Shown: positions 1-64,000 of the stretch, one piece after another
How positions within the stretch are numbered: the first letter of the stretch is position 1
Layout: every line of letters begins with the position of its first letter
NCBI RefSeq assembly: GCF_009177095.1
Contig: NZ_AP021861.1
Location: 2,586,501-2,650,500, forward strand
Source of the DNA: Lacipirellula parvula
Lineage (GTDB): Bacteria > Planctomycetota > Planctomycetia > Pirellulales > Lacipirellulaceae
Direction: 5' to 3'
DNA length: 64,000 bases
Program-made: the position numbers and the translations under genes
The notes under the pieces: generated by a model
What the model was told of the DNA's origin: nothing
What the model saw: only the letters and a program-made list of their open reading frames with translations
The model's database searches: none

Positions 1-1
1 T

Positions 2-52
2 TCGCAGCAGTTCGACCTCTCTGCCGCACCGCGCGGCCCGCCGCTGGCGTAA
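2..52 (+). CDS. 3' end of an upstream gene (partial)
   Basis: An open frame enters at base 2, gives 16 residues ending in APRGPPLA and stops at TAA 50-52. A perfect hairpin starts at the next base, which is what one expects at a real gene end. Nothing about function can be read from so short a tail. It lies on the same strand as the candidate zinc-response genes that follow, so it may be the preceding member of that group. Confidence 0.3.
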   Translation, partial: SQQFDLSAAPRGPPLA

Positions 53-73
53 CGAGCGCACTTCTTGCGCTCG
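53..73 (+). terminator. Hairpin directly after the upstream stop codon
   Basis: CGAGCGCA and TGCGCTCG form a perfect 8-bp stem around the loop CTTCT, starting one base after the TAA. There is no clean T-run, so it may be a weak terminator or an mRNA 3' stabiliser. Confidence 0.5.
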
Positions 74-219
74 GCGATTGCGTTCTCTTGTCAGCTGCCC
101 GTTCGCTTGGATTGGCTTCCACGTTCGTTGCATGCGCGCAGTTTTAGCGCCGCTGCGAACGGGCGAGAGTTCCCTTCAGCATTGGTTCTCGCTCTGAATT
201 TTCCAGCAAGGGGTCCATC

Positions 220-999
220 GTGCGCGCACGGTCTGGATACGGTTTCACGCTCGTTGAGCTATTGGTCGTCATTGCCATTATTGGCGTGTTGATTGCGTTG
301 TTGCTGCCGGCGGTGCAAGCCGCTCGCGGCGCTGCGCGGCGTTCGCAATGTGCGAACAATCAGCGGCAAATTGGCTTGGCGATCCATCAGTTCGCCGACG
401 TGCACCGCGGGCGGTTTCCTGAAATCGCCCACGGCCACAGCGGTCACGAGGAGCCTGAAGACGCCTCCGATCCGCATGATCACGACGCGGAAGACGAGGT
501 CGATTCGTGGGTCTATTCGCTCGCGCCCTACATGGAAAGCGTCGATGCGATCCGGCTCTGCCCGGAGGATCACGAGCGGATCGAGAATACCAATGGGCGC
601 GTCACCAGCTACGCGATGAGCGGCTATTTGCAGGATCCGGCCAAGGCCTATCCGCCGTCGTCGCTGCCGCCGGGCGTCTCGCCGCCGGAGGGAATGTATG
701 GAAGCCTTTTCGATCTTCCGTCGACTCACGCCACGATCATGATGTTCGAGGCGGGGATGACCGTGGAGGCGACCTTCGACCATGTCGAAGCTCCCGAGTG
801 GTTCAGCGAGCAGAACCTCAAGCACAATGCGACCGATCGAAGCGTTTGGAACGCGGTTGAGCGGGAAGTGGCGGTGGACCGGCATACCGGCGCCGTCGCG
901 AACTGTCTCTATGCCGACGGGCACGTGAAGGCGCTCGCGTCGGAGGAGATTGCTCAGTGGTGCGACGAAGGTTTTGATTTTGCCAAGCCGCCGGAATAA
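220..999 (+). CDS. Prepilin-type N-terminal, DUF1559-like protein with a His/Asp-rich segment
   Basis: The 259-residue protein opens with a type IV prepilin-like leader: [20 protein letters not shown] at residues 8-27, with cleavage expected after G8 and F9 as the new N-terminus. Near the end, H-X10-DG (RHTG...YADGHVKAL) resembles the H-X9-DG signature of planctomycete DUF1559 proteins. Residues 70-92 are rich in His, Asp and Glu ([20 protein letters not shown]), a plausible metal-binding patch. Start is GTG at 220. It is likely exported and assembled or anchored as a pseudopilin-like protein; its exact role is unknown. Same-strand neighbours are PEP-CTERM proteins, one of an apparently Zur-linked family, so the His patch may relate to zinc (inference). 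Confidence 0.85.
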
Positions 1000-1038
1000 G
1001 GGCTGGGCCAGCAGGCAAGTTCTGAGCATGCAATCGCC

Positions 1039-1057
1039 GCCGCAGCTCAGCTGCGGC
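1039..1057 (+). terminator. Hairpin after the DUF1559-like gene
   Basis: GCCGCAGCT and AGCTGCGGC form a near-perfect palindrome around one C, followed by TTCT. It lies 40 bases after the stop codon. A terminator role is plausible but the T-run is short. Confidence 0.4.
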
Positions 1058-1231
1058 TTCTAGAGTCCGTGCGCAAGCGTCGCCGCTACAACGTCGCTGC
1101 GCTCGGCGTCCTGTTTTTCAACGCGCTTCACCCCGCGAACGCTACCGGTGCGCGCATGCGCTCCACGCTCAGGGGGCAGGGCGTCGTTGAACTCACTCAC
1201 TTGCATTTATTCAACATTGGAACTGCTAACC

Positions 1232-2095
1232 ATGAAATTTTCTCACCTGTCTCTCTCTTGCCTGTTGGCTCTTAGTACTTGTTCGCTCGCTCCGAACTCT
1301 GCTCGCGCCCATAGCGACGCGCTGCTGACGAACGTCGGCGGCCAGGTCGCTGTCGGCACAGCGGCCGACATCGATGGTCCCGAAGAAGCGTTTGGCCTCC
1401 ACGCCGACGTCTTTGAGGCCATTTTACGTTCTGGATTCGCCCCGCCGACGCCGGCTGATTTCGAAGGGGACGAGCCTGGCTTCTTTGGCCTGCATGGCGT
1501 CAACGACGCCGCCAAGCTGGCGGCGCTCGGCGCCGCGGCCTTGCCGCCGGGCGCCGCGGTGACGGGAAGCATCACGACGTTCACCGTCAACGGCGCGAGC
1601 GACTCGCTGTTTTACTGGAACGGCGTCGGCGCCGTCGATTTTCAGCCGATCAGCGCGGCTCAACCGGGCGTGACGTTCGCCTTCAGCCCGGCAGCGTTCG
1701 GCGCCACCGGACCGAACGGCGCGCTCGACGATCACCCGATCTACCAGATCAACCATCCGACCGGCACGCCCGCCGACGGCGTGTATCTCGTGGCGCCGAC
1801 GATTGGCGTCGCGGGGCTGAGCGACTCGCGGCCGTTTTACATGGCGTTTCTCGTTGATGCCTTAATCACCGGCGAGGACGAACTCGAACTGGTTGAAGCG
1901 GCGCTGGAAGGTTTGGAAGAGGAGGCGACGCCTGATGCACTTGCCGACTTCGGAGGCGGAGTGGCGAAAGACTTTGCGTATTACGAAACGAGCGTCGCGT
2001 GGATTGAGGGGAATCTCGTCGTGCCGGAACCGGCGACCGCCTCGCTGGGGGCGTTGAGCTTCCTCGCTCTGTTGGCAACCCGTCGGAAGCGGTAA
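1232..2095 (+). CDS. PEP-CTERM exported protein, HADALL/HSDALL type
   Basis: The ATG at 1232 is chosen because a signal peptide starts there (MKFSHLSLSCLLALSTC...ARA-HSDA); an upstream in-frame ATG at 1148 would bury it. The mature protein begins HSDALLTNVGGQVAVG and ends with VPEPATASLGALSFLALLA followed by RRKR, a PEP-CTERM sorting signal that an exosortase would recognise. The product is 287 residues. The start HSDALL...VAVGTADID resembles HADVLVQTLGNRLATGSADFD of the next gene, so the two look like paralogues. Function is unknown. Position next to a probable Zur-linked PEP-CTERM gene suggests a surface metal-related role (inference). Confidence 0.85.
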   Translation: MKFSHLSLSCLLALSTCSLAPNSARAHSDALLTNVGGQVAVGTAADIDGPEEAFGLHADVFEAILRSGFAPPTPADFEGDEPGFFGLHGVNDAAKLAALGAAALPPGAAVTGSITTFTVNGASDSLFYWNGVGAVDFQPISAAQPGVTFAFSPAAFGATGPNGALDDHPIYQINHPTGTPADGVYLVAPTIGVAGLSDSRPFYMAFLVDALITGEDELELVEAALEGLEEEATPDALADFGGGVAKDFAYYETSVAWIEGNLVVPEPATASLGALSFLALLATRRKR

Positions 2096-2122
2096 CGCGC
2101 GACTTGCGCTGGCTTAGGTTGG

Positions 2123-2157
2123 GCAGCAGCCTCTCGGTTCACGCCAGAGGCTGCTGC
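2123..2157 (+). terminator. 12-bp stem hairpin after the first PEP-CTERM gene
   Basis: GCAGCAGCCTCT and AGAGGCTGCTGC pair perfectly across an 11-base loop, 27 bases after the stop codon. No T-run follows, so Rho-independent termination is not assured. Confidence 0.5.
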
Positions 2158-2227
2158 CGCGAGCCGCATCGAACGCTGATTTCTGCTAATCAATCACTTC
2201 AACGCCACTACGGCAAAAGCGTTTCCT

Positions 2228-3280
2228 ATGTTTTACTTATTCATCATTACAAGAATACGAAGCCGCCCTCTCGGCGTCGTACTTGCACTCGCGATAGCCG
2301 CCGTCGTGGCAGACAACGCGCACGCGCAACATGCGGACGTTTTGGTGCAAACGCTCGGCAATCGCCTGGCGACAGGCAGCGCGGATTTCGATTCGGGCTC
2401 GTGGACGCTCGGCCGGCGCGTTTATTCGTCGGAGTTTGGCAGCAACTGGTCGGTGAACAATCCCGGCTTCAACGCCCTCGCCGCGACTTCGCCCTCGATG
2501 CCCGCGGGCGCCAGTCGGTTGCCCGGCAACACGTCCCTCGCGTGGGACTTCATGCCGATGAAAATCGACGGCGTGTTGCAAAACGCGTTTTACTGGGATG
2601 GAGCCGGATCGACCGCGGCAGCCGTCGACTTTGGCGCGTTGCCGGGGCCTGATTACGAGATCGCACTTTACGGCCGCAACGCGCCGGTCGCGGTCGATGG
2701 CGCAGCGTCGCTCGTCGCGGGCGATGTGATTGACGTCACGAGCAGCAGCGGCGCGCTTCACTCGCACCGGTACTTATACCTCGACTCGGGCAACCAGAAT
2801 GCCGCGGGGCCGCCGGTTGATGGGATCTACCTGCTGTCGTTGCGGATGAAGATGAACGGCTACGATCCGTCGCAACCGATCTACATGGTGCTCGGTACGC
2901 CCGGGTCAACGCTCGCGGCATTGCAAGCGGCGGAATCATGGGTAACGGCGTGGGCTGATGAGTTGGCGCCCGACTTCGACGCCGACTTCAACGGCGATTG
3001 GGTCGTCGACGGCAGCGATTTTCTCGTTTGGCAGCGGAACTTCGGCGCGACGAACGCACGGTTGGTGCTGGGCGACGCTGATCGCGATGGGACCGTCGGC
3101 GCTGGCGACCTTGCGGCGTGGCGCGAGGAGTTTGGGTTGTCGATCGACTCGTTTGCGGGGGCGGTCAATGGGACGCTACCGACGCCGGCAGTGAGTGTTG
3201 TTCCCGAGCCGAGCGGCGCGGTGCTTGCGCTGCTTGGCATCTCCGCGCTTGCCCGCTGCGTACGAATGAGATTGCACTAA
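2228..3280 (+). CDS. PEP-CTERM exported protein with dockerin-like repeats
   Basis: This 350-residue protein has an N-terminal signal peptide ending near AHAQ-HADV. A domain similar to that of the preceding gene follows (HADVLVQTLGNRLATGSADF). Two dockerin-like Ca-binding loops lie at about 256-300: DFNGDWVVDGSDFLVW and DADRDGTVGAGDLAAWREEF. The tail VVPEPSGAVLALLGISALA is a PEP-CTERM signal. Dockerin-like loops before a PEP-CTERM tail are frequent in planctomycete surface proteins. It probably arose by duplication of the 1232 gene, with the dockerin part added or lost in one copy. Ligand and function are unknown; the shared mature N-terminus HADV/HSDA is the best handle. Confidence 0.85.
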   Translation: MFYLFIITRIRSRPLGVVLALAIAAVVADNAHAQHADVLVQTLGNRLATGSADFDSGSWTLGRRVYSSEFGSNWSVNNPGFNALAATSPSMPAGASRLPGNTSLAWDFMPMKIDGVLQNAFYWDGAGSTAAAVDFGALPGPDYEIALYGRNAPVAVDGAASLVAGDVIDVTSSSGALHSHRYLYLDSGNQNAAGPPVDGIYLLSLRMKMNGYDPSQPIYMVLGTPGSTLAALQAAESWVTAWADELAPDFDADFNGDWVVDGSDFLVWQRNFGATNARLVLGDADRDGTVGAGDLAAWREEFGLSIDSFAGAVNGTLPTPAVSVVPEPSGAVLALLGISALARCVRMRLH

Positions 3281-3335
3281 ACGCCGCTGGCGCCTCATCT
3301 GAGTTTCTAAAATCGCAACGTAGCGACCACCCTCA

Positions 3336-3746
3336 ATGCCCAACACCTCGACAACCCGATCAACGGCGTTCGCGCTGCTGACCCTCATCGGGTGCGTCGG
3401 CGGTTTGGGTTCGGGATTGCACGCGCTGGTCCATCAGTTTGGCGGCTACGCCCACTGCTATTGGCATGCAGTGCAGTGCCGGCACGAGTTCTTCTCGCCC
3501 AGTGGCGGAGAAGCGACAGGCCATGCCATTGGTGAAGCTGCCGGCTTCACCGCCCATGAGGCGGCGGGTCGCGGCGAGTGCCCGATCTGCACGCTGGTCG
3601 ATCGCTACCACGCGCCGCCAGTGACGCCACCGACAACTTGCACGGCAGTGCTCCTTCACACCGCCGTGATCCCGGTTGAACCTTGCCTACCTCACTCAGA
3701 GCCTCGCCGGGCGCACCGCCCGCGCGGCCCTCCTCGCAGCGTCTGA
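3336..3746 (+). CDS. Small Cys/His-rich exported or membrane protein
   Basis: The 136-residue product has one N-terminal hydrophobic segment (AFALLTLIGCVGGLGSGLHA). A region dense in Cys and His follows: HALVHQFGGYAHCYWHAVQC, RHEFF, GHAIGEAAGFTAHEA and CPIC at about 86-89. The CPIC pair and the spread of His look like metal-binding positions; the arrangement recalls small DUF2946-type proteins, but I do not assign that family. The C-terminus is Pro/Arg-rich. It lies 55 bases after one PEP-CTERM gene and 186 before another on the same strand, which supports membership in the same metal-related group. Function unknown. Confidence 0.6.
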   Translation: MPNTSTTRSTAFALLTLIGCVGGLGSGLHALVHQFGGYAHCYWHAVQCRHEFFSPSGGEATGHAIGEAAGFTAHEAAGRGECPICTLVDRYHAPPVTPPTTCTAVLLHTAVIPVEPCLPHSEPRRAHRPRGPPRSV

Positions 3747-3769
3747 GCGATTTCGCACCGCTCCCTCTA

Positions 3770-3830
3770 GCTGCCGTTCTTTCTTGCGGCGTCTGCCGCA
3801 ACTCGCCGATTGGCAAAAAAGAACGGCAGC
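3770..3830 (+). other. Nested double inverted repeat between two cluster genes
   Basis: Outer arms GCTGCCGTTCTTT (3770-3782) and AAAGAACGGCAGC (3818-3830) pair perfectly over 13 bp. Inside, TTGCGGC and GCCGCAA (3784-3801) form a second perfect stem with a 4-base loop. The structure sits between the Cys/His protein gene and the all3515-like gene. It could be a terminator, an attenuator or an operator; sequence alone does not decide. Confidence 0.55.
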
Positions 3831-3932
3831 CCCGCGCGCACGCTGCGCCGACCTTACTGGCCCGGCGACCGCGTCGCGTGTTCATTGAAGACGCCATCAT
3901 TTTTGAATTCATCAATTACGAGGTACTGAATA

Positions 3933-4769
3933 ATGAGGTTTTTGTCTCGAATCGCCGGCTGCGTTGCAGCGCTGGCTATGATTTCTCTGTCGGCTGTCGC
4001 AGCTCGCGCGGCGCAGCACAACTACTACGTTACCGTCGACGGGCGGCCGACGCTCACGTCGGGAACGTACGCGGGGCAGGCTAATCCGAATAGCGGCCGG
4101 CTCACCCTGTTGTACGCCCACTGGAACGACGCGACGCCATCGTCGAATCACTTCCATGGCATCGGCGTCTACTCGTTGACGGGCCCGGCGGACGCGCCGA
4201 CGGTGGCCGACACCAACGCGAACAACCGGCTCCCTGAGACCTACACGGCGCAAGTGCCGTTAACGCTTAAGGCGGGCGCCGGGGCTTACGCCGGAAAGTT
4301 GGTGAGCGGAGAGAATGGCGAGCACTACAGCGACCTGACGCTCTCCTCGATCCACGATCTGCAAGCGGCAGCGACGGCGAACCTGACGAGCCCTGAGGGG
4401 TACATGTACAACAGCAACGCTGGGTACACGAACACTCCGCTAACGGGGCTCAATCTGGCGCTGGAGATTGTTTCGATTTCGCCGGGGCTCAACCTGGGGG
4501 CTGCCGGATTGAACCAGCCGGGCGACCGGTTGGCGATTGGCGCCGAAGGAAGCTGGCCGTTTGAACCAGTCTTTTGGACCGACGGCAACGCGGCCGCGGG
4601 GAACTATTCTGCGGCGCTGCGGTTCGTTGATCAGGCGAACGTGTTCGGCTCGTCCGGCACGTTCAACGTCGACTTCACGGTCGTTCCCGAACCGGCGAGC
4701 GTCGGCATGGCACTGATTGCTGGGCTGGGGTTCGTCGTGGCGACTTATCGGTTTCGTCGTAGTAAGTAG
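3933..4769 (+). CDS. all3515-family (Zur-linked) PEP-CTERM protein
   Basis: The 278-residue protein has a signal peptide (MRFLSRIAGCVAALAMISL...ARA-AQHN) and a PEP-CTERM tail (VVPEPASVGMALIAGLGFVV then RFRRSK). Its body shows HNYYVTVDGRPTLTSGTYAG, LTLLYAHWND, SNHFHGIGVYSLTG and LPETYTAQVPL. These blocks, especially the HFHGIG motif with an ANPN-x-RLTLLYAHW stretch, match what I know of the all3515 family of PEP-CTERM proteins, named from a cyanobacterial gene repressed by the zinc regulator Zur. The family assignment is by eye. The His residues fit a periplasmic or surface zinc-handling role. A strong terminator follows, so it is probably the last gene of the group. Confidence 0.8.
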   Translation: MRFLSRIAGCVAALAMISLSAVAARAAQHNYYVTVDGRPTLTSGTYAGQANPNSGRLTLLYAHWNDATPSSNHFHGIGVYSLTGPADAPTVADTNANNRLPETYTAQVPLTLKAGAGAYAGKLVSGENGEHYSDLTLSSIHDLQAAATANLTSPEGYMYNSNAGYTNTPLTGLNLALEIVSISPGLNLGAAGLNQPGDRLAIGAEGSWPFEPVFWTDGNAAAGNYSAALRFVDQANVFGSSGTFNVDFTVVPEPASVGMALIAGLGFVVATYRFRRSK

Positions 4770-4782
4770 TAGGTAACATCGG

Positions 4783-4825
4783 CGCGTCGGCCCGTTGCTT
4801 GCGGCGGGCCGACGCGATTTTCTTT
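4783..4825 (+). terminator. Rho-independent terminator of the all3515-like gene
   Basis: CGCGTCGGCCCG (4783-4794) and CGGGCCGACGCG (4805-4816) form a perfect 12-bp stem with a 10-base loop, followed by ATTTTCTTT. It lies 14 bases after the stop codon. Confidence 0.8.
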
Positions 4826-4826
4826 G

Positions 4827-4905
4827 AAAGCCACCGGCTCTGCCGGTGGACGGAGTAGGCTGGAGCTTGCCGGCAATTCGTCCACCGGCGGAGCCGGTGG
4901 CTTTC
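4827..4905. repeat. Paired-palindrome intergenic repeat, GCCACCGGC family
   Basis: AAAGCCACCGGCTCTGCCGG opens the element and CCACCGGCGGAGCCGGTGGC near its end closes it. Each arm is itself a hairpin and the two arms are also complementary to each other, with about 35 bases between. A single-arm version lies at 6366-6400. Confidence 0.75.
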
Positions 4906-5030
4906 ATCGAACATTGTAAGGCGGAGCCGGCGACTCTAGCCCGTTTCGGCAAAGTTTGTTACCTTGTCGGCGTTGGCGCGATCGATCCGCCGACCCTCTT
5001 CTCCCGCGACGACACTTACCGGGCCGACCG

Positions 5031-5579
5031 ATGACCACAGCCATTGCAGGGGTTGCTCCCGCCACCGAGCGCGAAGTCACGATCATGTCGGTGTGGCCGT
5101 CGCTGGCCTCCACGGCCTACGGCCGTTGGTGGGGACGCCGGTTTGAGAGTGAGATTGGCTTTTCGTTCTTGGGGATTCCGCTGACGCTGGGCCGGTTGAT
5201 GGCCCTCGTCTCGATCCCGTTTATCTTGCCGCTCTATTTTCACATGTTGATCCCGCGAATTCCGTTCGTGATCGCCGGAATTCCGAACGCCGCCTGCCGC
5301 CGCTATCGGTTGACCAACAAGCGAGTGATCGTCGAACTCCCCTTCGGCGGCGGAGAACAGCAGGCCGTGTCGCTCGATCGGTTCGACTCGGTGACGCTCG
5401 AAGTGTTGCCGGGGCAGGGGTGGTACCCTGCGGGCGATCTCATCTTCCGCAACGGGCAGATCGAAACGCTCCGCCTGAGCGGCGTCCCGCATCCTGAGCC
5501 TTTCCGGCAAACCTGCCTCAAGGCGCATCAGGTCTACATCGGCGTCCAGAAAGCCCGCGCGATGGGCGTGGCTGTCTAG
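5031..5579 (+). CDS. Membrane protein with bacterial PH-like domain
   Basis: The 182-residue protein has a hydrophobic pair at about 42-88 (LGIPLTLGRLMALVSIPFIL and MLIPRIPFVIAGIPNA). A compact beta-rich segment follows, starting YRLTNKRVIVELPFGGGEQQ and continuing SLDRFDSVTLE and GDLIFRNGQIETLRLSGVPH. The pattern 'YRLTNKRV' followed by a mixed beta region is typical of bacterial PH-domain membrane proteins of the YdbS type. Start at ATG 5031 gives no strong Shine-Dalgarno, and an in-frame ATG at 5073 (MSVW) is possible. The TAG stop is the first triplet of a palindromic repeat. Ligand and role are unknown. Confidence 0.65.
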   Translation: MTTAIAGVAPATEREVTIMSVWPSLASTAYGRWWGRRFESEIGFSFLGIPLTLGRLMALVSIPFILPLYFHMLIPRIPFVIAGIPNAACRRYRLTNKRVIVELPFGGGEQQAVSLDRFDSVTLEVLPGQGWYPAGDLIFRNGQIETLRLSGVPHPEPFRQTCLKAHQVYIGVQKARAMGVAV

Positions 5580-5663
5580 CCCCGGGCTCCGCCCGGGGGT
5601 GAGTCTCCATTCCGTTAGGCATTGCCCTACGTGCTGCAACCCCCGGGCGAAGCCCGGGGCTAG
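5577..5663. repeat. Paired-palindrome repeat, CCCGGG family, complete copy
   Basis: TAGCCCCGGGCTCCGCCCGG at the left and CCCCCGGGCGAAGCCCGGGG at the right are self-complementary and mutually complementary, with about 40 bases between. The first three bases are the stop codon of the preceding gene. Other copies are at 30717, 41306 and 49582. Confidence 0.75.
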
Positions 5664-5858
5664 GAATGCCGTCGCATTGCCGCGTCACGCTTCCGTTTGT
5701 AACGACCACGGTATCGCTGCCGAAGTCGCGAGCCGCGCGCATCGTGCCGAATGAGCCCGCCGGCAAAGTTTGGCGCCGGCGCCGCTGTCGCGATCGTCCG
5801 AAGAACTTTCTGTTCCGCATTCTCGGTGCGGAGGGGGAGTCAACCTGCGGAGAACTCC

Positions 5859-6347
5859 ATGCGCAACGCGTCGGTGTGCCTGTCTGCAGCGTTGGCTCTA
5901 TGCCTGTCGGCCGCGCCGACGTTGCGAGCCGAAGAAGCTCCCCACGCCGCAGCTCTTACCACATCGGCTAAGCCACTACTCCGCCACGGCATCTTCCGCT
6001 TCACGAGCTATCCCGCCGCTTGGACGGCCGCCCAGGAGTCGAACCGGCCGATCCTGGTCTACGCGACGGCGCCAAATTGCCCCCACTGCGTGCGGATGAT
6101 CAAAGAGACGTACGGCGCCGCAAGCGTCAAGCAACTGGCCGTCGAGTCATTCGAAACGGTCTACGTCGACCGGGCCGAACAGCCCGAACTCGCTGCGAAG
6201 CTAAAGATTCGCTATTTCCCATCGACGATCATCGTCGCGCCGAACAACGAAGTTCTCGACGTCGTCGAGGGCTATGTCGACGCGGCGACGCTGAAGCAGC
6301 GGATGCAGACGTCGTTCGCGGCGCACGAACGCTCGACGCGGAAATAA
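5859..6347 (+). CDS. Exported thioredoxin-fold protein (CPHC active site)
   Basis: ATG 5859 is preceded by GGAGA and begins a signal peptide (MRNASVCLSAALALCLSAAP...RAEE), so it is preferred over an in-frame ATG at 5751. The mature part contains ATAPNCPHCVRM, with the redox pair C74 and C77, and RYFPSTIIV with the cis-proline expected of thioredoxins. The 162-residue length fits a single-domain thioredoxin-like protein. It probably acts as a periplasmic disulfide reductase or oxidase. Partner and substrate are not shown by the context; it converges on a cupin gene across a perfect 16-bp palindrome. Confidence 0.85.
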   Translation: MRNASVCLSAALALCLSAAPTLRAEEAPHAAALTTSAKPLLRHGIFRFTSYPAAWTAAQESNRPILVYATAPNCPHCVRMIKETYGAASVKQLAVESFETVYVDRAEQPELAAKLKIRYFPSTIIVAPNNEVLDVVEGYVDAATLKQRMQTSFAAHERSTRK

Positions 6348-6365
6348 GGCAGAAAAACGAACGAG

Positions 6366-6400
6366 CATCAAAGCCACCGGCTCCGCCGGTGGCTTTGATG
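6366..6400. terminator. Bidirectional hairpin between convergent genes
   Basis: CATCAAAGCCACCGGC and GCCGGTGGCTTTGATG form a perfect 16-bp stem with a 3-base loop, placed between two converging genes. It belongs to the same sequence family as the repeat at 4827-4905. Confidence 0.65.
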
Positions 6401-6412
6401 AGCTAGCCCAAC

Positions 6413-7381
6413 CTACGCGTGGGCGACCTCGCGACGATGCGATTCATCGAGCGGCCGGACGCAGTTCGGCGCTTCGAGATCGACCTCAAACGTGATCGGG
6501 TACTTGTACCCCTGCGGAGCTGGCGGTTTCAGGCCCGGCACGCGACGGCAAACCCGCAGCGCGAATTCTTTGAGGGCCGGCCGCCAGCCTTCCAGTTCCG
6601 TCCGCCGCCAGGTTCCGCCCAATAGGTCGCGGAAGTGGCGGTTGGCCAGGAAGACGTTGTTCCGCCGAGCAGCCCGCGGCGTCATGTGTTCGGTCGAGAG
6701 CGAGACGTTCAGCCCCTCGGTGTTCACGACGCGATGGGGCGTATGCTGCGGCCAGGTGATCATTTCGCCCGGCTCAAGGTCGTGGACGACGGCCAGTTCG
6801 TCCCATTCGCTGCGGAAGTCGAGCTCTTCGCTCTTCTCGCCGCAGAGGACGCCTTCGATCGTTTCGTCGCTGACGATGCTCGATTCGAGCGGGTAAGCCC
6901 ACACTCGCTTCTTGCCGCGGAGGTGCCAGAGCATGTTCGCCGGGCAGTCTAGATGGTAGTACACCATCGCTTCGGGCGAAGAGATCAGCAGATTCGCGGA
7001 GTGGTTGAATGTTTCGAGGCCGGGGCAGGCCTCTTCGAGATTCTCGTAGAGCGCGAGAACGAGCTCGGCGTATTCGGGGTGATGGTCCATCACGCGGCGA
7101 ACATTCAGCCAGATGCGACCCTTGCGAGCGGCTTCCAGGAGTTCAGCGGCGTCGAGGTTCCCGGCGCGACCTTCCTGCCAATCGCTGCGGCGGGTCGGGT
7201 TCGTCCCCATCGTGTTGATGCCGAGATCGCGACGCGGGTGGCGGTCGAGCAGGTCGATCAACTGGTCGTCGCCGAACAACTCTAGCTGGTTGAGCCGATG
7301 TTGCGCGACGAAGATGTTTCGCTCCATGCGAGCGGCTTGTTCGGGGGTCCAGTTCTCGAGCAGCTTAAAGTTGTTGGCCAT
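6413..7381 (-). CDS. JmjC/cupin-like Fe(II) oxygenase family protein
   Basis: The start at 7381 gives a 322-residue protein, MANNFKLLENWTPEQ. The cupin-like core includes YYHLDCPANMLWHLRGKKRV. H143 and D145 form the HxD of a JmjC-type facial triad, and PQHTPHRVVN supplies the distal His (H213 or H216). This is the arrangement of 2-oxoglutarate/Fe(II) cupin-like hydroxylases. An N-terminal helical region precedes it. Substrate is unknown; protein, rRNA or small-molecule hydroxylation are all possible. About 255 bases further upstream are open in frame, but that extension is Arg/Pro-rich and lacks a convincing start. Confidence 0.7.
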   Translation of the reverse strand: MANNFKLLENWTPEQAARMERNIFVAQHRLNQLELFGDDQLIDLLDRHPRRDLGINTMGTNPTRRSDWQEGRAGNLDAAELLEAARKGRIWLNVRRVMDHHPEYAELVLALYENLEEACPGLETFNHSANLLISSPEAMVYYHLDCPANMLWHLRGKKRVWAYPLESSIVSDETIEGVLCGEKSEELDFRSEWDELAVVHDLEPGEMITWPQHTPHRVVNTEGLNVSLSTEHMTPRAARRNNVFLANRHFRDLLGGTWRRTELEGWRPALKEFALRVCRRVPGLKPPAPQGYKYPITFEVDLEAPNCVRPLDESHRREVAHA

Positions 7382-7762
7382 CCGGAGATTCCCGCGTGCG
7401 AGGAGCGACGAATCGCCGCTCCCCACGGAGGCGTCGCGTCGTCTTGAAAGGGTAGGTCGCTGTTGCGGGAGGGGACGACGAGGCCGGGAATAACGGAAAT
7501 CCGCCGTCGGGGCGTAAAGGGGAGCAATTCGTCCAGCCGTTACAAGCGGACCGGTGCGAGTGAGGCAGGCTCCTTCACGCCGAGTCTGCCAAATAGCCGA
7601 AGGGCCACGCCTTCCGGGCGGGAGCGGGATGGGCAATCCCTTGGCAGTTCAACCTGGACCGCGTGGCGGTCCGGCTATTGGTGAGGCGGCTTGAGCAGGC
7701 AGCCAATTCCCCACCTACTCACTTAAACACTTACTCACCCGCCTCTGCTTTCACTTTCATCT
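7382..7762. other. Intergenic region of about 380 bases
   Basis: No convincing gene. It should hold the promoter of the minus-strand cupin gene. Near its right end is a 26-base sequence (7711-7736) that recurs at 14211-14236. Confidence 0.5.
7711..7736. repeat. 26-base short repeat, copy 1
   Basis: CCACCTACTCACTTAAACAC followed by TTACTC. The copy at 14211-14236 differs only by a few C/T exchanges. Both lie just beyond the 3' end of a minus-strand gene. Confidence 0.5.
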
Positions 7763-8824
7763 CTACTGAAAGATCCGCTTCACCGCCGCAGTTCCGCGAG
7801 CCTTGATGGCAGTCTCGATGGCGGCCAGCGCATCGGGCGGCAGCCGCCAACCCATCGCCGAGGCGGTTTCTTCGATCTGCCACCCCCGCTTCGCCCCGCA
7901 CAGAGCCGAGGTGATGCCTGGCTGGCTGATCGTCCAGTTGATGACGACCTCCGCCACCGTGCGGCCGACGTTTGCGGCAATGTCGCGGAGCGACGTCACG
8001 AACGCTTGGTTACGTTCGAACTCGTCCCCTTGGTACATCGGGTAGCTCTTGCGGTTGTCGTCGTCGGCTAGCTTGGTTTCCGTGCCGATCTTGCCGGCGA
8101 GCAGGCCCTTCATCAGCGGCCAGTAAGCGGTCACCGAAATCCCTTCGGCCAAGCACCACGGGATGGTTGCCTGCTCGATATCGCGCTGCAGCATGTTGTA
8201 CGGCAGTTGCACGGCGCTTAGCGGGCAGACGGCGTGAAACTCCCGCAGTTGCTCGAGCGTGCAATTCGATGCGCCGGCTGTGCGAGTCTTGCCGGCGTCG
8301 ATCAAGCGTTGAATGGCAGCGGCCGATTCTACGAGCGGCACGTTTGGATCGGGGGAGTGGAGGTAGTAGAGTTCCACATACTCGACGCCCAAACGCTGAA
8401 GACTTTCGTCGCATTCCCGAGCGATCGTGGCGGGCGAAGCGTCTTTGGCTTGCTTGCCCGCGGCGTCGTAGTGAATGCCCCCTTTGGTGGCGATGACGAC
8501 TTCGTCGCGCGACGTGCCTTCGAGAGCGCGGCGAATGAGGTTTTCGCTCTCACCGTGAGCGCCATAGCAGTAGGCGGTGTCGATAAAGTTGACGCCTGCG
8601 GCCAAGCTGGCGCGAATCGTCGCAATGCTGTCCGCATCGTTGACGTCTAGGGACGTGACGCCAGCGATTGGCCAGCAGCCAAGAGAGACTGAGGAAATCT
8701 CGATGTCGGTTCGTCCCAAACGTCGGCGATCAGAGGCAGTGTCGAAGGACGGAACGGGCATCGTGAACTCGCTTGGTTGACCGCTGTCGCTGGAAGTGCT
8801 GGCAACGCTCCAAGATATCTCCAT
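7763..8824 (-). CDS. Aldo/keto reductase
   Basis: From the ATG at 8824, which has GAGGAG just upstream, the product is 353 residues. The AKR catalytic tetrad is visible: D82 and Y87 in NFIDTAYCYG, K114 in VIATKGG, and H156 in YYLHSPD. RRLGRTDIEISSVSLGCWPI is the usual N-terminal AKR strand. NAD(P)H-dependent reduction of an aldehyde, ketone or sugar is expected; the substrate cannot be told. An internal ATG at 8761 is a possible start and would remove a poorly conserved 21-residue leader. It is divergent from the large transglutaminase-like gene. Confidence 0.9.
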   Translation of the reverse strand: MEISWSVASTSSDSGQPSEFTMPVPSFDTASDRRRLGRTDIEISSVSLGCWPIAGVTSLDVNDADSIATIRASLAAGVNFIDTAYCYGAHGESENLIRRALEGTSRDEVVIATKGGIHYDAAGKQAKDASPATIARECDESLQRLGVEYVELYYLHSPDPNVPLVESAAAIQRLIDAGKTRTAGASNCTLEQLREFHAVCPLSAVQLPYNMLQRDIEQATIPWCLAEGISVTAYWPLMKGLLAGKIGTETKLADDDNRKSYPMYQGDEFERNQAFVTSLRDIAANVGRTVAEVVINWTISQPGITSALCGAKRGWQIEETASAMGWRLPPDALAAIETAIKARGTAAVKRIFQ

Positions 8825-8954
8825 CGACTCCTCGTTGGCAAATGGCGGCTCTTCCGCCGGCCTTGTCGCTCGGGTGCCGGTCAATCCGATGGAATTGCGG
8901 CGGCGAGCCATCTAATCGCCCCGTTTTGCCGGCTTGGCGGCTAGCGGATTGGTA

Positions 8955-8985
8955 TTGACGCACCTGCGTGAGCATTCGCTACACT
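8955..8985 (+). promoter_or_regulatory. Possible sigma70-type promoter for the 9062 gene
   Basis: TTGACG (8955-8960) and TACACT (8980-8985) resemble -35 and -10 boxes. The 19-base spacer is longer than the usual 17, so support is modest. Confidence 0.3.
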
Positions 8986-9061
8986 CCCGTCGATTTTTTC
9001 GATGCATGCGGCGCTATCGCTCCGCCGACGTCAGCCCCAGATCATCCTGGCGACTCAACCT

Positions 9062-12000
9062 ATGAGTTTGCAGCTCATCTTGCTCAGTGTGGAAGCCGAC
9101 GTAGAGTCGGGACGCGCCTCGATGGCGCTCGGGTACTTCGCGTTCATCATTCTGTTCGCCGCCGCAGCGTTGAAGTGCGGCGCCCTCATGGCACGACCGC
9201 AGACGCACAAGCTGTGCGTTGGGGCGCTAACGACGCTCTTGCTAACCTTGACGCTCTCACTGCTTCTGACTGCGTTGAGGAACCTACTGGAACTCCCTCA
9301 CTGGACGAACGTGGCGTCGTTTCTGCTGTGCGCGATCGGCCTCCTGAGCACGCTGGCGATGTCGATTGTTGGCCTGCTCGACTACCGCAGCCGTCCTACT
9401 TTATTCAATCAAGGTCGCGTGCAGGCGTGGCTCGCGCTCGGCATCTCGTTCGTTCCCGCCATCCTGGTTGCGATCGGATTTGCGAGAGGGTTTATTGAAG
9501 GCGCTCGTACGGCCATCGAACGGAACACGATCCGGTACGCGGAGCGCGAATCTAATTCGACCGCGGGCGACTTCGCCGCAAAGTCACCAGACGCAGGCGA
9601 GCGCTCAGAACAATCAGGCGTTAAGGCCGACTCAGCCGTGCGGCCAGCGGCCCACGAGGTCGTCGCGACTCGGCCAAGTTCTGACGCGACGCAGCAGTTC
9701 GCCGATCTCAATTTCGAGTTCACGCCGCCTGACGAGGGCTGGATCAAGCTGCACGCCGCGAGCGTGAGCGCTGACGCGAACGTCGCCTATACGAGCAAGG
9801 CGCCGCAAGTCATCTTCTTCATCATTGCCGAGCAAATCGGCGCCGACGCCGACGTGAAGGTCGATGCGCTGCTTGAGGTGGTGAAGGCGAATCTGTACGC
9901 GAGTTTTGAAGAAGTTGAGTTCGAAAACGCCGTTCCCCGAACGGTCGGCGGGATCGAAGGCGTCAACGTCGTGGCCAAATACACGAAGGGCGTCGTCGAA
10001 CATCGTCGCGCGATGTGGCTCGGCGCTCGCGGCGGATTTCTCTACCAGCTGATTTCCACGGGAAGAGAAAAGTACGCGGAGCAACTAGACGCGCGGCACG
10101 ACTTGATGCTGGCCGGCTTTCATGTGTTGGACCGCAATGCAGTCGTCTACTCCGAAGGCAAGACGCCGCTAACAACCTACGTTTCCGCGCACTATGGCTA
10201 TCGCGTTGATTTGAGCGAAGCGCCGTGGTTGAAGGCCTCGGCAGATGACGATCTGCTCCCCGCCGCCGAAGTTGCGGCGACGCTCAAGAGCCGAGCGGCG
10301 TTCGCCGTCGTGCCGCTAGTTCTGCCTTATGATGGCGCTACCGTCGAAGATGCGTCGGCGGCGCTCGCTAGCGTGTTGATCGAAGGCTTTGACGCCGATC
10401 GTTGCACCGACTTCACTTCGGCTCCCGCTAAGAATTCGGTAGAGGAAGTGCGCTTCCGCTACGTCAGATCGTCAACGACCGGCGTATCGATCGAGAACCG
10501 CTTTCGCATTCTCCGGAAAGGTCGACGCGCCGTGATGGCCGTCGGCTGGGCAGCCGCCGACGAAACGGACCTACTGGCGGAGATTGATCAGGCTCTCGGA
10601 ACCTTGGAACTGGACGAGGCTGGCGAGGCGAACAACGACAACGGCGAAGAAGAGCAGCGATTTTGGCGTGGCATGGCGGTGAATCGGCTGGGGATGGCGG
10701 CCTTCGATCGGCAGGACTTAACTGCCGCGTTGGCATGCTTCGAGGAAGCGATCAAGCTTCAGCCGAAGTACCCAACCGCACTGACCAATTATGTGCACAT
10801 CCTCGCCGAGAGCGGCAAACCAGAGCAGGCTGTCGCTGAGTTGGAGAAGCGGATCGACCAGTACGAGGATAAAACTCGCCTGCGGGAAAAGTACGCCGAA
10901 ATGTTGCTCGAAACCGGTGATGAGCAACGCTGTTGCGAAACGCTGCAGCAACTTCTTGCCGAGGGGCATCGTAGCGAAGAGACGTTGCTGGTTCTCGTCG
11001 GCGTGCAGATGGGAAATGAACAATACGACGCCGCGCTTGCCGCCGTCGAAGGCTATCTAGCGGGCGGGTCGAGTCCGCAGGCGACCCAGCTAAAGGCTGC
11101 TTTGCTTTCAAAGTTGGGGAAGCATGATGAATCCATCGCCATCATGGAAGAGATTCGCAAGTCTCGGCCGCGCGACGTCTCGGCCGTGATTGGTCTGGCA
11201 GTCGCCTATCACGAAGCGAAGCGGTTCGATGAAGCGCTGCAGCTGACGCAAGAACTCCTCGACACGGGCAAGCCGACTGAAAGTATTCACCTCCTGCGGG
11301 GCCGCTGCCAAATTGGCTTGAAGCTCTATCAGGAAGCGAAGGAATCGTTCGAGGCCGCGCAAGCCCTGAACCCGCGCAGCGAGGACGCGAAGGAGTGGAT
11401 CTCCGTGGCGTCCAGCATGCTCGGGCAGGGGAATAATTCGCTCGTCAAGACGCCGATCGACCCGGTGCCGTTGCCTGCTGAGATCGCAGGACGGCTCACG
11501 CAGATCCCAGCCAACGATGCGGCCGCCGGGACGTTCGGAGCCTACGAGAAGTTCCGCGTCGTCGGCTACGAATATCGCCATGGCGAGCGGTGGCGCTCGA
11601 CGACGTATCGGCAGATCAAGATCGTCGGCCAAGAGGGCGTTGATCGGTTTTCAACGCTGACCGTGACATTTAATCCCCTGGGCGAGCGCGTCTTCGTCAA
11701 TCGGTTGGCCGTCTATGACGCGGCCGGCAAGCTCGCCGCCGAAGGAAACGCCGGCGATTATTACGTCTCCGCTGACTCGCAGAGCGAACTCGCGACGGGC
11801 GACAACACGCTGACGATTCCGATCCCGCAACTGCAGCCGGGCAGCACGTTGGAGTTTACCTACACGCGCGAGAGTCTCGGAGCTGAGGAATTTGGCTACG
11901 AGAACGTCATGCTGACGTCGTCGATTCCGGTGCAAGCCGCGGCGGCGTTCGTCGTCGGCGACATCGATAAGTTGGCCTACACGTCGAGCGGCCCCGAGCC

Positions 12001-13363
12001 GCGTCGTAGCGCAGAGGGGGGACTGTTTTGGGGGATGAGCGATCCGCCGGTCTACGTCGATGAATCCTCTCAGCCTCCTGTCGCCGAGTTCTTGCCAGTG
12101 ATTCACCTCACCGACGCAGGGCAGGAGTGGAAGGTTTTGGGGGACGAATACGCTGAGCAAATCGCCGATCGTCTCAAACCAGACGACATTGCTGCGGCAA
12201 AAGCTGCGGAATTGACGAAGGGAATTGCCGGACGGGATGAGAAGATCGCGGTGCTCACGCGGTTCGTGCAGAAGCAACTGAACTACCAAGGGCTGGAGTT
12301 TGGCGTCCGCGGGCTCATGCCGAACACAGCGGCGAAGTCGCTGGAAAACGGCTACGGCGACTGCAAAGACCATTCTGTGTTGCTCAAGCAACTCCTCGAC
12401 GCCGCCGGCATCCCGGCGCAAGTTGCAATTGTCAACTCCAGCGGCGACGTCGACGGGCGGCTGCCGTCAGCTTCGCAATTTGACCACATGATCGTTTCGA
12501 TTCCCGGCCCTGACGGCGGCGACGCCGGCCGAACGTTCGTCGATTGCACGGCTAAGTATTCCGACCCCCGCCAGGTGACCGCTGATGAATTCGACGGACG
12601 CTTAGCGCTGCTGATCGAGTCGGGCGCGTCGCGCCTCGTGCCAATCGCGCCGCGGACGACGCTCGCTTCAGAAATTCGCTGCGGGCGCGAAGTGACGATT
12701 GTTTGCGACGAGCCGGAACGCGAAACAGCGGACGCCGTAGTCAGGGAACAGGTGTCGTTCAGTTCGACGCCGGCCGGGACGCTCCGCTCGATCCTGATCG
12801 GGATGCAGCCGCGCGATCGCAAGGAAGCGATCTCGCGATTGATCTCGGACCACGGCGACGTCGAGCTCACTCGATTGGAAGTAGTGAATCTGGAAGACCC
12901 CGCGGCGCCGCTGATTCTCCAACTTGAGTACCGGATGGACAACGTATTCCACCGCGTCGGCGACGGGGGATCGCCGCTTTCCGGCCGGCTCGTAAGTCCC
13001 TGGGAAACTTGGGTGACGACGGCTTACGCGATGAATGAACGACTGACGCCATTCCGCACGACGGGAGCGGCGATCGTCGGCTCGACTCGCTACGTGCTGC
13101 CGGCAGGTTTTACGCTCGATCGCGGTTTAGACTCCGTTGAATCGCCGCCGTCGAACAGTTTCGTCACCTGGCGAGTCGAAGCAAACCCTGCGGACGGCAC
13201 GACGCTGTTGCACGTCGATCGCCGTGCGGGAAGTCACCCGGCCTCAGCGTTTGCTTCCTGCTCTGCTGAGGCGAAGCAGTTTCTCGACCGCCTCAGGCGA
13301 CCGATTGCGATTCGTGAGATTTCCTCGACGGCGCAGGCGCCGGGCTACTCAACATTGCGTTGA
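9062..13363 (+). CDS. Giant membrane protein: TM segments, TPR repeats, DUF3857, transglutaminase-like
   Basis: The 1433-residue protein begins with about four membrane segments (residues 20-155, for example LTTLLLTLTLSLLLTALRNL). A mixed alpha/beta region follows to about 540. TPR repeats lie at about 545-780 (ALACFEEAIKLQPKYPTALT; SFEAAQALNPRS). A DUF3857-like region spans about 834-1020, and a transglutaminase-like core has C1101 (YGDCKDHSVLLKQLL), H1142 (FDHMIV) and D1161 (FVDCTAKY). DUF3857 plus transglutaminase core is a known bacterial pairing; the membrane and TPR parts make this version large. Start could be ATG 9002 or 9062. It may cleave or cross-link surface peptides. Its end overlaps the convergent arginine dihydrolase gene by 15 bases. 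Confidence 0.85.
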   Translation: MSLQLILLSVEADVESGRASMALGYFAFIILFAAAALKCGALMARPQTHKLCVGALTTLLLTLTLSLLLTALRNLLELPHWTNVASFLLCAIGLLSTLAMSIVGLLDYRSRPTLFNQGRVQAWLALGISFVPAILVAIGFARGFIEGARTAIERNTIRYAERESNSTAGDFAAKSPDAGERSEQSGVKADSAVRPAAHEVVATRPSSDATQQFADLNFEFTPPDEGWIKLHAASVSADANVAYTSKAPQVIFFIIAEQIGADADVKVDALLEVVKANLYASFEEVEFENAVPRTVGGIEGVNVVAKYTKGVVEHRRAMWLGARGGFLYQLISTGREKYAEQLDARHDLMLAGFHVLDRNAVVYSEGKTPLTTYVSAHYGYRVDLSEAPWLKASADDDLLPAAEVAATLKSRAAFAVVPLVLPYDGATVEDASAALASVLIEGFDADRCTDFTSAPAKNSVEEVRFRYVRSSTTGVSIENRFRILRKGRRAVMAVGWAAADETDLLAEIDQALGTLELDEAGEANNDNGEEEQRFWRGMAVNRLGMAAFDRQDLTAALACFEEAIKLQPKYPTALTNYVHILAESGKPEQAVAELEKRIDQYEDKTRLREKYAEMLLETGDEQRCCETLQQLLAEGHRSEETLLVLVGVQMGNEQYDAALAAVEGYLAGGSSPQATQLKAALLSKLGKHDESIAIMEEIRKSRPRDVSAVIGLAVAYHEAKRFDEALQLTQELLDTGKPTESIHLLRGRCQIGLKLYQEAKESFEAAQALNPRSEDAKEWISVASSMLGQGNNSLVKTPIDPVPLPAEIAGRLTQIPANDAAAGTFGAYEKFRVVGYEYRHGERWRSTTYRQIKIVGQEGVDRFSTLTVTFNPLGERVFVNRLAVYDAAGKLAAEGNAGDYYVSADSQSELATGDNTLTIPIPQLQPGSTLEFTYTRESLGAEEFGYENVMLTSSIPVQAAAAFVVGDIDKLAYTSSGPEPRRSAEGGLFWGMSDPPVYVDESSQPPVAEFLPVIHLTDAGQEWKVLGDEYAEQIADRLKPDDIAAAKAAELTKGIAGRDEKIAVLTRFVQKQLNYQGLEFGVRGLMPNTAAKSLENGYGDCKDHSVLLKQLLDAAGIPAQVAIVNSSGDVDGRLPSASQFDHMIVSIPGPDGGDAGRTFVDCTAKYSDPRQVTADEFDGRLALLIESGASRLVPIAPRTTLASEIRCGREVTIVCDEPERETADAVVREQVSFSSTPAGTLRSILIGMQPRDRKEAISRLISDHGDVELTRLEVVNLEDPAAPLILQLEYRMDNVFHRVGDGGSPLSGRLVSPWETWVTTAYAMNERLTPFRTTGAAIVGSTRYVLPAGFTLDRGLDSVESPPSNSFVTWRVEANPADGTTLLHVDRRAGSHPASAFASCSAEAKQFLDRLRRPIAIREISSTAQAPGYSTLR

Positions 13364-14185
13364 ATTCGCCCAAACGGCCGCGTCTTCGCCTTCGAGCCGC
13401 AGGGTGAGGCATTTGGCGCTACCGCCAGCTTTGACGAATTCGCCCAGCGGCGTTTCGACCGGCGTGAAGCCGGCGTTTCGCAATTGCTCGTGCAAATGCG
13501 GGCAGCCAACGTTCGTTACCACCGTGCGTCCGACGACGACCGCATTGCAGGCGAAGCTGCGGGCCTCTTCCTCCTCAACGGCGATGAGCGTCGGCACGTT
13601 CGCGGCGAGGACGCGTTGGCCGTAGTCGTCGAACGCCCCCGGGAAGTAGATCGCCGAGTCTGCCGTGAGCGGGCAGAAGCAGGTATCGAGGTGGTAGTAG
13701 TACGAGTCGATCAGCTCCAGCGGCAAGACGCGAATCCCAAGCATCTCGCCAATCTGCTGATGCCCCAGCGCGTCGCTCCGCTGGCGGTACCCAGCGAAGA
13801 GGGTGTCGCCGCAAAACAGGGCGTCACCGGCGCCTTCGAAGCTGAACTGGTTCGGCGTTTCGAGCGCTTCGAACCCGTCGGCCGCGAGCCATCGGCGAAA
13901 GTGCTCCTCTTCGCCTTGCCGCTGCGGATGCTTGAAGTGTGAGATTACTGCCTTCCGGCCAAAAACCATCGCCGCGTTGGCGGTGAAGACCAGGTCAGGC
14001 AGGCCGTCCACGGGAGCGAGTTCTTCGATCGTCGCTCCCGCCGCGACCAAGTGCCCGCGCAAGGCTCGCCACTGTTCCTGGGCAAGCGGATGGTCCGCTT
14101 GCCGTTCAGTATTCATCCACGGATTGATTTCGTAGTGAATGCCGTAATGGGTCGGCGGGCACATCAAGATACGAGGCGAAGACAT
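13349..14185 (-). CDS. ArgZ-like arginine dihydrolase / amidinotransferase family
   Basis: The 278-residue protein has the pentein hydrolase fold signature: FSFEGAGDAL (E117, D121), YYYHLDTCFCPL (H165) and the C-terminal catalytic cysteine C259 in GGSAKCLTLRL. INPWMN and FTANAAMVF place Asn at positions where arginine deiminases usually have Asp; Asn is reported for cyanobacterial ArgZ/AgrE, which convert arginine to ornithine, CO2 and two ammonia. The next gene upstream in the same direction (52 bases away) encodes the matching C-terminal domain of AgrE as a separate protein. Together they could convert arginine to ornithine to proline. A dimethylarginine hydrolase role is less likely in this context. 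Confidence 0.8.
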   Translation of the reverse strand: MSSPRILMCPPTHYGIHYEINPWMNTERQADHPLAQEQWRALRGHLVAAGATIEELAPVDGLPDLVFTANAAMVFGRKAVISHFKHPQRQGEEEHFRRWLAADGFEALETPNQFSFEGAGDALFCGDTLFAGYRQRSDALGHQQIGEMLGIRVLPLELIDSYYYHLDTCFCPLTADSAIYFPGAFDDYGQRVLAANVPTLIAVEEEEARSFACNAVVVGRTVVTNVGCPHLHEQLRNAGFTPVETPLGEFVKAGGSAKCLTLRLEGEDAAVWANSTQC

Positions 14186-14210
14186 GGCAAGCGACCTAGC
14201 TGTTCACAAC

Positions 14211-14236
14211 CCACTTACTCACCTAAACACCTACTC
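14211..14236. repeat. 26-base short repeat, copy 2
   Basis: CCACTTACTCACCTAAACAC followed by CTACTC, close to the copy at 7711-7736. It lies between the two genes of the arginine unit. Confidence 0.5.
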
Positions 14237-14237
14237 C

Positions 14238-15533
14238 TCAGGCGCCAGCCTGCTGCTCCAACTTCCGCACCTCCGCAACCAGCGCCCGCAAGAACGGTTC
14301 GACGTCGGTCACAAGTCCCACCGTCTGGAAGCTGCCACGGTCGTTCAGCTTGATGACGGTCGACGGGTTGATGTCGACGCAGACGACCTTCACGACGGCC
14401 GGCAGTAAGTTGCCGACGGCAACCGAGTGTAGCGTCGTGGCCACCATCAGGCAGAAAGAAACGTCCTTCACCATCGACCGCATGATCCGCTGGCACTCCA
14501 GGGCGTCGGTCACTACGTCGGGCAGCGGTCCATCGTCGCGGATGCTGCCCGAGAGGTGGAACTGCACACCGTTCTTGATGCACTCGTACATGATGCCGCT
14601 GCGCAGCGTGCCCGCCTCGACGGCGGCGGCAATCGAACCCGCACGGCGGATGCGGTTGATCGACCGCAAGTGGTGTTCGTGCCCTGCGTCGACGCTCGTC
14701 CCTTCGTTCAGATTGACGCCGAGACTCGTGCCAAACAGCGATTGCTCGATGTCGTGCGTCGCCAGCGCGTTGCCGGCGAATAGCTTGTGGAGGTAGCCGT
14801 CGCGGAGCAGTTCGCATACCAGCGGGCCGCTGCCGGTATGGACGATTGCCGGTCCGCCGACGAGCAGCGACTTCTTCGCATCGCGACGGTTTTCGAACAG
14901 CTGCCGCGCGATCTCGCGAATGACCACCCCTTTGGGCTTCTCCGTCGACACGGCGCTGTTCATAAACCCGAACGCATGGCCTTGCTCTTGCCGCTCGAGC
15001 GGGAAGACCCGCGTGCCGACGTGCCCGACCACGACCTTCATCCCGCGCTTGACCTCGGTCATCGGCAAGCAGCGGCAGGTGATCGATCGGTCGTCGACGA
15101 TGACGCCGCAGTCCATTTCCTGATCGCCGACTTCGATCCAGTGCCCGCCGAGCCGAATCTCGGTCCTTTGATTAGTTGTGCTGTAGAAGCCTTCGGGAAA
15201 GGCCCCATCCATGTCGGCCTCGACTAGTCGCGCGTCGCCTCCGTGGACCGCGACGGCGCCATGATCGGCAATCTGAGCGATGATCGCCTGCAGGGCTTCT
15301 TCACTTGCGGCGCGGACCTCGATGCGGGCGAAGCTCGGATCGCTTCGGTCGTGCCCGATCGCCACGTCCTTGATGGTGAACTCCCCCCCGGCGGCGGTGA
15401 TGCCGTCGAGGACTTTGGGCAAAATGAGGCTGTCGATGATATGGCCTCGAACTTCGACGTCTTCCACGGCGGCGAACGTGGATTTCTGGGACGACGAGAC
15501 CAGACCTGGATTCGACACGGTGGAAACCTCCAT
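14238..15533 (-). CDS. TIGR00300 family, LOR/SDH-type ornithine cyclodeaminase-like protein
   Basis: The 431-residue product matches the TIGR00300 (LOR/SDH) family: VEVRGHIIDSLILPKVLD at the N-terminus, GFYSTTNQRTEIRLGGHW, KKSLLVGGPAIVHTGSGPLV and LLRDGYLHKLFAGNALATHD. In archaea and in cyanobacterial AgrE/ArgZ this domain is linked to ornithine cyclodeamination to proline. Here it is a free-standing protein encoded upstream of the ArgZ-like gene. The first 20 residues are poorly conserved and no strong Shine-Dalgarno is seen, so the true start could be slightly downstream. Very probably co-transcribed with the 13349 gene as an arginine catabolic unit that releases ammonia. Confidence 0.85.
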   Translation of the reverse strand: MEVSTVSNPGLVSSSQKSTFAAVEDVEVRGHIIDSLILPKVLDGITAAGGEFTIKDVAIGHDRSDPSFARIEVRAASEEALQAIIAQIADHGAVAVHGGDARLVEADMDGAFPEGFYSTTNQRTEIRLGGHWIEVGDQEMDCGVIVDDRSITCRCLPMTEVKRGMKVVVGHVGTRVFPLERQEQGHAFGFMNSAVSTEKPKGVVIREIARQLFENRRDAKKSLLVGGPAIVHTGSGPLVCELLRDGYLHKLFAGNALATHDIEQSLFGTSLGVNLNEGTSVDAGHEHHLRSINRIRRAGSIAAAVEAGTLRSGIMYECIKNGVQFHLSGSIRDDGPLPDVVTDALECQRIMRSMVKDVSFCLMVATTLHSVAVGNLLPAVVKVVCVDINPSTVIKLNDRGSFQTVGLVTDVEPFLRALVAEVRKLEQQAGA

Positions 15534-15786
15534 TCGAACCGACGAGGGGGACTTCTGTAGGTATTCTAGGCGTCGACAAGGCTGGCGGCCCGCCGGAATG
15601 CCGATTGGGCAAAGTTCGCCGGCGGGGGGCGTTCAACGCAGATTACGGCGAGTCCTATTCGCCTTGCTGACAACACTTTATATTGTTTACAGAGGCTCGG
15701 CAGACGTTGCCACGCCTTTCCCAGAGGCCCATCGCGCGCCTCCGGCCCCCACGTGCGGGCTGTCACCATTTTCATCGACGTAGCAG

Positions 15787-17190
15787 ATGGACCAAAACCA
15801 GAATTCCTCTTCCTGGGACGACCTCATCAAGGAGATCGGCGCCGCCCCGGCCCCCGACGCGTTGGAGCGGAAACGCCCCGCGATCGAAACGACTGTCATC
15901 CCGCCGACGATCGTCGCCGCCCCGCCGAAGGCGAAGCCGAGCGATTGGGGTGGCCTCGCCTCGCAATTGGGCATCGAAGTTCCGCCGGAACCAGAGCCCG
16001 TTGCCAAGCCGCAGCCCAAAGCGAAGGCCGAACCACCGGCGAAGGCAGAGCCCAAACCGCAGCCGAAGGCTGAACCCAAGGCAAAGGCGGAGCCGAAGCC
16101 AAAGCGAGAATCGAAGCGGGCTCCCCGCGCCGAAGCCGAGGAGCCGCGTCACGAGCCTACGCCGGGCGAACTCGAATCGAGCTTCGCAGGCATCGAGCCG
16201 TTGGAATCGAGCTTCGTAGAGATCATCGAAGAAGAGATCGTCTCGGTCGAGTTCAGCGACGATGATTCCGATCTAGCTGACGAGTTCGCTTCGCGTTTGG
16301 GCGATGATTCGCTGTCGGGCGAAGCGGCTCGCAACGCGTTCGACGCTTTGTTCGAGGGGACGTTCGCTCCGCCAGCTCCGCGTCCGCCCCGCCCGCCGCG
16401 TGCCCCCCGGGGCCGCGAAGAGGGGCGCCGCGGTCCGCGCTGGCGAGAGGAAGGCGATGACGACGAAGCCCCCGTATCGCGCCCCGTTGAGGACGAACTC
16501 GATCCGCTGGAAGGCGCCGGTGACGATGAGGAAGATGAAGTCGCCGATGAAAGCGAAGTGGCTGCCGAAGAGACCGAAGGCGCAGTTGGCGAAGAGGGGG
16601 ATCGCCCCCGTCGCCGTCGCCGTCGTCGTCGCGGCGGTCGCGGGCGCACTCGCGAAGGGCGTAGCGATGAACCGCGCCAAGAACGCGATTTGGAAGATTC
16701 CGAATCGGACGCGGACGAAGAACTGAGCGACAGCGTCGAGCCGGCCGAGCAAGACGAAGACGAGGCGCCAGCCGAAGCTGCGGAGGGCGATCGCCCGCGT
16801 CGTCGTCGCCGTCGTCGCCGTCGCGGTGGTTCGAGCGAAGGCTCCGAAGAACGTCCCGCTGCCGCTCGCAAGCCCCGTCCTGCTTCGCGCCGTGACGAGG
16901 AGAGTGACGGCGAAGAGGAGCACGACGAAGAGGCGGAGCACGATGATGACGACTTCGCTCCTGTCACCCGTTCGCGTGACGATGACGACGAAGATGATGA
17001 CGACGATGACATGCCGCAAATGTCGCACAAGAACATCCCGACCTGGTCGGAGGCGATCGGCGTGATGGTCGATCTGAACCTGCAGTCGCGGAAGGATTCG
17101 CCGTCGCGGCCCGGCGGCCCCGGCGGCGGGCGCGAACGAGGCGGTCGAGGTCGCGGTCGAGGCCGCGGTCGGGGACGCAGTAGTTCGTAA
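15787..17190 (+). CDS. Hypercharged, largely disordered protein with Arg tracts and an RGG-like tail
   Basis: The 467-residue protein is mostly low complexity. Residues about 50-125 are a Lys/Pro/Ala/Glu linker (KPQPKAKAEPPAKAEP), followed by acidic blocks. Two nearly identical units, GDRPRRRRRRRRGG and GDRPRRRRRRRRRGG, lie at about 272-285 and 335-349. A folded-looking conserved stretch, IPTWSEAIGVMVDLNLQSRK, sits at about 417-436, and the tail is a run of RGRGRGRG. SWDDLIKEIGAAP and DWGGLASQLGIEVP are short Trp motifs near the N-terminus. Alternating acid and basic tracts with RGG are typical of RNA-binding scaffolds such as the RNase E C-terminal region. No catalytic domain is visible. Role in RNA or nucleoid binding is inference. 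Confidence 0.75.
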   Translation: MDQNQNSSSWDDLIKEIGAAPAPDALERKRPAIETTVIPPTIVAAPPKAKPSDWGGLASQLGIEVPPEPEPVAKPQPKAKAEPPAKAEPKPQPKAEPKAKAEPKPKRESKRAPRAEAEEPRHEPTPGELESSFAGIEPLESSFVEIIEEEIVSVEFSDDDSDLADEFASRLGDDSLSGEAARNAFDALFEGTFAPPAPRPPRPPRAPRGREEGRRGPRWREEGDDDEAPVSRPVEDELDPLEGAGDDEEDEVADESEVAAEETEGAVGEEGDRPRRRRRRRRGGRGRTREGRSDEPRQERDLEDSESDADEELSDSVEPAEQDEDEAPAEAAEGDRPRRRRRRRRRGGSSEGSEERPAAARKPRPASRRDEESDGEEEHDEEAEHDDDDFAPVTRSRDDDDEDDDDDDMPQMSHKNIPTWSEAIGVMVDLNLQSRKDSPSRPGGPGGGRERGGRGRGRGRGRGRSSS

Positions 17191-17222
17191 GGTCGAAGTT
17201 GTTGCAGTAAAACAAACGGCGG

Positions 17223-17253
17223 CGCCGTCGTTGGGATCGTCCCAGCGACGGCG
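17223..17253 (+). terminator. Hairpin after the Arg-tract gene
   Basis: CGCCGTCGTTGGGA (17223-17236) and TCCCAGCGACGGCG (17240-17253) pair over 14 bp with one G-T pair and a 3-base loop. No T-run follows. It separates the gene from adenine deaminase. Confidence 0.6.
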
Positions 17254-17304
17254 TCCGCGCGTTTCAGGCGTTCAATTTAACCAGCACACGGAAGAGGTCG
17301 CCGC

Positions 17305-18948
17305 ATGAACGCGGGTTCCCAGACCATTGTTGGACAGGTCGTCGACATTGCCGGTCGGAAGATCGCCGCAGCGGAAGTGAGCGTCGTCGACGGGCGAATC
17401 GCCGCGATCACGCCGACGACGAAGCCTGCCGCGACGTTCCTCTTACCGGGGTTCGTCGACGCCCATGTCCATGTCGAAAGTTCGATGCTCGTGCCGAGCG
17501 AGTTCGCTCGCGCGGCGGTCGTTCACGGCACCGTCGCCACGGTGAGCGATCCACACGAGATCGGCAACGTACTCGGCGTCGCCGGCGTCCACTACATGCT
17601 GGAGAACGCCTCGCACGTGCCGTTCAAGTTCTACTTTGGCGCCCCTTCGTGCGTCCCGGCAACGACGTTCGAGACTGCCGGGGCGACGATCTCGGTCGCC
17701 GAGGTCGAGCAGTTGCTCGACGATCCGCGGATCGTGTACCTCAGCGAGATGATGAACTTCCCGGGCATTTTGTTCGGCGATCCCGACTGCCTGGCGAAGG
17801 TGCGGGCCGCCCATGCCCGCAACAAGCCGGTCGACGGCCACGCTCCAGGCCTCCGCGGCGCCGACGCGGCGAAGTACATCGCGGCTGGCATCACGACCGA
17901 CCACGAGTGTTTCACCAAGGAGGAAGCGCTCGATAAGATCGCCGCGGGGTGCAAGATTTCGATCCGCGAAGGCTCGGCCGCACGCAATTTTGACGCCCTT
18001 CATACGCTCATCGGCGAACATCCCGCGATGGCGATGCTCTGCAGCGACGACAAGCACCCAGACGAGTTGCTCGTCAGCCACATCAACGCGCTGGTCCGCC
18101 GCGCGGTGGAGCGCGTGATCGACGTGTTCGATGCGCTGCAAGCAGCGTGCGTGAATCCAGTGGAGCACTACAAGCTGAACGTCGGCCAACTCCGCGTCGG
18201 CGATCCGGCCGATTTCATCGAGGTCGATTCGCTCACCGCGTTCAACGTGAAGCGGACCTGGATCGATGGCAAGCTCGTCGCCGAGAACGGCAAGACGCTC
18301 ATTCCGCGCGTCGAGCCCAAGGTCGTCAATCACTTCACGGCAACGCATGTACAGCCCGAGCAGTTTGCCGTGAAAGCGCACGCCGGCACGAAGTTGCAGG
18401 TGATCGAGGCGCTCGACGGCCAGCTGATTACTAACCGCCTGGAGTTTGAGCCGTTGGCCGTGGAGGGCGTCGTCGTCAGCGATCCGACGCGCGACTTGCT
18501 CAAGCTGGTCGTCGTCAATCGGTATACCAAGGCGGCGCCGGCAATTGCGTTCATCAAGAATTTCGGACTGCAAAGCGGCGCCATGGCGTCGAGCGTGGCC
18601 CATGATTCGCACAATGTGATCGCCGTCGGCGTGAGCGACGACGATATCGCCGCGGCTGTCAACGCCGTGATGGACGCTGGCGGCGGACTGGCGGCGGTGA
18701 ACCACGTGCAAGGCGATCACTGGGTGCTGCCGCTCCCTGTCGCCGGACTCATGGCGACAGGCACGTGCGCGGAAGTGGGGCATGCTTACCAGGAACTCGA
18801 CGCCGCCGTAAAACGCTGGGGCTCGACCCTGCGGGCGCCCTACATGACGCTGTCGTTCATGGCACTGTTGGTGATTCCCGCCCTGAAACTCAGCGACAAG
18901 GGCCTATTCGACGGCGGCAAATTCGAATTCACGCCGCTGTTGGCTTAG
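17305..18948 (+). CDS. ade: Adenine deaminase
   Basis: The 547-residue protein matches the Ade family of the amidohydrolase superfamily, which converts adenine to hypoxanthine and ammonia. Metal ligands are visible in PGFVDAHVHVESSM, and GTVATVSDPHEIGNV and KPVDGHAPGLRG are family blocks. VAHDSHNVIAVGVSDDDIAA and GDHWVLPLPVAGLM mark the C-terminal Ade-specific domain. ATG 17305 has GAAGAGGT eight bases upstream. Length is slightly short of the usual 570-600. A cytosine deaminase follows on the same strand, separated by a repeat, so both may serve nucleobase salvage or nitrogen release. Confidence 0.95.
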   Translation: MNAGSQTIVGQVVDIAGRKIAAAEVSVVDGRIAAITPTTKPAATFLLPGFVDAHVHVESSMLVPSEFARAAVVHGTVATVSDPHEIGNVLGVAGVHYMLENASHVPFKFYFGAPSCVPATTFETAGATISVAEVEQLLDDPRIVYLSEMMNFPGILFGDPDCLAKVRAAHARNKPVDGHAPGLRGADAAKYIAAGITTDHECFTKEEALDKIAAGCKISIREGSAARNFDALHTLIGEHPAMAMLCSDDKHPDELLVSHINALVRRAVERVIDVFDALQAACVNPVEHYKLNVGQLRVGDPADFIEVDSLTAFNVKRTWIDGKLVAENGKTLIPRVEPKVVNHFTATHVQPEQFAVKAHAGTKLQVIEALDGQLITNRLEFEPLAVEGVVVSDPTRDLLKLVVVNRYTKAAPAIAFIKNFGLQSGAMASSVAHDSHNVIAVGVSDDDIAAAVNAVMDAGGGLAAVNHVQGDHWVLPLPVAGLMATGTCAEVGHAYQELDAAVKRWGSTLRAPYMTLSFMALLVIPALKLSDKGLFDGGKFEFTPLLA

Positions 18949-18958
18949 TGGCGTAAGA

Positions 18959-19158
18959 TTAACCACAAAGGCTCTGAGGCACGAAGAAGTTGCACAAAGA
19001 GTTGTTGCTCGCGCATCAACGATTACGGATAGGACTGCCTAACCGCTGATGAACGCTGATCAGGCGCTAATAGAAATTCATATTAGCGCCCATTAGCGTC
19101 AATTAGCGGGCCGTACTCTTTAATTCCTTTGTGCTTCCCTTCGAGCCTTCGTGGTTAG
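18959..19158. repeat. Imperfect palindromic element between two deaminase genes
   Basis: The ends are complementary: TTAACCACAAAGGCTCTGAG at the left and CGAGCCTTCGTGGTTAG at the right. The centre holds related direct and inverted copies of GCGCTAAT and ATTAGCG (for example ATTAGCGCCCATTAGCG). No protein is encoded. It resembles the element at 33450-33662 in layout and in the AAGG/CCTT-rich ends. Confidence 0.6.
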
Positions 19159-19188
19159 CCCCCGCTGAACTAAATCTAAGCCCAGAGA

Positions 19189-19632
19189 ATGCCGATGGAT
19201 CCGTTTCTGCAAGCCGCGATCGACGAAGCGAAGCAAGGCCTCTCCGAGGGAGGCATCCCGATCGGGTCGGTGTTGGTGATCGACGGCGAGATCGTCGGCC
19301 GCGGCCACAATCGCCGCGTGCAGAAAGGAAGCGCTATTCTCCACGCCGAGATGGACTGCCTGGAAAACGCCGGCCGGCTCGCCGCGCGGGACTACCAACG
19401 GGCCGTGTTATACTCGACGCTGTCGCCGTGCGACATGTGCAGCGGTACGGCGCTGCTGTACGGCATTCCGCGGGTGGTGATCGGCGAGAACCGCACCTTC
19501 CAGGGGCCCGAAGAGTACGTGCGGTCGCGCGGCGTGGCGCTGGAGATTGTCGACGACTCGACATGCGTACAATTGATGCGAGACTTCATCGCCGCCAGGC
19601 CGGAACTTTGGAACGAAGACATCGGCGTGTAG
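19189..19632 (+). CDS. Cytosine deaminase, Fcy1-like
   Basis: The 147-residue protein carries the zinc deaminase motifs LHAEMD (H52, E54) and PCDMC (C81, C84). Surrounding blocks agree with yeast cytosine deaminase as I know it: EGGIPIGSVLV, GRGHNRRVQKGSAILHAE, LYSTLSPCDMCSG, YGIPRVVIGEN and the C-terminal RPELWNEDIG. It should convert cytosine to uracil and ammonia, as a homodimer. A guanine or tRNA adenosine deaminase is less likely because of the Fcy1-type C-terminus. Two possible ATGs are separated by one codon (19189 and 19195). It follows adenine deaminase. Confidence 0.9.
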   Translation: MPMDPFLQAAIDEAKQGLSEGGIPIGSVLVIDGEIVGRGHNRRVQKGSAILHAEMDCLENAGRLAARDYQRAVLYSTLSPCDMCSGTALLYGIPRVVIGENRTFQGPEEYVRSRGVALEIVDDSTCVQLMRDFIAARPELWNEDIGV

Positions 19633-19637
19633 TAATT

Positions 19638-19674
19638 TTCCCCTCCCTCGCAGGGAGGGGCTAGGGGAGGGATT
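19638..19674. repeat. CCCCTCCCT hairpin repeat, copy 1
   Basis: CCCCTCCCTCGCAGGGAGGG forms a 9-bp stem with a 3-base loop, followed by CTAGGGGAGGGATT. The same sequence occurs inverted at 57574-57611. It lies six bases after the cytosine deaminase stop and may act as its terminator. Confidence 0.7.
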
Positions 19675-19727
19675 CCCAACGATCGCACTAAGTCATCGCG
19701 ACACTCCCCAAGCAGCGTTCGAAAAAG

Positions 19728-20783
19728 ATGTTCCTCTCCCCCCGCATCCGCCTCAAACCGCTCGCCACGCTTTGCCGGCGATTGGCGTTCGCCACCAGCG
19801 CGGGGATCGAAGACCGCAAGATCTGGCGCGATGAAGCCGCCCGCAGCCGCGGACGCGAACAAGCGGCCCTGCAAGAAGTGGCTGACCAACTCTCCCGCGG
19901 CGTGTCGATTAGCGACGCCCTCGCGATGAGCGACGGTTATCTGCCGAGGATGTTCAAGCAGATCGTCGCCATCGGCGATACGAGCGGCCGGCTCGATCAT
20001 GCTTACAAACGGTTGGCCGAGCATTACGAGCATGCTCAAACAGCGAAGCGGTCGCTGATGACGGCGCTGGCGTGGCCGATGATTCAGCTCTTCATCGCGC
20101 TGGCGGTCGTCGGGATCGTGATCTGGATCTCTGGAGCGTTGCAGCTGCAGAACCTCGACGGCGAGCCGCTCGACTTATTCGGGCTAGGAATCTCGGGCTC
20201 GTCAGGGCTCATGCTGTACGTCGGGTGCATCGCCCTCGCGGTGGCGGCCGTCTTTTTGGCGATCGAAGCCGGGCGGCGCGGTGTTCTTTGGACGCGGCAG
20301 TTGCAGCGTTGGTTGCTCGGCGTTCCCGCGCTCGGCGAGGCGATCCGCACGCTCGCGCTGGCGCGGTTCACCTGGGCGTTGCAGCTGATTCTCGACACCT
20401 CAATGGACCTGCGCAAAGCACTGCCGCTCGCGCTCGACGCATCAGGCAATGACTACTACCGCGGGTTGGGTCCGCAGGTGGCGAGCAACATCCAACAAGG
20501 AATGTCGCTCCATTCAGCCCTCGCCGAGACAAACGCTTTCCCCAGCGACTTGCTGGAGTCGATCGCTATTGGCGAACAGACGGGGATGATGTCGGAAACG
20601 ATGGAGCGGCTCTCAAAGGAGTACCAACGTCGTTCGAACACGGCGATCAGCATTATTGGCCAGACGATTGGGTACGTTGTCTGGGCGGTGGTGATCGTGT
20701 TGATCGTCATCCTCATCTTCCGCGCGGCGGGCATGTATATTGGGATGATTAATCAAGCGGCGAGTCCGGACTTCATGAAGTAG
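19728..20783 (+). CDS. Type II secretion system F family protein (GspF/PilC-like)
   Basis: The 351-residue protein has two T2SF domains. The first is ATSAGIEDRKIWRDE followed by QLSRGVSISDALAMSDGYLP and AIGDTSGRLDHAYKRLAEHY; the second is LILDTSMDLRKALPLALDAS followed by IQQGMSLHSALAETNAFP and AIGEQTGMMSETMERLSKEY. Three membrane stretches lie at about 110-135, 160-185 and 310-335. GspF/PilC proteins form the inner-membrane platform of pseudopilus or type IV pilus machines. No GspE, GspG or other secretion gene is adjacent, so it acts with components encoded elsewhere. DUF1559-type prepilin-like proteins could be clients (inference). Confidence 0.88.
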   Translation: MFLSPRIRLKPLATLCRRLAFATSAGIEDRKIWRDEAARSRGREQAALQEVADQLSRGVSISDALAMSDGYLPRMFKQIVAIGDTSGRLDHAYKRLAEHYEHAQTAKRSLMTALAWPMIQLFIALAVVGIVIWISGALQLQNLDGEPLDLFGLGISGSSGLMLYVGCIALAVAAVFLAIEAGRRGVLWTRQLQRWLLGVPALGEAIRTLALARFTWALQLILDTSMDLRKALPLALDASGNDYYRGLGPQVASNIQQGMSLHSALAETNAFPSDLLESIAIGEQTGMMSETMERLSKEYQRRSNTAISIIGQTIGYVVWAVVIVLIVILIFRAAGMYIGMINQAASPDFMK

Positions 20784-20817
20784 TGCGACGCGCCGTCTTC
20801 GATAGTAGGGCGCCGTT

Positions 20818-21402
20818 TCACTCCTTCAGCACCATGTCGATGCACAGCACGGCCGCGAGGATTAGCTTGCGGATCGCCGATTCGGGAGGAATGTTGTTCG
20901 CCACGTCGAGCGCGTAGCTGTCAGCCGTCGTGAACATCTCTTTGTGGATGCCGGCCCACTTCTTGCTGACGCGGGCCAGCTCGACGCCGTTCGCGGTGAA
21001 CTTAAACTCCCAGCCGGTCCACTTGCCGGCGAGTTGGCACACCGTCCGTCCGTGCTCGTCGTGCACGTTGAAGGCGCCGCCGATGGAAAAGAGCTTCTGC
21101 TCGAATCCGCCTAGCAGCGCGCCCTCGCCGTCGTAGACCTTCACCTTCGAAAGGAAGAGCGAGATGCCGCGGACGACCCGCACGACCAGGTTGCCCTGCA
21201 TGTCGGTGACGTGGATATCGAACGGCGTCATCCGGCGGTAATCGGTGAAGCGAAGGGCCTGCGTCAGCCAACTGAGGTGCGGCTCACGGCACTCGAGCAC
21301 CATCTCGCCCGAGTCGAGGTCGTAGATGTCGTAGTTGCTGGCCGCTTTGAACAGGCCGAGGTGTTCTTTGACGATCAGTTGATCTGCAGTATCCCAAGCC
21401 AT
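20818..21402 (-). CDS. LURP-one-related / phospholipid scramblase-like protein
   Basis: The ATG at 21402 has GAAGGA seven bases upstream and gives 194 residues. The protein is a beta-rich single domain: FKAASNYDIYDLDSGEMVLE, PFDIHVTDMQGNLVVRVVRG, KVKVYDGEGALLGGFEQKLF, FNVHDEHGRTVCQLAGKW and a hydrophobic C-terminal helix (IRKLILAAVLCIDMVLKE). This repetitive barrel with a C-terminal helix is the LURP-one/Tubby-like scramblase pattern. Bacterial members have no settled function; membrane association is suggested by the final helix. An upstream in-frame ATG at 21462 lacks support. Confidence 0.75.
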   Translation of the reverse strand: MAWDTADQLIVKEHLGLFKAASNYDIYDLDSGEMVLECREPHLSWLTQALRFTDYRRMTPFDIHVTDMQGNLVVRVVRGISLFLSKVKVYDGEGALLGGFEQKLFSIGGAFNVHDEHGRTVCQLAGKWTGWEFKFTANGVELARVSKKWAGIHKEMFTTADSYALDVANNIPPESAIRKLILAAVLCIDMVLKE

Positions 21403-21522
21403 GAATAATCCTTCGACGAGAATGTGCAGTGGAGCAGGCGGAAGACTCCGTCGCCCGGCCAACGCCGGATGGACGAAGGCAGCGTGACAATCTTACCTGA
21501 AAGGATCGCCCCCGGAGATCGA

Positions 21523-22359
21523 CTATTTGGATAGCGATCGCAAATGGGCGATGACGGCCTCGTGCGGATCCTTGACGCTCGCTTTCACCCAATCGCCGAG
21601 CGAGCCGGCGGGGACGCCCGGTTGCAGCGAGGCGAGGTAGCCGGTGAGGAGCGTTTCGCGGCCCGCTTCCGAGTGGAGCAGGAAGTGGACCCACAGCCAC
21701 GATTCTGCGTAATCGAGCTGAGTCAGCGCCCCCGCGTCGGTTAGCTGTTCGAGCCGCGGCAGGTTCGGCCGCCATCCGCCGACGGCCAGCTGCCCGCGGA
21801 GGTAGTCGAGGTGCATCCGGTTGACGCCATCGAGGCCGCGGCCAACCTCGAAGTACTCGGCCAAACCTTCGTCGAGCCACAGCGGCAAGTTCGGCACGCT
21901 CGCATGGAGATAGCCGTGCGCCACTTCATGCCGCAGGTCGTCGGCGATCGCTTCGCCCCAGCTCGCGTAGACGGCGAGCTCGCGGTCGGTCTCGACGAAG
22001 ATCGCCCGCCGTTCGGGGAAGCCAGGAAAGCGTCGCGAGACGTGGCGTTTGAAGTCGGCTTCATCGGCAAAGAGGTGGACGTGGATTTGCCGGTCACTGG
22101 TGGCGATGCGGAGTCGATCGCTGATGAGCTGCCGCTCGGCGACCAGCTCGTCGATGAGCCGGTTCTCGCTCGGCAGAATGAAGTCGGCGTGAAAGACCAG
22201 CTGCCCGACGGTAACGGGGTGAGCAAGGTAAGCTGCGGCGTCCTTCTGACCGGCGCCAGGGCGGAGGTCGATCCGGCGGTCGGAGTTAAACGAGCGGCAA
22301 GCCCCCAGCGCCAGCATCGCCAGCGCGAAGCAAGCAGTGATCAGGGGCGTTCGACGCAT
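21523..22359 (-). CDS. Lipoprotein with peptidase-MA-like (HEVAH) metalloprotease domain
   Basis: From the ATG at 22359 the product is 278 residues with a lipoprotein signal; the lipobox is LGAC, with C21. The gluzincin motif HEVAHGYLH (H144, E145, H148) is followed by WLDEGLAEYF, giving the third zinc ligand Glu. HLFADEADFKRHV is typical of DUF1570/peptidase-MA-like proteins of planctomycetes. The protein should sit on a membrane and cleave peptides, if active. It is on the same strand as ispG, separated by a paired-palindrome repeat. Confidence 0.8.
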   Translation of the reverse strand: MRRTPLITACFALAMLALGACRSFNSDRRIDLRPGAGQKDAAAYLAHPVTVGQLVFHADFILPSENRLIDELVAERQLISDRLRIATSDRQIHVHLFADEADFKRHVSRRFPGFPERRAIFVETDRELAVYASWGEAIADDLRHEVAHGYLHASVPNLPLWLDEGLAEYFEVGRGLDGVNRMHLDYLRGQLAVGGWRPNLPRLEQLTDAGALTQLDYAESWLWVHFLLHSEAGRETLLTGYLASLQPGVPAGSLGDWVKASVKDPHEAVIAHLRSLSK

Positions 22360-22462
22360 GCAGAGGCTCGCAAAGCCGCGGGAAACGGCGCTGCTGGCGC
22401 CGACATTCGGACGCGGGATTCTAGCGGCCAGCGGCCCTTCGCCGAATGGCAATTCACGCCCA

Positions 22463-22584
22463 GTAGCCGCGGGGCAACGACCCGCCGGGGCGGTGATGGA
22501 GGGACAATTGATGTAAATCCGCGTACGGCTCTTCGCTGAGGATCTTTCTGAACTCGCTCCGGCGGGTCGTTGACCCGCGGCTAC
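22463..22584. repeat. Paired-palindrome repeat, GGGTCGTTGACCC family
   Basis: GTAGCCGCGGGGCAACGACC (left) and GGTCGTTGACCCGCGGCTAC (right) are complementary ends of a roughly 120-base element. The right end supplies the TAG stop codon of ispG on the minus strand. A single arm recurs at 27465-27492. Confidence 0.75.
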
Positions 22585-23717
22585 CTGCCGGCGGAGATTA
22601 ACGCGTCGAGTTCCGCCTTCAAGCGGGGCAAGATGGCGTCGTAGGGGAACTGGCCGAGCGATTCGCTGCGGCGTTTGAGGTTCACCACGGTCGGACCGCA
22701 CCAGAGGCCGAGGTCGGCGTCGTCGGTTTCACCGGGGCCGTTCACGCGGCAGCCCATCACGGCGATCGTGATCGCATGCTCGCTAGCATAGCGGGTCATT
22801 TCTTTCACCTGCTCGGCGAGGTCGATGAACGCCTCGTTCTCGACGCGCGAGCAGCTGGGGCAGCTGATGATATTCAGCGTGCTCAGGCCGAAGTCGACCA
22901 CCGAGCGGACGCGGCCGGCGGCGATGTCGGCGAGAATCTTGCGGCCCGCTTCGATCTCCTCCGGTTTGCGCGGGTTCGAAACAGTCAGCGAGACGCGAAT
23001 CGTGTCGCCAATGCCGCGGCTGAGGAGTTGTTCGAAGGCGATCCGCGTTTTGATGATGCCGTCTGGCGGGAGGCCCGCTTCGGTGACGCCGAGATGAAGC
23101 GGCACATCGGGCCGCCGTTCGGCGAAGCGGCGATTGACCTCGATCACCTTCTGCGGGTCGGAGTCCTTCAGCGAAACGCAGTAGCGCGAGAAGCCGAGTT
23201 CGTCGAGAACTTGGCAATGCTCGAACGCGCTGTCGAGCATCGGCGAAATCGAATCGTCGTGGGCGTAACGATCTTTCACCGCCGGATCGACGCTGCCGCA
23301 GTTGACGCCGACGCGCATCGCGCAGTCGTTGTCGACGGCGATCTTCGCCAGGTAGCGGACCTTCTCCTGCCACGGCTTTTCGCGTTCGTGGTGATAAAGA
23401 TGGCCGGGGTTGTAGCGAATCTTGTCGACGTGGGGCGCCACGAGTTCGGCGAGGCGATAGTTTTCTTGTAGGTCGACGGAGAGGTTCGCCTGGGTCTGCT
23501 TGCGGATCTCGGCGAGGGCGGCGGCGTCCTTCGTGCTGTCGACGGCCACCCGCACGACGTCGGCGCCGGCGGCGTGCAGGGCGTTCACCTGCTCGACCGT
23601 CGCGTCGATGTTCTGCGTGTGCGTCGCGGTCATGCTTTGCACCGCGACGGGGTGATCGGCGCCGATGGCGGTCGTGCCGATGCGGACCGAACGAGTTGGA
23701 TTGCGAGTGATTTGCAC
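22581..23717 (-). CDS. ispG: (E)-4-hydroxy-3-methylbut-2-enyl-diphosphate synthase
   Basis: The 378-residue protein matches IspG (GcpE) along its length, catalysing the penultimate step of the MEP isoprenoid pathway with a 4Fe-4S cluster. The N-terminal TIM-barrel part is visible in [33 protein letters not shown] and KIRYNPGHL. Cluster ligands lie in [14 protein letters not shown] and [10 protein letters not shown], and RIGV/GVNCGS and GVTEAG blocks are conserved. It is the short bacterial form without the plant-type insertion. The last residues and stop codon fall within a palindromic repeat. Upstream on the same strand is a CPBP protease. Confidence 0.96.
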
Positions 23718-23819
23718 AGTGAAGCGTTAGCCGAGGATCGCGAACTTGGAGCGGTTTCCCTTGATTTTACGGCATGCGAATCGAGCGGTCGAGGCGGAAG
23801 AATCGGCCACCCGGGGGCG

Positions 23820-24902
23820 TTAGTTTTTTCCGGCAAACTCGAGGGCGAGGAGGACGAACGTAAACCCGTTGAACAGGACGTGGCAGGTGATGCAGGGGAC
23901 GATGCGGTGGGTCCGCTGGTAGGCGTAGCCGAGGATCGCCCCCAGCAGAATCAGCGGGGCGGGGGAAACGCCGTGGCCCCAATGGGCCAGCCCGAAGAGC
24001 GTTGCGGTCACGGCGATCGGCAGCCACTGTGTCGGTAGCGGAATGTACGGCAGCACGCGCTCCGAAAGAGAAAGAGTCGGGAGTGTTGCCGCGGCCGCTG
24101 CCGATTCGGATGCCACTGCTTCGTCCGCTGTCACTGTGGAGGCCGGCGGTTCGACCGCCTCGGGCGAGCCGAGCAGAATGTCGGCGCGTTCGAGCCAGCC
24201 TTGTAGCACGAGTCGAAACGCTAGCTCTTCGTAGAGTGGCGCCGCCACGACCGCCGTAAAGGCTGCGGCGAGCATCACGCCGATCGAGTGGTCCTTCATC
24301 AGCCGCTCGATGATCGGGTGCTGGTCGGTCGGCTCTAGCGCGAAGTTGAGCGCCACCATGATCGCGTAAATCGGCACGAGCGAGGCGGCCCACATGCGGG
24401 CGCCGAGCTGCACGTCGGCGACGAACTGCGTGGCGTCAGCGGGCAGGCCGAGGTCGGTGCGGTTCGCGCGGAATGCGAGGACGAGTAGCGCGAAGCACGC
24501 AGCCGCCAGGGTGAGCGTCATCGCCGCTTGGCCCCACATTGCGGCGATCATCGTGCCGGAGTCGATGCCGTAGAACGCTTCGCTCGTGGCGGACGCGGCG
24601 ACGGCGGCGGCGATCGATTGGCCGCCGGCAGGGAGGCCGGCGCCGGTGAGCGCGGCCGCGGTCGCTCCACCGGTGAGCGTGGTTTCAGGTTCGCCTGGTA
24701 GCGAGTCGCTGCCGCCGGAGAGCGCGCTTGTGGCGAGGGCGATCAGCAGCGGAGCGAGCAGCACGAGGGGCGCCACGGCGTTCCACGGCACGATGCGGCG
24801 GAGCTCGGCGGGGATCAGCGGCTCGCCGGCGATATGGCGTTGGAACAGTTGGAAGAGCGTTCCCAGACTGAGCGCGACCGCTGCGATTACGGCGTAGCCC
24901 AT
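23820..24902 (-). CDS. CPBP family intramembrane glutamic protease
   Basis: The 360-residue membrane protein has about seven or eight hydrophobic helices. The CPBP (Abi) motifs are present: EELAFRLVLQG (motif 1, EExxxR), FGLAHWGHG (motif 2) and CHVLFNGF (motif 3). The family cleaves membrane-embedded substrates, as in the eukaryotic CAAX protease Rce1, but bacterial substrates vary. A low-complexity cytoplasmic or periplasmic stretch (EAVEPPASTVTADEAVASES) lies between motif 1 and motif 2, which is unusual in length. It lies between pgsA and ispG on the same strand and may be co-transcribed. Confidence 0.88.
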   Translation of the reverse strand: MGYAVIAAVALSLGTLFQLFQRHIAGEPLIPAELRRIVPWNAVAPLVLLAPLLIALATSALSGGSDSLPGEPETTLTGGATAAALTGAGLPAGGQSIAAAVAASATSEAFYGIDSGTMIAAMWGQAAMTLTLAAACFALLVLAFRANRTDLGLPADATQFVADVQLGARMWAASLVPIYAIMVALNFALEPTDQHPIIERLMKDHSIGVMLAAAFTAVVAAPLYEELAFRLVLQGWLERADILLGSPEAVEPPASTVTADEAVASESAAAAATLPTLSLSERVLPYIPLPTQWLPIAVTATLFGLAHWGHGVSPAPLILLGAILGYAYQRTHRIVPCITCHVLFNGFTFVLLALEFAGKN

Positions 24903-24964
24903 GAAGTCACCAGGAACATTGTCGATCGCCAGTTAGTTGGAAGCCGGTGGCTTTTGATGAACGC

Positions 24965-25600
24965 TCAGCCATCCATCCGCTTGAGGACCTTCACCGAGAC
25001 CCAAATGTACTCTAGGCCGGAGTAGATTGTCAGGATCAAGGCAATCCAGAGCGTGACGTGCAGTGTCGACGGCACCCAACCGGGCAGGTCGGCGGCGAAG
25101 CTGCGCGAGGCGGCGTCGAACCACTGCAGCTGACCGATGCTGAAGCCGGCGGCGATGCACTGGAACACCATCTTCCACTTGCCGGCCCACTTGGCGGAGA
25201 AGTCGCCGCCGTTGGTTTCGATGAAGCTGCGGAGTGCGGTGACGGCGAGTTCGCGGGCGAGGATTACCGTCGCCATCCAGGCGGTAACGCTCGATGCGGG
25301 CGAGCCGTCGACGAGTTGCGGCGCCGCGGAGAGGTAAATGAACGTGCCGCAGATGATCATCTTGTCGGCGAACGGATCGAGGATCCGGCCGAGCTGCGTC
25401 ACTTGGCCGTACTTACGGGCCCAGTAGCCATCGACCCAATCGGTGCTCGCGGCGACGATGAACGTCACCAGCGCCGCGGTGTACTGGCTGAAGCTCATCA
25501 ACGCGAACAGCACCACCGCAAGAATCAGGCGCGAGATCGTCACCATGTTGGGGACGTTCAGCACGCGAGCCTTCGCGGCGGGAAGGGCGGTGTCCGACAT
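24965..25600 (-). CDS. pgsA: CDP-diacylglycerol-glycerol-3-phosphate 3-phosphatidyltransferase
   Basis: The product from ATG 25600 is 211 residues with the CDP-alcohol phosphotransferase motif D-G-x2-A-R-x8-G-x3-D-x3-D, seen as DGYWARKYGQVTQLGRILDP followed by FAD. NVPNMVTISRLILA is the usual PgsA N-terminus. Four to six membrane helices follow. It makes phosphatidylglycerol phosphate at the inner membrane. An in-frame GTG at 25720 would add 40 residues of hydrophilic leader and is less likely. It lies downstream of rimO on the same strand with 153 bases between; the C-terminal helix is followed by KVLKRMDG. Confidence 0.93.
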   Translation of the reverse strand: MSDTALPAAKARVLNVPNMVTISRLILAVVLFALMSFSQYTAALVTFIVAASTDWVDGYWARKYGQVTQLGRILDPFADKMIICGTFIYLSAAPQLVDGSPASSVTAWMATVILARELAVTALRSFIETNGGDFSAKWAGKWKMVFQCIAAGFSIGQLQWFDAASRSFAADLPGWVPSTLHVTLWIALILTIYSGLEYIWVSVKVLKRMDG

Positions 25601-25753
25601 GACGGCGGCTCGTTGGGCGATGCGAGAAAGTACTGAATCAAGATCATCTGCGGGAGACTTCTGCGAGGCAGTAGCCGGTTGTGAACGCCGCGCGTTATCG
25701 GCGTCGGAGACGCCTCCCACATACGATCGCGTCCCCCACAGTCGCGGGCCTCT

Positions 25754-27175
25754 TTAGCGAGGTTTGCCGCTCAGTGCTCCTACTAAATCATACTCCTTGC
25801 TTGCCACAATTTCACATGGGGCGATCTTGCCGGTCGCCAGCCCTTTGCCCGTCACGTAGACGATGCCGTCGACGTCGGGGGCGTCGGCGTACGAGCGGCC
25901 GATCCAAACGTCGCGTTCGCCCGGCACGGCCGAGTCGATCAGCACGTCGAGTTCTCGCCCTTGCTGACGCTCGTTCCACTCGAACGCGATCTCCTGCTGG
26001 ACGGCCATCAGGATCTCGCGGCGTTCGTCCATCACTTCCGTTGGGACATGATCGGGTAGCTTGGCCGCGGGGGTGTCGGGCTCCAAGGAATAGGTGAAGA
26101 CGCCGGCCCGTTCGAACTTTTGCTCGGCGACGAAGTCGACCAGTTCGTTGAACTGCTCGTCGGTTTCGCCGGGGAAGCCGGTGATGAAGGTGGTCCGCAT
26201 CACGAGGTTCGGAATCTTCGACCGTAGCTTGCCGAGGAGTTCTTCGGTCTCGGCTCGCTTCACGCGGCGCTGCATGCGGCGGAGCATCGTGTCGTTGATG
26301 TGCTGCAGCGGCATGTCGAGGTACGGCACGATCCGCTGGCTGCCGGCGATGACGTCGATCAGCTCGTCGGTGAAGTACATCGGGTAGAGGTACATCAACC
26401 GGACCCAGTCGAGGCCTTCGACCTTTTCGAGTTCGCGAAGCAGCTCGACGAGGCGCGGTTCGCCGTAGAGATCTTTGCCGTAGTAAGTGGTGTCTTGCGC
26501 GACGATCACCAGTTCGCGAACGCCGTCGGCGGCGAGTTCGCGGGCTTCGGCGACGACCTCTTCGATCGGCTTCGTCGCATGCTTGCCGCGCATCTTCGGG
26601 ATCGCGCAGAAGGTGCAAAGGCGGTCGCAGCCTTCGGAGATCTTCAGGAAGGCGAAGTGCTTCGGCGTGATGCGCAGGCGGGCCGTGTCGGGGAGCGGGT
26701 GCGTCGGCGCTGGTTGGAAGATGTTGCGCTGTTCTTCCAAACCGCCGAGCAACCGGTCGGCGACCTTAGTGACGTGCTCGCGGCCGAAGACGCCGACGAG
26801 GTGGTCGATGTCGGGACGCTCGACGAGCAGCGCCTCTTGCTGGCGTTCGGCGAGGCAGCCCGAAACGATGACGCCGCGCAAGTCGCCACGGCGCTTCAGG
26901 GCGAGCATTTCGTCGATGGCGCCGAACGATTCAGCGCGGGCCGCCTCGATGAAGCCGCAGGTGTTGACCACCGCGAAGTCGGCTTCCTCGGGGGTGTTCA
27001 CGAGCTTGTAGCCGTCGAGCTGGAGCAGGCCGAGCATCCGCTCGCTGTCGACCAAGTTCTTGGGACAGCCGAGGCTGATGAAGCAGTACTTCCCCTTGAC
27101 GAACGAAGGATCGGCTCCGGCGGGCGCTGCCGGGGCAGGGGGAGTGCTCGGAAGGATAGGCAACTGAGACGACAT
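25754..27175 (-). CDS. rimO: Ribosomal protein uS12 methylthiotransferase RimO
   Basis: The ATG at 27175 is preceded by GGAG and gives 473 residues. The N-terminal methylthiotransferase domain has cluster cysteines in [24 protein letters not shown] and VSGCLAERQ. The radical SAM cluster is [12 protein letters not shown] (CxxxCxxC). [18 protein letters not shown] and [15 protein letters not shown] are typical of RimO, and the C-terminus is a TRAM-like domain ([20 protein letters not shown]). It methylthiolates an Asp of ribosomal protein S12. MiaB is excluded by the [16 protein letters not shown] context and by KNLVDSE. Upstream leader codons are Ala/Pro-rich and probably not conserved. Confidence 0.95.
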
Positions 27176-27401
27176 CGACGACTCCGGAGGACCACTCGGT
27201 CCCCGGCCAAAACGGGCGTGGGGCGGCGCAACCCATGATTGTAGACGGAGATCGGGCGAAAGCCAATTGGCTCCGTAGGACCCGCAGAAGCTGTTTAGTT
27301 TAACCGCCAAGGATGCCAAGGACGCCAAGGGGAAGGCGGGGGATTTGACCGCGAATTATACGAATTTGCGCGCATCGGAGGCCAGCGAACGGGTTTGCTT
27401 T

Positions 27402-27443
27402 CACTGCCCACTGCCCACTGCCCACTGCCCACTGCCCACTGCC
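27402..27443. repeat. Tandem array of CACTGCC, six copies
   Basis: Six perfect head-to-tail copies of CACTGCC, then a partial CAC. It lies in non-coding DNA. Such short arrays change length by slippage; no regulatory role is evident. Confidence 0.9.
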
Positions 27444-27464
27444 CACCGACCGCTTTCTATCACC

Positions 27465-27492
27465 GCTCCGGCGGGTCGTTGACCCGCGGCTG
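27465..27492. repeat. Single arm of the GGGTCGTTGACCC repeat
   Basis: GCTCCGGCGGGTCGTTGACC followed by CGCGGCTG, nearly identical to the right arm at 22557-22584. CGGGTC/GACCCG makes a self-complementary hairpin. Confidence 0.75.
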
Positions 27493-27921
27493 CTTTGTCG
27501 CTTTTAGTCGCGAAACGCGTTTTTGGCGACATAAATCGTAAGTTGCTTTCCGCGTGTGGGTTACGCGCTTCGGCGTTGCGACAATTTGTCGCGACCGCAA
27601 GCCGCGAGTGCTGTGCGACGGCAGTTTGAATTGCCTTATCGCGCAGCGGCGCCTTGGTAGATCGAGCCTAACAAAAGTGGTGGCCTAGTTTCGACAACAA
27701 ACTTCGAAGATTTTTGGGCGGCGAGTCGTCGCTTCAGACTGGGGCCGCCTGGCGAGGCGACTTCCGGACGGTGAAGAATCTCACGGCTGGTTACTGGCTT
27801 CGAAAAAGATGCGGCCGTTCGCAGCGAACATTAAATTGATGGATGCGAGTGACAGGGTAAGAAATAGTGCATTAAAATCGTCAACTCATAGAGATCGATG
27901 GCGCCGGGGGCTGATCTTCTG

Positions 27922-28695
27922 ATGCGTTTCCCTTCGTTTCTGCTGGTGCTCCTTGCCGCGTGCGGCGCGGTTGGCTGTCAACCGGGCGGCTCGACGCCGT
28001 CGGCGGACGTTGCTCGGCAGTCGAGCGAGTACATTGCGTCTTGGGCAGACATGGGGATGTACCTGCCCGATGCGAAGCAAGTCGGGTTTTTTCGTGAGCA
28101 CTTCGATGAGTTGCGACCAGAGCTGGTCGCCGCGCTCTCCGCTCCGGAATCTGCCGTTCAGCAACGCGCCGCCTATGTCATTGACGAGATCGGCGGTTCC
28201 GCGCGGGCGTGCGGCCCCGATCTGCTGCGCCGGTTGCAGGAGAATCCTGAGCGGCTGATTCGGATGTACTTGATCAACGCCTTGGCGAGCGTTGGGTACG
28301 ACGATCCCAACGCGATCGGCGAGCTCCAGCGTCGCTACAAGACCTTGAGCCGTGAGAACGTGCCGCGAGGCATGTTCGCCAGCGAGTATGACGACGTTGA
28401 TGAGCGGATTAACGTGGCCGCGGCTCTGTATCGACTCGTACCAGTGGAGGATCGCGACGAGTACCGCGAATTTGTTACTCAGTGGCTTGAGCCTCCCGGC
28501 GACGGATTGAGTAGCCGCGAACTCAACGGCTATACAGAGCGGCGGTGGCATGCGGTGATCGTCTTGGAATACATGCCGGGGGCATACGAGGCGATCGAAC
28601 CGCTCGACAAAATGCGGCAGGAGGAAGACGCTCCGGCCTGGGTCGAGGTCCACGTGCCGCGCGTGCTCAAGGCGCTGATGTCGAAGCCGGAGTAA
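27922..28695 (+). CDS. Lipoprotein with HEAT-like repeats
   Basis: Start is ATG 27922, where a lipoprotein signal begins (MRFPSFLLVLLAACGAVGCQ); an in-frame ATG lies 24 bases earlier. The mature 240 residues are alpha-helical with HEAT-like units: ELRPELVAALSAPESAVQQR followed by AAYVIDEIGG, and LLRRLQENPERLIRMYLINA followed by LASVGYDD. No catalytic residues are apparent. It is probably an envelope-bound scaffold. The permuted carrier-protein-like gene begins 53 bases after it on the same strand with a strong Shine-Dalgarno, so they may be co-transcribed. Confidence 0.7.
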   Translation: MRFPSFLLVLLAACGAVGCQPGGSTPSADVARQSSEYIASWADMGMYLPDAKQVGFFREHFDELRPELVAALSAPESAVQQRAAYVIDEIGGSARACGPDLLRRLQENPERLIRMYLINALASVGYDDPNAIGELQRRYKTLSRENVPRGMFASEYDDVDERINVAAALYRLVPVEDRDEYREFVTQWLEPPGDGLSSRELNGYTERRWHAVIVLEYMPGAYEAIEPLDKMRQEEDAPAWVEVHVPRVLKALMSKPE

Positions 28696-28748
28696 GCTCA
28701 TTCTTGATTCGGGCGATTCGTAACACGCAGGGCGCTCGAGGAGTCTAA

Positions 28749-29426
28749 ATGGAAGATTTGCGAATTAACCTAGTGACGGCGATCGAGGATCGCTTTGGCA
28801 TTACCCTTCGCGATGACGAAGCCGAGGCGATCCAAACGGTCGGCCAATTGTTATCGGTGATTGAAGCGCGGCGAGCGGCCGCGCGAGTTGCACCGTGCCG
28901 TTCGCTGCCGGCCTTCTTGTATGTTCGTCGCAATCTGCGTGACTTTCTTAGCCATGCCGAGCTACGCCTACGTCCCTCCACGCCGTTGGAACGAGTCATT
29001 CCGGCAAGTAGACGGCGCCAGTATTGGCGATCAATTCAACCCTGGGTGGGAGCGGCTCCAGCGTTGGAACTGCCGCTGAGTTTGCGTCGCATTGCGTGGG
29101 CGATTTACTTCGTAGCGTTCTTACTCGGAACTTCAACATTGCTGATCGACGTGAAGTGCCTCCCGCTGGGCGTGATGGCCGCTGCCTGTTTTTCGATTTT
29201 ACTCAACCTCGCAACTACCCCCTTACGCGTGATTCCGCCGCCGAAGTTTGCTACTGTGGGCGATGTTACGCGGCGTTTTGTCGGGCGCTCGACCGCCGTC
29301 AATATGGATATTCGCGACGAAGATTTGCTCTCCCCGCTGCAGCAACTTGTTGCGGGCGTGCTCGGGGTCGACCCTGGCGAAGTCGTTCCCGAGGCCAGCT
29401 TTGTTAATGATCTCGATCTTGAGTGA
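28749..29426 (+). CDS. Membrane protein with two acyl-carrier-protein halves in permuted order
   Basis: ATG 28749 has GAGGAG six bases upstream; the product is 225 residues. Residues 3-42 (DLRINLVTAIEDRFGITLRD then DEAEAIQTVGQLLSVIEARR) align with the half of an acyl carrier protein that follows the phosphopantetheine serine. Residues about 193-225 (LSPLQQLVAGVLGVDPGEVV then PEASFVNDLDLE) align with the half that precedes the serine. The DSL motif is missing from both. Between them lie a basic helical region (RLRPSTPLERVIPASRRRQY) and two membrane helices at about 113-155. It could be a genuine permuted fold or a product of recombination; a PEP-CTERM gene remnant follows directly. Function unknown. 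Confidence 0.7.
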   Translation: MEDLRINLVTAIEDRFGITLRDDEAEAIQTVGQLLSVIEARRAAARVAPCRSLPAFLYVRRNLRDFLSHAELRLRPSTPLERVIPASRRRQYWRSIQPWVGAAPALELPLSLRRIAWAIYFVAFLLGTSTLLIDVKCLPLGVMAAACFSILLNLATTPLRVIPPPKFATVGDVTRRFVGRSTAVNMDIRDEDLLSPLQQLVAGVLGVDPGEVVPEASFVNDLDLE

Positions 29427-29431
29427 TCGAG

Positions 29432-29491
29432 ATGGATAACTTTCAGACGTGAGCGCGGTCCTGGAGCCAGCGACGCTGGCAATTGCGGGTA
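29432..29491 (+). pseudogene. Remnant of a PEP-CTERM gene 3' end
   Basis: GATGGATAACTTTCAGACGT and GGAGCCAGCGACGCTGGCAA lie here in the same order as GATGGACAACTTTCGGATGG and GGAGCCGGCGACGCTTGGCA at 30161-30211 in the intact gene downstream. Small insertions and deletions break the frame, so no PEP-CTERM tail is made. It begins five bases after the stop of the carrier-protein-like gene. Confidence 0.65.
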
Positions 29492-29627
29492 GTCGTCGGG
29501 GGCGATTGCAAATTTTTTGGATGCGACAGAAACAAACTCGCCGCGTTGGCGCTTGGCCCTTCGTAGGTCGTCTCATGCGAGTCAATGCCTGCGATTCGCG
29601 GCCACTCCCTATCAATCAGGATGAACC

Positions 29628-30263
29628 ATGACGAAGAATCTGTGTTTGCTAGCCGGAATCATCACGCTCCTGTGGACCTCGGCCCTTAGTTCGCCGGCGT
29701 CGGCAGTGACCCTTGAGAGCACCTTCGATGCGGGGCTCGAGGGTTGGACTGGCAGCACTGGCGGCGACTTGGCCTTTGTTTCCACCGGCGGTAATCCGGG
29801 CGGATTCCTGCAGCAGACCGATACCGACCTGTCGGACATGTTCGTGATGGCGCCGGCCAGCTTCTTGGGCGATAAGAGCGCTTTCTTGAACGGCACGTTG
29901 TCCTTCGATGCACGCCAGGTCGGCGGCAACGCTGAGAAGTACGCGGCGTTTGGATTTGTCACGCTCTTCAACGGCGGCAATGCCATCAGTGCCGACATCG
30001 CCGGGGCCAATGCACCGTCCAACGACTGGACCACCTTCTCCGTGAACCTCAACGCCGCGGGATTTGAAACGACGCCGGAAGCGGTGGCGGCCGTGCTGAG
30101 CAACGTGACGATGATCATGATCACGCTCGAGTCGCAAATCGGCGTCGCCGAAACGACGGGGATGGACAACTTTCGGATGGTGAGCGTTCCGGAGCCGGCG
30201 ACGCTTGGCATTGCGGGGCTTGGTGTCTGCGGCGTGGCGCTGATGCGGCGGAAGCGGGGCTGA
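29628..30263 (+). CDS. PEP-CTERM exported protein
   Basis: The 211-residue protein has a signal peptide (MTKNLCLLAGIITLLWTSAL...ASA-VTLE) and a PEP-CTERM tail (SVPEPATLGIAGLGVCGVAL then MRRKRG). The body, STFDAGLEGWTGSTGGDLAF and GNPGGFLQQTDTDLSDMFVM, resembles laminin-B or choice-of-anchor type beta-sandwich domains found in such proteins. It should be exported and processed by an exosortase. No enzymatic residues are seen. The fragment at 29432-29491 is a decayed relative of its 3' end. Confidence 0.85.
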   Translation: MTKNLCLLAGIITLLWTSALSSPASAVTLESTFDAGLEGWTGSTGGDLAFVSTGGNPGGFLQQTDTDLSDMFVMAPASFLGDKSAFLNGTLSFDARQVGGNAEKYAAFGFVTLFNGGNAISADIAGANAPSNDWTTFSVNLNAAGFETTPEAVAAVLSNVTMIMITLESQIGVAETTGMDNFRMVSVPEPATLGIAGLGVCGVALMRRKRG

Positions 30264-30296
30264 ATTTGGCCGCGCCAGGCCCTACTCTAACGACAC

Positions 30297-30510
30297 TATG
30301 TTGGCCCCGGAGGGGCCGAGTGATGTAGCCAGGGGCGTGAGCCCCTGGTCTCAGGGCCGAGCTGTCAGTTTAAGCCCCGTGGGGGGCGACATCACTCCGA
30401 CTTATTGTGACGAATAACGCCGCCCCTCACGGGGCTACGAATCACCACCAGGCTTCGAACCAGGGGCTCACGCCCCTGGCTACATCATGCCGCCCCCTTC
30501 GGGGGCTAAT
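30297..30510. repeat. Compound palindromic repeat, CCAGGGGC family
   Basis: Three sets of palindromes are nested around the centre: GGCCCCGGAGGGGCC at the left edge, then GTAGCCAGGGGCGTGAGCCC near 30325 paired with GGGCTCACGCCCCTGGCTAC near 30465, then CCCCGTGGGGGG and CCCCTCACGGGG. About 210 bases in all. No protein is encoded. Confidence 0.75.
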
Positions 30511-30716
30511 CGCCGACCCACCTCTAGCGTCAAGGCGATGTGGCTTGATGGTTCCGTTATCTTCGTGGCTTTTTTAGCGCGCTGCTGATCACGCTTTTTT
30601 GATCGGAGATGACGCTACGCGCGACGAAGTCGACTGGCATGGAGATTTGATGACCGGAGGGATGAACCCTCCGGCTCGCCGTAGCGCTGCGCGATCAAGC
30701 CGATCGGAATGGAGGC

Positions 30717-31619
30717 CTACCCCCGGGCGGAGATCGGGGCTATTGGCGCGGCGACGCCGTGGGTTGGCTTGGGGGGCGGCGAGAGGACGATGCTCAGGAT
30801 GCCGCCGAGGCAGACGAGGGCGATGCCGATCGCGGAGATCCAGTCGAGCGTGTTGCCCCACACGACCCAGCCGATGAGGCCGGAGAAGATCACCACCGAG
30901 TAGTTGAACGGCGCGATTTGCGAAGCCGTGGCGTGCTGGTAGGCGAGGATGATCAGGAGCTGCGCGAGCGCCATGAAGAGGCCGACGCCGGCTAAGTAGC
31001 CCCACCCACGCGGCGAAGGCATGCTCCAATCGGCGATCGCGAACGGGAGCGTGGCGATCGACGCGATGCAGAAGTAGTAAAACAAAATCGTGTCGGGGCG
31101 ATTCTGGCCCGAGAGCTTGTTGACGCTCACCAGCGCGATCGCGGAGAAGAGGGCGGCCGAGAGGGCGATCAGTGCGGCGGGATTCGTGAGCAGGTCGGCG
31201 CCTGGCTTGATGATCAGCACGACGCCGATGAAGCCGGCGAGCAGGCTGACGGCGACCGCGGGCGTAATCGGCGTGCGGTTCCAGAGCCAGGCGACGAGCG
31301 GAATGAACAGCGGCGCCGCGTTCACCAGGAGCACGGCGTCGATGAGCGTCATCTCCTTCACGGCCCAGAAGTAGAGGACTTGCGACAGCAAGCCGGCGAG
31401 GGCCCGCGCGAGGTGGAGCGGGAACTGCGTCGTCTTGAGGTCGGCGAGGCCGTGCCGCAGCGTCCAGGGGAGGAAGAGGACGAGGCTGATGAAGCTTTGG
31501 AAGAAGCTGATCGTCGCCGTCGAGACGTTGGCGGCGCCTTTGCCGAAGGCGCTCATCACGGCGACGCAGAAGAAGGCGGCGACGATGAGGAGGATGCCGT
31601 AGAGGTGTTGCCGCGACAT
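30717..31619 (-). CDS. EamA/DMT superfamily transporter
   Basis: The 300-residue protein has ten membrane helices in two EamA repeats. The first includes LYGILLIVAAFFCVAVMSAF and LLSQVLYFWAVKEMTLIDAV; the second FFYYFC-type and VGLFMALAQLLIILAYQHAT, ending ISAIGIALVCLGGILSIVLS. Members export amino acids or metabolites; the substrate is not evident. The last residues (APISARG) and the TAG stop derive from a degenerate CCCGGG repeat at 30717-30740, which suggests that the C-terminus was changed by repeat insertion. It lies downstream of an SMP-30 gene on the same strand. Confidence 0.88.
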   Translation of the reverse strand: MSRQHLYGILLIVAAFFCVAVMSAFGKGAANVSTATISFFQSFISLVLFLPWTLRHGLADLKTTQFPLHLARALAGLLSQVLYFWAVKEMTLIDAVLLVNAAPLFIPLVAWLWNRTPITPAVAVSLLAGFIGVVLIIKPGADLLTNPAALIALSAALFSAIALVSVNKLSGQNRPDTILFYYFCIASIATLPFAIADWSMPSPRGWGYLAGVGLFMALAQLLIILAYQHATASQIAPFNYSVVIFSGLIGWVVWGNTLDWISAIGIALVCLGGILSIVLSPPPKPTHGVAAPIAPISARG

Positions 31620-31693
31620 GGGATGATACTAGGTTCTTTTGACTAGCTCTATTGATTGGTCGGGGCAGGCGCCGGTTTCTTGTAGTGAATGTT

Positions 31694-31793
31694 CTGGCTC
31701 CCTCCCCCTTGAGGGGAGGGCTGGGGAGGGGGTGGACCGCTGGTACCCGCTTCTTTCACCCCTCCCTAACCCTCCCCCTCAAGGGGAGGGGAC
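31694..31793. repeat. CCTCCCCCTTGAGGGGAGGG repeat, copy 1
   Basis: Starts CTGGCTCCCTCCCCCTTGAG and continues through GGTACCCGCTTCTTTCACCC to a closing CCCCCTCAAGGGGAGGGG. The first 78 bases are nearly identical to the inverted copy at 41179-41254. The two ends are complementary, so it can fold as a long hairpin. Confidence 0.8.
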
Positions 31794-31835
31794 CTCAAAA
31801 TTTAAGACACTCTGTCCTCTCTCGTTAGCGAGTCG

Positions 31836-32720
31836 CTAGCCGGCGAATTGCGCCTCCGGCAATCCACGCACACCGGGCTTCGCGGCGAACAGGCTGCCGG
31901 AGAGGGGGAACTGTTGGAGCTGTGCGGGCGTGAGCGTTTCGCGGGCGGTGGTGATGTAGAGGGTATCGAGCTCTTCGCCGCCGAAACTGCAGCCGCAGGG
32001 GCGGGGGACGGGGAGTTCAATCGTCCGTTCGAGGCGGCCCTCCGGCGTATAGCGGACGACCCGCCCAACCGCGTTGTGGACGCTCCAGACGTGACCTTCG
32101 GCGTCGACGGTGAGGCCGTCGGGAAAGGCGCCGGCGGAGCGGTCGACTTCGGCGAAGGTGCGGCGATTGGAAATCGCTCCGCTCGCGGCGTCGAAGTCGT
32201 AAGCGTAGATCGCGTAGCGGAAGCTTTCGGTGAAATACATCGTGCGGTTGTCGGGGCTCCAGCCCATGCCGTTCGCGCAGATGACGTCGCTTTGATGTTT
32301 GGTGATCGTGCGGTCGGGATCAAAACGGTAGAGGCCGCCGCAAGGTTGGTCCCAATGCTTGTCGCCCATCGTGCCGGCCCAGAAGCGGCCTTGGCGATCG
32401 CACTTGGCGTCGTTGAAGCGATTGTCGGGGAGATTTTCTTCCGGGTTACCGAGGCGGGTGAGCTGGCGCGACTTGAGATCGTAAAACGCAAACTCTTTGC
32501 GGAGCGAGAGGACGAGGCCGCCTTGCGTTCGTAACGCGAGGGCGGTGACTGGTTCGCCGAGGTCGAACGTGTTGCTCGCACTCGTGCCGGGATGGAAGCG
32601 GTGGATTTGGCCGCCCGTGATGTCGACCCAGTAGAGGGCTTGCTCGGCGGGGGACCAGACGGGGGATTCGCCGACGATGGCTTCGTGGCGGCTCACGCAC
32701 TCTGCTTGAAGAACATCCAT
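31836..32720 (-). CDS. SMP-30/gluconolactonase/LRE family protein
   Basis: The 294-residue protein is a six-bladed propeller of the SMP-30 family. Metal ligands are visible: E18 in VGESPVW, the Asn of RFNDAKCDRQGRFW, and NGMGWSPDNRTMYFTES and PDGLTVDAEGHVWSVHNAVG with the catalytic Asp. Such enzymes are calcium or zinc lactonases acting on sugar or other lactones. It sits between two EamA transporters on the same strand, 40 bases after the smaller one, so a sugar acid or lactone uptake and hydrolysis role is possible (inference). Confidence 0.9.
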   Translation of the reverse strand: MDVLQAECVSRHEAIVGESPVWSPAEQALYWVDITGGQIHRFHPGTSASNTFDLGEPVTALALRTQGGLVLSLRKEFAFYDLKSRQLTRLGNPEENLPDNRFNDAKCDRQGRFWAGTMGDKHWDQPCGGLYRFDPDRTITKHQSDVICANGMGWSPDNRTMYFTESFRYAIYAYDFDAASGAISNRRTFAEVDRSAGAFPDGLTVDAEGHVWSVHNAVGRVVRYTPEGRLERTIELPVPRPCGCSFGGEELDTLYITTARETLTPAQLQQFPLSGSLFAAKPGVRGLPEAQFAG

Positions 32721-32760
32721 GGTTGTCTGTTGGCTTGCGCGATGCGAGATTGGGCGGCGT

Positions 32761-33195
32761 TCAGCGGGCCCAGCTTAGCAAGAAGACGCCGCCGGCGGCG
32801 AGCGCAACTCCTAGCCAGCTCGCGGGGCCGAGGCGTTCGCTGAGGAAGAGGGCGGCGAAGATGGCGACCATGAGGACGCTCAGTTTGTCGACGGCGGCGA
32901 CGCGGGTGGCGTCGCCGATCTTCAGCGCGCGGAAGTAGCAAGCCCATGACGCGGCGGTGGCGAGGCCGGCGAGCATCAGGAAGATCCAGTTCTGCTGGGT
33001 GATGCTGCCGAGCGCGCGGAGCTTGCCCATGAGCGTGAGCGCGACGCCGAGTAGGGCGACGACGACCAAGGTGCGAATGAGTTGGGCCGCATCGGGGTCG
33101 ACGCCGCGGACGCCAAGTTTGGAGAGGATGGCCGTGAGCGCGGCGAAGGCTGCGGAGAGGAGGGCCCAGAATTGCCAGTTGTCGGTGAGGTTCAT
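32761..33195 (-). CDS. Small EamA domain membrane protein
   Basis: The 144-residue protein from ATG 33195 is a single EamA unit with about five helices: WQFWALLSAAFAALTAILSK, LIRTLVVVALLGVALTLMG, WIFLMLAGLATAASWACYFR and SVLMVAIFAALFLSERLGPA. Half-size DMT proteins of about 140 residues are a known bacterial class that dimerises. YFRALKIGDATRVAAVDKLS is a typical EamA half-repeat block. Only a weak Shine-Dalgarno is seen. A Rho-independent terminator lies 68 bases upstream of its start. It is probably co-transcribed with the SMP-30 gene. Confidence 0.85.
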   Translation of the reverse strand: MNLTDNWQFWALLSAAFAALTAILSKLGVRGVDPDAAQLIRTLVVVALLGVALTLMGKLRALGSITQQNWIFLMLAGLATAASWACYFRALKIGDATRVAAVDKLSVLMVAIFAALFLSERLGPASWLGVALAAGGVFLLSWAR

Positions 33196-33263
33196 GCCGC
33201 ACTCGTGGCTGTTGTTTGGGTAATGAGGGTGCGTGGCGCGCGGTGCAAATGCTTCGGCGCATG

Positions 33264-33305
33264 AAAAAGGGCGTCGCCAGTTCCCCCTAAGAGACTGGCG
33301 ACGCC
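33264..33305 (-). terminator. Rho-independent terminator read on the minus strand
   Basis: GGCGTCGCCAGT (33270-33281) and ACTGGCGACGCC (33294-33305) form a perfect 12-bp stem. On the minus strand the stem is followed by CTTTTTC, a T-run. It ends transcripts coming from the 33665-33901 side, or acts as an attenuator before the small EamA gene. Confidence 0.75.
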
Positions 33306-33449
33306 TCTCCGTGCCCCAACTCGAATCAATGATGTCGATCGGTGTCCAAACGGATCGCTTCGCGTCGTGCGTCCCGGGTTCCGCCGCCGAGCATTCAGGC
33401 CGCTGTGAATATAGGCGGCGCGGCGTCGGCGGGCAATTAGGCAAAAAGC

Positions 33450-33662
33450 ATTAACCGCCAAGGATGCCGAGGGACGCATAAGTTGTCACCGATTTCCTTT
33501 GCGCCTTTGCGTGAGACCAGTTTTCTTTAAAGATCTCACGCAAAGGCGCGAAGGCGCAAAGGAAATACAAGTCTGACGGAATTGCCTCGCTTCTCGTTTT
33601 GTCCGCCGAGTCGTCGTGGTTCAATTCCCCACATATTTCCTTGGCGTCCCTAGCGGTTCAGT
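33450..33662. repeat. Large palindromic element with inner hairpin
   Basis: Edges are partly complementary: TTAACCGCCAAGGATGCCGA at the left and TTGGCGTCCCTAGCGGTTCA at the right. The inner hairpin 33492-33566 pairs ATTTCCTTTGCGCCTTTGCG with CGCGAAGGCGCAAAGGAAAT and includes GTGAGA/TCTCAC. No protein is encoded. A partial relative lies near 27300. Confidence 0.65.
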
Positions 33663-33664
33663 AC

Positions 33665-33901
33665 CTATCCCGCGGCCCGCATGGCTAGTTCGCCGGTGAC
33701 CTGTTGCAGGTTGACGAGGCCATACTCGCCGCATTTGTCGCTCATCTTGCGGAATTGCTCGGCCGTGAATGATTTCGCATCGGCGGAGTCCTCGGCGACA
33801 AGGACCGCCTCTTGCAGCACCTTGCGATCTTCGGCGCTCTTGCAATGGATGATTTCGTTTACATATTGGAGCGGGAACAGGCTGTCGGTTTCGGTAGTCA
33901 T
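33665..33901 (-). CDS. Small hypothetical protein, 78 residues
   Basis: The start at 33901 has GGAGAG eight bases upstream. The protein is soluble and predicted helical: MTTETDSLFPLQYVNEIIHC, KSAEDRKVLQEAVLVAEDSA and FRKMSDKCGEYGLVNLQQVT. It has two Cys residues, no signal peptide and no motif I recognise. It is divergent from an EamA transporter gene. The strong ribosome-binding site and the lack of low-complexity sequence argue for a real gene. Longer in-frame starts to 33988 lie upstream but are less well supported. Confidence 0.6.
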   Translation of the reverse strand: MTTETDSLFPLQYVNEIIHCKSAEDRKVLQEAVLVAEDSADAKSFTAEQFRKMSDKCGEYGLVNLQQVTGELAMRAAG

Positions 33902-34081
33902 GGAAAACTCTCCGGGGTTTCTATTTGGACGATTAGCAGTAACTGCAATCGCGATGCCAGAAGCACGGCGGCAGGTTTTGCCGGGCATTCTCGCGGGAGG
34001 CCGCAGGCGAACCGGCGGTGGTCGGTTGGTGTCCGTCGGGGATGCAATGAGTTGAACGATTTGGAATCAGGACGCCTGCCG

Positions 34082-35044
34082 ATGACCGAGCCGACCCCCT
34101 CTTCGCGATCGCTCGTGTGGCGCATGAGCCGGCAGGAGCTCGTGCTGCTGGTGAGCACCATCGGCTGGGGCGGCACGTTCCTGGCGACGCAAAAGGGCGT
34201 CGCACTGAGCGGGCCGCTGTTCTTCGTCGGGCTGCGGTTCTTGTTCGCGACGCTGTTCATGTTGGCGGTGGGATTGAAAGTGCTGCGCGGGATGACGCGG
34301 CATGAGCTGATCGCGGGGGGCTGGATCGGGCTGACGATGTACTTCGTCTACGCGCTGCAGACGGCGGGGCTGCAGACGATCAGCAGCAGCAAGTCGGCGT
34401 TCATCACCGCGCTCTACGTGCCGATCGTGCCGCTGTTGCAGTGGGCCGTGATGCGGAAGCCGCCGCGGCTGATGAGCTGGATCGGCATTGCGCTGGCGTT
34501 CACCGGATTGATGCTGCTGGCCGGGCCGGAGCCGGGATCGCTCGGCATGGGGCGCGGCGAGGTGTTGACCTTGTTGGGAACCTTCGCCATTGCGGTCGAG
34601 ATCATCCTCATTGGGCATTTCGCGCCGAGCGTCGACAGCCGGCGGGTGACGCTCATCCAGTGCGCGGTGACGGCCGTGCTATCGTGGGGGACGATGCCCG
34701 TGCTGGGCGAATCGCTACCGAATTTCTCGTGGACGCTGGTGATCATCGCGGCCGGGCTGGGGCTCGTGGGCGGGACGATTCAACTCGCGATGAACTGGGC
34801 CCAGCGGTCGGTCTCGCCGACGCGAGCGACGCTCATTTACTCCGGCGAGCCGGTGTGGGCGGGGATCGTCGGGCGGATCGCCGGCGAAAGGTTGCCGATG
34901 ATGGCGATTGTCGGGGCGCTGCTCATTGTGGCGGGCGTCGTCGTGAGCGAGCTGCGACCGCGGAAACGGCGCGATGAAGAAGATGAAGAATGCGACAGCG
35001 AGCTAGAGCCTGAGGGCGTTGACGGCGAGCTGTGCAACTCTTAG
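34082..35044 (+). CDS. EamA/DMT superfamily transporter
   Basis: The 320-residue protein has two EamA repeats with ten helices. VLLVSTIGWGGTFLATQKGV and GPLFFVGLRFLFATLFMLAV start the first; ALQTAGLQTISSSKSAFITA and LYVPIVPLLQWAVMRKPPRL are characteristic of the RhaT/YdcZ-like DMT branch, and SVSPTRATLIYSGEPVWAGI closes the second. The C-terminus is a charged cytoplasmic tail (RPRKRRDEEDEECDSELEPE). Substrate unknown. The codons before ATG 34082 are open for 90 residues but do not look membrane-like, so ATG 34082 is preferred. Confidence 0.88.
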   Translation: MTEPTPSSRSLVWRMSRQELVLLVSTIGWGGTFLATQKGVALSGPLFFVGLRFLFATLFMLAVGLKVLRGMTRHELIAGGWIGLTMYFVYALQTAGLQTISSSKSAFITALYVPIVPLLQWAVMRKPPRLMSWIGIALAFTGLMLLAGPEPGSLGMGRGEVLTLLGTFAIAVEIILIGHFAPSVDSRRVTLIQCAVTAVLSWGTMPVLGESLPNFSWTLVIIAAGLGLVGGTIQLAMNWAQRSVSPTRATLIYSGEPVWAGIVGRIAGERLPMMAIVGALLIVAGVVVSELRPRKRRDEEDEECDSELEPEGVDGELCNS

Positions 35045-35060
35045 ACGCGCGGAGCGCGTC
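35044..35060 (+). terminator. Short hairpin at the end of the EamA gene
   Basis: GACGCGC and GCGCGTC pair over 7 bp around GGA, starting at the last base of the stop codon. No T-run follows, so this is weak evidence for termination. Confidence 0.3.
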
Positions 35061-35319
35061 GACTCGCGGTCTCTCTTGGCGCCGCTTGATTGCGCGCTCC
35101 ACTCGCGCGCCGCGCTCAAGTCCACATGTACCGGCAAGGCATTCCGATCTTTCTGCATAGCTTCACGCGCATTCAAGAATCCGCGCTGGAGCGCGTGACA
35201 AATGCGGGTTCCTGCTCTTGAATGATGCAGCGGGCGACTCCGATATTGAATTGGTGTAAGTCATTCGTGGCGCGCTCGCGGTGAGCGGCGCGCTGACTTC
35301 TCGCCAATTCGAGGTCGCC

Positions 35320-38300
35320 ATGGGTTTGAAGCGTCGCCGTCAACGTTCCGCCAACCGTCACAATCCGCGGCTGCGGTTTGAGCCGCTGGAACGGCGAGAT
35401 TTGATGAGCGGCAACCAGGTGATTTCGATCACCAGCGGCAACACCTACACCTTCTATGATGCAGATCGTACGAAGGTCAGCGTCAAGCTCACCGGCCCCG
35501 GCAGCGGGCAGATGACGCTAACGAACGGCCAGTTGACGGGCGGTTCGATCGATTGGATGACGCTATCGGGGACGACGTCGACGTCGCAGCTGAAGATCAC
35601 CGCCAGCGGCGGGACGGACAACGGCTCGACGATGAATAGCCTGACCGTGTTCAGCGCGATCAACAGTCAGGTGGCGCTGAAGCAGTTCAGCAGCTCGGGG
35701 ATCACGCTGTCGCCGAACGGCCAAATTTTGCTCCACGGGAACGTCGGCGATAGCTTCGCGATCGACAACGTGGGCGCTAATGCCTTGATCGACGTGGAAG
35801 GAACGGTGGCGACGTTTACTGTGGGGACGATGCAAGCCAATTCGTCGTTGACGGCTGACGGCATGATTTCCTCGTTGAACATCGTCACCATGAACGTCGG
35901 TTCCGAGGTGTTGGCGCCTCAGATCGGCAAGGTGAAAGTCACCGGTTCGGCCACCGGGGCGGACATCGCCGCCGGCATCGGGGGCATGCAGTCGGTGTTC
36001 TTCCAGAGCCTCGTCAATTCGAACGTCTACACTTCCGGCAACATCGGGCCGGTGGTGATTCAAGCCTCTGGTAACGGCAGCGTTCTTGCCGCCAATCGTT
36101 CTCCCGGCACCGACAACGTCTTCGGCACGATCGACGACTTTACGATGGGCGCCATGCCCACCGTCGGCTCGATTGGCACGGTGACGCTTAACGGGGCTCC
36201 CGGAACCTTGCAACTGCTTGCTACGGGGACGGTTGGAACCGTGACTGTGCCGCAGGGACAGTCGAAGCCGACGGTCGTCGATGACGTGATGTCGAGTTTC
36301 ATTCCGCTGGAAATTGCGCAAGCGGTAGCGAACGCGACCGGCTTTGATGACGACGAGGTGTGGATTGCCGTCTTCGGCGAGGAGATCGCCACGCCGGCTG
36401 CCGGGGTGACGCCGCCGCCGGGGGTAAGTTACTATCTGGACGCTGGGAGCCTAAGCCCCGTCGGCCCGAACGGCCAGCCGACACCGATTCCCATTTCGAC
36501 GGCGACGCTTGAGGTGGGCGTTAACACTCCGAACCAGGCGATTTTGCCGAGCTCCACGATCGCAGAGTGGGCGAATGCGTCTTCGGTATGGGGCAGCAAT
36601 TTGCAGTTTCCGATTCCGGCGCCGGGGAATCAGTTCACTGGTCGCATTTTGATTTCGGTCGGTGCACCGGTGCAAGCGCAAGTCAATTCGACGAACGGCA
36701 CCATTTCGGCGCCAAGCGCTTCGAACCCTGCCGATCCGAGCAGCGGCACGTTTTACGACTTCCTGGAATTCACCGTCACGAACACGGCCGGCGTGCCGAG
36801 CCTCGACATCGATACGTCGCAGGTCGATGCGTTTGGCTTGCCGATGACGCTGCAGTTCTTTAAGGACGCGCAGGGGACGCTGCCGTTCAACGCCCACTTC
36901 ACGGGCGTGACCGCGACCGGCAGCAAGACGGTTACTGTTCTTTCCGGGATAAGCGGTCTAAAGGTTGGCCAAGCCGTCACGGGAACTGGCATGGCCGTAG
37001 GAGCGATCATCGACAGCATCGACACAGGCGCTGGGACGATCAAGCTCAGCTTGAATGCAACGGCGACGTCGTCGGCGCAGGGGGTGGCGTTGTCGGCGCA
37101 AAACGGCGGACCGGTGGGCGTCGACGGCACGCGCAACGAGATCCTAGATAATGCGAATTCGAACTCGCTGGCGGCGTTCCTGAATCTGCAACTCGGGGCG
37201 GGACATGCGGGAGCGCGGCCTTTCTTGCAATCGGCGTCGCCGTTCGAGGTCGCCGGCGGGGTGCCGATTACCGGCGCGACGACCGCCAGCAGCGTCGTCA
37301 CGATTACGACCAACAGCACCGCCGGGTTGGTCAACGGCGATCAGGTGTTCATCTCCGACATCCAGGGCGCCACGGCGGCGAACGGATTGTTCACGATTAA
37401 CAACGTGACGGCCAATACGTTTACGCTCAATGGTTTGACCGCTGCGGGGACGTACGTCGCCGGCGGCGAGTGGTCGCTGGCCATCACCGGCGCAAGCAAT
37501 CCGGGCGCCAACCAGCCGATCGTCATCACCGCCAGCAGCACCGCTGGACTCCAGAACGGCGATCTCGTCGAAATCTCGGACGTCGGCGGCAACACGTACG
37601 CTAACGGCTTCTACTACATTTCGAATGTCACCGCCACGACGTTCGAACTCGACGGATCAAACGGCGACTCCGCAACGGCTTACACAAGCGGCGGCACTTG
37701 GCGCGTGTACGGCAGCGGGAGCAGGCTCGTGTCGCCGAAGGACGTCGTCGAAGCGCTTCTCGATTCGAAGTCGTCGAACCTGCTTAACAACTACTACAAC
37801 GAATACATCGACAAGTTCTTTTTACAGTACCTACCTGCGAATCAGTTCGTCATGTCGGGCGGTCAGCAAGTCTACGGCGGCGGCGAGGTGTGTCAGATCG
37901 AGTCGACGGCGTCGGGGAGTACATTGACCTACAGCGGGACGGTGAAACAAGTTGGCAGCTTGGGCTACGTTTTGTATTTGACGACGCCCAGTGAAGCGAC
38001 GCCGTATTTGGTTTTTTATCCGTTCACGGCTTCGAACTTGCCAAATCCAACCGACTACGTCCCGCTATTTCCCACAGTCGCTGCGCCGGCTTGGCTCGTG
38101 ACCGCGAAGATGGAGGGGCAGTCGGCTTCGCAGATGCTGTTCGCGTGCGACGGATTCTTTGCTGATAACACGTTCCGCGCCACCTATTACAAAGACCAAA
38201 ATCTCCCCACGTACTGGTCGGCGGTGATGGGAGACTTGGAGAACTCGATCGCCGCGGCGTTCAATCGCGGCATCGCACTGGAAAGCGGGCTCCTCTGGGG

Positions 38301-39573
38301 CGACCGCACGTCGTGGTTCCAGCAGAACAACGGTCAGGAGGGAAATTACAACTACTGGGTCCAATATTGGCACGAATCGGGGGTGGCGGTCGACGGCCTC
38401 GCGTACGGCTTCCCGTACGACGATAAATTTGGCAGCAGCACGAATCTGAACGTCAGCCAAGTTGGCCTCGCGCAGGTGTTGCTCAATTCGTGGAGCGCGT
38501 CGCAGCACTCGACGACGACGACCTTCACCGCGATCCCGGCGAGCGCTCAACAAGGGGGGCCGATCACGCTGACGGCGCACGTCGCGCCGTCCGGCGCGAA
38601 TCCGACGCCGACCGGAACGGTGACGTTCTTCGTCGACGGCGTGGCGATCAATTCCAACGACTACAGCGCCTCGCCGCCGTGGCAGCCGGTGACGCTCGAC
38701 GGCAGCGGCAACGCGACGATCAGCGCGACGCTGCCGGCCCTGGCCGACGGCAGTACTTCTCATACCTACACGGTGACTGCGGTCTACTCGGGCGACGCGA
38801 ATTCAGCGCCGAGCGTTGCGTATCAACCGCTTAAACTCATCGGCGTGAACGGCGATTTCCTGATGACGCTGAGCCCCGCCCAGGCGGCGATGGGAGCGAA
38901 CGTAGGCGTCACCGCGACGCTGCCTGGCACGACGTTTACCGGCACAGTGGCATTCAGTGCGTCGCTGAGCGACGGCAGCAGATCGCAACCGCTCGGATCG
39001 CCAGTTCCCGTCACGAGTTCGGCCTTTAGCGGGAACATCACCATTCCCCTCGCGCTGCTTAGCTTTACCGGAGACGTTACGAGCAGCAGCAACGTGATCA
39101 CCCATGTGTCAGACGTCTCAAACTTGTTAGAGAATCAGACGATCACCAACGCTAACTTTACGGGGGCCCAACTGATCACGGGAATTACTCCGCCGAGCCT
39201 AACGCTCAGCGCTCCCGCGCTCAAGTCGGGGACGACCACGTTCATGTCGAACGGCGTCACGTTCACTGCAACGGCGACGGCAGGGCAATCATCGCTGACG
39301 GGACTAAATACGCTGGCCGGCCTTGCCTTCAGCAGCACTCCCATTTCGCAAGTCTTCGGGAGCAGCCAACTCTTGGATGCGAACACGACCGTCATCGGAA
39401 ACACGCCGGGTCAGGTCGTGGTCCAGGGGACGGCGAATCAGTCGGCAAGTGCAACGACCATGATCAGCAACGGCGCCGGGTCCGTCTTCCCCGTGACCGC
39501 GACGTTCACGCCGACGAACGGCGCCCCTTACACGGCGTTCGTCGGCTTCCAGGGCCCGCCGTTGCCTCCGTGA
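35320..39573 (+). CDS. Secreted GH64-like beta-1,3-glucanase with inserted modules and Ig-like repeats
   Basis: The 1417-residue protein starts with a basic leader and the LEPR-XLL-type motif FEPLERRDLMSG. Residues about 30-310 are a repetitive beta region (NVGSEVLAPQIGKVKVTGSA). A GH64 core follows, seen in FTGRILISVGAPVQAQV, FYDFLEFTVTN and DIDTSQVDAFGLPMTLQFF. It resumes after residue 800 with FACDGFFADNTFRATYYKD, AAFNRGIALESG and VDGLAYGFPYDDKFGSSTNL. It is interrupted at about 530-595 by a VTATGSKTVTVLSGISGLKV-type module and at 649-798 by two FCCH-like modules. Ig-like domains lie at about 1066-1400. It should cleave beta-1,3-glucan outside the cell. GTG 35281 is an alternative start. 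Confidence 0.85.
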   Translation: MGLKRRRQRSANRHNPRLRFEPLERRDLMSGNQVISITSGNTYTFYDADRTKVSVKLTGPGSGQMTLTNGQLTGGSIDWMTLSGTTSTSQLKITASGGTDNGSTMNSLTVFSAINSQVALKQFSSSGITLSPNGQILLHGNVGDSFAIDNVGANALIDVEGTVATFTVGTMQANSSLTADGMISSLNIVTMNVGSEVLAPQIGKVKVTGSATGADIAAGIGGMQSVFFQSLVNSNVYTSGNIGPVVIQASGNGSVLAANRSPGTDNVFGTIDDFTMGAMPTVGSIGTVTLNGAPGTLQLLATGTVGTVTVPQGQSKPTVVDDVMSSFIPLEIAQAVANATGFDDDEVWIAVFGEEIATPAAGVTPPPGVSYYLDAGSLSPVGPNGQPTPIPISTATLEVGVNTPNQAILPSSTIAEWANASSVWGSNLQFPIPAPGNQFTGRILISVGAPVQAQVNSTNGTISAPSASNPADPSSGTFYDFLEFTVTNTAGVPSLDIDTSQVDAFGLPMTLQFFKDAQGTLPFNAHFTGVTATGSKTVTVLSGISGLKVGQAVTGTGMAVGAIIDSIDTGAGTIKLSLNATATSSAQGVALSAQNGGPVGVDGTRNEILDNANSNSLAAFLNLQLGAGHAGARPFLQSASPFEVAGGVPITGATTASSVVTITTNSTAGLVNGDQVFISDIQGATAANGLFTINNVTANTFTLNGLTAAGTYVAGGEWSLAITGASNPGANQPIVITASSTAGLQNGDLVEISDVGGNTYANGFYYISNVTATTFELDGSNGDSATAYTSGGTWRVYGSGSRLVSPKDVVEALLDSKSSNLLNNYYNEYIDKFFLQYLPANQFVMSGGQQVYGGGEVCQIESTASGSTLTYSGTVKQVGSLGYVLYLTTPSEATPYLVFYPFTASNLPNPTDYVPLFPTVAAPAWLVTAKMEGQSASQMLFACDGFFADNTFRATYYKDQNLPTYWSAVMGDLENSIAAAFNRGIALESGLLWGDRTSWFQQNNGQEGNYNYWVQYWHESGVAVDGLAYGFPYDDKFGSSTNLNVSQVGLAQVLLNSWSASQHSTTTTFTAIPASAQQGGPITLTAHVAPSGANPTPTGTVTFFVDGVAINSNDYSASPPWQPVTLDGSGNATISATLPALADGSTSHTYTVTAVYSGDANSAPSVAYQPLKLIGVNGDFLMTLSPAQAAMGANVGVTATLPGTTFTGTVAFSASLSDGSRSQPLGSPVPVTSSAFSGNITIPLALLSFTGDVTSSSNVITHVSDVSNLLENQTITNANFTGAQLITGITPPSLTLSAPALKSGTTTFMSNGVTFTATATAGQSSLTGLNTLAGLAFSSTPISQVFGSSQLLDANTTVIGNTPGQVVVQGTANQSASATTMISNGAGSVFPVTATFTPTNGAPYTAFVGFQGPPLPP

Positions 39574-39587
39574 GAAATGGTTGCCGG

Positions 39588-39607
39588 CTGGGCGGATCGC
39601 CGTCCAG
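39588..39607 (+). terminator. Weak hairpin after the GH64-like gene
   Basis: CTGGGCGG and CCGTCCAG pair over 8 bp with one G-T pair and the loop ATCG, 15 bases after the stop codon. There is no T-run. Confidence 0.3.
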
Positions 39608-39743
39608 TCGGCGCGTCAGCGGACGCTCAAACTCACGGAGTGCTGAGAGGCGCGGTCAACTGGAACAACGTGAATTGCCGACGGCGAAATAATGGCATAG
39701 GTTACGGGCTTTCTGCGACTCTTTTCCTCACGCGAAGCCCGCC

Positions 39744-41072
39744 ATGTCGTTGCGTCTTTTCCTCTGGTCGCTCACTGCGGCGTTTGCCGGTTTCTTGTTC
39801 GGTTTCGACACCGTCGTCATGTCGGGCGCCGAGAAGCCGATTCAAGATCTGTGGCAACTCAGCCCGCAGTTGCACGGCATCGCCATTGGTTCGGCGCTGT
39901 GGGGAACCGTCATTGGCTCGGTGGTGGGACAGTGGCCGACCGACCGCTATGGTCGGCGGGCGACGCTGATTTGGGTCGGCGTCCTGTTTATCGTATCGGC
40001 CGTGTGGTCGGGACTCGCGCCCGACGTGTACTCGTTGATGATCGCTCGCTTTCTGGGCGGGCTGGGCATCGGCATCTCAACGGTGACGGCGCCGCTATAC
40101 ATCGCGGAGATTTCGCCGCCGGCGGCGCGTGGGCGGCTGACGGCGCTGTTTCAGTTCAATATCGTGCTCGGCATCGTGATCGCCTACGCCTCGAACGCGG
40201 CCCTCGCGTGGATCGGCGACGATGCGTGGCGGTGGATGCTCGGCGTCGCGGCGATTCCGTCCGTCATTTACACGATTCTTGCCTTCGCGGTGCCGGAGAG
40301 CCCGAGGTGGCTGATCGGCTTGCGGGGGCAACGCGACGCGGGGCTCAAGGTCCTACGGATGATTCGCCCCGAGGCGAGCGATACGGAACTCGCGCATGTC
40401 GCCGACGAGATTGAGCAATCGCGGGCGGAGGAATCGTCGACCGCGGGCTTCTGGTCGTGGCGGTTGCGAACGCCGATCATGCTGGCGTTTCTTGTGGCGT
40501 TCTTCAACCAGATGTCAGGGGTCAACGCGATCCTCTACTTCGCACCGCGCATCTTCGGGCTCGCTGGGTACGAGGACCAGGCGGCCCGCTTGACTTCCAT
40601 CGGCGTTGGCGTGACGAACTTGATTTTCACGTTCGTCGGGCTGTGGCTGATCGATCGGCTTGGCCGGCGGACGCTGCTGTTCATCGGCTCGCTCGGTTAC
40701 ATCGGGTCGCTAGGTCTCTGCTCGTGGGGCTTTTACTCGGGCAACTCGACGATCGTGCCGGCGTGCGTCTTTGCATTCATCGCCGCGCATGCCATCGGGC
40801 AGGGGACCGTCATTTGGGTGCTGATCGCCGAGGTCTTCCCGAACCAATTCCGCGCGGCGGGGCAGTCGCTTGGCAGCTTCACCCACTGGATTTTCGCGGC
40901 GCTGGTGGCGACCTTCTTCCCGGTGGCGGTCGATGCGTTCGTGCCGGGAACGATCTTCGCGTTCTTCACCGGGATGATGGTGCTGCAACTTGCCTGGGTC
41001 GTCTGGCTGGTGCCGGAGACGAAGGGGGTGCCGCTGGAAGAGATGTCGCGGCGGTTGGGGATTGAGGGGTAG
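39744..41072 (+). CDS. MFS sugar porter family transporter
   Basis: The 442-residue protein has twelve helices and the sugar porter signatures: LFGFDTVVMSGAEKPIQ in helix 1, GQWPTDRYGRRATL (loop 2-3, D-R-x-G-R-R), ARFLGGLGIGISTVTAPLYI followed by AEISPPAARGRL, and PESPRWLIG after helix 6. NQMSGVNAILYFAPRIF begins the second half and WLVPETKGVPLEEM ends it (PETKG). It should import a hexose or related sugar, probably with protons. It follows the GH64-like gene on the same strand by 170 bases, so uptake of glucan breakdown products is plausible (inference). Confidence 0.93.
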   Translation: MSLRLFLWSLTAAFAGFLFGFDTVVMSGAEKPIQDLWQLSPQLHGIAIGSALWGTVIGSVVGQWPTDRYGRRATLIWVGVLFIVSAVWSGLAPDVYSLMIARFLGGLGIGISTVTAPLYIAEISPPAARGRLTALFQFNIVLGIVIAYASNAALAWIGDDAWRWMLGVAAIPSVIYTILAFAVPESPRWLIGLRGQRDAGLKVLRMIRPEASDTELAHVADEIEQSRAEESSTAGFWSWRLRTPIMLAFLVAFFNQMSGVNAILYFAPRIFGLAGYEDQAARLTSIGVGVTNLIFTFVGLWLIDRLGRRTLLFIGSLGYIGSLGLCSWGFYSGNSTIVPACVFAFIAAHAIGQGTVIWVLIAEVFPNQFRAAGQSLGSFTHWIFAALVATFFPVAVDAFVPGTIFAFFTGMMVLQLAWVVWLVPETKGVPLEEMSRRLGIEG

Positions 41073-41178
41073 GGTCGAGGCAAAATTGGCTCTTGAGGTT
41101 CCCATCCCCTTGATGGGAGCAATGAGCACGGTCGCCAGTGGCGACCGTGCGCAGGCGGTAGTCAGTGCGAAGCACCGG

Positions 41179-41254
41179 GTTAGGGAGGGGTGAGAGGAGC
41201 GGGTACCAGGGTTCCACCCCCTCCCCAGCCCTCCCCTCAAGGGGGAGGGAGCCA
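41179..41254. repeat. CCTCCCCCTTGAGGGGAGGG repeat, copy 2 (inverted)
   Basis: GGTTAGGGAGGGGTGAGAGG runs to CCTCAAGGGGGAGGGAGCCA. Read on the minus strand it is nearly identical to 31694-31771, including GGTACCCGCT in the middle. Confidence 0.8.
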
Positions 41255-41305
41255 GAGGGTCCAATGGAATTTGGGTGGCGTTGCGAGGCGGTTGCGTCGA
41301 GCGTG

Positions 41306-41339
41306 ATGGAGGCCGACCCCCGGGCGGAGCCCGGGGCTA
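41306..41339. repeat. CCCGGG repeat, single arm
   Basis: GGAGGCCGACCCCCGGGCGG followed by AGCCCGGGGCTA. It overlaps the TAG stop of the methyltransferase gene on the minus strand (41337-41339). Confidence 0.75.
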
Positions 41340-42050
41340 TTTGATCGCTTCGACGACTAGCAGCGTTTCGTCGCGCGTTTCGAGGCCGCGGAGCGCTTCG
41401 ACGGTACTTTCCTTGCGGACGGCGTCGCGGATTGTTTCGAATCCCGCTTCACACAGGCGGCGGTGGAGTTCTTCGCGATCGTAGAGCCATTTGTGCTCCC
41501 ATTCGCGGAACGCGATGTTGATATTCTCGGCACGCGTCTGAATGTGTTCGTAGCCGTACTTTTTCATCCACGGCAGCCGCCAGTCGTTCTCGGCGTATTG
41601 TCGGACGACGTCGGCGAGGTCGGGCATGCCGATGCGGAGGATGCCGCCCGGCTTGAGCATCCGGCGGCACTCTCGCGACAGAGCAAGTCCCTCTTCGACG
41701 GTGAGATGCTCCATGAAGTGTTCATGGAAAATGTATTCGACCGTGCCGTCGTGGATTGGCAGCGAATGGCGGAGGTCCCACGAGACGTCGACGATCTCAG
41801 ACATAGGATCGCGGTCGACGTTGACCCATCCGGGGAAGTGAACCTTGCCGCAGCCAATGTGGAGGCGGTAGGGCGCCTGGAACTTTTTGAGGGCTTGGCA
41901 GGCGGCGCGGAAGTCGCGGTCGTAGTCGGTTTCCGGCGCGGCGGGTTGATTGAGCGGCGTCAGCGCGACGGCAGCAGGCGGCACTGGCGAGCGCATTGGT
42001 TGCGGGCGGCGATCGCGACGGAATTGGCGGAGAACAGATTTGAGCGACAT
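41337..42050 (-). CDS. Class I SAM-dependent methyltransferase
   Basis: The 237-residue protein has the Rossmann-fold methyltransferase motif I, LHIGCGKVHFPGWVNVD (GCG loop and acidic end), a DVSWDLRHSLPIHDGTVEYI block, and HEHFMEHLTVEEGLALSREC followed by RRMLKPGGILRIGMPDL (motif IV/V). HE-x-FMEHL is frequent in glycan or surface polysaccharide methyltransferases and wide small-molecule MTases. The N-terminal 60 residues are Pro-rich and poorly conserved. The stop codon is provided by a CCCGGG repeat. Nearby sulfotransferase and sulfatase genes hint at surface glycan modification (inference). Confidence 0.85.
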   Translation of the reverse strand: MSLKSVLRQFRRDRRPQPMRSPVPPAAVALTPLNQPAAPETDYDRDFRAACQALKKFQAPYRLHIGCGKVHFPGWVNVDRDPMSEIVDVSWDLRHSLPIHDGTVEYIFHEHFMEHLTVEEGLALSRECRRMLKPGGILRIGMPDLADVVRQYAENDWRLPWMKKYGYEHIQTRAENINIAFREWEHKWLYDREELHRRLCEAGFETIRDAVRKESTVEALRGLETRDETLLVVEAIK

Positions 42051-42200
42051 CGCGGCGCCTTTCGACGGCATGGACGGTGACGACAGGCGAGCCAACGCCT
42101 GCGGAGCGCCCGGAAGTAGAGGAGTTCGCCGTGTGCGAGTCAATGTCGATCGAGCTGCCTAGTTTCGCTATCCTCTCCGAAGTCTTGCGGCGAGCGGGAA

Positions 42201-42244
42201 AACGTAAAGACGCCGCGGTTCCTCCTGAACCGGCGGCGCCTTTG
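42201..42244 (-). terminator. Hairpin terminator for the 42265 gene (minus strand)
   Basis: AAAGACGCCGCGGTTC and GAACCGGCGGCGCCTTT pair with a small bulge around CCTCCT. On the minus strand the stem is followed by TCTTTACGTTTT. It lies 20 bases past the stop codon. Confidence 0.6.
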
Positions 42245-42264
42245 CCCCTAGCGGACGCGCTTGC

Positions 42265-42477
42265 TCAAGGCGCGTCGTGCTCCTCGCACTTATAGACCAT
42301 GCCGTCGCCGACGGCTTGATAGACGCCTCGTCCGCGGACGAGGAGATGGCGGCCGTTGGCGAGCGTGACGATCGTCGACCGTCCGCGGCGCGGGCCGTGG
42401 ATGCGAAGTTGAACGGAATTGCCTTGCTCGTCGAAGGCATTGATCCATTCGCCTTGTTTGATTGCGGACGAACCCAT
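42265..42477 (-). CDS. Small hypothetical protein, 70 residues
   Basis: The start at 42477 has AGGGAG eight bases upstream. The protein is compact and beta-rich: MGSSAIKQGEWINAFDEQGN, SVQLRIHGPRRGRSTIVTLA, RHLLVRGRGVYQAVGDGMVY and KCEEHDAP. It is basic in the middle, with no signal peptide or membrane segment and no family I recognise. A terminator follows. Longer upstream reading to 42873 overlaps the sulfotransferase gene and is not supported. A nucleic-acid-binding SH3-like barrel would fit the composition, but this is speculation. Confidence 0.6.
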   Translation of the reverse strand: MGSSAIKQGEWINAFDEQGNSVQLRIHGPRRGRSTIVTLANGRHLLVRGRGVYQAVGDGMVYKCEEHDAP

Positions 42478-42692
42478 CTCAGTGACTCCCTGGAAACGAG
42501 AAACTGATTTGCCATGTCCGCTTAGGGGAAATGCACGCCGCGTGCCAAGAATTGGCCCATTACGGATGGAATACTCCATCCTGGACGGTATAAACGGACC
42601 GCCGGGGTGGTTGATTGCCGACCGGGGCGTTCGATTGGCGATCAGTGGCGGAAAACTCGACAGCCCGGGCAGTGTCAATTTGACGCCGCCGA

Positions 42693-43589
42693 TTAGGCGG
42701 CGGCCCGGCGGACGGCAAGCGAACGCTCGACGAAGCGAGGCGGCTGGGGCAGCATTTCCGCGAGCTGGCGGTTTGATTCGCGGTAGAAGTCTTCCAAGAA
42801 CGCCCTTGAATGCGGCGGCATTTGCGACGCCGACTTCCCGACGAAGACGTCGGCCAAGTTTGCCTGCGACCAATCCCAGGCCGGCATGCCGAGGAACTCA
42901 AGCACGCGGTTGAGGGTCTCCGTGCGGTTGAGCTTGAGATCTTCGCTATCGAGCACCAAGAGCTGCGAAGACGAAAACGCGTCGACATAGCGCCGCAGTT
43001 GTTGAGCGTACAGCCCCAAGTAGAGCAGGCTGCACGTCAGATGTTGGTTGCGGCTCATGAACTCCGCTTCGCGGCGAATGGCGAAGTCGAAGTCTTCGAA
43101 CTCTTCATCGAGCCGCGGGAACTCATTTACCAGCTGATCGGGCGCGTACCGCTCGCGATGCAGGCGATGGTAGAAATCGGGATCGTACTCGAGTTGCTGG
43201 CGATACATCCGCCAGGAGGAGTACGCCCGCTCCACCGGATCGCGGAGCGTGACGATGAGCTTTACCTTGGGGAACGACTCGCGAATGCGCCCGCACGCCA
43301 CCGGCGCGGCGAGGTATTGCGGCGAGGCCTCGAATCGGAGCTTGCCGTGGGCCTGCTTTTCGTCCCAGTTGGAGAAGTACCAATCCATCCCCTTGGCGTA
43401 CATGAAGTCGCTGCCGAAGAAGTCGAGCTCCTTCTCGCGCGACGGCGCCATGCGGGGGTGCTGGGCAAGATAGCTAAACAGCGCCGAGGTGCCAGCTTTC
43501 TGGGCCCCGATGATCAGGACGGTGGGCAATCGTTTCGCGTTGTAATAGCGAAAGGTCGCTCCACGCCATGCTGCGCTAAGTTTGCTCAT
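42693..43589 (-). CDS. Sulfotransferase family protein
   Basis: The 298-residue protein has the PAPS-binding motifs of sulfotransferases: the 5'-phosphosulfate loop LIIGAQKAGTSALFSYLAQH at about 25-44 and the 3'-phosphate motif VTLRDPVERAYSSWRMYRQQ near 114-133. Upstream of it, REKELDFFGSDFMYAKGMDW and FEASPQYLA are typical of heparan or carbohydrate sulfotransferases (EKEL and FE-x-SP-x-Y). No membrane anchor is present, so it is probably cytoplasmic. It would sulfate a glycan or lipid; a sulfatase lies 600 bases away on the same strand. Confidence 0.9.
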   Translation of the reverse strand: MSKLSAAWRGATFRYYNAKRLPTVLIIGAQKAGTSALFSYLAQHPRMAPSREKELDFFGSDFMYAKGMDWYFSNWDEKQAHGKLRFEASPQYLAAPVACGRIRESFPKVKLIVTLRDPVERAYSSWRMYRQQLEYDPDFYHRLHRERYAPDQLVNEFPRLDEEFEDFDFAIRREAEFMSRNQHLTCSLLYLGLYAQQLRRYVDAFSSSQLLVLDSEDLKLNRTETLNRVLEFLGMPAWDWSQANLADVFVGKSASQMPPHSRAFLEDFYRESNRQLAEMLPQPPRFVERSLAVRRAAA

Positions 43590-43936
43590 CCGTGACCAGC
43601 GTCTCGAGGCGTCTGAAATGGCGATTCGCCTTCCTGGCGTAGTTGCCTAGACAGTTTCCATCGTCATGCGCAACGACGTGCGCCAAAATCTTTCTAAAGA
43701 ATTGCGTTTCCCCGAAACATCCGGCCAAAGAATCGGCCTATCCCTGACAGATTGCGGAAAAGTAATTCGCTAGCGTGGTCTCGCCAATAGGGATTTCCAC
43801 CACCACGCGTCATTGCTGGCGATAAAAGAGGCCGCTTTCGTGCGGCGGCGTCCGAGCGAAGTCTTTAACACGCCGTAGTTGGCGCAGTTTCGCGCCAACT
43901 GTTGGAAAAAAAGAGGGTGGCGCGTATAGTGCTCCC
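43590..43936. other. Intergenic region of about 350 bases
   Basis: No gene is seen. A perfect 9-bp inverted repeat, AGTTGGCGC and GCGCCAACT (43877-43900, loop AGTTTC), lies just upstream of a promoter-like sequence for the small gene at 43937. The rest should hold the sulfotransferase promoter on the minus strand. Confidence 0.6.
43902..43930 (+). promoter_or_regulatory. Promoter-like sequence; probably leaderless transcript
   Basis: TTGGAA (43902-43907) and TATAGT (43925-43930) are separated by 17 bases. Transcription would start about six or seven bases after the -10 box, at or very near the ATG at 43937, and no Shine-Dalgarno is visible. Confidence 0.45.
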
Positions 43937-44143
43937 ATGAACTGGAACGACTTGCCCAATTTCGCGCTCCTCCTCCTCGCAGGGGGCGTTGCCAACTACA
44001 TTTACGCCGAGCCGATTGCCCGAGTTTTTCATCGGCTTGTGCCGGGGCATTGGGACAGCGAACCTGAGTGCCAACGGACCTGCGGGCGAATGCTGAGCGC
44101 AGCGGGCGGGCTGCTGTTTGCCGTGACGTTTGTTACTGGCTAG
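43937..44143 (+). CDS. Small membrane protein, 68 residues
   Basis: Two hydrophobic segments, LPNFALLLLAGGVANYIYAE and SAAGGLLFAVTFVTG, flank a hydrophilic loop, RVFHRLVPGHWDSEPECQRT. No conserved motif is recognised. The TATAGT box upstream places the likely transcription start at the ATG. It converges on the sulfatase gene, whose stop is 31 bases past its own. Function unknown. Confidence 0.55.
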   Translation: MNWNDLPNFALLLLAGGVANYIYAEPIARVFHRLVPGHWDSEPECQRTCGRMLSAAGGLLFAVTFVTG

Positions 44144-44173
44144 GTGGCGTATACCGGTCGGTAATGACGGCGG

Positions 44174-45496
44174 CTATTCGACTGCCGTGGCGGGCTGCTC
44201 GCCATTCCACCAGGCGTCGAGTTTCGTGCTCAGCTGCTTGACCACGTCGGGGTGGTCAGCCGCCAGGTTTTGCTCTTCGCTTGGATCGAGTTGCAGGTTG
44301 TAGAGTTCGATCTTGGCGTCCGGCTCGTTTTGCGGCGCCGGGACGATTAGCTTCCAATGGCCGGAGATGATCCAGCGGTAGCGCAAGCTCACAGCGGGAT
44401 TCTTGAGGTCGAGGATGTCGTGGGTGAAGCATTCGCCCTGCAGCGACGTGCGGGCGTCGCGGGGTTTTTTGTCGAGCAGGTTGATGCCCGGCATCGCCGC
44501 GGTCGGCTTGGCGCCGGCGGCGGCTAGCAGCGTAGGGGCCAAATCGAGCGAGATGGCGAGATCGTCGCTTTGTTCCGGTGCGATGTGGCCGGGCCAGCGC
44601 AGGATGATGGGGGTTCGCAGGCCGCCGTCGTACGGCGACTGTTTGGATTTTGCCGCGGCGGCGCCGGTTTCGGGATTAGTGATCCAGCCATTGTCGGCGA
44701 CGTAGACCACGATCGTGTCGTCGCTGAGCCCTTGCTCGTCGAGGTGCGAGAGCAAGCTGCCGACCGTTTCGTCGAACCATTCGACCATCGCCCAATATTT
44801 GGCCACCTGCTTCGACGGCGCGATGGCGCGATACTTCTTCAGGAGCCGTTCCGGTGGCGTGTGCGGCAGGTGCGGCATCATCGGCGCATACCAGACGAAG
44901 AATGGCTGGTCTTTCTCGCGGGCGTCGGCGATGAACTCGTAGATCGGCTCCATTGTCTTGCGGCCGATCGAGAGGCCCTCGTCGCCATGCCGGCTGCCGT
45001 GCGTCATGCCGGCGGTGAATCCACCCCGCTTGTAGTTGCCTTGCCACCACTTGCCGGTTTGTAGCGAGACGTAGCCGAGGTCGCCCAGTTGTCGGGGCAG
45101 CGTGGGAACGGCTTCCAGCAGGCGATTCATTTCCTCGCGGCCAGTTTCGAATTCCGGCGTCTGATGGAACTGAGCCATCGGCAGAGCCGCTTTGTTCGGC
45201 GGATCGTTGCCGGTGATGCCGTGCTGATGCGGGTAGAGGCCGGTCACCACCGACGCGAGGCTGGGGCAGCAGAGGCTCGAGGGGACGTATCCGCGCGGGA
45301 ACGCGAGCCCCTCGGCAGCGAGGCGGTCGATGTTTGGCGTGTGAACATGGCGGCTGCCCATGAAGGAGTAGTCGGACCAGGCGTGATCGTCGGAGACGAT
45401 CATCACGATGTTGGGGCGACTAGGTGGAGCGGCGGCAGATAGCGCTGGCGGGCAGATGGCCGCGGCGATCGTGAGCAGAAGGAAGATGCGGAGCAT
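44174..45496 (-). CDS. Sulfatase family protein with non-canonical CxPSL site
   Basis: The start at 45496 begins a signal peptide (MLRIFLLLTIAAAICPPALS). The 440-residue protein has the sulfatase metal site VMIVSDDHAWSD (D36, D37), HTPNIDRLAAEG, and the active-site region SSLCCPSLASVVTGLYPHQH. Canonical sulfatases have C/S-x-P-x-R; here it is C76-C77-P-S-L80, so the Arg used by the formylglycine-generating enzyme and in catalysis is Leu. GMTHGSRHGDEGLSIGRKTM, FVWYAPMMPHLPHTPPERLL and VYVADNGWITN follow. It should be exported. The substituted Arg leaves activity open, though related planctomycete proteins with a CxPSLA site occur. Confidence 0.88.
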   Translation of the reverse strand: MLRIFLLLTIAAAICPPALSAAAPPSRPNIVMIVSDDHAWSDYSFMGSRHVHTPNIDRLAAEGLAFPRGYVPSSLCCPSLASVVTGLYPHQHGITGNDPPNKAALPMAQFHQTPEFETGREEMNRLLEAVPTLPRQLGDLGYVSLQTGKWWQGNYKRGGFTAGMTHGSRHGDEGLSIGRKTMEPIYEFIADAREKDQPFFVWYAPMMPHLPHTPPERLLKKYRAIAPSKQVAKYWAMVEWFDETVGSLLSHLDEQGLSDDTIVVYVADNGWITNPETGAAAAKSKQSPYDGGLRTPIILRWPGHIAPEQSDDLAISLDLAPTLLAAAGAKPTAAMPGINLLDKKPRDARTSLQGECFTHDILDLKNPAVSLRYRWIISGHWKLIVPAPQNEPDAKIELYNLQLDPSEEQNLAADHPDVVKQLSTKLDAWWNGEQPATAVE

Positions 45497-45634
45497 GGTG
45501 TTTTTGGGATGAAGAGCGGGACGCAAATTGCTGAGCGTGCGTTTCGCAGATTGTATGCCGAAATGGCGGCGGCCGCACGGTGCGGGGAGCGCGAAGTGCG
45601 GGGGCGGAAACGGCAGTCGTTTGGTGGTTTATTC

Positions 45635-45663
45635 TTGAGTGTGATCAAATGTTCATGTACGAT
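45635..45663 (+). promoter_or_regulatory. Promoter-like sequence for the ImmA/IrrE-like gene
   Basis: TTGAGT (45635-45640) and TACGAT (45658-45663) are 17 bases apart, 37 bases upstream of ATG 45701. The match to consensus is moderate. Confidence 0.35.
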
Positions 45664-45700
45664 GGAGGCGGCAAGCTAAGTCCGAATTGAAGTCGGTTAG

Positions 45701-46471
45701 ATGAGGTGGGGTGTGCTGAACGAAATCCCGGCAGAGCAATTGCGCGGCGTCATCGACGCGGTGGCTCAAGAGATTTTGGCCGAAGCGGAGGTGACGCAGC
45801 CGCCGGTCGATTGCCTGCTCGTCGCCGAGCGACTGGGTCTCATCGTGGCCCGCGATCAGCCGCTGCCGAATCAAGCGGTCCAGCCGCGGGCACGGTTTGT
45901 GAAGCTATCGGCGGGCGGGGCGCCGGCGGCCGATGCGATCTTTCTGGCCGAGGAGCCGCGGCGTGAACGGCGACATTGGGCCGTAGCGCACGAAATTGGC
46001 GAGAGCCGCGCGTTTCGCGTGTTCGCTGAGTTGGGCGTTGATCCCGCGGAGGCCCCGCCGGCGGCGCGGGAAGCAGTGGCCAACGCGCTCGCGGGTGCGC
46101 TGTTGTTGCCTCGCGAGTGGTTCGTCCGCGACGGGGCTCGCGTCGATTGGGACTTATTTGAACTCAAGGCGATCTACGCGACGGCGAGCCACGAGCTGAT
46201 CGCGCGGCGGATGTTGGAAGCGCCGCCGTCAGTGATCGTGACGCTCGCGGACCAGGGGCGATGCGTTTGGCGTCGCAGCAGTGGCGGCCATCGACCGCCG
46301 CCGCTCACGCCGCCCGAGCGCGACGCCTGGACCGCCGCGCATCAGCAAGGGCAGCCGGTGCAGTGCGAGCGAGCAGAGTTGCCGGAGGGGATCGTCGACG
46401 TGCGGGCCTGGCCGATCCACGAAGAGGGTTGGAAACGCGAAATCATCCGCACGGAGTTGGCTCAGTGGTGA
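45701..46471 (+). CDS. ImmA/IrrE-like peptidase domain protein with HEIGE motif
   Basis: The 256-residue protein has the layout of the ImmA/IrrE (DUF955) family: a helical N-terminus, AERLGLIVARDQPLPNQAVQ, AIFLAEEPRRERRHWAVAHE followed by IGESRAF, NALAGALLLPREWFV and YATASHELIARRML. The zinc motif, normally HExxH, reads H97-E98-I-G-E101; the second His is Glu. Activity is therefore doubtful or altered. In other bacteria ImmA/IrrE cleaves HTH repressors such as ImmR or DdrO. No obvious repressor is adjacent, but the HTH-EIIA gene lies 1 kb away on the other strand. The last 10 bases overlap the convergent gene at 46462. Confidence 0.75.
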   Translation: MRWGVLNEIPAEQLRGVIDAVAQEILAEAEVTQPPVDCLLVAERLGLIVARDQPLPNQAVQPRARFVKLSAGGAPAADAIFLAEEPRRERRHWAVAHEIGESRAFRVFAELGVDPAEAPPAAREAVANALAGALLLPREWFVRDGARVDWDLFELKAIYATASHELIARRMLEAPPSVIVTLADQGRCVWRRSSGGHRPPPLTPPERDAWTAAHQQGQPVQCERAELPEGIVDVRAWPIHEEGWKREIIRTELAQW

Positions 46472-47334
46472 GCCGGCCAATCCGCGGCGGCGAGCCGTTC
46501 GAGTTCGTTGACGAGCTGCGTGAGTTGGTAGGGCTTCGCCAGGAGGGCGGCGCCGCCGGCGTTTTGTACGGCTGCGAGATATTCGACGCGTGGGAAGTCA
46601 AGCAGGGCGATGACGGGCGCCGCGGCGTTTGCGGTGTGGATCGAATCGGCGAAGGCGCGGAGGGACGCGAGTTCGCTGTCGGCGAGTTGGCCGCCGTCCC
46701 AGATCGCGGCGTCGAACGTTACGGCGGGGGCGTGTTCGAGTTGGCGTCCGCGCGGGCGCCATTCGCACTGCCATCCGAACGGGGCGAGGATGGTTGCGAG
46801 CGTTTCAAAGACGGCGAAGTCGGGCGCGTCGACGGCGAGCGAACGTGACGCATCCCCGCGAGCATGGGAGCGAGCGGTGGCCATTACGTTGAGTGGCGTT
46901 TGCTGCCCGCTGCGAGGATCGTCGAGCGGCTCCGACCAGGCGGGCGTGCGGCCAGCGTCGGCCGTCTCAATTGTTGCCCGCCACCAGGGGGCGAATTCGT
47001 ACCAGTAAAGGCGAATCACACCGTCGGGCGGACGCCCGGTGCGGAGTTCGCCTTCGCACCAGGAGCCAGCGATGCAGATGATCCGCGTGAGCGGCGCAAG
47101 GATGCGTAGCGTTTCGATCGCTGGCTGGTGATTGTCGCCGGGCGTCGGTTGAGCCAGCAGGATGACTTCCGCTGCAAGCGCGACGGCGTCATTGGCGCTG
47201 AGTTGCTTGAGCAACGCGCTCAGCGTGGCGGCTGTCGGCCACTCGCGCATTGGATCGAGTTCCGCTTGCAGCGAGGCGAATTCGCCGCGATCCCAAGGGC
47301 CGACGGCGACGAGCGATGGAGGGGAGGGGGGCAT
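46462..47334 (-). CDS. Receiver-like (response-regulator-like) hypothetical protein
   Basis: This 290-residue protein is not clearly assignable. Its C-terminus, APVIALLDFPRVEYLAAVQN followed by AGGAALLAKPYQLTQLVNEL, has the beta4-alpha4-beta5-alpha5 pattern of response-regulator receivers with the conserved Lys before Pro (AKPY). The phosphorylatable Asp could lie in FDAAIWDGGQLADSEL. The N-terminal half, LVAVGPWDRGEFASLQAELD and LLAQPTPGDNHQPAIETLRI, looks like a second degenerate receiver-like domain. A pseudo-receiver role is inferred. It is 16 bases downstream of the HTH-EIIA gene on the same strand, so probably co-transcribed with it. Confidence 0.6.
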   Translation of the reverse strand: MPPSPPSLVAVGPWDRGEFASLQAELDPMREWPTAATLSALLKQLSANDAVALAAEVILLAQPTPGDNHQPAIETLRILAPLTRIICIAGSWCEGELRTGRPPDGVIRLYWYEFAPWWRATIETADAGRTPAWSEPLDDPRSGQQTPLNVMATARSHARGDASRSLAVDAPDFAVFETLATILAPFGWQCEWRPRGRQLEHAPAVTFDAAIWDGGQLADSELASLRAFADSIHTANAAAPVIALLDFPRVEYLAAVQNAGGAALLAKPYQLTQLVNELERLAAADWPAHH

Positions 47335-47349
47335 GCGCGGGCGAACAGC

Positions 47350-48066
47350 TTAACCAGTGATCTCGGCGTCGCGCTCTAGAAACAACTCGCGAGCGGCGTG
47401 TGCATCGGAGGCGCTGCGAAGCGTCGCCGTCCAGTCGCGGTCGTTGACGATGCGACTCACGCGGGCGAGCGTGCGGAGATATTCGTGATCGCTCGTGGCG
47501 GCGATCAAAATAAAGATGTCGGTAAGGCCGCTGCCGCTCGGTCCGCCGCCGAAGGGGATGCCGCCGCTGGTGATGCCGAGTGCGATCACCGCTTCGCCCA
47601 GAATCGACGACTGCGGCCGCCGCGGGTGGAGCAGGGCGATGCCGTTTTCGAGCGCGGTCGGCGCCATCGATTCGCGTTGCGATACCGCTTCAGCCATCCG
47701 CTCGACGTCCCACAGGCGACCCGACGCGGCGGCGAGTTCGCACATGCTGCTGATGACGCTAGTGCGCGTCCGCGCGGCAAGCGGCACGGCGACGGTTTCT
47801 GGCAGTAGCAGCTCGCCAAGGTCGATGACGCTGGCGCCATGCGAATCGTCGCGGCGGAGTCGGCTTTCCATGGCGGCGAGTTCTTCGTCGCCGGAAAGGC
47901 CCATTCGCTCTTCGAGCCACTGGCTCACTTCGGGCCGAGTGAATTTCCACTGCCCGCCGATGCGCCGCCCCGGCAGCTTGCCGCGTTCGGCCAACCGGGT
48001 GACCTGCGCCGGCATCATGTGAAGGTATGCCGCCAGGCTCGCGATGTCGAAAGAGTCGTCGGCCAT
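47350..48066 (-). CDS. Excisionase-type HTH protein fused to PTS EIIA (fructose/nitrogen type)
   Basis: The 238-residue protein has an N-terminal excisionase-like winged HTH, IASLAAYLHMMPAQVTRLAE followed by RGKLPGRRIGGQWKFTRPEV. The C-terminal part is a PTS EIIA type-2 domain with H147 in ENGIALLHPRRP as the expected phosphorylation site and SGLTDIFILIAATSDHEYLR near the end. Fusion of DNA-binding and EIIA domains suggests a transcription factor whose activity follows phosphotransfer (PtsN-like). No PTS EI or HPr is in the window. It is followed immediately by the receiver-like gene. Confidence 0.85.
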   Translation of the reverse strand: MADDSFDIASLAAYLHMMPAQVTRLAERGKLPGRRIGGQWKFTRPEVSQWLEERMGLSGDEELAAMESRLRRDDSHGASVIDLGELLLPETVAVPLAARTRTSVISSMCELAAASGRLWDVERMAEAVSQRESMAPTALENGIALLHPRRPQSSILGEAVIALGITSGGIPFGGGPSGSGLTDIFILIAATSDHEYLRTLARVSRIVNDRDWTATLRSASDAHAARELFLERDAEITG

Positions 48067-48273
48067 GGGGGCTCAGGGGGGCTTGGCGCCATGGGTAGGC
48101 AGGTGCGGGATGGGGAATCTTCAATTTTCGGCGGGGGGGCGGGCGGCGTCCAGTCTGATCTTGTTGCTTCTGCGGCGTTTGTTGACAATCTGGCCGCTCT
48201 TTCCGGACTCTTCGGGCCATAACGGCGTCGACGAGCCCATTCCCGGCGTAGCCCGGCATGTTGGACGATCGCG

Positions 48274-49563
48274 ATGGAACCCCAATCGACAACCTGGCGC
48301 CAACTCGCCACCCGCTGGGTGATCGCGGCGGCGGCGGTGGGGTGGATGACGGCGATCGCCTGCGGCGTGTGGTACGAAGTGGCGCGGCGCCGGCAGGCGA
48401 ACTTTGCGGAGCAACTGGCCGCACGAATCGTCGCCGCTGAGGCGAGGCCTTCACGGGCGGTTGTGGCCGAACTGACGCTGCTCGACGTCGCCGGCGTTGA
48501 ACCGCTCGTGCGTCTCGCCTCGCTGCAGCGCCGAGATGTGGCAATCGCGGCCCGTGGCGCGGTGAATCAACTGCTGCAGTCGTGGGAACTTGAAGCAACC
48601 GAGTCGGGCGACGTGCGACGGTTTGCCGAACGCACGACGGCGCTCTCCGCCGCGCTGGAGCGGCATGCGGCGGAGTTCGGTCCTGAAACGCAGCGCTGGG
48701 CGAACGGTTTGGCCGAGCGATTGGTAACGCACAGCGATCAGTTCGCGCCGGCGGATTCTTGGGAGATTCTGGCGAACTGCGACCGCGTGCTGAGCCGGCC
48801 GCTGCAACCGCGCGAAGCGCGGCCGGCGCCCATCGTAGCCGTGGCCGAGCCGCTGGTGCCGTCGACCCCGCCGGCTAAGCCATTGGCCGCAGCAGTTCGC
48901 CCGCAAGCGAGTACGCCGGCGAGATCAAACGGCGATCAGCAGACTCGCGCCAACGACGGCCCGAAGGGCGATTTGAGCGTGCTGGGGCCGGTGACTTCGT
49001 CGGGATCGTCGTTCAATCTTCAACAGCAGTTCGGCAATACGTTGCGATCAGCTCTTCAGTTTGCCGGTGAGCATTCAGGCGCCGCGCAGCGAAGCGATCA
49101 ACCGGTGCGTGTGACTCCAATGGGACCGGTGATCGACGTACCGTCGCCGCAAGAGGCGCGGTTGCAATCGCGACGATCGCGAACGCAGCCGCCGACAGCA
49201 CCAGCAGTTGACGCCCATGTGGTGAAACTCGACGCGCGACCGGATGCGAGCGACCAAAGCGTAACGGCAATAGGCCCGCGCGGACGCGACACGGTGGCGG
49301 AGCTGACGAAGCAAATCAACGCATTGCCGCCCGGCGAACGGCTTGCCAGTTTGGAGCGGGCCTCGCAACTTCCGCCAGCTGAAGCGAGACGATTGCTGCG
49401 AAATTTCGTCGCCGACGGTGAGCCGCAAGTTCGGCTACAGGCGCTGACGATGCTCGCCACGGCGGGCGATCCGCAGCTGATGGAACTCGCCCGCGAGCGA
49501 GCGGTGGAAGATGCAGATCCGCGGGTGTCGGCGTTTGCGTCGGAGTTGCTGCGGAAACGGTAG
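48274..49563 (+). CDS. Membrane-anchored protein with HEAT-like repeats
   Basis: The 429-residue protein has one N-terminal membrane helix (WVIAAAAVGWMTAIACGVWY). After it come helical repeat units (VAELTLLDVAGVEPLVRLAS; LQRRDVAIAARGAVNQLLQS), a long low-complexity linker (about 185-330, Pro/Gln/Ser-rich) and another HEAT-like pair at the C-terminus (EARRLLRNFVADGEPQVRLQ; ALTMLATAGDPQLMELARER). No catalytic motif is visible. Planctomycetes have many such scaffold-type proteins. It diverges from the HTH-EIIA gene. Confidence 0.65.
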   Translation: MEPQSTTWRQLATRWVIAAAAVGWMTAIACGVWYEVARRRQANFAEQLAARIVAAEARPSRAVVAELTLLDVAGVEPLVRLASLQRRDVAIAARGAVNQLLQSWELEATESGDVRRFAERTTALSAALERHAAEFGPETQRWANGLAERLVTHSDQFAPADSWEILANCDRVLSRPLQPREARPAPIVAVAEPLVPSTPPAKPLAAAVRPQASTPARSNGDQQTRANDGPKGDLSVLGPVTSSGSSFNLQQQFGNTLRSALQFAGEHSGAAQRSDQPVRVTPMGPVIDVPSPQEARLQSRRSRTQPPTAPAVDAHVVKLDARPDASDQSVTAIGPRGRDTVAELTKQINALPPGERLASLERASQLPPAEARRLLRNFVADGEPQVRLQALTMLATAGDPQLMELARERAVEDADPRVSAFASELLRKR

Positions 49564-49581
49564 CGGGCCGCTGCAGCATTC

Positions 49582-49667
49582 CTCGCCCCGGGCTTCGCCC
49601 GGGGGTTGCATCACGTCGGATGAAGTCTGCCGGAATAGTTGCCTACCCCCGGGCGGAGCCCGGGGCT
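49582..49667. repeat. Paired-palindrome repeat, CCCGGG family, second complete copy
   Basis: CCTCGCCCCGGGCTTCGCCC at the left and CCCCGGGCGGAGCCCGGGGC at the right, with GCCGGAATAGTTGCCTA between. The centre is related to 5577-5663, 30700-30740, 41295-41339 and 55750-55836 (consensus GCGGAATGGTGGCCTACCCC). Confidence 0.8.
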
Positions 49668-49705
49668 AAAAAAAGGGCGGCGCCAATTGGTGACTGGCGC
49701 CGCCC
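49668..49705 (-). terminator. Rho-independent terminator of the 49740 PEP-CTERM gene
   Basis: GGGCGGCGCCA (49675-49685) and TGGCGCCGCCC (49695-49705) form a perfect 11-bp stem. On the minus strand the stem is followed by seven T. It lies 34 bases past the stop codon. Confidence 0.88.
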
Positions 49706-49739
49706 AGTGCGTTGCGTTTCAGAAACCCTGCCCGTACGT

Positions 49740-50417
49740 CTAGCCGCGGTGCCGGCGGGCGGCGATGACGCCTACCATGCCGAGCGCAGCGATCCCCAGC
49801 GTTGCCGGTTCGGGGACGCCGACGATTTGCATGTTGCCGAACGGTCCCACGTCGGTCGACCAGACGTTGACGCCCGTGGTTTCGAAACCGAACTGGATGT
49901 GGCGCGTCGGGTCGTTGATGGTGTTCAGCGTGACGCTGAAGTCGCCAGTCGCCGACAGCGCAACGGTGGCTGCGACGTTCGAAGAATAGTTCGGAGCAAA
50001 GTCCTTGATGAAGGCGACCGTCGAGTGGGCGCTGGTAAACGTGTTGCTAAGGACCTTGCCGACGAACGTGACGCTCTGACCGGAGAGCGTGCCCGTCTGC
50101 TCGACGTACATGCTGGCGGCCATGTTCTTGTTGCCGGGAGCACCGGGCCCGCCGCCCCCTTGGTACCAGAAGGTCGCGGGGTCGTTCACCGAGTTTGGTT
50201 TGAGCGTGAGCACTGGGCCGGCAAAGGTCGCGACCAAGTCAGCAGGCGCCCAGCTGCTGCCGAACACGTACGCGCCGCCGTTCGAGGGTAATTCGGATAC
50301 GTTCATGTAGCCGTTCCAGCTGGCGCTGGGATCGACCGTGACGGTCGCGGCCCGCGTGCACTGCGCGACGCTGATCGCGATGCACGCGATGAGCGAAGCT
50401 GCCAACATTCGTTTCAT
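49740..50417 (-). CDS. PEP-CTERM exported protein
   Basis: The 225-residue protein starts at ATG 50417 with GGAGA nine bases upstream. It has a signal peptide (MKRMLAASLIACIAISVAQC...RAATV), a body of beta-strand pattern (NGYMNVSELPSNGGAYVFGS; WAPADLVATFAGPVLTLKPN; VTFVGKVLSNTFTSAHSTVA) and a PEP-CTERM tail (VGVPEPATLGIAALGMVGVI then ARRHRG). It should be exported and anchored after exosortase processing. It belongs to no specific family I recognise. A strong terminator follows. Confidence 0.85.
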   Translation of the reverse strand: MKRMLAASLIACIAISVAQCTRAATVTVDPSASWNGYMNVSELPSNGGAYVFGSSWAPADLVATFAGPVLTLKPNSVNDPATFWYQGGGGPGAPGNKNMAASMYVEQTGTLSGQSVTFVGKVLSNTFTSAHSTVAFIKDFAPNYSSNVAATVALSATGDFSVTLNTINDPTRHIQFGFETTGVNVWSTDVGPFGNMQIVGVPEPATLGIAALGMVGVIAARRHRG

Positions 50418-50732
50418 GAGTCGTTTCTCCAGAGTTGGCGCCGCGGAACCACGAGGAGGTTGGCAGGGCAGCGCGCGCCACGGCGTCGCGTGCTGCTAGG
50501 TATTCCGGCGCATTGGATGCGCTGGTGAGAATGCCGCCGAACGAACAGGAAGTGACAAGAACTGGTACTGCTCTCAGCTCCGAGCCAACGCCCGAAGTTG
50601 AGAAACAGTTACGAAACAGTTTGTGCCGCCATTATGCAGCCGAGCGGATGGCGATGTCAACTATTTTTTCCGGTTTTGTCGGTTGGGAGGGGACGCGAAT
50701 CCAGCGAGCGGCGGCGGAAGGAGGGGGAGGGC
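50418..50732. other. Intergenic region of about 315 bases
   Basis: No gene is seen. The left half should hold the promoter of the PEP-CTERM gene on the minus strand. The right half, just past the stop of the SH3 gene, is G-rich but has no clear hairpin. Confidence 0.45.
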
Positions 50733-52301
50733 TTAGCGAATCATCCGCTCTTCGAGGGGGGTAATGCGGCTGGCGGTGACGTGGGCTCGGCGATACTCGG
50801 GCATGAAGCCGCGGTTGCCGAGCACGCCAATCCGCTTGCCGACGTACGACTGGAGATTCACGTCGGGCGACGCGGTGACGAAGGTGACGACGTCGCCGTG
50901 GTCGTCGACGAGGGCAAACCGCGGGGCTTGGGCCCGTTTCGAGACGACTGGCTTGAGCGTGCCGACGGCGTCATATTTGGCGTCGGTGGCGGCGAGTTCC
51001 GTCGCACCCGGAGCGGCGCCGGGAGTGGGGGTGATCGAGGTATCGGCGCCGAGGTCGCTGCGGATGCGCGCCAGCACTTCGCTCGACTGGCCCGTCATGC
51101 CTTGGGGCGTTTGCGCTGCGGCGCCGTTTGTGGTCGGCGGCAGCGGCGGGCTGGCGGCCAGGGCGCTGGGCGTTGCCGGCAGGCCGGCGTTGCGGTAGCG
51201 AGTTTGTACGTTTTCAAACGTGGCGATGCGGTCGAGCAGGTCGCGCAGCTGGTCGCGTAGTTCCGGCGTGTCGCCTTGCGCCAGCAGCGCGGCCGCCTCT
51301 TCGCGCAAGCCGCCGAGCTGCCAGGCCGTTGGCGGCTGAACGACGATTTGCGACAGGCGGAGCTGCATCTCAACGACGCGCGAATCGAACGGACCAGTCG
51401 GCGCCGAGAGCCCTTCGAAGCGGATGCGAGGTTGCTTGGTGGCGAGCGGCTCGAGCCCCGTGTGAGAAATTAAGCCCGGGGCGACCGGCGCCGTGGCCGG
51501 AAGTTGCGCCGCGGCGGGCGAGCCGGGGACGATTTGGACTTCATCGGCCGCTTTGGCGAGGCCCGCGGCGCTAGCGGTCGGCGTCGAGGCGCCGACCGCG
51601 TTGGGATGCCATGAGGGGTTGGCTGGTAGCGGCGACGGAGCGCCGTTGTTGCCGAGCGCCGCGTCGAGATGGGCGAAGGGATTGGCGCCGGGCGTCGTTT
51701 CTGCCTCGCTGTATTGTGCTTGCTCGATCGTCGACGCACCGCCGGAGCTTTTCCAAGCGGCGTTGCCGCCCGCCCCTTCGGTGGGCGGCGACTTCGAGAG
51801 CCGGCGGGCCGCGATCCAGCGGAACTCGCCCGCGGGGGGCGCGATTTTCACAAACGGTTGCCCCGGCGTTGGTTGCTCAGTGAGCTGCACCATCTCGCGA
51901 TGTTCAAGCTGCACCTGCACGGCGCTGCGGTCGTTGCTGAGCGACGTGCCGACGCGGGCCGGCACTTGCGGCGCGATCACCTCGGCGGTGCGGCTATCGA
52001 GAATGCGGAGCTGATGAGCAGGCGCCAGGCTGAAGCTCCCCTCGACGGGGCGAATCGCACACCAGCCGTCGCCGTCGTGGCGGTAGACCTCCACGGCGTA
52101 GCCAGCTTTCAGTTGGCTCGTCGGGTAAAAATCGCCGCCTGGTCCACTGCGGACGTAGGTGTCGTCCTGCGTCACGTAGGCGATGTACGGAAAGCCATCG
52201 GCAGCCAGCGCTGGTTGCACGCACGCGGCGACGAACGCGACGAGGCTCGCGAGTCCGAGTGGAAGTAGGTTGGTCGGTTTCGGACGCGTCGAGAGAAGCA
52301 T
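50733..52301 (-). CDS. Exported SH3-like domain protein
   Basis: The start at 52301 has GGAG eight bases upstream and begins a signal peptide (LLPLGLASLVAFVAACVQPA-LAAD). The 522-residue protein has a bacterial SH3 domain, AYVTQDDTYVRSGPGGDFYP followed by YAVEVYRHDGDGWCAIRPVE, at about 40-90, and a second SH3-like stretch to about 160. A long disordered central part follows (Ala/Pro/Ser-rich). RIRFEGLSAPTGPFDSRVVE begins a helical coiled region (LRLSQIVVQPPTAWQLGGLR). The C-terminal region, APRFALVDDHGDVVTFVTAS followed by YVGKRIGVLGNRGFMPEYRR, is another small beta domain that tests the product of the SH3 family. Role in cell-wall binding is plausible. Confidence 0.7.
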   Translation of the reverse strand: MLLSTRPKPTNLLPLGLASLVAFVAACVQPALAADGFPYIAYVTQDDTYVRSGPGGDFYPTSQLKAGYAVEVYRHDGDGWCAIRPVEGSFSLAPAHQLRILDSRTAEVIAPQVPARVGTSLSNDRSAVQVQLEHREMVQLTEQPTPGQPFVKIAPPAGEFRWIAARRLSKSPPTEGAGGNAAWKSSGGASTIEQAQYSEAETTPGANPFAHLDAALGNNGAPSPLPANPSWHPNAVGASTPTASAAGLAKAADEVQIVPGSPAAAQLPATAPVAPGLISHTGLEPLATKQPRIRFEGLSAPTGPFDSRVVEMQLRLSQIVVQPPTAWQLGGLREEAAALLAQGDTPELRDQLRDLLDRIATFENVQTRYRNAGLPATPSALAASPPLPPTTNGAAAQTPQGMTGQSSEVLARIRSDLGADTSITPTPGAAPGATELAATDAKYDAVGTLKPVVSKRAQAPRFALVDDHGDVVTFVTASPDVNLQSYVGKRIGVLGNRGFMPEYRRAHVTASRITPLEERMIR

Positions 52302-52528
52302 GGCGTGCTCCGTGGCAATGGCATGGCGCGTCCCGGAGGGAACGTCGCCAGCTGTCATAAGCGGTTGCGCCGAGGCTTATAGGAAAATGGGAAGTTGGGC
52401 TCAAGATCGGAAGGGCCGGGCGCCGAGGGAGGCCCTTGCTAGCTGGTCGCCCAAGCCAACGTTAAGATGGGGGAACGTCCCTTTTCTGCGCATCGCTTGC
52501 TGCGCCAGGGCCGAGGCGAGGCGCCATC

Positions 52529-54394
52529 ATGCAGATTGAACAACTCGGTCCCTATCGCATCGGCCGCAAGATCGGCAAAGGGGGGATGGGCTCGGTCTAC
52601 GAGGCGGTCGACGAGAAGAGCGGGCAGCGGGTGGCGGTGAAGGCGCTCGCCCCGCAGCTAGCGATGGCCGAGGGTTTTCGCGAGCGCTTTGAAGCGGAAA
52701 TCGAGTCGCTCAAGAAGCTGCAGCACGAAGGAATCGTCCGGCTGCTCGGCTACGGCGAGCACGAGGGGATCCTGTTCTACTCGATGGAGTTGGTCGACGG
52801 GCCGAGCCTGGAGCAGGAAATCAACGCGGGGCGGCGATTCGATTGGAACGAGACGCTTGGCATTGCGGTGCAGATTTGCCGGGCGCTGAAGCATGCTCAC
52901 GATCATGGCGTCGTCCATCGCGACATCAAGCCAGCGAACTTGCTGCTCACGCCTGATGGCAAAGTAAAAATCGCCGACTTTGGCATCGCACGGCTGTTTG
53001 GTTCAACCCAGCTGACGACCGCGGGCGGTGTGCTCGGCACGGCCGACTACATGTCGCCGGAGCAAGCCGACGGCCGGCCGATCACCGAAAAGTGCGATCA
53101 GTACTCGCTCGGTTGTGTGATGTTTGCGTTGCTTGCCGGGCGGCCGCCGTTCCGGGCGAAGACGATGCCGGAGATGCTGCAACTGCAACGCTTCGCCGAA
53201 CCGGAGCCAGTGCGCCGCTTCGCGCCGCAGACGCCGGAAGATCTTGATCGCTTGATCCGGCAATTGCTGAGCAAAGAGCCGAGCGAGCGCTTTCCAAATG
53301 TGCAGGTGCTCGGCCGGCATATGGAAGCGATGCAGCGGGCGCTCTCGCGACCGCCAAAGCCGCAGGCTCCGCCGACGGCAAGCGGCAAGCCAAATCAAAC
53401 GCTGAGCGATACGCGGCTTGATGCGACTGCCGTGTTCAACGCCGACGCAACGCTCGCGCCCGAAGACATGTTGCTCGTGCCGCGCGACACGACCGACAGC
53501 GGCGTCTACAACGCGCCGACGCTCGCCGATGACGGACAGTTGGAACTAGAGCCGCCGGTTCATTCTGGTTCACCGCAGTCGCCGTCGATCTCGGCGCCGG
53601 CCGGTCCGAAGACGGTGACGCCGCCGAAGACGAGCCGATTCACAACTGTCGACGAAGAGGCAGAGCGGCTGCGACGCGAAGAACCGTCGCAGCTGTGGCC
53701 GCTCGTGGGGCAGGCGGCGGGAATCCTGGGCGCGTTGGCGGCGCTCATCATGCTGGGTTGGTGGATGACGCGGCCCGCGACGGCTGATGCACTTTACGAA
53801 TCGATCGAAACCTACGTCGACGACAACGGCGACGATGATTTGAAGCCGGTCGAGAAACGCATCGATGAGTTTCTCACACGCTTCCCTGACGATCCGCGGA
53901 TTGCGGATTTGCAGCCGTATGCTGATGAACTGGAGCTGCAGCGGATGGAGCGCAAGCTGCGTTTCCAGAGCCGGCGCAGCGGGCAGGGGGATGCGCACCC
54001 GATCGCTGAGCTGTTCAGCGAAGCGAACGCGCTCCGCGAAACGAATCCCGAACGGGCGGCGGCGATACTGCAAGACACGCTCACCCTCTACCCGGCTAGC
54101 GGACCCGCGGCGGCCGGTTTGAGCGAAGAGATGCGGCAATACCTGACGCTGGCCGAGCGCGAACTGGCGAAACTCCGCAACACAATCGCGCGGCAAGCGA
54201 AAGAGCAGATGCCGATGCTGCGAGATCGACTGATGGCGGCGGAGCGGCTCGAAGCGAAAGACCCGGTGCAAGCTCGCGCGATGTACGAGGCGCTAATCGA
54301 CTTATACGGCGACCAAGCGTGGGCGTCGGAACTGATCGACGAAGCGCGACAGCGGATGGCGGCGCTGCCGGCGGCAAACGCCGCAAGTAACTAA
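52529..54394 (+). CDS. Transmembrane serine/threonine protein kinase
   Basis: The 621-residue protein has a Hanks-type kinase domain at 1-275: glycine loop IGKGGMGSVYEAV, VAVK with K38, E59 in helix C, HRDIKPANLLL with D132, DFGIARL with D150, GTADYMSPEQADGRPITEKC and DQYSLGCVMFALLAGRPPF. All catalytic residues are present. After a Pro/Thr-rich linker comes a single membrane helix at about 394-412 (GQAAGILGALAALIMLGWWM). The outer part, RKLRFQSRRSGQGDAHPIAE and onward, is helical without PASTA repeats. It probably signals from the envelope; its substrate is unknown. hemL begins 49 bases later. Confidence 0.92.
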   Translation: MQIEQLGPYRIGRKIGKGGMGSVYEAVDEKSGQRVAVKALAPQLAMAEGFRERFEAEIESLKKLQHEGIVRLLGYGEHEGILFYSMELVDGPSLEQEINAGRRFDWNETLGIAVQICRALKHAHDHGVVHRDIKPANLLLTPDGKVKIADFGIARLFGSTQLTTAGGVLGTADYMSPEQADGRPITEKCDQYSLGCVMFALLAGRPPFRAKTMPEMLQLQRFAEPEPVRRFAPQTPEDLDRLIRQLLSKEPSERFPNVQVLGRHMEAMQRALSRPPKPQAPPTASGKPNQTLSDTRLDATAVFNADATLAPEDMLLVPRDTTDSGVYNAPTLADDGQLELEPPVHSGSPQSPSISAPAGPKTVTPPKTSRFTTVDEEAERLRREEPSQLWPLVGQAAGILGALAALIMLGWWMTRPATADALYESIETYVDDNGDDDLKPVEKRIDEFLTRFPDDPRIADLQPYADELELQRMERKLRFQSRRSGQGDAHPIAELFSEANALRETNPERAAAILQDTLTLYPASGPAAAGLSEEMRQYLTLAERELAKLRNTIARQAKEQMPMLRDRLMAAERLEAKDPVQARAMYEALIDLYGDQAWASELIDEARQRMAALPAANAASN

Positions 54395-54442
54395 CGAAGA
54401 CAATTTCTCAGACGGCAGCGGCGCCGCAGCAAAGGAAGCGAC

Positions 54443-55741
54443 ATGGCTGGACAACCCTCGAAGGTGGCGCGACCGCGGAGTGTGGCGGCGTTTGAACGCG
54501 CCCTGACGCTGATGCCGGGCGGCGTGAACAGCCCGGCCCGCGCGTTCGGCGCCGTCGGGGGGACGCCGATTTTCATCGACCGCGCTGATGGGGCCTATCT
54601 CTATGACGTCGATGGCAATCGGTACATCGATTACATCGGTTCGTGGGGGCCGATGATCTTGGGGCATCGTCACCCCGAAGTCGTTGCGGCGATTGAACGT
54701 GCGCTGGCGCACGGCACGAGCTACGGGGCGCCGACGGAAGCGGAGAGCGAGCTTGCCGAGCGAATCATCGATGCGGTGGCGTCGATTGAGAAGGTGCGGC
54801 TAGTGAGCTCCGGCACCGAAGCGACGATGAGCGCGATTCGTCTCGCCCGCGGCTACACCGGTCGCGACATGCTCATCAAGTTCGCTGGCAACTACCATGG
54901 GCACGTCGACAGTCTGCTCGTCGCGGCCGGGAGTTCGGCGGCGACGCTGGGGGCGCCAAATTCGCCCGGCGTCACGGCGGGGGCGTCGAAGGATACGCTC
55001 GTCGTTGAATACAACGACGTTGCGGAATTGGAGCAGGCCTTCACAGCTCACGGCGACAAGATTGCCGGCGTCATTCTCGAACCGGTGGTCGGCAACATGG
55101 GCGTCGTGGCGCCGAGCCGCGAGTTCGTCGACGCGCTCCATCGCCTCACGCAGAAGCATGGGGCACTGCTCGTCTGTGATGAGGTGATGACGGGCTTCCG
55201 CGTCGCGTTCGGCGGGGCGCAGTCGGTGTTCGGGATTCAGCCCGACATCACGACGCTGGGCAAGATCGTCGGCGGCGGGTTGCCGGTTGGCGCTTACGGC
55301 GGACGGGCCGAGATTATGAACTACATTTTGCCGGCGGGCAAAGTCTTTCAGGCGGGAACGCTAAGCGGCAATCCGCTGGCGACCGCGGCGGGGTCGGCTA
55401 CGCTGCGACTGCTGAAAGAAGAGTCGCCTTACGAGCGGCTCGATGCGCTCACCTCACGCTTGGCGAATGGCTTGCATCACGCCGTCGAGCGAGCAGGAAT
55501 TCCGCACACGATCGCGCGAGTCGGCAGCATGATGACGCTCTTCTTTCACCCTGGCCCGATCCGCGGTTGGCGTGAGGCGAGTCAGTGCGATACGGCGCGG
55601 TTCGCCAGCTACTTTTGGGGGCTGATGGATCGCGGCGTCTACATGCCGTGTAGCCAATTTGAGGCGCTGTTCGTGTCGACGGCGCATACCGAGGCCGACA
55701 TCGATGCGACGATTGCGGCTGCGGAAGATGCGCTGCGGTAG
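54443..55741 (+). CDS. hemL: Glutamate-1-semialdehyde 2,1-aminomutase
   Basis: The 432-residue protein is a class III PLP aminotransferase of the HemL type. K274 in TTLGKIVGGGLPVGAYGG is the PLP lysine. LMPGGVNSPARAFGAVGGTP, YLYDVDGNRYIDYIGSWGPM, HPEVVAAIERALAHGTSYGA and SGTEATMSAIRLARGYTGRD are hallmark HemL blocks; CDEVMTGFRVAFGGAQ is also present. It makes 5-aminolevulinate from glutamate-1-semialdehyde in the C5 haem pathway. ATG 54443 has a GGAAGCGAC-type weak Shine-Dalgarno. It follows the kinase gene on the same strand; co-transcription is possible. Confidence 0.96.
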   Translation: MAGQPSKVARPRSVAAFERALTLMPGGVNSPARAFGAVGGTPIFIDRADGAYLYDVDGNRYIDYIGSWGPMILGHRHPEVVAAIERALAHGTSYGAPTEAESELAERIIDAVASIEKVRLVSSGTEATMSAIRLARGYTGRDMLIKFAGNYHGHVDSLLVAAGSSAATLGAPNSPGVTAGASKDTLVVEYNDVAELEQAFTAHGDKIAGVILEPVVGNMGVVAPSREFVDALHRLTQKHGALLVCDEVMTGFRVAFGGAQSVFGIQPDITTLGKIVGGGLPVGAYGGRAEIMNYILPAGKVFQAGTLSGNPLATAAGSATLRLLKEESPYERLDALTSRLANGLHHAVERAGIPHTIARVGSMMTLFFHPGPIRGWREASQCDTARFASYFWGLMDRGVYMPCSQFEALFVSTAHTEADIDATIAAAEDALR

Positions 55742-55749
55742 CTCTTCCA

Positions 55750-55836
55750 CCCCCTGGCTCCGCCAGGGGGTGGCGCCATGCGCGGCAGTGTCTCTCGGAA
55801 TGGTGGCCGACCCCCTGGCGGAGCCAGGGGCTAGGA
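55750..55836. repeat. Paired-palindrome repeat with variant arms, CCCTGGC
   Basis: CCCCCTGGCTCCGCCAGGGG at the left and CCCCCTGGCGGAGCCAGGGG at the right. Layout, spacing and the middle GTCTCTCGGAATGGTGGCCG match the CCCGGG family, but the arms carry CCTGGC in place of CCGGGC, with pairing kept. Confidence 0.75.
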
Positions 55837-55857
55837 AGGAGGAGGCGCCGCGTGTTG

Positions 55858-56556
55858 CTAGACAGCCTCCGCGGCGTCGGCTTTTTCTTCGGCAGCGCTT
55901 TTGCGGAAGTAGTCGGGAACCAGTTCTAGCGGGCTGATCGCTCCACCGCTGGCGACTTTGAGCATGCCAAGTCGCCCCACGGCGATGGCAGACGGGTTCC
56001 ACTGCGATTCAGCAGCGGCGTTGACCCCGGCGGGAAGTTGCGTCTGGAGCTTTTCGAGCAGCGGGCCCGTGACGACGTCGCCGCTGCGGAGTTGTTGCAA
56101 CCAAGCGTCGGTCGCGATGATTTCGGTTGGCGGTTCGAGTTGCTCTTCAATCGCAGCACCGACGGCGAAGTTGGCGGCAAACAGTTCTTGCCGCTGGGCG
56201 TCGAGGATTGTCCAAACCCGCGACGCATTCGGCAGCAGCGGGGCCGCGAGGGCCGCGAGCGTGTGGACGCCGACCACCTGAGCACCGACGGCGTAAGCAA
56301 ACGTCTTCGCCGCAACGACGCCGATCCGAAGTCCGGTGAACGAGCCGGGGCCGGCTGTCACCGCGACCAGGTCGATGTCGCTGGGACGCCAGTTTTGCTC
56401 TTTTAACAGTTGATGGACGGTCGGCAGCAACGAGCGCGCGGTCCGCTCCTCGGACGGCGTGCCCCGTTCGACGGAAAAGACGACTTGGCCGTCGCTGGCT
56501 TCGAGGAGCCCGACCGTGCCGAGCCGTCCGCTGGTTTCGAGAGCGAGGATTTTCAT
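55858..56556 (-). CDS. tsaB: tRNA N6-threonylcarbamoyladenosine biosynthesis protein TsaB
   Basis: The 232-residue product from ATG 56556 starts MKILALETSGRLGTVGLLEA, an ASKHA-fold beginning typical of TsaB. AVTAGPGSFTGLRIGVVAAK is the signature glycine-rich block, and VGVHTLAALAAPLLPNA and VWTILDAQRQELFAANF follow. TsaB is the scaffold partner of TsaD in making the t6A modification of tRNA. The C-terminal LELVPDYFRKSAAEEKADAA fits. It converges on hemL across a paired-palindrome repeat. The Shine-Dalgarno is weak. Confidence 0.93.
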   Translation of the reverse strand: MKILALETSGRLGTVGLLEASDGQVVFSVERGTPSEERTARSLLPTVHQLLKEQNWRPSDIDLVAVTAGPGSFTGLRIGVVAAKTFAYAVGAQVVGVHTLAALAAPLLPNASRVWTILDAQRQELFAANFAVGAAIEEQLEPPTEIIATDAWLQQLRSGDVVTGPLLEKLQTQLPAGVNAAAESQWNPSAIAVGRLGMLKVASGGAISPLELVPDYFRKSAAEEKADAAEAV

Positions 56557-56731
56557 GATCCAACTACAATACCCGCCTGCGGCTGAGCATCGCAATCGGC
56601 GTGGGTGACTGGTGGGGCCGTTCGGCGTCTCTTTTGCTGCCACCTCCACCTTGGCATTTGGCCTGTTACATTGGGGCCCGCGACGGCAGCGGCCGAGCCC
56701 GATTTCCTTGGCATTTATGGGGGGACGAACG

Positions 56732-57286
56732 ATGAAGATCTGGATGGCAATTCTCGCGGCGTTTGCAGTCTGCGGCAGCGGCTCTTGGGCGTTCGCGCAG
56801 GAGATGCCGGAACTGCCCAAGCCGCAGAAAGAGCACGAATGGCTAGCCCAACTCGCCGGTGATTGGACGGCGTCCATGGAGTGCTTGATGGGACCAGACC
56901 AGCCCCCCATGAAGAGCGAAGCGACTCAGACCTCGAAGTTGCTTGGCGACCGCTGGCTGATCGCCAAGTCGGAGGGGGACATGGGAGGGGTCAAAATGAC
57001 CTCCGTGCTGACGATCGGCTACGACCCCGCCAAGAAGAAGTACGTCGGCACGTTCATCGCCTCCTGCGGAAACGAGCTGTGGACCTATGAGGGAACCGTT
57101 TCCCCTGACGGCAAGAAGCTGGTGCTGGATACCGAGGGGCCCAACATGCTGACCCCAGGCGAGACCTCGAAATACCAGGAAGTGATCGAGATCAAGGACA
57201 AGGATCACTACGTCTACACCTCGGCGATCGAGGGCGAGGATGGCAAGCTCGTCCAGTTCATGAAGGCCGACTACACGCGGAAGTAA
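56732..57286 (+). CDS. Exported DUF1579 family protein
   Basis: ATG 56732 has GGGGGA seven bases upstream and starts a signal peptide (MKIWMAILAAFAVCGSGSWA). The 184-residue protein matches DUF1579: KEHEWLAQLAGDWTASMECL near the N-terminus, KLLGDRWLIAKSEGDMGGVK, LTIGYDPAKKKYVGTFIASC and LWTYEGTVSPDGKKLVLDTE. The family is a lipocalin-like beta barrel of unknown function with a conserved Trp in the first block. The segment upstream to 56612 is open but lacks export features. It diverges from tsaB. Confidence 0.88.
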   Translation: MKIWMAILAAFAVCGSGSWAFAQEMPELPKPQKEHEWLAQLAGDWTASMECLMGPDQPPMKSEATQTSKLLGDRWLIAKSEGDMGGVKMTSVLTIGYDPAKKKYVGTFIASCGNELWTYEGTVSPDGKKLVLDTEGPNMLTPGETSKYQEVIEIKDKDHYVYTSAIEGEDGKLVQFMKADYTRK

Positions 57287-57656
57287 TGTCGTCGCTGGCA
57301 GTTGTGTCGCGGGAACCGACCGCAGCGAGCCGAGAACCAGCGCTCAGCCTGCCGAATCGCCAGTCATCCAGGCGACGGTGGGCGGCGAGGTTTTCGGCTC
57401 GATCTGTTTTTGCGGCTTCCCGGGCGATTTCGCCCGTCGCTGAGGGCCTGGCCGATCCTTGACCCCCCCACCGACGAGACTTAAACTGGCGGGTTAGCAA
57501 GGTTTAGGGTGAAATCGCCTGCGTTGCGGCTGGTCGGTTGGGTAATCGATGTAGCAAGTTGCGGGCGATTCAAATCCCTCCCCTAGCCCCTCCCTTCTAG
57601 GGAGGGGGAACCTGAGCGACGCACAGCAGCTTGTCCTCTATGGGATCGACACGACG
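57287..57656. other. Intergenic region of about 370 bases
   Basis: No gene is seen. It carries the inverted CCCCTCCCT repeat at 57574-57611, close to the GTG start of the metallophosphoesterase, and a GGGCGATTTCGCCC palindrome near 57421. Confidence 0.5.
57574..57611. repeat. CCCCTCCCT hairpin repeat, copy 2 (inverted)
   Basis: AATCCCTCCCCTAGCCCCTC followed by CCTTCTAGGGAGGGGG. Read on the minus strand it equals 19638-19674 except in the loop. Confidence 0.75.
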
Positions 57657-58409
57657 GTGAAGCGCGCGATCATCAGCGACATCCACGGCAATCTCGAAGC
57701 CTTGCGGGCCGTGCTTGCGCATATCGGCGATCAGCAGGTGGAAGAGATTTTCTGCCTTGGCGACGTCGTCGGCTACGGTCCCAACCCGTGCGAGTGCCTC
57801 GATCTGGTGATCGACCGCTGCAAGCTGGGCCTGCTGGGCAACCACGACCAAGGGGCCATGTTCGACCCCGAAGGGTTCAACAGCGGCGCCGAGCGGGCGA
57901 TCTTCTGGACCCGCGAGCAGCTCGAAGGCGCCAGCGGCGATAGGGGACGCATCGACGAGCGGTGGGATTACCTCGGCACCATGCCGCGGATCCACCGCGA
58001 CGACCCGTACCTCTACGTGCACGGTTCGCCGCGCAATCCGGTCAACGAATATGTCTTCCCCGAAGACATCTACAACCAGAAGAAAATGGAGAAGCTGTTC
58101 GGGCTGATCAGTAAGGGGTGCTTCCAAGGTCACACGCACGTGCCGGGTGTTTTCCTGGAAAGCCTCGAGTTTATCACCCCCGAGCAGGTCGAGTATCGCT
58201 TCCCCATTGGTCAGGAACGGTTCATGGTGAACGTCGGTTCGGTGGGCCAGCCCCGCGACGGCGATCCCCGTTCTTGCTATGTGATTCAAGAAGACGACAA
58301 GATCACGTTCCACCGCGTCGAATACGACTGTAACGTGACGGCTGAAAAGATTTATCGAACGCCCGACCTGGACAACTTCCTGGGCGATCGCATCAAGGAG
58401 GGGCGGTAG
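57657..58409 (+). CDS. Metallophosphoesterase (calcineurin-like)
   Basis: The start is GTG 57657, as the conserved [12 protein letters not shown] begins there. The 250-residue protein has all metal-binding blocks: [20 protein letters not shown] and GHTHVPGV, with H in YVHGSP. The family includes YfcE-like and serine/threonine protein phosphatases; here the acidic [18 protein letters not shown] and the C-terminal beta strand suggest a small soluble phosphodiesterase. Substrate unknown. It precedes yidC by 158 bases with a small hairpin between; in place of rnpA, which precedes yidC in many bacteria. Confidence 0.9.
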
Positions 58410-58458
58410 ACGCATCGTGTCTGCCCGCGCCGCGCAGGCTGAAGTTGCCTGAATTATC

Positions 58459-58479
58459 AGAAGTCTAGCGGAGACTTCT
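58459..58479 (+). terminator. Hairpin between the phosphoesterase gene and yidC
   Basis: AGAAGTCT and AGACTTCT pair over 8 bp around AGCGG, 50 bases past the stop codon. Only CTC follows, so termination would be weak. Confidence 0.4.
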
Positions 58480-58567
58480 CTCACTTCGAACATTGCTTCG
58501 TTCGGCGTCCGCGCCGAACGTCATTGGTCGGGCCCGGAGCGGCCGATCGCTGCGAGGATCGCAAGAC

Positions 58568-60907
58568 GTGGAACGCCGATTTTTAACGTTTCTGGTGCTG
58601 TCGTTCGGCATCATGGCGGTGTGGCAGATTCTGAACCCGCCGAAGCCGCCGGCGAAGAAGGCCGATGCCGCCGCGGCGGCTGCCGCTGAAGAGGCGAAGG
58701 ACGACGAAGTTGCTGCGGACGATGCAGCTGGCGATAAGGCCTCGGGGGAAGAAGCCGCTGCCGACGAAGCAGACGAGGCCGAAGCCGCCCAACCGCAAGA
58801 GTTCGTGACGCTCGGTTCGATCGATCCTGCCACCGGCTACCGGATGGGCGTGACGCTGACTAACCAAGGGGCGGCGGTTCACCGCATCGAGCTGTCGAGC
58901 GATCGCTATCAAGACCTGCACGACCGCCGCGGGTATTTGGGCCAACTTGAACTGACCGCTGGCAATGGCGAGGGCGTCCTTGTTGGTAATGTGATTCCCG
59001 GTTCTCCTGCAGCCGTCGCCGGCATGAAAGCTGGCGATCGCATCGTCGAAGCGGGCGGCGAGAAGCCCGAGAAGATTGCGACGCTCGAAGATTTCCAGAA
59101 GGTGCTCGGCGCGATCCGCCCTGGCCGAGAGGCGACGCTCGTGGTGCTGCGCGACGGCCAGCGGCAATCGCTGACCGCCAAGCTTGGGCGACGCCCTCTC
59201 GAACTGATTCGCCCCGAATCGGAAAACGTCGCCCTTCGCACCGGCAAGCCGGCGCCGCTCGATTTCGTGTCGCCGCCGTCGTTCTTGATGACGCTGACGC
59301 AGCTCGGCGACAAGAAGGCGACCGATGCGAAGCCGCTCGTCGGCGTTGATCTTGAGACCGCGAACTGGCGTCGCGTCGATGCTCCCGCCGGCGGCGACGG
59401 CGAAGCGGTTTCCTTCGAGCGTAAGTTGGCGGGTTCGGGCCTCGTCGTCACGAAGATCTACCGCCTGCGTAAGGCGCCGGAAAAAGAGGCCGACGGAAAA
59501 TCGCTACCGGCGTACGATCTCACCGTCGAAGTATCGGTGCGCAACGACGGCGACGCGAAGCAAGATTTTGCCTATCGGCTCGACGGGCCGAACGGCTTGC
59601 CGATTGAAGGCTGGTGGTACGCGACGAAGATTGGCCGCAACTGGGGCGGCGTCGGCTTGCGGGACGTGATCGGACGCTACTTCGGCGGCGACGCGACGCA
59701 GTTCGGCGCCTCGACGATTGTCGCAGGCGATGCCAAGCCGTTCGATGGGACGGGACTCGCTTATATGGGGGTCGACGCCCAGTACTTCTGCGTCGCGTTG
59801 ATTCCGAACGTCGAGAAGCCTGAACAATCCGACTGGATTCTACAGTCGCGCGGCGTCGTTTCTGGGACGGCTCCGGTGAAAAAGGAAGACGGGCGGTTCG
59901 CGAATGTTTCGACGCGATTCGATTCGAAACTGTTCTCGCTAGAGGCGGGTGATTCGATCCAACACTCGTACACCGTCTTTTCCGGCCCGAAGCGTCCCGA
60001 TTTGCTCTCACAGTACAAGGCGGCGAACGAGCCTAATTATTCGCTCAGCGACTTTGTCTACTACGGTTGGTTTGGCCCCGTCGCCAAAACGATGCTCTCG
60101 TTGCTCCACTTCTTCTATGGCATCGTCGGCAACTACGGCATCGCGATCATTATGTTGACCGTGCTCGTCCGCGGTTGCATGTTCCCCGTGAGCCGCGGCC
60201 AAGCGAAGAGCATGGCGAAGATGCAGGCGCTCAAGCCTGAAATGGATCGCATCAAGGAACGCTACAAGGGCGACCAGCAGAAGCAAGCCGCCGCGATGCA
60301 GGATTTGTATCGCAAGCACAGCGTCAATCCGCTCGCGGGTTGCTTGCCGGCGCTGATCCAGCTGCCGATTTTTCTCGGCCTGTACCGCGGTTTGGCGGTC
60401 GACGTTGAACTACGGCAGGCTCCGCTCTTCGGCGATTCGATCCGTTGGTGTTCCAACCTTGCCGCGCCCGACATGCTTTACGATTGGTCGTGGTTCATGC
60501 CAGACGCGGTCACGAGCGGGCAGGGGATGTTCGCGCTCGGCCCGTATCTGAACGTTCTGCCGTTGGTGACCGTCGCGCTCTTCCTGCTGCAGCAAAAACT
60601 TTTCATGCCGGAGCCGGCGAACGAACAGGCCGCCATGCAGCAGAAGATCATGAAGTACATGATGGTGTTCATGGGCCTCATGTTCTACAAGGTGCCGAGC
60701 GGGCTGTGCCTTTACTTCATTGCGTCGAGCTTGTGGGGCATCGCGGAGAAGAAGATGATTCCGCCGCCAGTGGCGCCGGTCGAAGGCGCTGGAAGTTCTA
60801 CCGATTTGTCGCCCGTGCGCAACGGAGGGTCCGGCGGTAAGTACCCCGAGAAGCGTCCGGGTAAGAACGGCGATTCGCGCAACCGCAATCCGAAGCGGAA
60901 ACGCTAG
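58568..60907 (+). CDS. yidC: Membrane protein insertase YidC with embedded PDZ domain
   Basis: GTG 58568 has GAGGA nine bases upstream and begins VERRFLTFLVLSFGIMAVWQ, the first membrane helix. The product is 779 residues, well above the usual 550-600. An Ala/Glu-rich linker (about 30-75) follows, then the periplasmic beta region. Within it lies a PDZ domain at about 131-212: GEGVLVGNVIPGSPAAVAGM, KAGDRIVEAGG, and VLRDGQRQSLTAKLGRR. The insertase core starts near 490 (GPVAKTMLSLLHFFYGIVGN; YGIAIIMLTVLVRGCMFPVS; RKHSVNPLAGCLPALIQLPI). YidC inserts inner-membrane proteins with or without SecYEG. mnmE begins 24 bases later, a usual pairing. Confidence 0.95.
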   Translation: MERRFLTFLVLSFGIMAVWQILNPPKPPAKKADAAAAAAAEEAKDDEVAADDAAGDKASGEEAAADEADEAEAAQPQEFVTLGSIDPATGYRMGVTLTNQGAAVHRIELSSDRYQDLHDRRGYLGQLELTAGNGEGVLVGNVIPGSPAAVAGMKAGDRIVEAGGEKPEKIATLEDFQKVLGAIRPGREATLVVLRDGQRQSLTAKLGRRPLELIRPESENVALRTGKPAPLDFVSPPSFLMTLTQLGDKKATDAKPLVGVDLETANWRRVDAPAGGDGEAVSFERKLAGSGLVVTKIYRLRKAPEKEADGKSLPAYDLTVEVSVRNDGDAKQDFAYRLDGPNGLPIEGWWYATKIGRNWGGVGLRDVIGRYFGGDATQFGASTIVAGDAKPFDGTGLAYMGVDAQYFCVALIPNVEKPEQSDWILQSRGVVSGTAPVKKEDGRFANVSTRFDSKLFSLEAGDSIQHSYTVFSGPKRPDLLSQYKAANEPNYSLSDFVYYGWFGPVAKTMLSLLHFFYGIVGNYGIAIIMLTVLVRGCMFPVSRGQAKSMAKMQALKPEMDRIKERYKGDQQKQAAAMQDLYRKHSVNPLAGCLPALIQLPIFLGLYRGLAVDVELRQAPLFGDSIRWCSNLAAPDMLYDWSWFMPDAVTSGQGMFALGPYLNVLPLVTVALFLLQQKLFMPEPANEQAAMQQKIMKYMMVFMGLMFYKVPSGLCLYFIASSLWGIAEKKMIPPPVAPVEGAGSSTDLSPVRNGGSGGKYPEKRPGKNGDSRNRNPKRKR

Positions 60908-60931
60908 CCGTCGGCGATTGCATCGTTTGCT

Positions 60932-62338
60932 ATGCCTTACGACGTCAATGACACGATTGCGGCGATCGCTTCGGCGGCGGGCGGCGGTGCCCGCGGGGTG
61001 ATCCGCATCAGCGGGCCGCAGGCGTTGGAGCGACTTGCGCGGTGCTTCGTTTCGGCTGATCCTGAGGCGACTACGCCTATATTGTCGAAGCGGGCGCAGC
61101 GAATCGCGGGCGTCATCAATGTGCCGTCGTCATTTAGCGGCGATCTAATCGCCGTGCCTGGCAAATTATTGGTTTGGCCGAACCAGCAGAGCTACACGCG
61201 GCAGCCAGCAGCCGAGTTCCACACGATTGGCTCGCCGCCACTCGTGGCTGCGGTGCTCGAAGAGTTGGAACGCCACGGCGTTCGGCCGGCTGAGCCGGGC
61301 GAGTTCACGCTGCGGGCGTTTGTCGCTGGGCGGATCGATCTGATGCAGGCCGAGGGGGTGTTGGGCGTCATCGACGCCGAGGGGCGGGCCGATCTCGACG
61401 CCGCGCTCGATCAGGTCGCGGGGGGGATGTCGCGGCCACTGCATCAGATTCGCGAAGACTTACTGTCGTTGCTCGCGGAGCTTGAGGCGGGGCTTGATTT
61501 CGTCGAGGAGGATATCGAGTTTATCGGCCGAGACGAACTTGCCGCGCGCATTGCAGCGGCGCAACAGGTCGTCTCGGCGACGCAGGCGCAGCTTGGCGAA
61601 CGCGATCGCCGGCGCGAGTTGCCGCGGGTGGTGCTGCTTGGCTTGCCCAATGCCGGAAAGAGCAGCCTATTTAACGCGCTGGTCGCCCGCTTCGGCGTCG
61701 GCGAGCATGGGGTGAGTTCGATTGTATCGCCCACGCCGGGGGCGACGCGCGACTATGTCGTCGGCTGCGTACGTTTGAATGGCGTCGACGTGGAGCTAAT
61801 CGACACCGCCGGCATTGAGCACGAACTTCAAACCGGCATTGGCGGCGAATCGCAGCGCGCGACCAGTTTGCAGCAGCGTTCCGCTGACGTACGGCTTCGC
61901 TGCGTTGACGGGGCGAGTGGCGTGGCTCCCGGTGACTTCGCAGGCAACGAGATTGCCGTTCATACCAAGTGCGACCTCTGCGGGACGCCCAGCGCAGTGG
62001 AGGCCGGCCCGGCGAGCTGTCCGACGATTCAGTGTAGTAGTACGACCGGCGCGGGGCTCGATGAACTCGCCGCTGTCATCGCCGCCCAGGTGACGCTGCT
62101 CGCCCGCGACGGCGAAGCGTCAGGGCTCACGGCATCGACCGCCACGCGCTGCGCCGGCAGCTTGCGTCGCGCTGCTGCGTCGCTCGCCGTTGCTCATGGC
62201 CTTGTAATGAGCGGAGGCGATGAACTTTTGGCCGCGGAGATTCGCCACGCACTAGACGCTTTAGGCGAAATAGTCGGCGCCATCTGCACGGACGACGTGC
62301 TCGATCGCGTCTTCAGTCAGTTCTGCATCGGAAAGTGA
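60932..62338 (+). CDS. mnmE: tRNA modification GTPase MnmE
   Basis: The 468-residue protein has the N-terminal formyl-THF-binding domain (TIAAIASAAGGGARGVIRIS), a helical domain, the GTPase domain from about residue 229 and the C-terminal FCIGK cysteine motif. P-loop: GLPNAGKSSLFNAL near 237. DTAGIEHE is G3, and HTKCDLC is the G4 region (NKxD replaced by TKCD). QFCIGK at the end carries the essential Cys. With MnmG it modifies U34 of tRNAs. The G4 change from NKxD is uncommon but Thr is tolerated. It follows yidC by 24 bases. Confidence 0.95.
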   Translation: MPYDVNDTIAAIASAAGGGARGVIRISGPQALERLARCFVSADPEATTPILSKRAQRIAGVINVPSSFSGDLIAVPGKLLVWPNQQSYTRQPAAEFHTIGSPPLVAAVLEELERHGVRPAEPGEFTLRAFVAGRIDLMQAEGVLGVIDAEGRADLDAALDQVAGGMSRPLHQIREDLLSLLAELEAGLDFVEEDIEFIGRDELAARIAAAQQVVSATQAQLGERDRRRELPRVVLLGLPNAGKSSLFNALVARFGVGEHGVSSIVSPTPGATRDYVVGCVRLNGVDVELIDTAGIEHELQTGIGGESQRATSLQQRSADVRLRCVDGASGVAPGDFAGNEIAVHTKCDLCGTPSAVEAGPASCPTIQCSSTTGAGLDELAAVIAAQVTLLARDGEASGLTASTATRCAGSLRRAAASLAVAHGLVMSGGDELLAAEIRHALDALGEIVGAICTDDVLDRVFSQFCIGK

Positions 62339-62427
62339 TTGCGAGAAGCGACGCCCGCGCGGCATAATCACCGCGGCCCGCTGCACAATCTCCCTATCCT
62401 CATGCTTTCGCCCCGCGGACGCATTCT

Positions 62428-64000
62428 ATGAAGCTGTTGTTGACCGGTCCCGCAGTTCGGTTTGTTGTTGCTGCATGCTGCCTGTGGGCGACGTCTTGCC
62501 TAACAAATGCTCCGGCAACTGCTGGCGAAGGCAGCGCGACGATCGAATCCGCGATCGCGACGATCACCGACGGCGAAATTCTTGAGCATGCCGGCTTGCT
62601 CGCCGACGACACGCTTGAAGGCCGCGCCGCTGGCTCACGTGGCGCCATCGCCGCCGCTAAATATCTCGAAAAGCAACTGAAGGCTGCGGGACTCGAGCCG
62701 GGCGGCGACAACGGCACGTACATTCAGCGGTTCAGCCCCGGCTACCAGAACATCATCGGCATCTTGCGCGGGACCGACCCGCAGCTCCGCGACGAGTTCA
62801 TTGTCGTCGGCGCCCATTACGATCATGTCGGCTACGGCAACCGCCAGAACAGCAACGGCCCGATTGGATTTATTCACAACGGCGCCGACGACAATGCTAG
62901 CGGCGTCGCGGCGCTGCTCGAAATCATCGACGCTCTGCATCGTTCCGGCTGGCAGCCCCGCCGTTCGATCGTCTTCGCGTTCTGGGACGGCGAGGAAATC
63001 AACTTGCTCGGCTCGCGGCATTGGGTGCGCCAGCCGACGGTGCCGCGCGAGGGAGTGAAGCTCGCGATCAACGCCGATATGGTCGGCCGCCTCACCAATG
63101 GTCGGCTCGAAATCGCCGGCACGCGCACCGCCGATGGACTGCGGCGTTTGTTCAGTTCCGAAAAGCTGCCCGAGGATCTACGACTCGATTTCACGTGGGA
63201 GTTTAAGGAGAACAGCGATCACTGGCCGTTTTACGTCGATGGGATTCCATCGCTGTTGATTCACACCGGCTTGCACGGCGATTACCATCGCCCGAGCGAC
63301 GACATTGAAAAATTGAATATCGTCGGCATTAATCACACGGCGGCCTACATGCTCGATGTGATTTGTCGGCTGGCCGACGAGGAGACGTTGCCTGAGTTCC
63401 GTGCGGCGTCCCGGGCGGAGGTCGCTTCGATGCGTTCGCAGCGGGAAGCGCCGCTCGCGCCCGCTCCGCCGCGGCTGGGCTTGCGTTGGGCATGGGCGCC
63501 GGAAGAGACGAAAGAATCGGAGACGCCGGGAAATGGAAAAATGCGCGTCACCGAAGTGACGCGCGGTTCCGCCGCCGACGTTGCCGGCATTCGCGTCGGC
63601 GATGTGCTGACGGCGGTCGACGGCGCACTGCTGCCAGTCGAGGAGTACCTGCCAGCAGCCGTGCTGCGCGCGAAAGAATCGATCGCAATCGAAGTCGAGC
63701 GCGGTGAGGAGCCGCCGCAAACAATCGACGTGAAGCTTGCCGGCGAGCCAACGGCGCTCGGGTTGTCTTGGCGGCCCGATTCGGCGCTGACGGGCGCCGT
63801 CATGGTGACGCGCGTCGTGCCGTATTCGCCGGCGTCGCGCGCGAAGATCGCCGTCCAAGATCGGATCTACAGCGTCGAGGGAGAACCGTTCGCCGATCAC
63901 GACGCTCTTTTGAAGCGTGTGCGGGAGTTGCTCGATTCGGGCGCCGAGTCGATGACGCTGCAGGTTGAAACAGCCGGTCGAGTTCGGCCGGTCGAAGTCG
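62428..64000 (+). CDS. Exported M28 family aminopeptidase with PDZ domains (3' end beyond window)
   Basis: The ATG at 62428 starts a signal peptide (MKLLLTGPAVRFVVAACCLW...ATAG). The M28 zinc site is visible: GAHYDHVGYG (H130), NGADDNASG (D155), FWDGEEINLLGS (E189, E190), NADMVG (D217) and a later HTGLHGDYHRPSDD. After residue 350 follow two PDZ-like modules: VTEVTRGSAADVAGIRVGDV and VTRVVPYSPASRAKIAVQDR. The gene is still open at the end of the window (524 codons seen). M28 plus PDZ is a common planctomycete combination for periplasmic peptide breakdown. It follows mnmE by 89 bases, possibly its own unit. Confidence 0.92.
   Translation, partial: MKLLLTGPAVRFVVAACCLWATSCLTNAPATAGEGSATIESAIATITDGEILEHAGLLADDTLEGRAAGSRGAIAAAKYLEKQLKAAGLEPGGDNGTYIQRFSPGYQNIIGILRGTDPQLRDEFIVVGAHYDHVGYGNRQNSNGPIGFIHNGADDNASGVAALLEIIDALHRSGWQPRRSIVFAFWDGEEINLLGSRHWVRQPTVPREGVKLAINADMVGRLTNGRLEIAGTRTADGLRRLFSSEKLPEDLRLDFTWEFKENSDHWPFYVDGIPSLLIHTGLHGDYHRPSDDIEKLNIVGINHTAAYMLDVICRLADEETLPEFRAASRAEVASMRSQREAPLAPAPPRLGLRWAWAPEETKESETPGNGKMRVTEVTRGSAADVAGIRVGDVLTAVDGALLPVEEYLPAAVLRAKESIAIEVERGEEPPQTIDVKLAGEPTALGLSWRPDSALTGAVMVTRVVPYSPASRAKIAVQDRIYSVEGEPFADHDALLKRVRELLDSGAESMTLQVETAGRVRPVEV

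Follow-up and report, generated by a model that had tools for sequence, protein, structure and literature searches.

Introduction

Few small protein folds have been studied as thoroughly as that of acyl carrier protein (ACP; AcpP, PF00550, TIGR00517). Natural circular permutants are known among the saposins and swaposins, in which a helical domain with swapped order has been inherited by a whole family. For ACP, no report of a natural permutant or of a membrane-anchored form was found in the open-access literature, and a description elsewhere remains possible. The ACP fold is present in several lasting protein complexes. AcpM is reported to form such a complex with the membrane protein MmpL5 (PMC12346298). 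The titles of PDB entries name ACP as a docking or structural subunit on MukBEF, in mitochondrial complex I and in Ycf2-FtsHi. The ACPs of these complexes are ordinary and unpermuted, and are encoded apart from their partners.

Here we describe a gene of Lacipirellula parvula, located within a stretch of 64,000 nucleotides (hereafter the window; NZ_AP021861.1, positions 2,586,501 to 2,650,500). With good confidence, the gene is proposed to encode a membrane-anchored pseudo-ACP composed of two interlocked ACP-like domains (Table 1). The pseudo-ACP resembles AcpP in the sequence and the predicted fold of helices I to IV, in the acidic surface of helix II and in the TVG motif that opens helix IV, but differs from it in that the halves are swapped at Asp-Ser, the attachment serine is missing, and a second ACP-like domain appears to be inserted together with a membrane hairpin. 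The likeness to AcpM-MmpL5, MukBEF, complex I and Ycf2-FtsHi is that an ACP fold belongs to a stable protein assembly; unlike these docking ACPs, the carrier fold is here built into the membrane protein itself, and the attachment serine is missing. The fold also differs from that of saposins and swaposins, and the break of the pseudo-ACP falls on the attachment residue and removes it.

Table 1. Positions of the pseudo-ACP gene, its predicted parts and its flanking signals within the window
Feature	Position	Strand	Basis
GAGGAG ribosome-binding site, 5 nt 5' of ATG	28738..28743	+	sequence reading
Whole gene, permuted pseudo-ACP membrane protein, 225 aa	28749..29426	+	full-length homologues
Domain A part 1, ACP helices II, III and IV, residues 1-47	28749..28889	+	Pfam/NCBIfam; model helices 2-16, 22-27, 31-47
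Putative domain B with ACP-like helix I, its loop and helix II (residues 50-104); basic, lacking the phosphopantetheine Ser	28896..29060	+	VIA-align, hhalign, charges
Predicted membrane helix 1, residues 110-132	29076..29144	+	model helix; hydrophobic stretch
Predicted membrane helix 2, residues 135-155	29151..29213	+	model helix; hydrophobic stretch
Helix IV of putative domain B with TVGD motif (residues 169-182)	29253..29294	+	model helix 170-181; VIA-align
Domain A part 2, helix I of ACP with its loop, to the Asp-before-Ser position, residues 190-225	29316..29423	+	Pfam/NCBIfam, model, couplings
Decayed PEP-CTERM tail copy of the next gene, beyond the stop and outside the protein	29431..29560	+	local alignment to 30161-30283

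Results

A circularly permuted ACP domain at the two chain ends

The helices of ACP are contiguous in the order I-II-III-IV, unlike those of the window protein, in which the order is II-III-IV ... I. The Pfam PP-binding model (PF00550) was aligned with residues 6-36 at profile positions 35-65 and with the last 37 residues at positions 3-29, the order being reversed, and the match of the whole protein (E 1.8e-6, 28.5 bits) was above the cut-off of 20.8. The NCBIfam ACP models placed residues 6-41 at positions 42-77 and residues 188-224 at positions 3-39, all of the curated NCBIfam ACP cut-offs being missed (NF002148, 48.2 versus 71 bits; TIGR00517, 38.7 versus 70.45). Both collections agree with the preliminary description of this DNA, which had assigned the N-terminus to the part of ACP after the phosphopantetheine serine and the C-terminus to the part before it. 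The matches are not due to chance, as about 90 homologues share these swapped ends. After the columns of domain A had been rejoined, hhalign comparison with ordinary ACPs gave 71 aligned columns with a probability of 99.8 and E 2.7e-30, and the separate halves gave E 1.2e-20 and 2.1e-15, the latter for the C-terminal part. In a profile search against all PDB sequences, ordinary ACPs were found among the best 60 matches. Domain A is homologous to ACP, and is read as a circularly permuted ACP built from both chain ends.

When ordinary ACPs were aligned with the family model, its positions 192-227 were matched first and its positions 3-42 afterwards, in swapped order, and exactly two ACP residues were skipped, the Asp-Ser of the phosphopantetheine site. 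In the canonical members L064, L074 and L119, position 38 of TIGR00517, the leucine after the serine, falls on residue 3. These two observations together indicate that Met replaces Asp and Gly replaces Ser; the family consensus starts with Met-Gly-Leu-Asp where ACP has Asp-Ser-Leu-Asp. With its start at the Ser position and its end at the Asp just before, the chain is broken exactly at Asp-Ser. The window protein, of which residue 2 occupies the Ser position, starts with MEDLRINLV and ends with SFVNDLDLE, in the same columns as MGLDGVELI and SFVNDLGMS of the homologues.

Glycine was present at the Ser position in 85 of the 86 aligned family members, and in 32 of the 35 homologues recovered without use of an N-terminal pattern; glutamate takes its place in the window copy. 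Glycine after the initiator Met is a strong trend of the family, and not a requirement for membership. The absence of the DSL motif from both halves had been pointed out in the preliminary description, together with the observation that would refute permutation, namely homologues in which one end or the other holds a whole ACP with DSL. No such case was seen, as DSL was found within ten residues of either end in none of 89 family sequences, nor near the ends of the window copy. In domain B, the column equivalent to the serine is occupied by R, K, S, E, A and others. As neither domain carries a conserved attachment serine, neither should be loadable with phosphopantetheine, and the pseudo-ACP is not expected, on this absence of the serine, to carry acyl groups.

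The window copy is intact but divergent

The reading frame of the window gene is unbroken for 225 codons, from ATG at 28749 to TGA at 29424-29426, and an in-frame TAA is read in the sequence immediately 5' of the ATG. The ribosome-binding site claimed in the preliminary description is present. The decayed PEP-CTERM tail that it had placed past the stop is also real: the sequence from 29431 onwards aligned with that from 30161 onwards with a score of 79, the maximum in 200 shuffles being 45. This tail is related to that of the following PEP-CTERM/laminin-B-like gene (29628-30263). The stop codon is at the usual position for the family, and the decayed tail does not reach the frame.

Several features of the window copy would fit a decaying pseudogene of a real family. 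The consensus MGLDxVEL is lost from the N-terminus, which starts with MEDL, and six N-terminal consensus residues are gone. The terminal branch of the window copy is 1.46, most neighbours having 0.4-0.7, and its GC3 is 0.60 versus 0.74 and 0.80 in the two flanking genes. In addition, no family member was detected in any of the five other genomes of the genus that were searched. However, the open frame has the length of the family and is preceded by a good ribosome-binding site, and the conserved residues E13, F16, T30, C50, F56, R60, W93, F218, D221 and L222 are all retained. Decay into a pseudogene is considered unlikely on balance, even if it is the most serious of the rival explanations. 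Fast evolution, recent acquisition or incipient decay could each explain the state of the window copy.

The surroundings of the gene include repeated sequences. The upstream gene (27898-28695) encodes a signal-peptide-like protein with a weak HEAT-repeat match (E 1.3e-5), and is not a conserved neighbour; in the gap 5' of it, a perfect 7-bp tandem repeat, CACTGCC, is present in 6.4 copies (27402-27446). A large imperfect inverted repeat at 30312-30496, with 38-nt arms of 92% complementarity, holds palindromic AGCCAGGGGCGTGAGCCCCTGG-type units, which are REP-like.

A probable second ACP-like domain and a membrane hairpin in the middle block

About 150 residues with two membrane helices had been described between the halves of domain A. 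The two helices are supported by the AlphaFold2 model, which was built from 48 sequences (pLDDT 90.4, pTM 0.72), and so is the proposed tethering to the membrane, but a probable additional ACP-like domain in this block had been missed. By VIA-align, residues 50-182 of the model were aligned in normal order with the ACP 2qnw (Z 8.7, 78/80 aligned, rmsd 2.8). The top 11 rows were ACPs or an ACP-containing entry, with Z 6.2-8.7, and the next other row had Z 5.8; the top ACP rows had Z 7.2-8.7 with 70-91 residues aligned. For helical bundles, Z 7-9 can be reached by chance, and these rows cover residues 50-182, not the permuted domain. Comparison of profiles by hhalign, with the membrane columns of domain B removed, gave 92% and E 6e-7 against domain A, and 44% and E 2.3e-4 against ordinary ACPs; six column-shuffled controls gave E 0.2 at best. 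The middle block is probably a second, diverged ACP-like domain with the membrane hairpin in place of helix III, and its assignment to the ACP fold depends on the agreement of model and profile. Domain B, in normal ACP order, would then be nested between the halves of the permuted domain A, and the hairpin would be inserted between helices II and IV of domain B.

The middle block is variable among homologues. The 87-aa member L119 from Phycisphaeraceae has nothing but helices II-IV and helix I, joined by a short linker, and the hairpin is also missing from L120 (121 aa) and L173 (155 aa). On the other hand, the middle block is present twice in L043/L116 and in L045 (426 and 416 aa). All these short and doubled forms retain both termini, and the membrane block is present or absent in modular fashion. 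Constant termini with a variable insert are as expected if the insert is optional and the two ends around it make up a unit. They also argue for a single origin of the family, inferred to be a tandem duplication of ACP domains followed by the appearance of new start and stop codons at two Asp-Ser sites.

Packing of the two chain ends

Isolated bridge residues were found in the model at positions 30, 79, 107, 162, 169 and 217. Since residues 50-182 align as a complete ACP-like unit, the bridges are assigned to 79-169 within domain B, to 107-162 at the neck of the hairpin and, by elimination, to 30-217, which is inferred to join the first and the last parts of the chain. The loop after the last helix was also modelled with confidence. 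Among the 20 strongest couplings, five link residues 1-47 with residues 190-225 (31-213, 8-201, 35-194, 14-219 and 18-222), about 1.5 being expected from the numbers of pairs. This signal was obtained with about 74 effective sequences, and is supportive rather than decisive. Together with the match of the rejoined columns, the model and the couplings are consistent with the earlier proposal that the termini build a single carrier-like domain without a modification site. The prediction that both termini lie in one bundle is well supported; the packing itself is inferred from bridges, confidence and couplings.

The same picture would be given by a domain-swapped dimer, each chain lending its helix I as a cap to helices II-IV of its partner. 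The long linkers and the membrane hairpin between the halves give room for such an exchange, and couplings and bridges are blind to the difference between contacts within and between chains. Nevertheless, the prediction of the monomer is locally confident at both ends (block pLDDT 83-97), and the linker from helix IV to helix I in the 87-aa member is only about 10 residues long, as in a simple monomeric permutant. We regard the swapped dimer as rather improbable.

It is very doubtful that the permutation is local instead, with helices II-IV of the N-terminus packed against the helix I at 52-67. One permuted ACP would then be contained in the first 85 residues, and the second TVGD helix would be the partner of the C-terminus. 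In favour of this reading, helix IV is directly followed by another helix I in the bare form, and some couplings of the N-terminus to residue 53 were detected (11-53 and 31-53). However, the helix 52-67 is used in the alignment of residues 50-182 of the model as a complete ACP of normal order, and the C-terminal segment is far better as ACP helix I than are helices I-II of domain B (hhalign E 2.1e-15 versus 7.8e-4).

By Foldseek, the whole model gave no match in the PDB below E 0.001, which is expected of a fold that is permuted and interrupted; the best ACP row had 36 columns with rmsd 0.8. For the 87-aa form, a model from the single sequence was poor (pLDDT 74), and its better VIA-align rows with ACPs cover only the helix II-IV part.

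The permuted family is spread over many phyla

The check on planctomycete homologues that had been suggested in the preliminary description was carried out. The same termini are shared by about 90 homologues, identified in Planctomycetota and about ten other phyla, and the permutation is therefore inherited. By protein search of 98 related genomes, full-length homologues were detected in three and partial ones in others; the complete homologues start with MGLD[SGA]VEL and end with SFVNDLG[ML]S or similar. About twenty further homologues came from a profile search that covered 392 genomes of the phylum, and a DNA pattern for the N-terminus, applied to 392 genomes, added few members, including one new hairpin-less form (L173). 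Members were present in 29 of the 297 Pirellulales genomes searched, and Aeoliella straminimaris, belonging to Lacipirellulaceae as does the window genome, carries a member with the same architecture. When named genomes were scanned, 80 loci were detected, of which about 57 are permuted, in Planctomycetota, Lentisphaerota, Kiritimatiellota, Verrucomicrobiota, Acidobacteriota, Pseudomonadota, Thermodesulfobacteriota, Myxococcota, Sumerlaeota and Bacteroidota, and in a cyanobacterial MAG. The scan relied on the N-terminal pattern, and statistics on the N-terminus were thus taken from the 35 members recovered by profile alone, of which 34 have a start codon at the family start site. In many members an in-frame stop is located no more than 10 codons upstream of the start, indicating that the N-terminus is complete.

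The alternative raised in the preliminary description, that remnants of two truncated ACP genes were fused by recombination as an artefact of the window genome, could be linked to the decayed PEP-CTERM tail after the stop, but is refuted for the family, since about 90 homologues distributed over about ten phyla start and stop at the same places, and it retains hardly any likelihood.

Two permuted pseudo-ACP genes are arranged in tandem in each of two loci, one from a planctomycete (L091, 3759-5774) and one from a Burkholderiaceae MAG (L104, 4755-6440). In two other genomes (G164 and G384), the matches (L042 and L052) are limited to the family's C-terminal part, apparently in decayed copies, and the genus of these genomes carries full-length family genes elsewhere. 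In both L008 and L009, a leuD-like gene adjoins the family gene, of which the frame is apparently shifted near the C-terminus in L008 versus L009.

A conserved operon was not detected: among 88 proteins encoded next to about 50 loci, no family was represented in more than two. On plasmids, no relative of L064 was found at E 1e-8, and models of defence systems gave no convincing match. Judging from the non-conserved neighbours and the patchy distribution, the pseudo-ACP probably has an accessory function.

Discussion

The pseudo-ACP family is widespread in bacteria and apparently undescribed. That the break exactly at the attachment serine is kept in about ten phyla suggests recruitment of the ACP fold for its surface alone, with nothing carried, and its anchoring to the membrane. 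As in ACP, domain A is acidic, with a mean charge of -3.3 for helix II and -2.9 for helix I and loop; domain B is basic, with +2.8 for helix I and loop and +2.7 for helix II. The flanks of the hairpin (+1.6 and +0.9) are more basic than its turn (-0.25), from which both domains are predicted to be cytosolic by the positive-inside rule.

The acidic domain A may retain the surface of helix II that ACPs use for partner binding, and the hairpin would keep it at the cytosolic face of the membrane, where it could recruit, hold or compete for ACP-dependent enzymes. Alternatively, domain A may lie against the basic domain B of the same protein until it is displaced, as a form of self-regulation. The role as decoy or docking domain proposed in the preliminary description stays a hypothesis. 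Docking is the simplest way in which an unloadable carrier could work, but is offered only tentatively, since function is inferred here without functional data. A far more speculative idea, to which we attach very little weight, is that the free amine of the conserved glycine, after removal of Met, lies next to the C-terminal Asp, where the Ser hydroxyl would be, and itself undergoes acylation or another modification. If so, the chain terminus would replace the phosphopantetheine arm in a membrane-held carrier, and the window copy, with Met-Glu, would have lost the activity.

The family provides a system for testing what the ACP surface alone does, which enzymes are bound by it, and whether lipid synthesis in bacteria is controlled through unloadable carriers. 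Annotation pipelines may list the pseudo-ACP genes as ACPs.

One further residue is worth noting. C50 (28896-28898), located between helix IV of domain A and helix I of domain B, is Cys in 83% of members and in 69% of the unbiased set, and is coupled with F56, R60 and F218; it could be an interface residue, a site of S-acylation or a metal site.
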